From positions 1 to 14,631 of the forward strand of contig JACOVV010000037.1 of NCBI GenBank assembly GCA_016177145.1: a DNA stretch of 14,631 nt, written 5' to 3'. The notes below the pieces were generated by a model, which was given only the letters and a program-made list of their open reading frames with translations, was not told the origin of the DNA and ran no database searches. Of the stretch, positions 1-14,631 are shown one piece after another (position 1 is the stretch's first letter; the number at the start of each line of letters is the position of its first letter). A program made the translations under genes and the position numbers. Source of the DNA: Candidatus Omnitrophota bacterium. GTDB taxonomy: Bacteria; Omnitrophota; Gorgyraeia; JACOVV01.

Positions 1-45
1 CCAAAGGGGGAGAACCGTTACCGTTTAGAGGAGTTCCAGCGTTGA
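1..45 (+). CDS. C-terminal end of an upstream gene (partial)
   Basis: Frame 1 is open from the window edge and ends at a TGA at 43-45, giving a short tail PKGENRYRLEEFQR. The stop overlaps the TTG start of the next gene in the sequence TTGA. This matches the tight start/stop overlaps of the downstream genes, so an upstream member of the same operon is plausible. Fourteen codons are too few to identify a product, and the frame could be open by chance. Confidence 0.35.
   Translation, partial: PKGENRYRLEEFQR
27..33 (+). promoter_or_regulatory. Ribosome binding site of the dehydrogenase-like gene
   Basis: AGAGGAG is a strong Shine-Dalgarno-like sequence placed 8 bases before a TTG codon at 42. 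It decides the start: the non-ATG codon is favoured because it has this site, leads directly into a good signal-like N-terminus (MKRFFSLLLAIIVSS) and overlaps an upstream stop. Confidence 0.6.
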
Positions 46-3000
46 AACGTTTTTTCTCTCTACTTTTGGCGATTATTGTCAGCAGTAATATTTTGGGCGG
101 GTCATCTCCTTCCCTGCTGGCGCCTTATTCCATCGCTGTTCTTTCCTTAGACGAAGCCGCGCAGAGATTCTTTAGTCCATCCTCGACCCAAGAAGATCAT
201 CAAAGACTAGTCCAATTTTTATCAGAGCAGGGGGAAGAAGCGATCCATGGATTCGCCCGGCTCATTTGTGAAGACCGCAATATCTCCCAGGAAGAATTCG
301 GCCCTTACGTGATTCCTCCCTACCAGGGAAAGTACCCGCCGCGCGGACAGATCTCCATTGGAACAGACGGAAGACCCTATAACATTCCCAGCAGTGAGGG
401 AGAGTTCGCGCGCGAGCGGCTTCGCCTGATGGCGGAGCTGGCGGTCCAGCGGGCGCTGGGGAGAAAGGTCGTGACCGCTGTCGGGATCGGCCACGTTGGC
501 ACCGCGATGATGTGCGTTACTGCCGACGCGGTGATTGACACGCAGGGGAGGGAGTTGGGGATTGTCCGCAGCGAGACGCCGAAATTCCGCAGGCCGCTCT
601 CCGGCCAAGTGAACCCGTATTTCGTGGCGGGGTATCAACGGACCTCCACGCATTCTTCCTTTAAGGTGGATTTTGTGAACGCTGGAAGAGCTCCGATCGA
701 GTCTCAGGATGAGAGTGTTGAAAGAATCGTCAGGGAGTCACGAGAGAGGGGGAATTTAAGAGCGACCTTCCTGCCGGAGAGTTTATCGGCTTCCGATGTG
801 ATTCTCGTTGAGACGGAAGTCCATGTGCATAAACTGGGCAAGCAGGTCGAGCTGTCTCCTGTGGAATTAAAAGCCACCGAGTCATTACTCTCCCAGGTTG
901 GGAGCTTGGCCCACCCTAGTTCGCTGATCATCGTTGAAAGCACGGCAATGCCGGGGTATACCCAGAACGTGGTGGTCCCTCTGATAGATCAAAAGTTCCG
1001 CGAAAGAGGATTGATCCCGGAAGGCGAACACGCCAAAGTCGCTTACTCTCCTCAATTCCTCCAGCCGGGGCCTCAGTGGTTAAAGACCCTCATGGAATTC
1101 AAACGGTATGGACGCGGGGTCACGGACGCGGCGACCCATGACCTGGAGGATTATTTTAAGAATGTCGGGTTTAATTACGAGATCCCTGAGAGTGTCCAGT
1201 GGGCCGAGTTTGTCAAAATCGCGGATAACGCTCTCTTCTACAGCTTACTGGAGATTACGGTCGCTTTCCTGGAGTCGGCTGAAGAGATGGGGCTGGATGC
1301 CTGGAAAGCGATTGAGGCGATTATCTCTGTCCGTCCTGACCAGCGTGGTTTCCTGAAATTTGTCCCGCAGATGCAGGTGGGGGGGTATTGCATTCCAAAA
1401 GAACTGATCTTCGCGATTCGCGCCCTGACTTCCTATTACGGCGTCAGCGAATTGGAGATTATGGAAATTTTCAAGAGCCGGCTGGTGGCCGCCAATATGA
1501 GTGATTTCCGGGCGGAGAAGGTTGTGGACAAACATCTCCTGCTGGCTTTGTCGGAGCGGGGAATTCCGTTTGAAGGGGCCCGGCTGGGGATCCTGGGTGT
1601 CGCTTATAAAGGAGGGATTGCCGATACCCGGATGAGCGGATCCCAGCGGCTGGCGGTGAGGGCCGCCGATTATGGAATGAAAGTGGAAGCGACCGACCCC
1701 TTCAGCCGCTCCTGGTCTGAGATTCAAAATCTGAATCCTTACGACACGACTGACTGGTCCTATGGACTCAGAAACCAGCAGGCATTGCGGTCTCTTCAGG
1801 TTCGGTACCAGCCGGGGCCGGAAGGGTTTTTAGATTTCATCAGCCCTTATCAGGACGCGGTGGTGATTGCTACCCCTCATCACGCCTATTTTGGGGTCCA
1901 CCAGTCCCAGGAGAGCCGGACCGTTGAAGATTCTGAAGGGAACAAAACCGTTTTCCCCGGCCTTGACCCGGTCAAAGCCGCCGCCCGGATGCTCGGGCTC
2001 GAAGGCCGGGTGATCATGGACACGTTCAACTATCTTTCCGACGAAGATATCCGGATTTTCCTTGCCCTGGGATGGGATGTGAGGGCTTTGGGCAAGGGGC
2101 ATATTGATCTTTTGAAAACCAAGCTGACGCTCCAGGACAAAATAGGCGCGACGGAGAAATTGTTAAAGGAATTGGAACGGCTTTCGGATCCGGAAGTGTT
2201 GGCGCAGGCCAACAAAGAGGGCTCTGTTCTCCGGATGGAATGGATTACGGAAGCGATCCATGTGGCCCAGGCGAAATTGGCTTACCTGACCTCCCAGCGG
2301 GATATTCGCGGCGGAGAGGGAATCCAGAGGCGGCGGTTAAAATTGGAGTATTATCGCGCGAAGACAGAACAGGAACTGCGATTCGCTCATGAAGCGGAAC
2401 AGAAAGCCCTTCGGATGAAATTAAATTTCTTCAACCATGCGGACAACTACATTCGTCTTATCCAGGATCCTGACGCCACAGAGGGAAAGAAGAAAGCGGA
2501 GCGAGAACAGGTCAAGCGATTTTTAACCCGATATAAGAATCTGAAGGAGGAACAAATCAGGAACTCCTACAGAGGCCTCATGGAAAAGATCAGTAACCCA
2601 AGATGGCGAAGGGCCGGGGCGTTAATGATTCAAAATGCCCAGACGATGGGAGCGATCGGGCGAGTTCTTGGGGGAAGTCGTCTGACGGCCCCCGGTTCAG
2701 CAAGAGAGATCCAAAGGAGACTGGCTGAGTTGAAATATGTCGAAGACCAGCAGGTTTTGTTACGGAATGACTTGGATCGTTTCATCGAATCGTTGCCCCC
2801 CTTGTTCAGGAGTGAAATTAAGCAGGAGCTCGCGCGGACCGAACGCCGGCCGGATTTGGCGTTATCAGGGCGGTCTACCAGCAACAATCAGGTGGATTTG
2901 CTCCAACTGACAGAGAAAGAGAAATCCCTGGGGTGGCGGATTGTGATTCAGGATCGAGTGTATGAGGATCCGGAACAGGAAAAAGCGCGGGTGAATGATC

Positions 3001-5615
3001 GCAAGAAGCGAGGAGTTTATGTTATTTACCGTGACACGATCACGGATCCGGAGACAGGCCAGATGCTCGAATTTGTTCCCTTCACGATTTACACCCAGGA
3101 TTCCACGGGCAGAATCGTCAAGATGGAGGACCCCCAGGGTTTCTCAAGGGCCCGGACGGTGAAATGGCGCAAGGACGCGGAAGTCGGAAAAAATGCCGCG
3201 ATCAGTCCGCTCTGGTCCAAATTCATGGTCAAAGTGCCGCTCAATATCGTCGGCGTGGAGGGAAAGACCTTCACTCCGGAGTTGTTCACGAATTTTACCA
3301 AACTTCCTCTGGAGGACCGGGAATGGCTGATGCGCGGGGTTTTTGGAAGAGGGAAAATTCTCTCAACGGTCAAAGGAGAAAAGCAATCGCGCTACTACCT
3401 TCTGATGGACGTCAATCTGGATTCCGGCACGGTTGCCCGGGGCCGGGGAGGCATTTTGATGCGGGCCGATACCGATGAGCCGGTGGTGATCACAACCGAA
3501 GAAGGGACGGAGCAGGTGGTGATGTTAAAGGCCTCGGGAACGCATCTTCCGATGGACGCCTCTGGACTGAATCTCGATACAAGCCGTGTCGTCCAGGGGG
3601 GACGGGTGCTTCATGACCGCTACAGCTATACCGACCGGCAGACAGGTCAGCCGTTCGCGGAGATTGAACTTTACGATGGTCAATTGGTGGAATTCCCGCT
3701 CAAAGATGGGTTTGTCGTTTTCATCCGGGCAGGCAAGATTGAAACCATCCGGAATCATCAAGGAGACGTGGTGACGGCAGAGTTTGATCTTAGTTCCAGA
3801 GAGGATGAAAATGGTCTGGCTGTGACTGTCCAGGCAAAAGGGACCGGTGAATCTTATGGAATGGTTCGTTTCCAGGAAAAGAGAACGGTTTCGGCGGTCA
3901 TCCTGGGGACTCATCAAATTCGAGTCAGAGAGGGGACAATTGCCGAAATCCGGGAATTTGAAAGAGGAAACAGTGTTTTAGAACAGCTCGCGGTCAGTCA
4001 CGAAAAACTTTCCCGAACCAGCAAAACGGCGATGGGGCAGATCCCAGGCCACACGCGGGAGGCGGCGCCGGATGAAATTCTGAAAATGGAAGGGACTCCA
4101 CCGTACAATCAGGGAAAGACGGCGAGAGCACTGCTCCGGCTGGCTTTTCAGTATGAGGGATCTGATTTCCCATTGCAGCAGCTTTGGCGGGCGGTCCCTT
4201 CAACGGCGCGCCAGGGGTGGATGCTCTATGGAACAGAAGAGGATTTCGATCCGGTGAAAATGACGCGTGAAATGGCCTGGAACGCGGCCGAGGTATTGGG
4301 ACAGGACCTGGCTTCGGTGCATATCGCTCTCAACCCGGACAACATTTATTCCACCGGTTATTTTACCGACGAAGACAGCCAGATTCCTCTCTATAACGAG
4401 CGGGACCCTTACGGGGCGTTTTTCAAATATTTCGGGTATTACATGCAGTTGGCCTACTGGGATTTCCAGGGAGCCAAAGATAATAATTATGACACGATTG
4501 AGTTGTCCCGTTTTCCAGAATGGGTGAACGCTTTCCTGAACCATCTGCTGGAGACACGGCATGGAGGAATGCTGTTGGTCCGAAACCCTCAAAAATTCCA
4601 GCGGTTTCGCCAACTTGCCAAGGGATTGGTTTGGAATCCGAAAGGACTCGAAGAGTTTGAGAATGATTTCATGCGGACCCTCTGGCAGGAATACCTCGCT
4701 CATCATGTCCTGCGCAACCGGTTAGAGCGGGGGTATGACCCGACGCTGGAGAGCACTTATTCCGGCAGTGAGGCAAAGTATCGCTATGATCCGAATGACC
4801 CGAAAAAGGCGATGGAGTTTATTCAAAAACAAAGAGAACTATTGACCGTGGCCAAACGTTTGATCGAAGAAGAAAATTACGATCCGCTCTACCAGGGCAT
4901 TCAGCCTTTCGATTTCGAGGCGGCTTTTGAAGAGTTAGACCGTAAAGGACGATCGATTGACTCTCTTGAATTGTTAGTAGGTCGATCAGCTCAGGAGAAC
5001 AAATACGCGGACGTTTACCGTTTGAGTTTCTACCCGGAGCTCAAACCGAACGTTTTCTCACTGCTCGACTTTAACGCGTTAAAGAGGGGAGATCAAAAAT
5101 TGCGTTTAGTCATCGCGCAAGCGCTCCCGACCGTCTTGAAAGAAAAAGTGGATGTGGCTCTACAGCAGGGATTGTCCGCCACAGAATCGCGGGTCGGTCA
5201 GCTTTATTTTGAAGGGCTGGAAAAGTATCCCGAATGGGGCGATTTTCCGTTAGTTCCCGCTTATTTTGGCGCGTGGTTTTCCGGCGAGGGGCCGGCGGAG
5301 GTAACGACGCATCAGGATGCGGAGAGGGTTTACCGCCAGATGACGCTGGATTATCGTGAAACGCGGCAGGCGATCCCGCGAATTTCACAATTGGGAAATG
5401 TTACTTTCAGTGAACCGGCAGTGACTGAAGAAGGACTCGAATTTTCTTATCAACGAGAAGACGCGATCCAGGGACGGAGCGTGGTCCATGTGAAGGTTGA
5501 CCTGGGACAGCGGCGGGTGTTTATTATGGAGGGTTCTTCTACGGTATCTCCTCCTGCTTCTGCCGACGAAGGGGCGCGGCCGGCAGAGGAACAGGCGCTG
5601 GGGAGTTACCTATGA
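42..5615 (+). CDS. Giant protein with N-terminal UDP-glucose/GDP-mannose dehydrogenase-like module
   Basis: Residues 1-20 form a hydrophobic signal-like segment. Residues ~140-690 follow the nucleotide-sugar dehydrogenase fold, which oxidises a UDP- or GDP-sugar to the uronic acid with NAD+. The NAD-binding stretch is VGIGHVGTAM (147-156). The strand-loop ESTAMPGYT is at 299-307 and SPQFLQPG at 336-343. Lys392 and Asn396 lie in EFVKIADN. QVGGYCIPKE (445-454) places the catalytic Cys at 450, with Glu454 where the family usually has Asp. GVAYKGGIADTR (519-530) and the C-terminal UDP-binding-like domain (~600-690) follow. Family members are usually about 400-450 residues, so ~1150 residues are extra. 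Residues ~690-940 are charged and helical, probably coiled coil. Residues ~960-1330 look beta-rich. Residues ~1380-1860 are helical and aromatic-rich and not recognised. The insertion between the glycine loop and the next strand (~160-210) is also unusual. The stop overlaps the next start (ATGA). Family assignment of the N-terminal part is firm; substrate, location and role of the rest are unknown. Confidence 0.8.
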   Translation: MKRFFSLLLAIIVSSNILGGSSPSLLAPYSIAVLSLDEAAQRFFSPSSTQEDHQRLVQFLSEQGEEAIHGFARLICEDRNISQEEFGPYVIPPYQGKYPPRGQISIGTDGRPYNIPSSEGEFARERLRLMAELAVQRALGRKVVTAVGIGHVGTAMMCVTADAVIDTQGRELGIVRSETPKFRRPLSGQVNPYFVAGYQRTSTHSSFKVDFVNAGRAPIESQDESVERIVRESRERGNLRATFLPESLSASDVILVETEVHVHKLGKQVELSPVELKATESLLSQVGSLAHPSSLIIVESTAMPGYTQNVVVPLIDQKFRERGLIPEGEHAKVAYSPQFLQPGPQWLKTLMEFKRYGRGVTDAATHDLEDYFKNVGFNYEIPESVQWAEFVKIADNALFYSLLEITVAFLESAEEMGLDAWKAIEAIISVRPDQRGFLKFVPQMQVGGYCIPKELIFAIRALTSYYGVSELEIMEIFKSRLVAANMSDFRAEKVVDKHLLLALSERGIPFEGARLGILGVAYKGGIADTRMSGSQRLAVRAADYGMKVEATDPFSRSWSEIQNLNPYDTTDWSYGLRNQQALRSLQVRYQPGPEGFLDFISPYQDAVVIATPHHAYFGVHQSQESRTVEDSEGNKTVFPGLDPVKAAARMLGLEGRVIMDTFNYLSDEDIRIFLALGWDVRALGKGHIDLLKTKLTLQDKIGATEKLLKELERLSDPEVLAQANKEGSVLRMEWITEAIHVAQAKLAYLTSQRDIRGGEGIQRRRLKLEYYRAKTEQELRFAHEAEQKALRMKLNFFNHADNYIRLIQDPDATEGKKKAEREQVKRFLTRYKNLKEEQIRNSYRGLMEKISNPRWRRAGALMIQNAQTMGAIGRVLGGSRLTAPGSAREIQRRLAELKYVEDQQVLLRNDLDRFIESLPPLFRSEIKQELARTERRPDLALSGRSTSNNQVDLLQLTEKEKSLGWRIVIQDRVYEDPEQEKARVNDRKKRGVYVIYRDTITDPETGQMLEFVPFTIYTQDSTGRIVKMEDPQGFSRARTVKWRKDAEVGKNAAISPLWSKFMVKVPLNIVGVEGKTFTPELFTNFTKLPLEDREWLMRGVFGRGKILSTVKGEKQSRYYLLMDVNLDSGTVARGRGGILMRADTDEPVVITTEEGTEQVVMLKASGTHLPMDASGLNLDTSRVVQGGRVLHDRYSYTDRQTGQPFAEIELYDGQLVEFPLKDGFVVFIRAGKIETIRNHQGDVVTAEFDLSSREDENGLAVTVQAKGTGESYGMVRFQEKRTVSAVILGTHQIRVREGTIAEIREFERGNSVLEQLAVSHEKLSRTSKTAMGQIPGHTREAAPDEILKMEGTPPYNQGKTARALLRLAFQYEGSDFPLQQLWRAVPSTARQGWMLYGTEEDFDPVKMTREMAWNAAEVLGQDLASVHIALNPDNIYSTGYFTDEDSQIPLYNERDPYGAFFKYFGYYMQLAYWDFQGAKDNNYDTIELSRFPEWVNAFLNHLLETRHGGMLLVRNPQKFQRFRQLAKGLVWNPKGLEEFENDFMRTLWQEYLAHHVLRNRLERGYDPTLESTYSGSEAKYRYDPNDPKKAMEFIQKQRELLTVAKRLIEEENYDPLYQGIQPFDFEAAFEELDRKGRSIDSLELLVGRSAQENKYADVYRLSFYPELKPNVFSLLDFNALKRGDQKLRLVIAQALPTVLKEKVDVALQQGLSATESRVGQLYFEGLEKYPEWGDFPLVPAYFGAWFSGEGPAEVTTHQDAERVYRQMTLDYRETRQAIPRISQLGNVTFSEPAVTEEGLEFSYQREDAIQGRSVVHVKVDLGQRRVFIMEGSSTVSPPASADEGARPAEEQALGSYL

Positions 5616-8600
5616 AAATCATTCGCGCGCCCATTCTTTTTTTTCTGGCGCTTTCACAATTGTTTTATAATGTTTCTAACGCCTTCGTGGACTTGCCGAG
5701 GACTATCCCTTCGTCAACACTCGCTTCCCAGGCACAGCTTTCACCGGAATTAAACCAGTGGCGTCCGGAATTTGAACCGATTGCCGTATTAGGGCGAGAC
5801 TTAGGGCCGGAGTACGGGATTACTCTCCCGGAAGAAACTGCCGGACTAAAAGCATTCCTCTCATCGGCCATTCAGAGAATTCCGGAAGATCAATTGGATG
5901 GTTTTCTAGTTGCGCTGGCCCAGGCGATGAGCCGGGTGGATTCTTATTGGCAAAAGCCGATCGCGGAGCATATTAAGAAGGAAGTCTCCGCTCGTCCTTT
6001 AAAGACGATCGCCACGGTCATTCAGGCAAGTTCGCCTTGGTTGAACAACCGGACGTATGAGTCGCTTCTGGTCGGCGAAGAGGGGAGAGCGCTGAGCGGT
6101 CAGGAAATTCTTCAATGGGCGCTGGGATTAGAGCAATTCTACACGAGTCAAGCCGCTCAAAAAAATCCGTATCACCGGATCCGCGCGCTCATCTATCTGC
6201 ACCATCTTTACCGCTTCAGTTTGATCGGAAAAGGGTTTCATCATCCGGCCGTGATTCCCAAAGAAGGGGTCGAGGCCTTCAATGAGGGAGAAAGTGAGCG
6301 GGCGATTGAGATTTACCAGCAGGTCATGCGGGAACAGGGCCCCAGTGAAGCGCTGTTTACCGCCCTCGCGGCCGGCTACCGGAAGCTCGCCTGGCAGCAG
6401 GCGCTGGAAATTGTCCAGGACGCGGTCAAGAAAAGCGATCCCCGGAATGGCCCGCTGTTTCAAACAGAATCGCTGGAACAGTATTCCCTGAGAATTGCTG
6501 AAGTTTTCGCGGCAGGCGACGCGCAGACAAATCTAACTCCTATCGGTCAGGAAGAGAGCTCCGTGCGGGCCGATCCCACCAAAACACTCTGGTCGGATAT
6601 TTTCTTCTTGGCGATGCTCCTTCCCGAATGGGCCAAAGTGCTGAATTTTTCTTCCTTTTTGGCGGTAGATCACTCCGTTGGAAATGGGTCGGAAGACTCT
6701 ACCCCGCCAGGACGGCCGGTGGAGGTATTTGTCCGTAAAATCAAGGAACCGGTCATTCGGCTGGTTTCCCTTGACCTGAAGACGAGTAAAGATGTGGAGA
6801 GTCTTGAAGATTTATTCAATTTCACCAGCGATTATTTGGGATTGCTCAAAGCGGCAGTGATTGCTTCGGGGATTGTCCCACCTTCTTTTCAAGGAGAGTC
6901 CATTGAGTTAAAAGAAGTGCTTCGTCGTTTCCTGGGAGAAGAAGGGGGAATCGAACTTGTCACGTATGTCCATGGAATTCCCAAGGGCTCTCGTCTGGCG
7001 GTCAGCACGACATTGTTATCGGCGATTATTGCCAAACTCATGCGGTTTAGCGGGCAGTTCAATGAGCAGGAAGGTTCCCTGGCCGAAGAAGAACTGCGCC
7101 TGTTGGTCTCCCGGACTCTGTTGGCGGAGTGGCTGGGGGGATCCGGCGGCGGGTTTCAGGATACCGCGGGACCTCACCCCGGGATCCGGACGGTAGAAGC
7201 GATACTCAGTCAACCCGGTGATCCCGAACATGGCATCAGCCGGGGGCGGTTGGTTCCCTCTTTTAACCGTTTCAGTCCTCAGGAAGAAGAAAGAGCGATT
7301 GCCGCGCTCCGGGAATCTTTGGTGATGGTTCATGGCGGTTTGTCCCAAAACGTCGGGCCCATTCTGCAGGAAGTCACCGAAGAATTTCTGGTTCGCTCGG
7401 AGAGGGCGTGGAAGGCGCGTCAGGGGAGCGCTGTTTTGTTTCCGCAGATCGTCGAAGCGCTCAAAAGAGGAGATATGAAAGAATTAGGACGCTTGACGGA
7501 GCAGGATTGGGAGTTGACCCAGGAAGTCATCCCGCGTGTAAACAACGCCTACACGCAAACTCTGCTCGATCGCTTAAAAGAACATTTCGGCGAAGATTTC
7601 TGGGGGTTTGTCATGCTGGGGGGGGCGTCCACCGGCGGGATGTCGTTCCTGGTGAATCCCGCGCGGAAACAGGAATTTAAAAAAGTCGTCTTTCGGTTTA
7701 TGCGTGAATTGAAAGACCAAATGAAAGACGGTTATCCCTTCGCGATTGATCCGGTAGTCTACAGTTTTGACGTGGATCGAGAAGGAATTCAAGCCCATGT
7801 GGTTACGGAAGGACTGATGCCGCGGGAGTACTACGCTTTTGTCCTGGCGCAAATCGTCCAGCGATGGGAGCGCTCCGTAAACGATCAAGAAAAAACAGAG
7901 GTGGAAGATTGGATCCATGCCCATACCAATGAATTGAGGCGTCTCTTTGAACGGAAACAGCGGGAGAGAGAAGGAAAGCTGGAGTGGTCTGGGGAGGATC
8001 AACATAGATTATTAGATATTGACGACATAAGATCACTTTATGAGATCATGTTTGAGACCACGTTAAGCGTCGGAACAGCCGGTTTCCAATTAAGTCAGGG
8101 CGATGATCAAGCAGTCCAGGAGAGTCTTGACCTCTATGGGTTTGATCCGGAGAGTTTTGACGCCAATGTCAGCGCGCTGGAAAATGGCGGGATCGGAGTC
8201 CGGCAGAACCGTTTGCCGGCGACGGCGCGGTTAAAAGATATCTCCAACGGAGATGTGGTCTCTCTGGAAGGAGAAGAGCCGGGTGTTTCATCCCAGACAA
8301 GCCCGCTTCTTCAAGGAGAAGTCGGCGTGATCATCTTAGCGGGGGGCAAGGGGGGGCGGTATACCGGCGGAGAAGAAGCGGTGAAAGCCCTCGCTGAAGC
8401 GTTTGATGGAAAGTCCTTCATGGAAATCAATCTGTCATCGCTGGAGGCAAGGCAGGGGGATGGAAGAGAGGAAAATATCCCAGTCGCCGTCACAACCAGT
8501 TTCCTGACAGACCATCAGATCAGAGGTTGGTTGTCCCGCCAGGGATGGATAGAGGAGGGGGCGCATGGAGTCAGAGTGTATTTTTCGACAGGGAGGTTTG

Positions 8601-9643
8601 TTTCACAAAAGGTCAATCCCACACAAATAGATTTAGAATTTGCTCTCTTAGAAGAACCCCGCGAGCGGGCATTAACGCCTCAGCAGCGAAAAATTCAGAA
8701 AGACGCCGCTGGTTCCATGATCCATTGGGTTGACCAAAGAACAGAAGAGACCGGTCGAATTTATCGTCATAACACACCTCCCCAGCGGCTGGTTCCGCCA
8801 GGACATCTCTACGAAATCCCCAGTATGATGGTCAATGGGGCTCTGGCCAGGATGCTGTTGGAGAACCCGCGGATGAAAGAAGTATTTGTGAAGGGGGTTG
8901 ACGTTATTGGAGCGGTCCCTACGGATGAGCTGATTCAAGAACACCGTCAGAGCGGCCGGGTCATGTCGGGGTTAGTCGTCAGCCGCTGGATGGGGGATGA
9001 GGGGAGCGCTTTGGTCGTTGACGAGGAGGGAAATCCGTATTATCTCCCCGGGTTCGCCATGCCGGTGAAAGGAATGGAGTACGATTTCAAATATTATGAT
9101 TCCAACGCCTATGTCATCAGCATTGATGAATTTCTTCTTCTCTTTGGCCTCACCCGCCGGGATTTATTCGATTCACTTGGAGAAGATGAATCTGCCAGTC
9201 GGGCAAAGGAAAAAATATTGGAGGGAATCCGGAGAGTGGCGTCACTGGTGCCTACTTATGTCGTCCTCAAAGAGACCGCCGAACGCTGGGGACTGGGACA
9301 AAAAGACATGTATCTCACCGCGCAGTTTGAGAAGCTCTTTGGCGATTTGACTCATCCCAGGATATGGCGGCGTTCTTTGGAACAGATCCGTGAACAAGTC
9401 TCCAGAGAGGAATGGAATCAGGTATTCCTGCCGCTATGGGAAAAACTGGAACAAAACGGCTGGAGACCGGTACAATATATCAAAGTGAATCGGCTGGCGG
9501 GACAGAATTTCAAACATGTCAGTGAGCTCCCCGACTTGGAGAAAGACGGGACCCGGAGATTTATCGGCTCCTTGGTCCGTCGTGACCAGACAGAGACGAT
9601 GGAGACCGCTAGAAGAAACGATAGAATCGCCCAACAATTATGA
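5612..9643 (+). CDS. Bifunctional-looking protein: fucokinase-like GHMP kinase plus UDPGP-type sugar-1-phosphate uridylyltransferase
   Basis: An N-terminal hydrophobic segment (APILFFLALSQLFYNVSNAF, 6-25) looks like a signal peptide or anchor. Residues ~45-300 are helical, with a TPR-like patch near 223-275. Residues ~315-690 resemble L-fucokinase-type GHMP kinases: VRADPTKTLWSD (318-329) aligns with the VRIDLAGGWSD region, PKGSRLAVST (457-466) with the PxGSGLGTSS phosphate loop, GGSGGGFQDTAG (509-520) with the GGGWQDQ motif, and LGGASTGGMSF (669-679) with the C-terminal GAGGGG loop. Several loop glycines are replaced (Arg461, Ala463), so activity is uncertain. Residues ~900-1320 resemble UDPGP-family uridylyltransferases: LAGGKGGR (909-916), VAVTTSFLTDHQI (958-970), VPPGHLYEIP (1061-1070), a GVDVIGAVPTDELI segment (1095-1108) and a DSNAYVIS strand (1163-1170). 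Such enzymes make UDP-sugars from sugar-1-phosphate and UTP. The gene overlaps both neighbours by ATGA. GGGGAG sits 6 bases before the start. Fold assignments are by motif reading; the sugar is unknown. Confidence 0.65.
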   Translation: MKIIRAPILFFLALSQLFYNVSNAFVDLPRTIPSSTLASQAQLSPELNQWRPEFEPIAVLGRDLGPEYGITLPEETAGLKAFLSSAIQRIPEDQLDGFLVALAQAMSRVDSYWQKPIAEHIKKEVSARPLKTIATVIQASSPWLNNRTYESLLVGEEGRALSGQEILQWALGLEQFYTSQAAQKNPYHRIRALIYLHHLYRFSLIGKGFHHPAVIPKEGVEAFNEGESERAIEIYQQVMREQGPSEALFTALAAGYRKLAWQQALEIVQDAVKKSDPRNGPLFQTESLEQYSLRIAEVFAAGDAQTNLTPIGQEESSVRADPTKTLWSDIFFLAMLLPEWAKVLNFSSFLAVDHSVGNGSEDSTPPGRPVEVFVRKIKEPVIRLVSLDLKTSKDVESLEDLFNFTSDYLGLLKAAVIASGIVPPSFQGESIELKEVLRRFLGEEGGIELVTYVHGIPKGSRLAVSTTLLSAIIAKLMRFSGQFNEQEGSLAEEELRLLVSRTLLAEWLGGSGGGFQDTAGPHPGIRTVEAILSQPGDPEHGISRGRLVPSFNRFSPQEEERAIAALRESLVMVHGGLSQNVGPILQEVTEEFLVRSERAWKARQGSAVLFPQIVEALKRGDMKELGRLTEQDWELTQEVIPRVNNAYTQTLLDRLKEHFGEDFWGFVMLGGASTGGMSFLVNPARKQEFKKVVFRFMRELKDQMKDGYPFAIDPVVYSFDVDREGIQAHVVTEGLMPREYYAFVLAQIVQRWERSVNDQEKTEVEDWIHAHTNELRRLFERKQREREGKLEWSGEDQHRLLDIDDIRSLYEIMFETTLSVGTAGFQLSQGDDQAVQESLDLYGFDPESFDANVSALENGGIGVRQNRLPATARLKDISNGDVVSLEGEEPGVSSQTSPLLQGEVGVIILAGGKGGRYTGGEEAVKALAEAFDGKSFMEINLSSLEARQGDGREENIPVAVTTSFLTDHQIRGWLSRQGWIEEGAHGVRVYFSTGRFVSQKVNPTQIDLEFALLEEPRERALTPQQRKIQKDAAGSMIHWVDQRTEETGRIYRHNTPPQRLVPPGHLYEIPSMMVNGALARMLLENPRMKEVFVKGVDVIGAVPTDELIQEHRQSGRVMSGLVVSRWMGDEGSALVVDEEGNPYYLPGFAMPVKGMEYDFKYYDSNAYVISIDEFLLLFGLTRRDLFDSLGEDESASRAKEKILEGIRRVASLVPTYVVLKETAERWGLGQKDMYLTAQFEKLFGDLTHPRIWRRSLEQIREQVSREEWNQVFLPLWEKLEQNGWRPVQYIKVNRLAGQNFKHVSELPDLEKDGTRRFIGSLVRRDQTETMETARRNDRIAQQL

Positions 9644-10593
9644 AGCGAATCCAACGACCGCTGACACTATTATTGCTCGGCTCTTTCCCCCTTCTTTTAA
9701 GCGCGCCCGTTCTTTTTCAGGAGTATTTCTATCTCCACCCGCCGTATGCCAGCGATGATTCGCGCAGTTTAAGAAATATCGTGTACGCGCGATACGGCGC
9801 CCCCGAAGGAGTCATGCGAGGACTTGAAGCGGAAAATAGCGCTTTTCAAGGATATCTCATTCCTAGAATCAAATCGTTAATCCTCAGGGCGAGATTAGAA
9901 GGGAGAAAAGCGAAGTTCTTAATCATCGGCATTGGGGGCGGGAGAATCATTGACGACATGCGCAGACGCTTTCCCGGACTGGAACTTGTTTTTATTAACA
10001 AAGAACCCATTCATGAAGTGATCACTCCGGAAGAATATTTCGATTATATTCATCAAAAACAGATCGCCCCTGATAGGCGTAAAGAAGAAGTGGAAGACTT
10101 CTTTGAATTTTTAACTAGTCCAGCGCATTTGATTATCCACGATGTGGAGGGGGGATTGCCTCATTTCACGGATGGGGAATTGGAGGGTGTCTTAGTGGCG
10201 TCTGTTGTTCTTAAATACATCAGCTATCAGGGCCGCCAGAAGCTTTATTCAGAGATACAGAGAGTTGTTAGGATAGGGGGAGAAGTGTTTCTCAACGGTT
10301 TTGTTGATTGTGGAAGAACCGAGCCGGGGGACGAAAATGATTATTTCTTGACGTTGGATGAAACTTATCAACTCACGCTTCGCCATGTCAGACTGTTATA
10401 CGATGCCGCTAATGATGGAGTCCTTGAATATGACCACGCAACTCTCACGTGGATTAATAAAGGACCTGAAGAGCCATTTCCCGCGAGTCAATTTCATGGG
10501 ATAGGGTTTGAGAAAATCAGAAATGGCCGGTGGCGTCAAGGTGGACTTCCCCTTCCCAAGCTAGAGGGAATTTTCGAAGAGCGCTCATTATGA
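9640..10593 (+). CDS. SAM-dependent methyltransferase-like protein with N-terminal membrane or signal segment
   Basis: The 317-residue product starts with a basic-hydrophobic segment (MKRIQRPLTLLLLGSFPLLL) typical of a signal peptide or single anchor. Residues ~90-225 read as a class I methyltransferase core. KFLIIGIGGGRIIDDM (92-107) is the SAM-binding glycine loop, and ELVFINKEP (115-123) sits where the acidic end of strand 2 is expected but lacks the usual Asp/Glu directly after the strand. HDVEGGLPHFTD (167-178) and VLKYISYQGRQKLYSEIQRV (190-209) match the D-LPF-D and Ei-RVL-pGG region, ending in RIGGEVFLNGF. The remaining ~95 residues are not assigned. The gene has ATGA overlaps at both ends and no obvious Shine-Dalgarno sequence, so translation probably depends on coupling. 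In this context a sugar or glycan substrate is possible, but that is inference. It could also be a diverged, inactive Rossmann protein. Confidence 0.6.
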   Translation: MKRIQRPLTLLLLGSFPLLLSAPVLFQEYFYLHPPYASDDSRSLRNIVYARYGAPEGVMRGLEAENSAFQGYLIPRIKSLILRARLEGRKAKFLIIGIGGGRIIDDMRRRFPGLELVFINKEPIHEVITPEEYFDYIHQKQIAPDRRKEEVEDFFEFLTSPAHLIIHDVEGGLPHFTDGELEGVLVASVVLKYISYQGRQKLYSEIQRVVRIGGEVFLNGFVDCGRTEPGDENDYFLTLDETYQLTLRHVRLLYDAANDGVLEYDHATLTWINKGPEEPFPASQFHGIGFEKIRNGRWRQGGLPLPKLEGIFEERSL

Positions 10594-12695
10594 GTCGGGA
10601 AAGAACAGTTAGAATCAAAATGAAATGGGTCTGGTTTTTATGCCTGCTTCCGGCGGCGGTAGGGGCGAATGATTATTCGCCCCTACGTTATAATATTCCT
10701 TTCTCCCTCGCTGTCCCGGGCCCAGCCGCGCGAACCCGGACTGCGCTCTCTTTTTCAGGACCGCTCAGGCCGCAGACGTTTCTTACGGCAGCTTCTCAGA
10801 CGGCTGCTGATCTAGAGCAGGGGACTCTTGGCGATATCACGGTGGGGTCTAATATTAAGGAAATGACTCCCGACATGCGGCGGCTTTATGACGATTCCGA
10901 CCATGACTTGACAGCAGAAGCAGAGAACGCCCCCCTGGAAGTTGTCCGCAGCTATGAGGACCCGGCTGAGAGACGCCACGATTTACCGGGCGCTTTAGGG
11001 ATCATTCAAACGATGAAAAAGTCCAACCGATGGGCGAAGCCGGCGGCTGTCGTCATGATTCTGGATGGAGGGTTTAAAACCCGTTTTGCGTACAAAGTCC
11101 TTTCCGAAGGATGGGCAGGGCTGACTCGTCTGCCGGGGAAGCGTTATCGTAATCTGCGCCATATCGTTCTGGTCAATATGCTGACGATCCTGCGGATGCT
11201 CCCCGAAGGATTAGAGCGATACGTCGGGTTAGCGTCCAGCGATAATTTTATCTTCTTGGGACAGGCGACACTCGGAAGGATCCTGCTCAACGACAGCCGA
11301 GGAATCCGCCCGCTCTTAGAGCGGGCCAGCGTCGTCAAAGGGGCGGCGCGAATGAAGCTGTTGACGGAAAGAGATCGTCAACGACTAGAGCGCTTAAAGA
11401 CACAGCCGGAAAAATGGACGGAAGAAGAGGTCAAAGCGGCTTTAGCGGAGCGATGGACGGATGTGGCTCGACAGATCTCAGAGGCAAAACTAGAGCAGGT
11501 CGGAGTGATAGGGGTTGACAGCGCCGGAAAAATGACCGGATTTTTGGAAAAGGCAAATCGCTTAGAGATTATTCGTTTTTCCTATCAACATGGAGGAGTT
11601 CTTTACAAAAACGCTTTCCAGGAGTTTTTGGACAAACGGTTTGCCGCTCGTCTGATGGAGCGATTCATCGCTGAAAAAGCCGAGACCGACGGCTTCCAGA
11701 CATTGGACCAGTTCCCCATCGGCTATATGCAGACGGTCTATCAGTCGCAGTTTACCAGTCCCCGGGAGTGGGACCGGTTATGCCCCTCAAAAGAGAACCT
11801 GAAAGTGGCTCCACAAGACTGGAGGCGTATTCGAGAGATAGTTAAAGAGTTGTTCGAAGAAGAACAGCAGCAGGGACGGGGGGAGGTTTGTGTTTTCGAT
11901 TTCGGCCAGGGGCATCTAAGGGCGCACCTGGGAGATTTAGAGGAGTGGAATACCTTTCTAAACTGGGCGGTCACCAACCCATTGATTCGAGAAATGTTGG
12001 GGATGAGAGTCACTGGAAAACTGGACCCAGCCACGGTTCGTTTGATTCGTCCCGATGACGTGGATTTTTCCGATGGCACTAAGATTCGTATTTCACAAAA
12101 TGCCTACGTCGAGAGGACAATCATCAGTGGTGGGGGGGCACTAATCGTGGAAGACGGAGCGTTGCTCAGCTCGGTGAGAATCCATATCCCGGCAGGGAAG
12201 GAGTTGGTAGTCAGACGCGGCGTCAAAATCATGGAGAGCGAGCTTGACCTCTCCCAGATGGGAGTCGAATTAGAACCCAATACGATAGTCGAGCGGGTTT
12301 TCCCGGTTCCTGGAGTCACCGGCCGATTGATCGCTCGCAGTGAAGAACGGGTAACTGTTTTAAAAATCGGAGGTCAGGCGCATCTCGCGAGAAACCTGAG
12401 ACCCATTCAATTCGCGGGAAAAAATGTTGGAGAGCTGATTCCTAGCCAGGAGCAGTGGCTGGAGTTGCAAAGAAGACACCCCGAGTATTTAAGCCAGTAT
12501 CCATACGAGAAAGTGAAGGGTCGAGAGCTCATCGAACTGGCGGATCAAAATTTAGGCGGTCTCTCCTTTCGTCCGGCACAGCGGCAAGTGGATTATCTCT
12601 GGATGCAGGAACAGGTCAAGCGTCTGCAGGAAGGAATTGACGCGGATGTGACGAGGAAACATCCTTCTGACCCGGGCGTGTTAGAATCATTGTAG
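10590..12695 (+). CDS. Sugar nucleotidyltransferase-like protein with C-terminal beta-helix region (fucose-1-phosphate guanylyltransferase-like)
   Basis: The ATG at 10590 is chosen because it overlaps the previous stop as ATGA, like the other junctions; an ATG at 10620 would give a shorter signal peptide, and a farther in-frame ATG at 10530 lies inside the previous gene. With the chosen start the protein has 701 residues. Residues 9-26 form a signal peptide (core WVWFLCLLPAAVGA), the end of which is encoded by a palindromic repeat. Residues ~150-470 look like a nucleotidyltransferase: VVMILDGGFKTRF (154-166) in the position of the LAGGxGTR loop, VGLASSDNFIFLG (212-224) like a sugar-pyrophosphorylase SGD strand, and GVIGVDSAGKMTGFLEK (305-321), which closely mirrors the GVFvlD-G-V-FLqKP stretch of fucose-1-phosphate guanylyltransferases. 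Residues ~490-570 alternate short strands and turns (AYVERTIISGGGALIVEDGA), suggesting a left-handed beta helix. The first glycine loop is altered (Asp159 replaces Ala), so activity is uncertain. The stop codon lies in a half copy of the palindrome. It could be another sugar-1-phosphate nucleotidyltransferase. Confidence 0.55.
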   Translation: MSRERTVRIKMKWVWFLCLLPAAVGANDYSPLRYNIPFSLAVPGPAARTRTALSFSGPLRPQTFLTAASQTAADLEQGTLGDITVGSNIKEMTPDMRRLYDDSDHDLTAEAENAPLEVVRSYEDPAERRHDLPGALGIIQTMKKSNRWAKPAAVVMILDGGFKTRFAYKVLSEGWAGLTRLPGKRYRNLRHIVLVNMLTILRMLPEGLERYVGLASSDNFIFLGQATLGRILLNDSRGIRPLLERASVVKGAARMKLLTERDRQRLERLKTQPEKWTEEEVKAALAERWTDVARQISEAKLEQVGVIGVDSAGKMTGFLEKANRLEIIRFSYQHGGVLYKNAFQEFLDKRFAARLMERFIAEKAETDGFQTLDQFPIGYMQTVYQSQFTSPREWDRLCPSKENLKVAPQDWRRIREIVKELFEEEQQQGRGEVCVFDFGQGHLRAHLGDLEEWNTFLNWAVTNPLIREMLGMRVTGKLDPATVRLIRPDDVDFSDGTKIRISQNAYVERTIISGGGALIVEDGALLSSVRIHIPAGKELVVRRGVKIMESELDLSQMGVELEPNTIVERVFPVPGVTGRLIARSEERVTVLKIGGQAHLARNLRPIQFAGKNVGELIPSQEQWLELQRRHPEYLSQYPYEKVKGRELIELADQNLGGLSFRPAQRQVDYLWMQEQVKRLQEGIDADVTRKHPSDPGVLESL
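10659..10686. repeat. Palindromic element copy 1, inside the signal-peptide coding region
   Basis: A 28-base inverted repeat with 12-base perfect arms (GTAGGGGCGAAT and ATTCGCCCCTAC) around GATT. It is read in frame as VGANDYSPL plus the first base of an Arg codon (residues 24-33 of the nucleotidyltransferase-like gene). Val-Gly-Ala falls at the expected signal-peptidase I site. Confidence 0.9.
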
Positions 12696-12737
12696 GGGGC
12701 ACATTGCGTAGGGGCACATTGCAATGTGCCCCCCTAC
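12692..12737. repeat. Palindromic element copy 2, compound: half copy plus full copy
   Basis: Bases 12692-12707 are a left half (GTAGGGGGCACATTGC). They are followed directly by a full palindrome at 12708-12737 with arms GTAGGGGCACATTGC and GCAATGTGCCCCCCTAC; the right arm has two extra C. The half copy can pair with the same right arm, so two alternative hairpins are possible. The TAG at 12693-12695 in the half copy is the stop of the preceding gene. No T-run follows the hairpin, so it is not a standard intrinsic terminator. Confidence 0.85.
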
Positions 12738-12742
12738 GTTCC

Positions 12743-12771
12743 TTGACGTAGACGATGTGATGGGGTAGACT
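12743..12771 (+). promoter_or_regulatory. Possible sigma70-type promoter for the DUF218 gene
   Basis: TTGACG (12743-12748) and TAGACT (12766-12771) are separated by 17 bases and match 5/6 and 4/6 of the -35 and -10 consensus. Transcription would start only a few bases before the ATG at 12781, giving an almost leaderless message. This fits the absence of a good ribosome binding site there. The gap (12696-12780) is the only one of this size between genes in the window. Matches of this quality occur by chance. Confidence 0.3.
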
Positions 12772-12780
12772 TGCCGTACG

Positions 12781-14574
12781 ATGTTACGTTCCCTTTGCCC
12801 TGTTTTGTCCGGTTTTCTGGTGATGGTCGCCGTAGGGGCGAATAATCATTCGCCCCTACGAAACGTCCACCGGCAAAACAATACACCTCTATCTCTATCC
12901 GCCCCTTCTCCGATTGATGAAAATGATCTTTCACCCAATCATCGTTTTTCCTGGCGGGAAGAATTAAGTCAACACACCCTCCGCTTGGTTTCATTTCTAG
13001 CCGAACGGGAACCGTTGCCCGATCAGGCCGATTTAATCATGGTTCTGGGGAGCGATGATCTCCAGACCGCGATCGAGGCGGCGCGTCTCTATCGCAACGG
13101 CCTGGCTCCCAAAATTTTGGTTTCCGGCGGCATTGGACGATTGACCCCCGGATTGATGGAGAAATTCCGTGATTACCTTAAAAACGTAGGGGCACATGGC
13201 CATGTGCCCCTACAACAGATTGAGGAGACAGAAGATGGCCAGGTAGCGCCCGAGGCGGTCATTTATAAAAAGGTGCTGATGTTGGAAGGGGTGCCTGAAA
13301 AAGATATTTTAGTCGAGGATCAATCCACCAACACCGGCGAAAATGTCCGCTTCAGCCGCGCGCTGCTGGAGAACGTAGGGGCGAATAATCATTCGCCCCT
13401 ACAGATTCGATCCGTAATTCTCCTTCAGACACCGATCTTGCAGAAGAGAGCCAAAGCGATTTTCCTGAAGCAATTTGGTTTGCCCGGTGTCACGGTAACC
13501 AGTTACGCGCCGTACCTGCCGGATGTCGGCGCGATGAACGAGGAGGAGTTAATTCGTACTGCCGAGTTGGCCGTTGGGGAGATGCAGCGGCTTCCTAAAT
13601 ATGCCAAACCGCTTGAAGAAGGGGGTCCCAAAGGAGGACCGTTCAATGGTCCCGTTCCGATTCCTTCCTCTTTATTAGAGAGTCAACAGCGGGTGACCCA
13701 GGCCTTGGCGATTCGTTCCTACAGCGAAAAAGTCTATGATTGGACAATGTCTATCGGCGCTTTCCCTGACGGGCTTGAAAAAATTTGGCGGGGGTTTGTC
13801 CGGCAGGAAGAGGGTTCCTGGATTCCAAAACGATTTGAAGCGGGCGGTATCCTTTTAACCGCGTATCGTTTTAAGCGGCATGACTTCCTGCAAAATACAC
13901 GGGAAGTTTTCGAACCGATGGTCCGGGAGATCGCGGCGGTGTTTCCTGGAGAAGAGAACAAAGTCGGAGTCCATTGGGCAGCGCCGGGGGAAGATCATCT
14001 GGCAGTTTCCGTGATTCAGGAAGACCCGGAAGTATTGGATGAAGATCAGAAAGAAAAGTTTGTCCGCGTGAACCCGGAAGAGGTCGAGGCCGTCGGAGAA
14101 GCGCTCCAAGAGATCACCCGATTCCAGCCGGTCGCTCGTTTGGGACTGGTCGGTTTTGCCCCCGCCGCCAACGGGGGGATGATCGCTCTTTTCCGCGACA
14201 GAACCGGGGAGTTCACCGCTCTGCGCGAGACGATCACTAAACGGGCCAATGAAGTCACTGGCGGGAAAGTTGTCAGCCGCCCCAAGCTGATTAATATGAC
14301 GGTGGGACGGATTTTGGAACTCCCTTATTCTTCGGATCCGGCCACCGCGCGAGACCAGAAAAAAAGAGTTTTAGTCATCATCCAAAAATACACCCAGCGG
14401 CTCAGGGATCAGTGGGGGCTCTATTCGCCGAGTCAGGATGTGGTGGTGGATGAAATCACTTACGGTTGGGACCGCCAGTGGAATTTTTACGATTTTGAAC
14501 GGATTGGGGATTTCCCATTATTGCGGCAGGAGGATGACAAATCCGGCGATTTCACCGTCCATCGAGCATTATGA
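12781..14574 (+). CDS. DUF218 (YdcF/ElyC/SanA-like) domain protein with extra C-terminal domain
   Basis: ATG 12781 is the first usable start after an in-frame TAG at 12766. The 597-residue product begins with a signal peptide (~1-20), again ending in palindrome-encoded VGA. Residues ~80-270 are a DUF218 domain, a family linked to envelope polysaccharide and peptidoglycan precursor metabolism: ADLIMVLGS (83-91), the AARLYRNGLAPKILVSGGIG strand-loop (100-119), EDQSTNTGENV (179-189) with the conserved S-NT-EN signature, and SVILLQTPILQKRA (211-224). Two palindrome-encoded peptides lie inside the domain, at residues 136-145 and 199-208. A Gly/Pro-rich linker (~279-297) leads to a domain of ~290 residues. 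Its DHLAVSVI (405-412) and KLINMTVGRIL (502-512) recall the two HxT strands of 2H phosphoesterases (LigT-like), but with the first Thr replaced by Ala and the second His by Asn. That resemblance is weak. The DUF218 call is solid; the C-terminal function is unknown. Confidence 0.72.
   Translation: MLRSLCPVLSGFLVMVAVGANNHSPLRNVHRQNNTPLSLSAPSPIDENDLSPNHRFSWREELSQHTLRLVSFLAEREPLPDQADLIMVLGSDDLQTAIEAARLYRNGLAPKILVSGGIGRLTPGLMEKFRDYLKNVGAHGHVPLQQIEETEDGQVAPEAVIYKKVLMLEGVPEKDILVEDQSTNTGENVRFSRALLENVGANNHSPLQIRSVILLQTPILQKRAKAIFLKQFGLPGVTVTSYAPYLPDVGAMNEEELIRTAELAVGEMQRLPKYAKPLEEGGPKGGPFNGPVPIPSSLLESQQRVTQALAIRSYSEKVYDWTMSIGAFPDGLEKIWRGFVRQEEGSWIPKRFEAGGILLTAYRFKRHDFLQNTREVFEPMVREIAAVFPGEENKVGVHWAAPGEDHLAVSVIQEDPEVLDEDQKEKFVRVNPEEVEAVGEALQEITRFQPVARLGLVGFAPAANGGMIALFRDRTGEFTALRETITKRANEVTGGKVVSRPKLINMTVGRILELPYSSDPATARDQKKRVLVIIQKYTQRLRDQWGLYSPSQDVVVDEITYGWDRQWNFYDFERIGDFPLLRQEDDKSGDFTVHRAL
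12832..12859. repeat. Palindromic element copy 3, at the signal-peptide end of the DUF218 gene
   Basis: A 28-base inverted repeat with 12-base arms GTAGGGGCGAAT/ATTCGCCCCTAC around AATC. It is the same core class as copy 1 but with the reverse-complement centre, so the two sit in opposite orientation. It is read as VGANNHSPL plus part of Arg (residues 18-27), again with VGA at the likely cleavage site. Confidence 0.9.
13186..13213. repeat. Palindromic element copy 4, inside the DUF218 domain
   Basis: A 28-base perfect palindrome with 14-base arms (GTAGGGGCACATGG and its complement). It is read as VGAHGHVPL plus the first base of a Gln codon (residues 136-145). AAC occurs on both sides, a possible short target duplication. 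Confidence 0.9.
13375..13402. repeat. Palindromic element copy 5, inside the DUF218 domain
   Basis: A 28-base repeat identical in sequence to copy 3. It is read as VGANNHSPL plus the first base of a Gln codon (residues 199-208), between the helix ending ALLEN and the strand IRSVILLQ. Confidence 0.9.
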
Positions 14575-14580
14575 GGCGAT

Positions 14581-14609
14581 GTAGGGGCGAACGGCCCGTT
14601 CGCCCCTAC
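14581..14609. repeat. Palindromic element copy 6, intergenic
   Basis: A 29-base inverted repeat with 14-base arms (GTAGGGGCGAACGG/CCGTTCGCCCCTAC) around a single C, beginning six bases after the stop of the DUF218 gene. GAT flanks both sides. No T-run follows, so a terminator role is not supported. Confidence 0.88.
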
Positions 14610-14625
14610 GATATGATCATCAGTC

Positions 14626-14631
14626 TTGACA
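14626..14631 (+). promoter_or_regulatory. Consensus -35-like hexamer at the window edge
   Basis: TTGACA is the last six bases of the window. It could be the -35 box of a promoter for a following gene, but the -10 region lies outside and the match alone is weak evidence. Confidence 0.2.

Follow-up and report, generated by a model that had tools for sequence, protein, structure and literature searches.

We found a family of short palindromes in a Candidatus Omnitrophota genome whose copies, judging from the protein domains around them, appear to be translated, in frame, as parts of genuine conserved proteins. By their sequence, these palindromes seem to belong with the GTAG REPs and their transposases (RAYTs, or REP-associated tyrosine transposases), not with the Rickettsia-type elements. 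The form found here is a variant that is tagged at both ends and usually has no loop. To our knowledge, abundant palindromes that code for protein have been reported mainly from Rickettsia.

The window is the whole stretch of DNA that was analyzed (14,631 nucleotides). Its copies and their host ORFs are:

10530..12695, + strand: host ORF without a Pfam match; carries the copy at 10659
10659..10686, + strand: symmetric palindrome of 28 nt with core GAATGATTATTC, translated as VGANDYSPL near the N terminus of ORF 10530-12695
12692..12707, + strand: partial copy of 16 nt (GTAGGGGGCACATTGC), whose TAG terminates ORF 10530-12695
12708..12737, + strand: copy with core ACATTGCAATGT and two extra C before CTAC, between ORFs 10530-12695 and 12781-14574
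12781..14574, + strand: host ORF for a DUF218 (YdcF-like) protein with three translated copies (12832, 13186, and 13375)
12832..12859, + strand: palindrome of 28 nt with core GAATAATCATTC, translated as VGANNHSPL near the N terminus of the DUF218 protein
13186..13213, + strand: palindrome of 28 nt with core ACATGGCCATGT, translated as VGAHGHVPL inside the DUF218 domain
13375..13402, + strand: palindrome of 28 nt with core GAATAATCATTC, translated as VGANNHSPL inside the DUF218 domain
14581..14609, + strand: palindrome of 29 nt with core GAACGGCCCGTTC, starting 7 nt 3' of the DUF218 stop codon

As a sequence-only reading of the window had proposed, the family is real: there are five exact GTAGGGGC-N-GCCCCTAC copies, a sixth with two extra C, and a partial copy, and 200 shuffles gave no exact palindromes, versus the 5 observed. 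That reading was also right that the preceding 10.6 kb has no copies (the pattern gives none before 10659), that the four coding copies (10659, 12832, 13186, and 13375) share one phase, GTA GGG GC, and that the other two phases contain stops at the coding copies with GAAT cores. In symmetric copies the GTAG pairs with CTAC, and GTAG is on both strands.

Across the genome, which is 60% complete, the pattern GTAGGGGC-(11-13 nt)-GCCCCTAC occurs 76 times, and the reversed pattern, our control, has 0 matches. The 76 copies are 27-29 nt long and carry the GTAG tag. In 64 of these 76 symmetric copies the core has no mismatched pair; a mismatched core pair is present in 42 of 48 one-ended repeats from the same stretches (strict rule). 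Identical DNA also occurs between genes. Insertion has left no evident target duplication: at 70 sites we found repeated 2-mers at 5 (4.4 expected), 3-mers at 3 (1.1 expected), and 4-mers at 0 (0.3 expected). A MITE with target site duplication was considered and set aside on these counts.

A genome from the same genus has 11 copies, which is a sevenfold difference in copy number between two incomplete genomes. Three sites are common to both genomes, with altered cores, and the site in a GT9 gene is kept in the two species. We saw no recent insertion, and the matches to the same-genus genome are only 70-85% identical.

The shared phase had been read as a sign of in-frame selection. With GAAT cores this carries little weight, since a single phase is open. 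When we simulated random insertion without regard to frame, a GAAT-core element landed in an ORF of at least 200 amino acids in 36-42% of trials. Homology is needed to show frame-keeping. In total, 45 of the 76 copies span ORFs of at least 200 amino acids, but 36-66% would do so under simulated random insertion. Where both phases are open, the split across all long ORFs was 20 versus 9 (p = 0.06), which does not bear out the claim; the raw phase bias is mostly the avoidance of stops. After the random-insertion control, we no longer took raw counts of ORF phase as proving in-frame selection.

In-frame domain homology extends on both sides of the element at 24 of the 43 gene sites that we tabulated. 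The hosts at these 24 sites are GuaA (2 sites), GatB, PurH, RtcB, TrpE (2 sites), RecG, LpxK, and others, and host genes are mostly housekeeping genes (by Pfam). The frame is kept by elements of 28 nt (18 of 24) and of 29 nt (6 of 24), and the translated peptides are VGAxxxxPL or VGAGFKPAPT. Among the 24 sites, the VGAxxxxPL phase is used in 13 of the 15 cases with two open phases (p = 0.007, for a subset picked post hoc). A homologue search with the DUF218 protein of the window returned itself alone (1 protein), so we moved the alignment test to other host genes, and there the peptide is absent at the same place from most homologues shown.

Each insertion had been expected to bring two more bases. 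Instead, 28 and 29 nt are both frame-keeping lengths, no target duplication is evident, and at most measurable sites the net gain is some 3-7 residues instead of 10, which means that residues of the target were trimmed or replaced. At copy 13375, the DUF218 protein is 6 residues longer than E. coli YdcF. The length change in GcvT is 0 and +4, and in GuaA it is -1 at site 1 (relative to E. coli) and -1 at site 2 (relative to P0005). Homologues of LpxK are too variable for a clear change, and the change is not measurable at TrpE site 1 or at DUF218 copy 13186.

The element was first taken to be unrelated in sequence to anything known, but it is apparently a relative of the GTAG-tagged REPs, and a RAYT and one-ended GTAG REPs are present in the same genome. 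Of the proposed Rickettsia-like behavior, translation in frame inside conserved proteins (24 of 43 sites) held up, but the family itself does not appear to be of the Rickettsia type. As described by Di Nocera et al. (2013, PMC3733652), the GTAG REP super-family resembles our element in its GTAG end, its short palindrome (20-40 nt there), its many copies (76 here), its subfamilies with complementary stem changes, its inverted dimers and intragenic copies, its association with RAYTs, and its presence in several phyla. There, however, GTAG is unpaired at one end and a loop is present, whereas our element has a paired GTAG at either end and usually lacks the loop. Those REPs are mostly extragenic; of our 76 copies, at least 24 lie within genes. 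One of the 24 GTAG REP families listed in PMC3733652 could be equivalent to our element. As in the RAYT (TnpA-REP) systems and REPtrons of PMC8266576, the RAYT in our genome has REPs beside and inside it. In the known RAYT substrates described there, GTAG sits next to a hairpin with a loop or bulge; the passages of PMC8266576 consulted do not mention activity on a palindrome that has two tags and no loop. REPINs share the outward REP ends and inverted order, but they consist of two whole REPs plus a spacer, whereas our element totals about 28 nt and is often within genes; a deletion inside a REPIN that yields a long palindrome is mentioned by Bertels and Rainey (2011, PMC3116915). We recognized no paper that describes the symmetric element among the literature matches listed.

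The resident RAYT (G000:C73:5273-5842) matches a profile of four RAYTs with E = 5.7e-66 and the NCBIfam model for REP-associated tyrosine transposases (NF047646) with E = 6e-16 (58.6 bits, under the cut-off of 80); it has no PDB sequence match at E 0.01. One-ended GTAG REPs lie beside and inside this RAYT, and they are of a looped CTTGTG type, not symmetric. In the genome's own stretches, 57 of 75 one-ended hairpins lie no more than 150 nt from a GTAG hairpin of opposite orientation, which may be one-ended or symmetric, and 11 of the 76 symmetric copies are flanked on both sides by such arms, which point inward as in a REPIN. Elsewhere, in genome G123 (25 copies), core ACGGCATGCCGT is found in both forms: it is symmetric in 7 of 7 places among the matches listed, and the RAYT-side REPs are L054 and L214. 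Core GAATAATTATTC is likewise common to both forms, its one-ended REP lying at the 3' end of a RAYT from Nitrospirota, and by coordinates there are symmetric copies inside RAYT matches in G203 (C20:107316) and G169 (C42:316). In G254 (102 copies), two RAYTs are bracketed by inverted GTAGGGGC REPs, and the RAYT-side cores are unlike the symmetric cores of the 7 places among the matches listed. GTAGGGG hairpins, mostly one-ended, are near the genome's own RAYT and near 9 of 40 RAYT loci, and absent from the examined flank in 31 of the 40; symmetric copies are within or near few RAYTs only.

The same element, core included, occurs under the names of about a dozen phyla. Using the profile of four REP-bearing RAYTs (A3), which were chosen for their adjoining REPs and hence bias the association with the element, we found both an A3-type RAYT (E up to 1e-20) and the element in 23 of 285 genomes, the element only in 27, the RAYT only in 28, and neither in 207 (p = 2.2e-7, kinship ignored). 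Without the genome itself and the two phylum genomes from which profile sequences came, the counts were 20, 27, 28, and 207 (p = 3.8e-6, kinship ignored). PF01797 (Y1_Tnp) was rejected as a RAYT detector: it matches 231 of the 285 phylum genomes, missed our genome, and gives its RAYT just 16.9 bits. The A3-type RAYT was missing from 27 of 50 element genomes at E 1e-20 and from 20 of 50 at 1e-3, and it was undetected in 5 of the 21 element-bearing genomes searched: G285 (11 copies), G012 (8), G294 (35), G295 (2), and G297 (13). Some of these cases could be due to gaps in the MAGs or to RAYTs that have diverged.

We propose that the symmetric repeats are probably double-tagged, non-autonomous derivatives of GTAG REPs, most likely spread by RAYTs. 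The symmetric form would have arisen from a REP or a REPIN, with one REP arm (GTAG, GGGC, and half of the core) joined to its own reverse complement. The product would be a palindrome, mostly without a loop, in which each strand carries an outward GTAG; its outward tags would be laid out as in a REPIN, but within about 28 nt. It would be moved as single strands by a RAYT (an HUH tyrosine transposase) that recognizes GTAG plus a hairpin, and it would insert without evident target duplication; in genes, just those copies that keep the frame in tolerant loops would survive and then be translated. Cores may change by template-switch correction or conversion. Counting against mobilization by RAYTs are the carriers without a detected RAYT, the biased A3 profile, the paired GTAG with loopless cores, the looped REPs at the genome's own RAYT, the core mismatch in G254, the 31 of 40 RAYT loci without hairpins, and the lack of recent insertions.

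Alternatively, and this we consider unlikely, the element could be independent of RAYTs: template switching at imperfect REP hairpins would copy one half onto the other, and recombination or DNA uptake would spread the result. The 64 of 76 cores without a mismatched pair would fit this account, as would some genomes that are rich in the element but have no detectable RAYT. So would the cores that differ at shared or neighboring sites and yet are each self-complementary (ACATGGCCATGT versus GTATTGCAATAC in the UDG ORF), and the looped REP cores for which the same genome holds a symmetric counterpart completed by mirroring (GCAATTTATTGC/GCAATTAATTGC and GCGATTTATCGC/GCGATTAATCGC). But template switching alone leaves two things unexplained: the link to RAYTs and the many dispersed sites in unrelated genes (76 copies here, 11 in the same-genus genome). 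It is less probable still that the element forms a mobile family of its own, of the Rickettsia palindromic element type, with another enzyme and a coincidental GTAG start. Those elements also have in-frame copies in many unrelated metabolic and housekeeping genes (PMC10969869, PMC3733652), but they were about 150 bp as first reported (PMC10969869), compared to 27-29 nt here; RPE-4 and RPE-6 have a CGTC tag, and CGTC repeats are unlinked to transposase genes (PMC3733652), whereas our element has GTAG, is linked to RAYTs, occurs in many phyla, and shares its arm and cores with some RAYT loci.

A primarily regulatory RNA or DNA hairpin under selection (a terminator, an mRNA stabilizer, or a gyrase site) is very improbable, given at least 24 copies within genes and the sevenfold difference between two incomplete genomes of one genus; this is despite the strong hairpins predicted for five window copies (z of -4.1 to -8.7), the copy just 3' of a stop codon, and the role suggested for REPs in PMC3733652. 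Finally, we give almost no credence to the idea that the peptide is selected sequence native to its proteins, the palindrome being incidental. The phase preference at homology-backed sites (13 versus 2) and the conserved GT9 site would agree with it, but it is already contradicted by the homologues that lack the peptide, and the peptide occurs in unrelated proteins, with the same DNA between genes and under many phylum names.

Returning to double-tagged REP derivatives, we suggest, as a tentative extension, that they may be minimal transposons of a class of their own: about 28 nt long, strand-neutral, spread across at least 12 phyla with arm and core intact, and regularly fixed in essential enzymes as a loop peptide that replaces native loop residues, with the core rewritten in place while arms and frame are kept. 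The element has the look of a genomic parasite and, equally, of a source of new protein sequence. A single kind of element, identical in arms and core, is found under the names of many phyla and lies in frame within core enzymes (GuaA, GatB, PurH, RtcB, RecG, and TrpE). If this account is right, RAYT systems would be a widespread supply of short protein insertions. One carrier, Desulfacinum infernum DSM 9756, is cultured and has 112 copies, which makes both mobilization and protein tolerance directly testable.

We found five exact palindromes of the form GTAGGGGC-N-GCCCCTAC in the window and none in 200 shuffles; the window also contains a sixth palindrome (with two C added) and one partial copy. 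Folded as single-stranded DNA, five of the six palindromes had values between -10.3 and -15.6 kcal/mol, with z between -4.1 and -8.7; the one palindrome outside this set has the same sequence as one of the five. The sequence-only reading had described palindromes that are translated in a single phase. This was borne out: four copies are translated, all in one phase, and three of them lie within one DUF218 protein. The ORFs of the window are:

42-5615: 1857-aa protein whose first third holds UDP-glucose dehydrogenase domains
5612-9643: 1343-aa protein with no Pfam match; it adjoins the previous ORF, giving two very large ORFs consecutively
10530-12695: ORF upstream of the DUF218 gene
12781-14574: DUF218 protein

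The partial copy provides the TAG with which the upstream ORF ends; REP ends are likewise reported to supply stop codons (PMC3733652). By eye, the N-terminal copies (within 10621-10690 and 12781-12870) are at possible signal peptide ends (..LLPAAVGA and ..VMVAVGA), and at both, the element's VGA may be the source of the signal peptidase site. The DUF218 protein matched only itself among 7993 candidates scored from a database of 5.8 billion proteins; its DUF218 domain does match Pfam and YdcF from E. coli.

Across the host genome (1.23 Mb in 237 contigs, 60% complete) we counted 76 copies and none of the backward pattern, and all 76 were found again in the stretches examined. Their cores are 11-13 nt long and of few types: GGGTTTAAAACCC and its relatives, GAATNATNATTC, ACATTGCAATGT, GAACGGCCGTTC, and GGGGTAACCCC. 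A pyrimidine immediately precedes GTAG in 108 of 140 flanks. Target duplication is not evident at these copies (5 of 70 for 2-mers, 3 for 3-mers, and 0 for 4-mers, with 4.4, 1.1, and 0.3 expected). Contigs C10, C49, C60, C127, and C179 of this genome start at an element or 2 nt ahead of one, so copies may be points where the assembly breaks, and the true number may exceed 76.

Forty-five of the 76 copies lie wholly within ORFs of at least 200 amino acids: 36 in phase 0 (read GTA GGG, giving the peptide VGAxxxxPL), 9 in phase 1, and none in phase 2, which reads TAG. These counts alone are no proof, because simulated random insertion with no frame rule still left a spanning ORF in 36-66% of trials (85% of random positions are in such ORFs). 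We compared 43 of the 45 copies to Pfam spans, leaving out two at contig ends. At 24 of the 43, either a Pfam match runs through the copy (19) or matches flank it on both sides (5); this count merges separate TPR matches into one span in the TPR gene of L026 and includes the second site in GuaA, where the spanning match is weak (QueC, 2e-4) but is supported by a PDB alignment. The remaining 19 copies are close to ORF ends, next to a lone domain, or in domain-less ORFs, and several of them may be non-coding. Of the 24 homology-backed copies, 22 are in phase 0 and 2 in phase 1. Where both phases are open, phase 0 is favored by 13 to 2 among homology-backed copies (p = 0.007, for a subset picked post hoc) and by 20 to 9 among all long ORFs (p = 0.06).

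A 28- or 29-nt insert is expected to add about 10 residues. Relative to homologues, we found +4 residues in RtcB and in CobT, +6 in GatB, and +7 at the second site in TrpE. RecG has +7 and +6, DUF218 copy 13375 has +6, and GcvT has 0 and +4. Relative to G285, a genome of the same genus, the SAM-hydroxide adenosyltransferase has +6 residues (+18 nt) and PurH has +5 (+15 nt); PurH has +9 and +5 relative to two PDB chains. The first site in GuaA has +3, +5, +3, and +7 relative to homologues P0005-P0008 and +4 and -1 relative to two PDB chains; the second has +4 relative to P0006-P0008, -1 to P0005, +6 to P0004, and +4 to both chains. Because the gains fall below 10 residues, native residues were probably replaced on insertion or trimmed afterwards. 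Distant homologues vary in loop length for other reasons too.

G285 has 11 copies. We made nine site comparisons between the host and G285, using 20 G285 contigs and its element loci, and set aside the ninth (window 13186) as a spurious alignment. Three of the nine sites are filled in the host and G285 alike. One is in a glycosyltransferase 9 gene (GAATGATCATTC versus GAATCATTATTC), one in a TPR gene (ACGGCATGCCGT versus GGCGCATGCCTC, with full complementarity gone), and one in a uracil-DNA glycosylase ORF, in its N-terminal part (ACATGGCCATGT versus GTATTGCAATAC, offset by about 16 nt, with partial copies adjoining). G285 has no element at the PurH, SAM-transferase, and two intergenic sites. 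At the position of the element in the O-antigen ligase gene (L126:1205-1233), G285 (L191) has an unrelated palindrome, GGGTTAGCC..GGCTAACCC, as if this site tolerated several palindrome families. At the protein level only, the first GuaA site reads VGARCNVPL here and VGANNYSPL (P0004) or GGHGGPPL (P0003) in homologues at 83-84% identity, and P0003 has a partial RHAVPL at the second. The host probably belongs to the phylum Omnitrophota, because several GuaA homologues (about 64% identity) carry the names Omnitrophica or Omnitrophota. At the LpxK site, homologues P0123 and P0129 hold other repeat-like peptides (VILSEAP.., STHSPSTSSGSFAQ), which suggests more protein-coding repeat families.

The nearest relatives of the element are GTAG REPs, which have GTAG at one end, and their REP-associated tyrosine transposases (RAYTs). 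The element lacks two defining features of a REP, the unpaired single tag and the loop, but it behaves as a REP-derived, RPE-like element, a variant form among the relatives of GTAG REPs. With a loose rule, the host genome has 75 one-ended hairpins, a few being damaged symmetric copies or chance, and 57 of the 75 have a GTAG hairpin of either class in the opposite orientation within 150 nt. Fifty-one of the 76 symmetric copies are solitary; 11 are flanked on both sides by such an arm within 150 nt and resemble the spacer of a REPIN. One-ended and symmetric hairpins are spanned by ORFs of at least 200 amino acids at 33/75 and 46/78 (same rule; not significant, p = 0.08). The core is free of mismatched pairs in 64 of 76 symmetric copies, compared with 6 of 48 one-ended hairpins (stricter rule). 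These six appear to be symmetric copies whose CTAC has been damaged, because five of their cores recur in symmetric copies of the same genome. Also, the one-ended cores GCAATTTATTGC and GCGATTTATCGC coexist with their mirror-completed forms, GCAATTAATTGC and GCGATTAATCGC, in symmetric copies, which suggests that the symmetric form arose when the tagged half was copied to the opposite side.

In the phylum sample of 285 genomes, 50 have the pattern, with at most 102 copies. Pfam Y1_Tnp was rejected as a marker because 231 of the 285 genomes and 16 of 17 element genomes have it. A profile built from four REP-bearing RAYTs identified one RAYT in the host (G000:C73:5273-5842, 210 aa open), with one-ended REPs adjoining and internal; its NCBIfam match, REP-associated tyrosine transposase, is under the cut-off. 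The profile found a RAYT in 16 of 21 element genomes (including the host) and no match in G285, G012, G294, G295, and G297. Ignoring kinship, and with profile sequences that were picked for having REPs, element and RAYT (E ≤ 1e-20) were both present in 23 of the 285 genomes, the element only in 27, the RAYT only in 28, and neither in 207 (p = 2.2e-7). The corresponding counts, also ignoring kinship, are 30, 20, 64, and 171 at E = 1e-3 (p = 2.2e-5), and 20, 27, 28, and 207 at 1e-20 without G000, G038, and G123 (p = 3.8e-6). Of the seven genomes with at least 10 copies, six have a RAYT at 1e-20 and all seven have one at 1e-3. GTAGGGG-type hairpins, mostly one-ended, are in the examined flank of 9 of 40 RAYT-like loci of element genomes, and the other 31 have none there. 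In G254, two short RAYTs have inverted REPs on either side. In a Nitrospirota genome, the 3' end of a RAYT is translated through GTAGGGGCGAATAATTATTCGCCC, giving the C terminus VGANNYSPF, and REP-like peptides are internal. We infer that the element is mobilised by a RAYT. The RAYT proteins from the host (L371:929-1558), L346, L051, and L215 have translated REP-like stretches directly ahead of an APT..FK motif.

We scanned one genome per species for exact matches to the GAAT-core element and found at least 117 stretches; most carriers are MAGs, so one stray contig could add a name. Among the 80 matches listed, titles include Bacteroidota, Chloroflexota (SAR202, Dehalococcoidia, Chloroflexus), Desulfacinum, Polyangiaceae, Sandaracinaceae, Planctomycetota, Zixibacteria, Endomicrobiia, Nitrospirae, Synergistaceae, Uhrbacteria, Fibrobacteria, Spirochaetia, Geomonas, and Proteobacteria, some of which we presume to belong to particular phyla. 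At these 80 loci, 34 of 90 copies are spanned by an ORF of at least 200 amino acids (an ORF-based count only), 29 of them in phase 0, which is usually the sole open phase for GAAT cores. Nine carrier genomes have 112, 102, 27, 35, 2, 101, 13, 3, and 10 copies of the general pattern (control, 0). Among viral contigs (IMG/VR), the GAAT-core element is in nine stretches (L334-L342).
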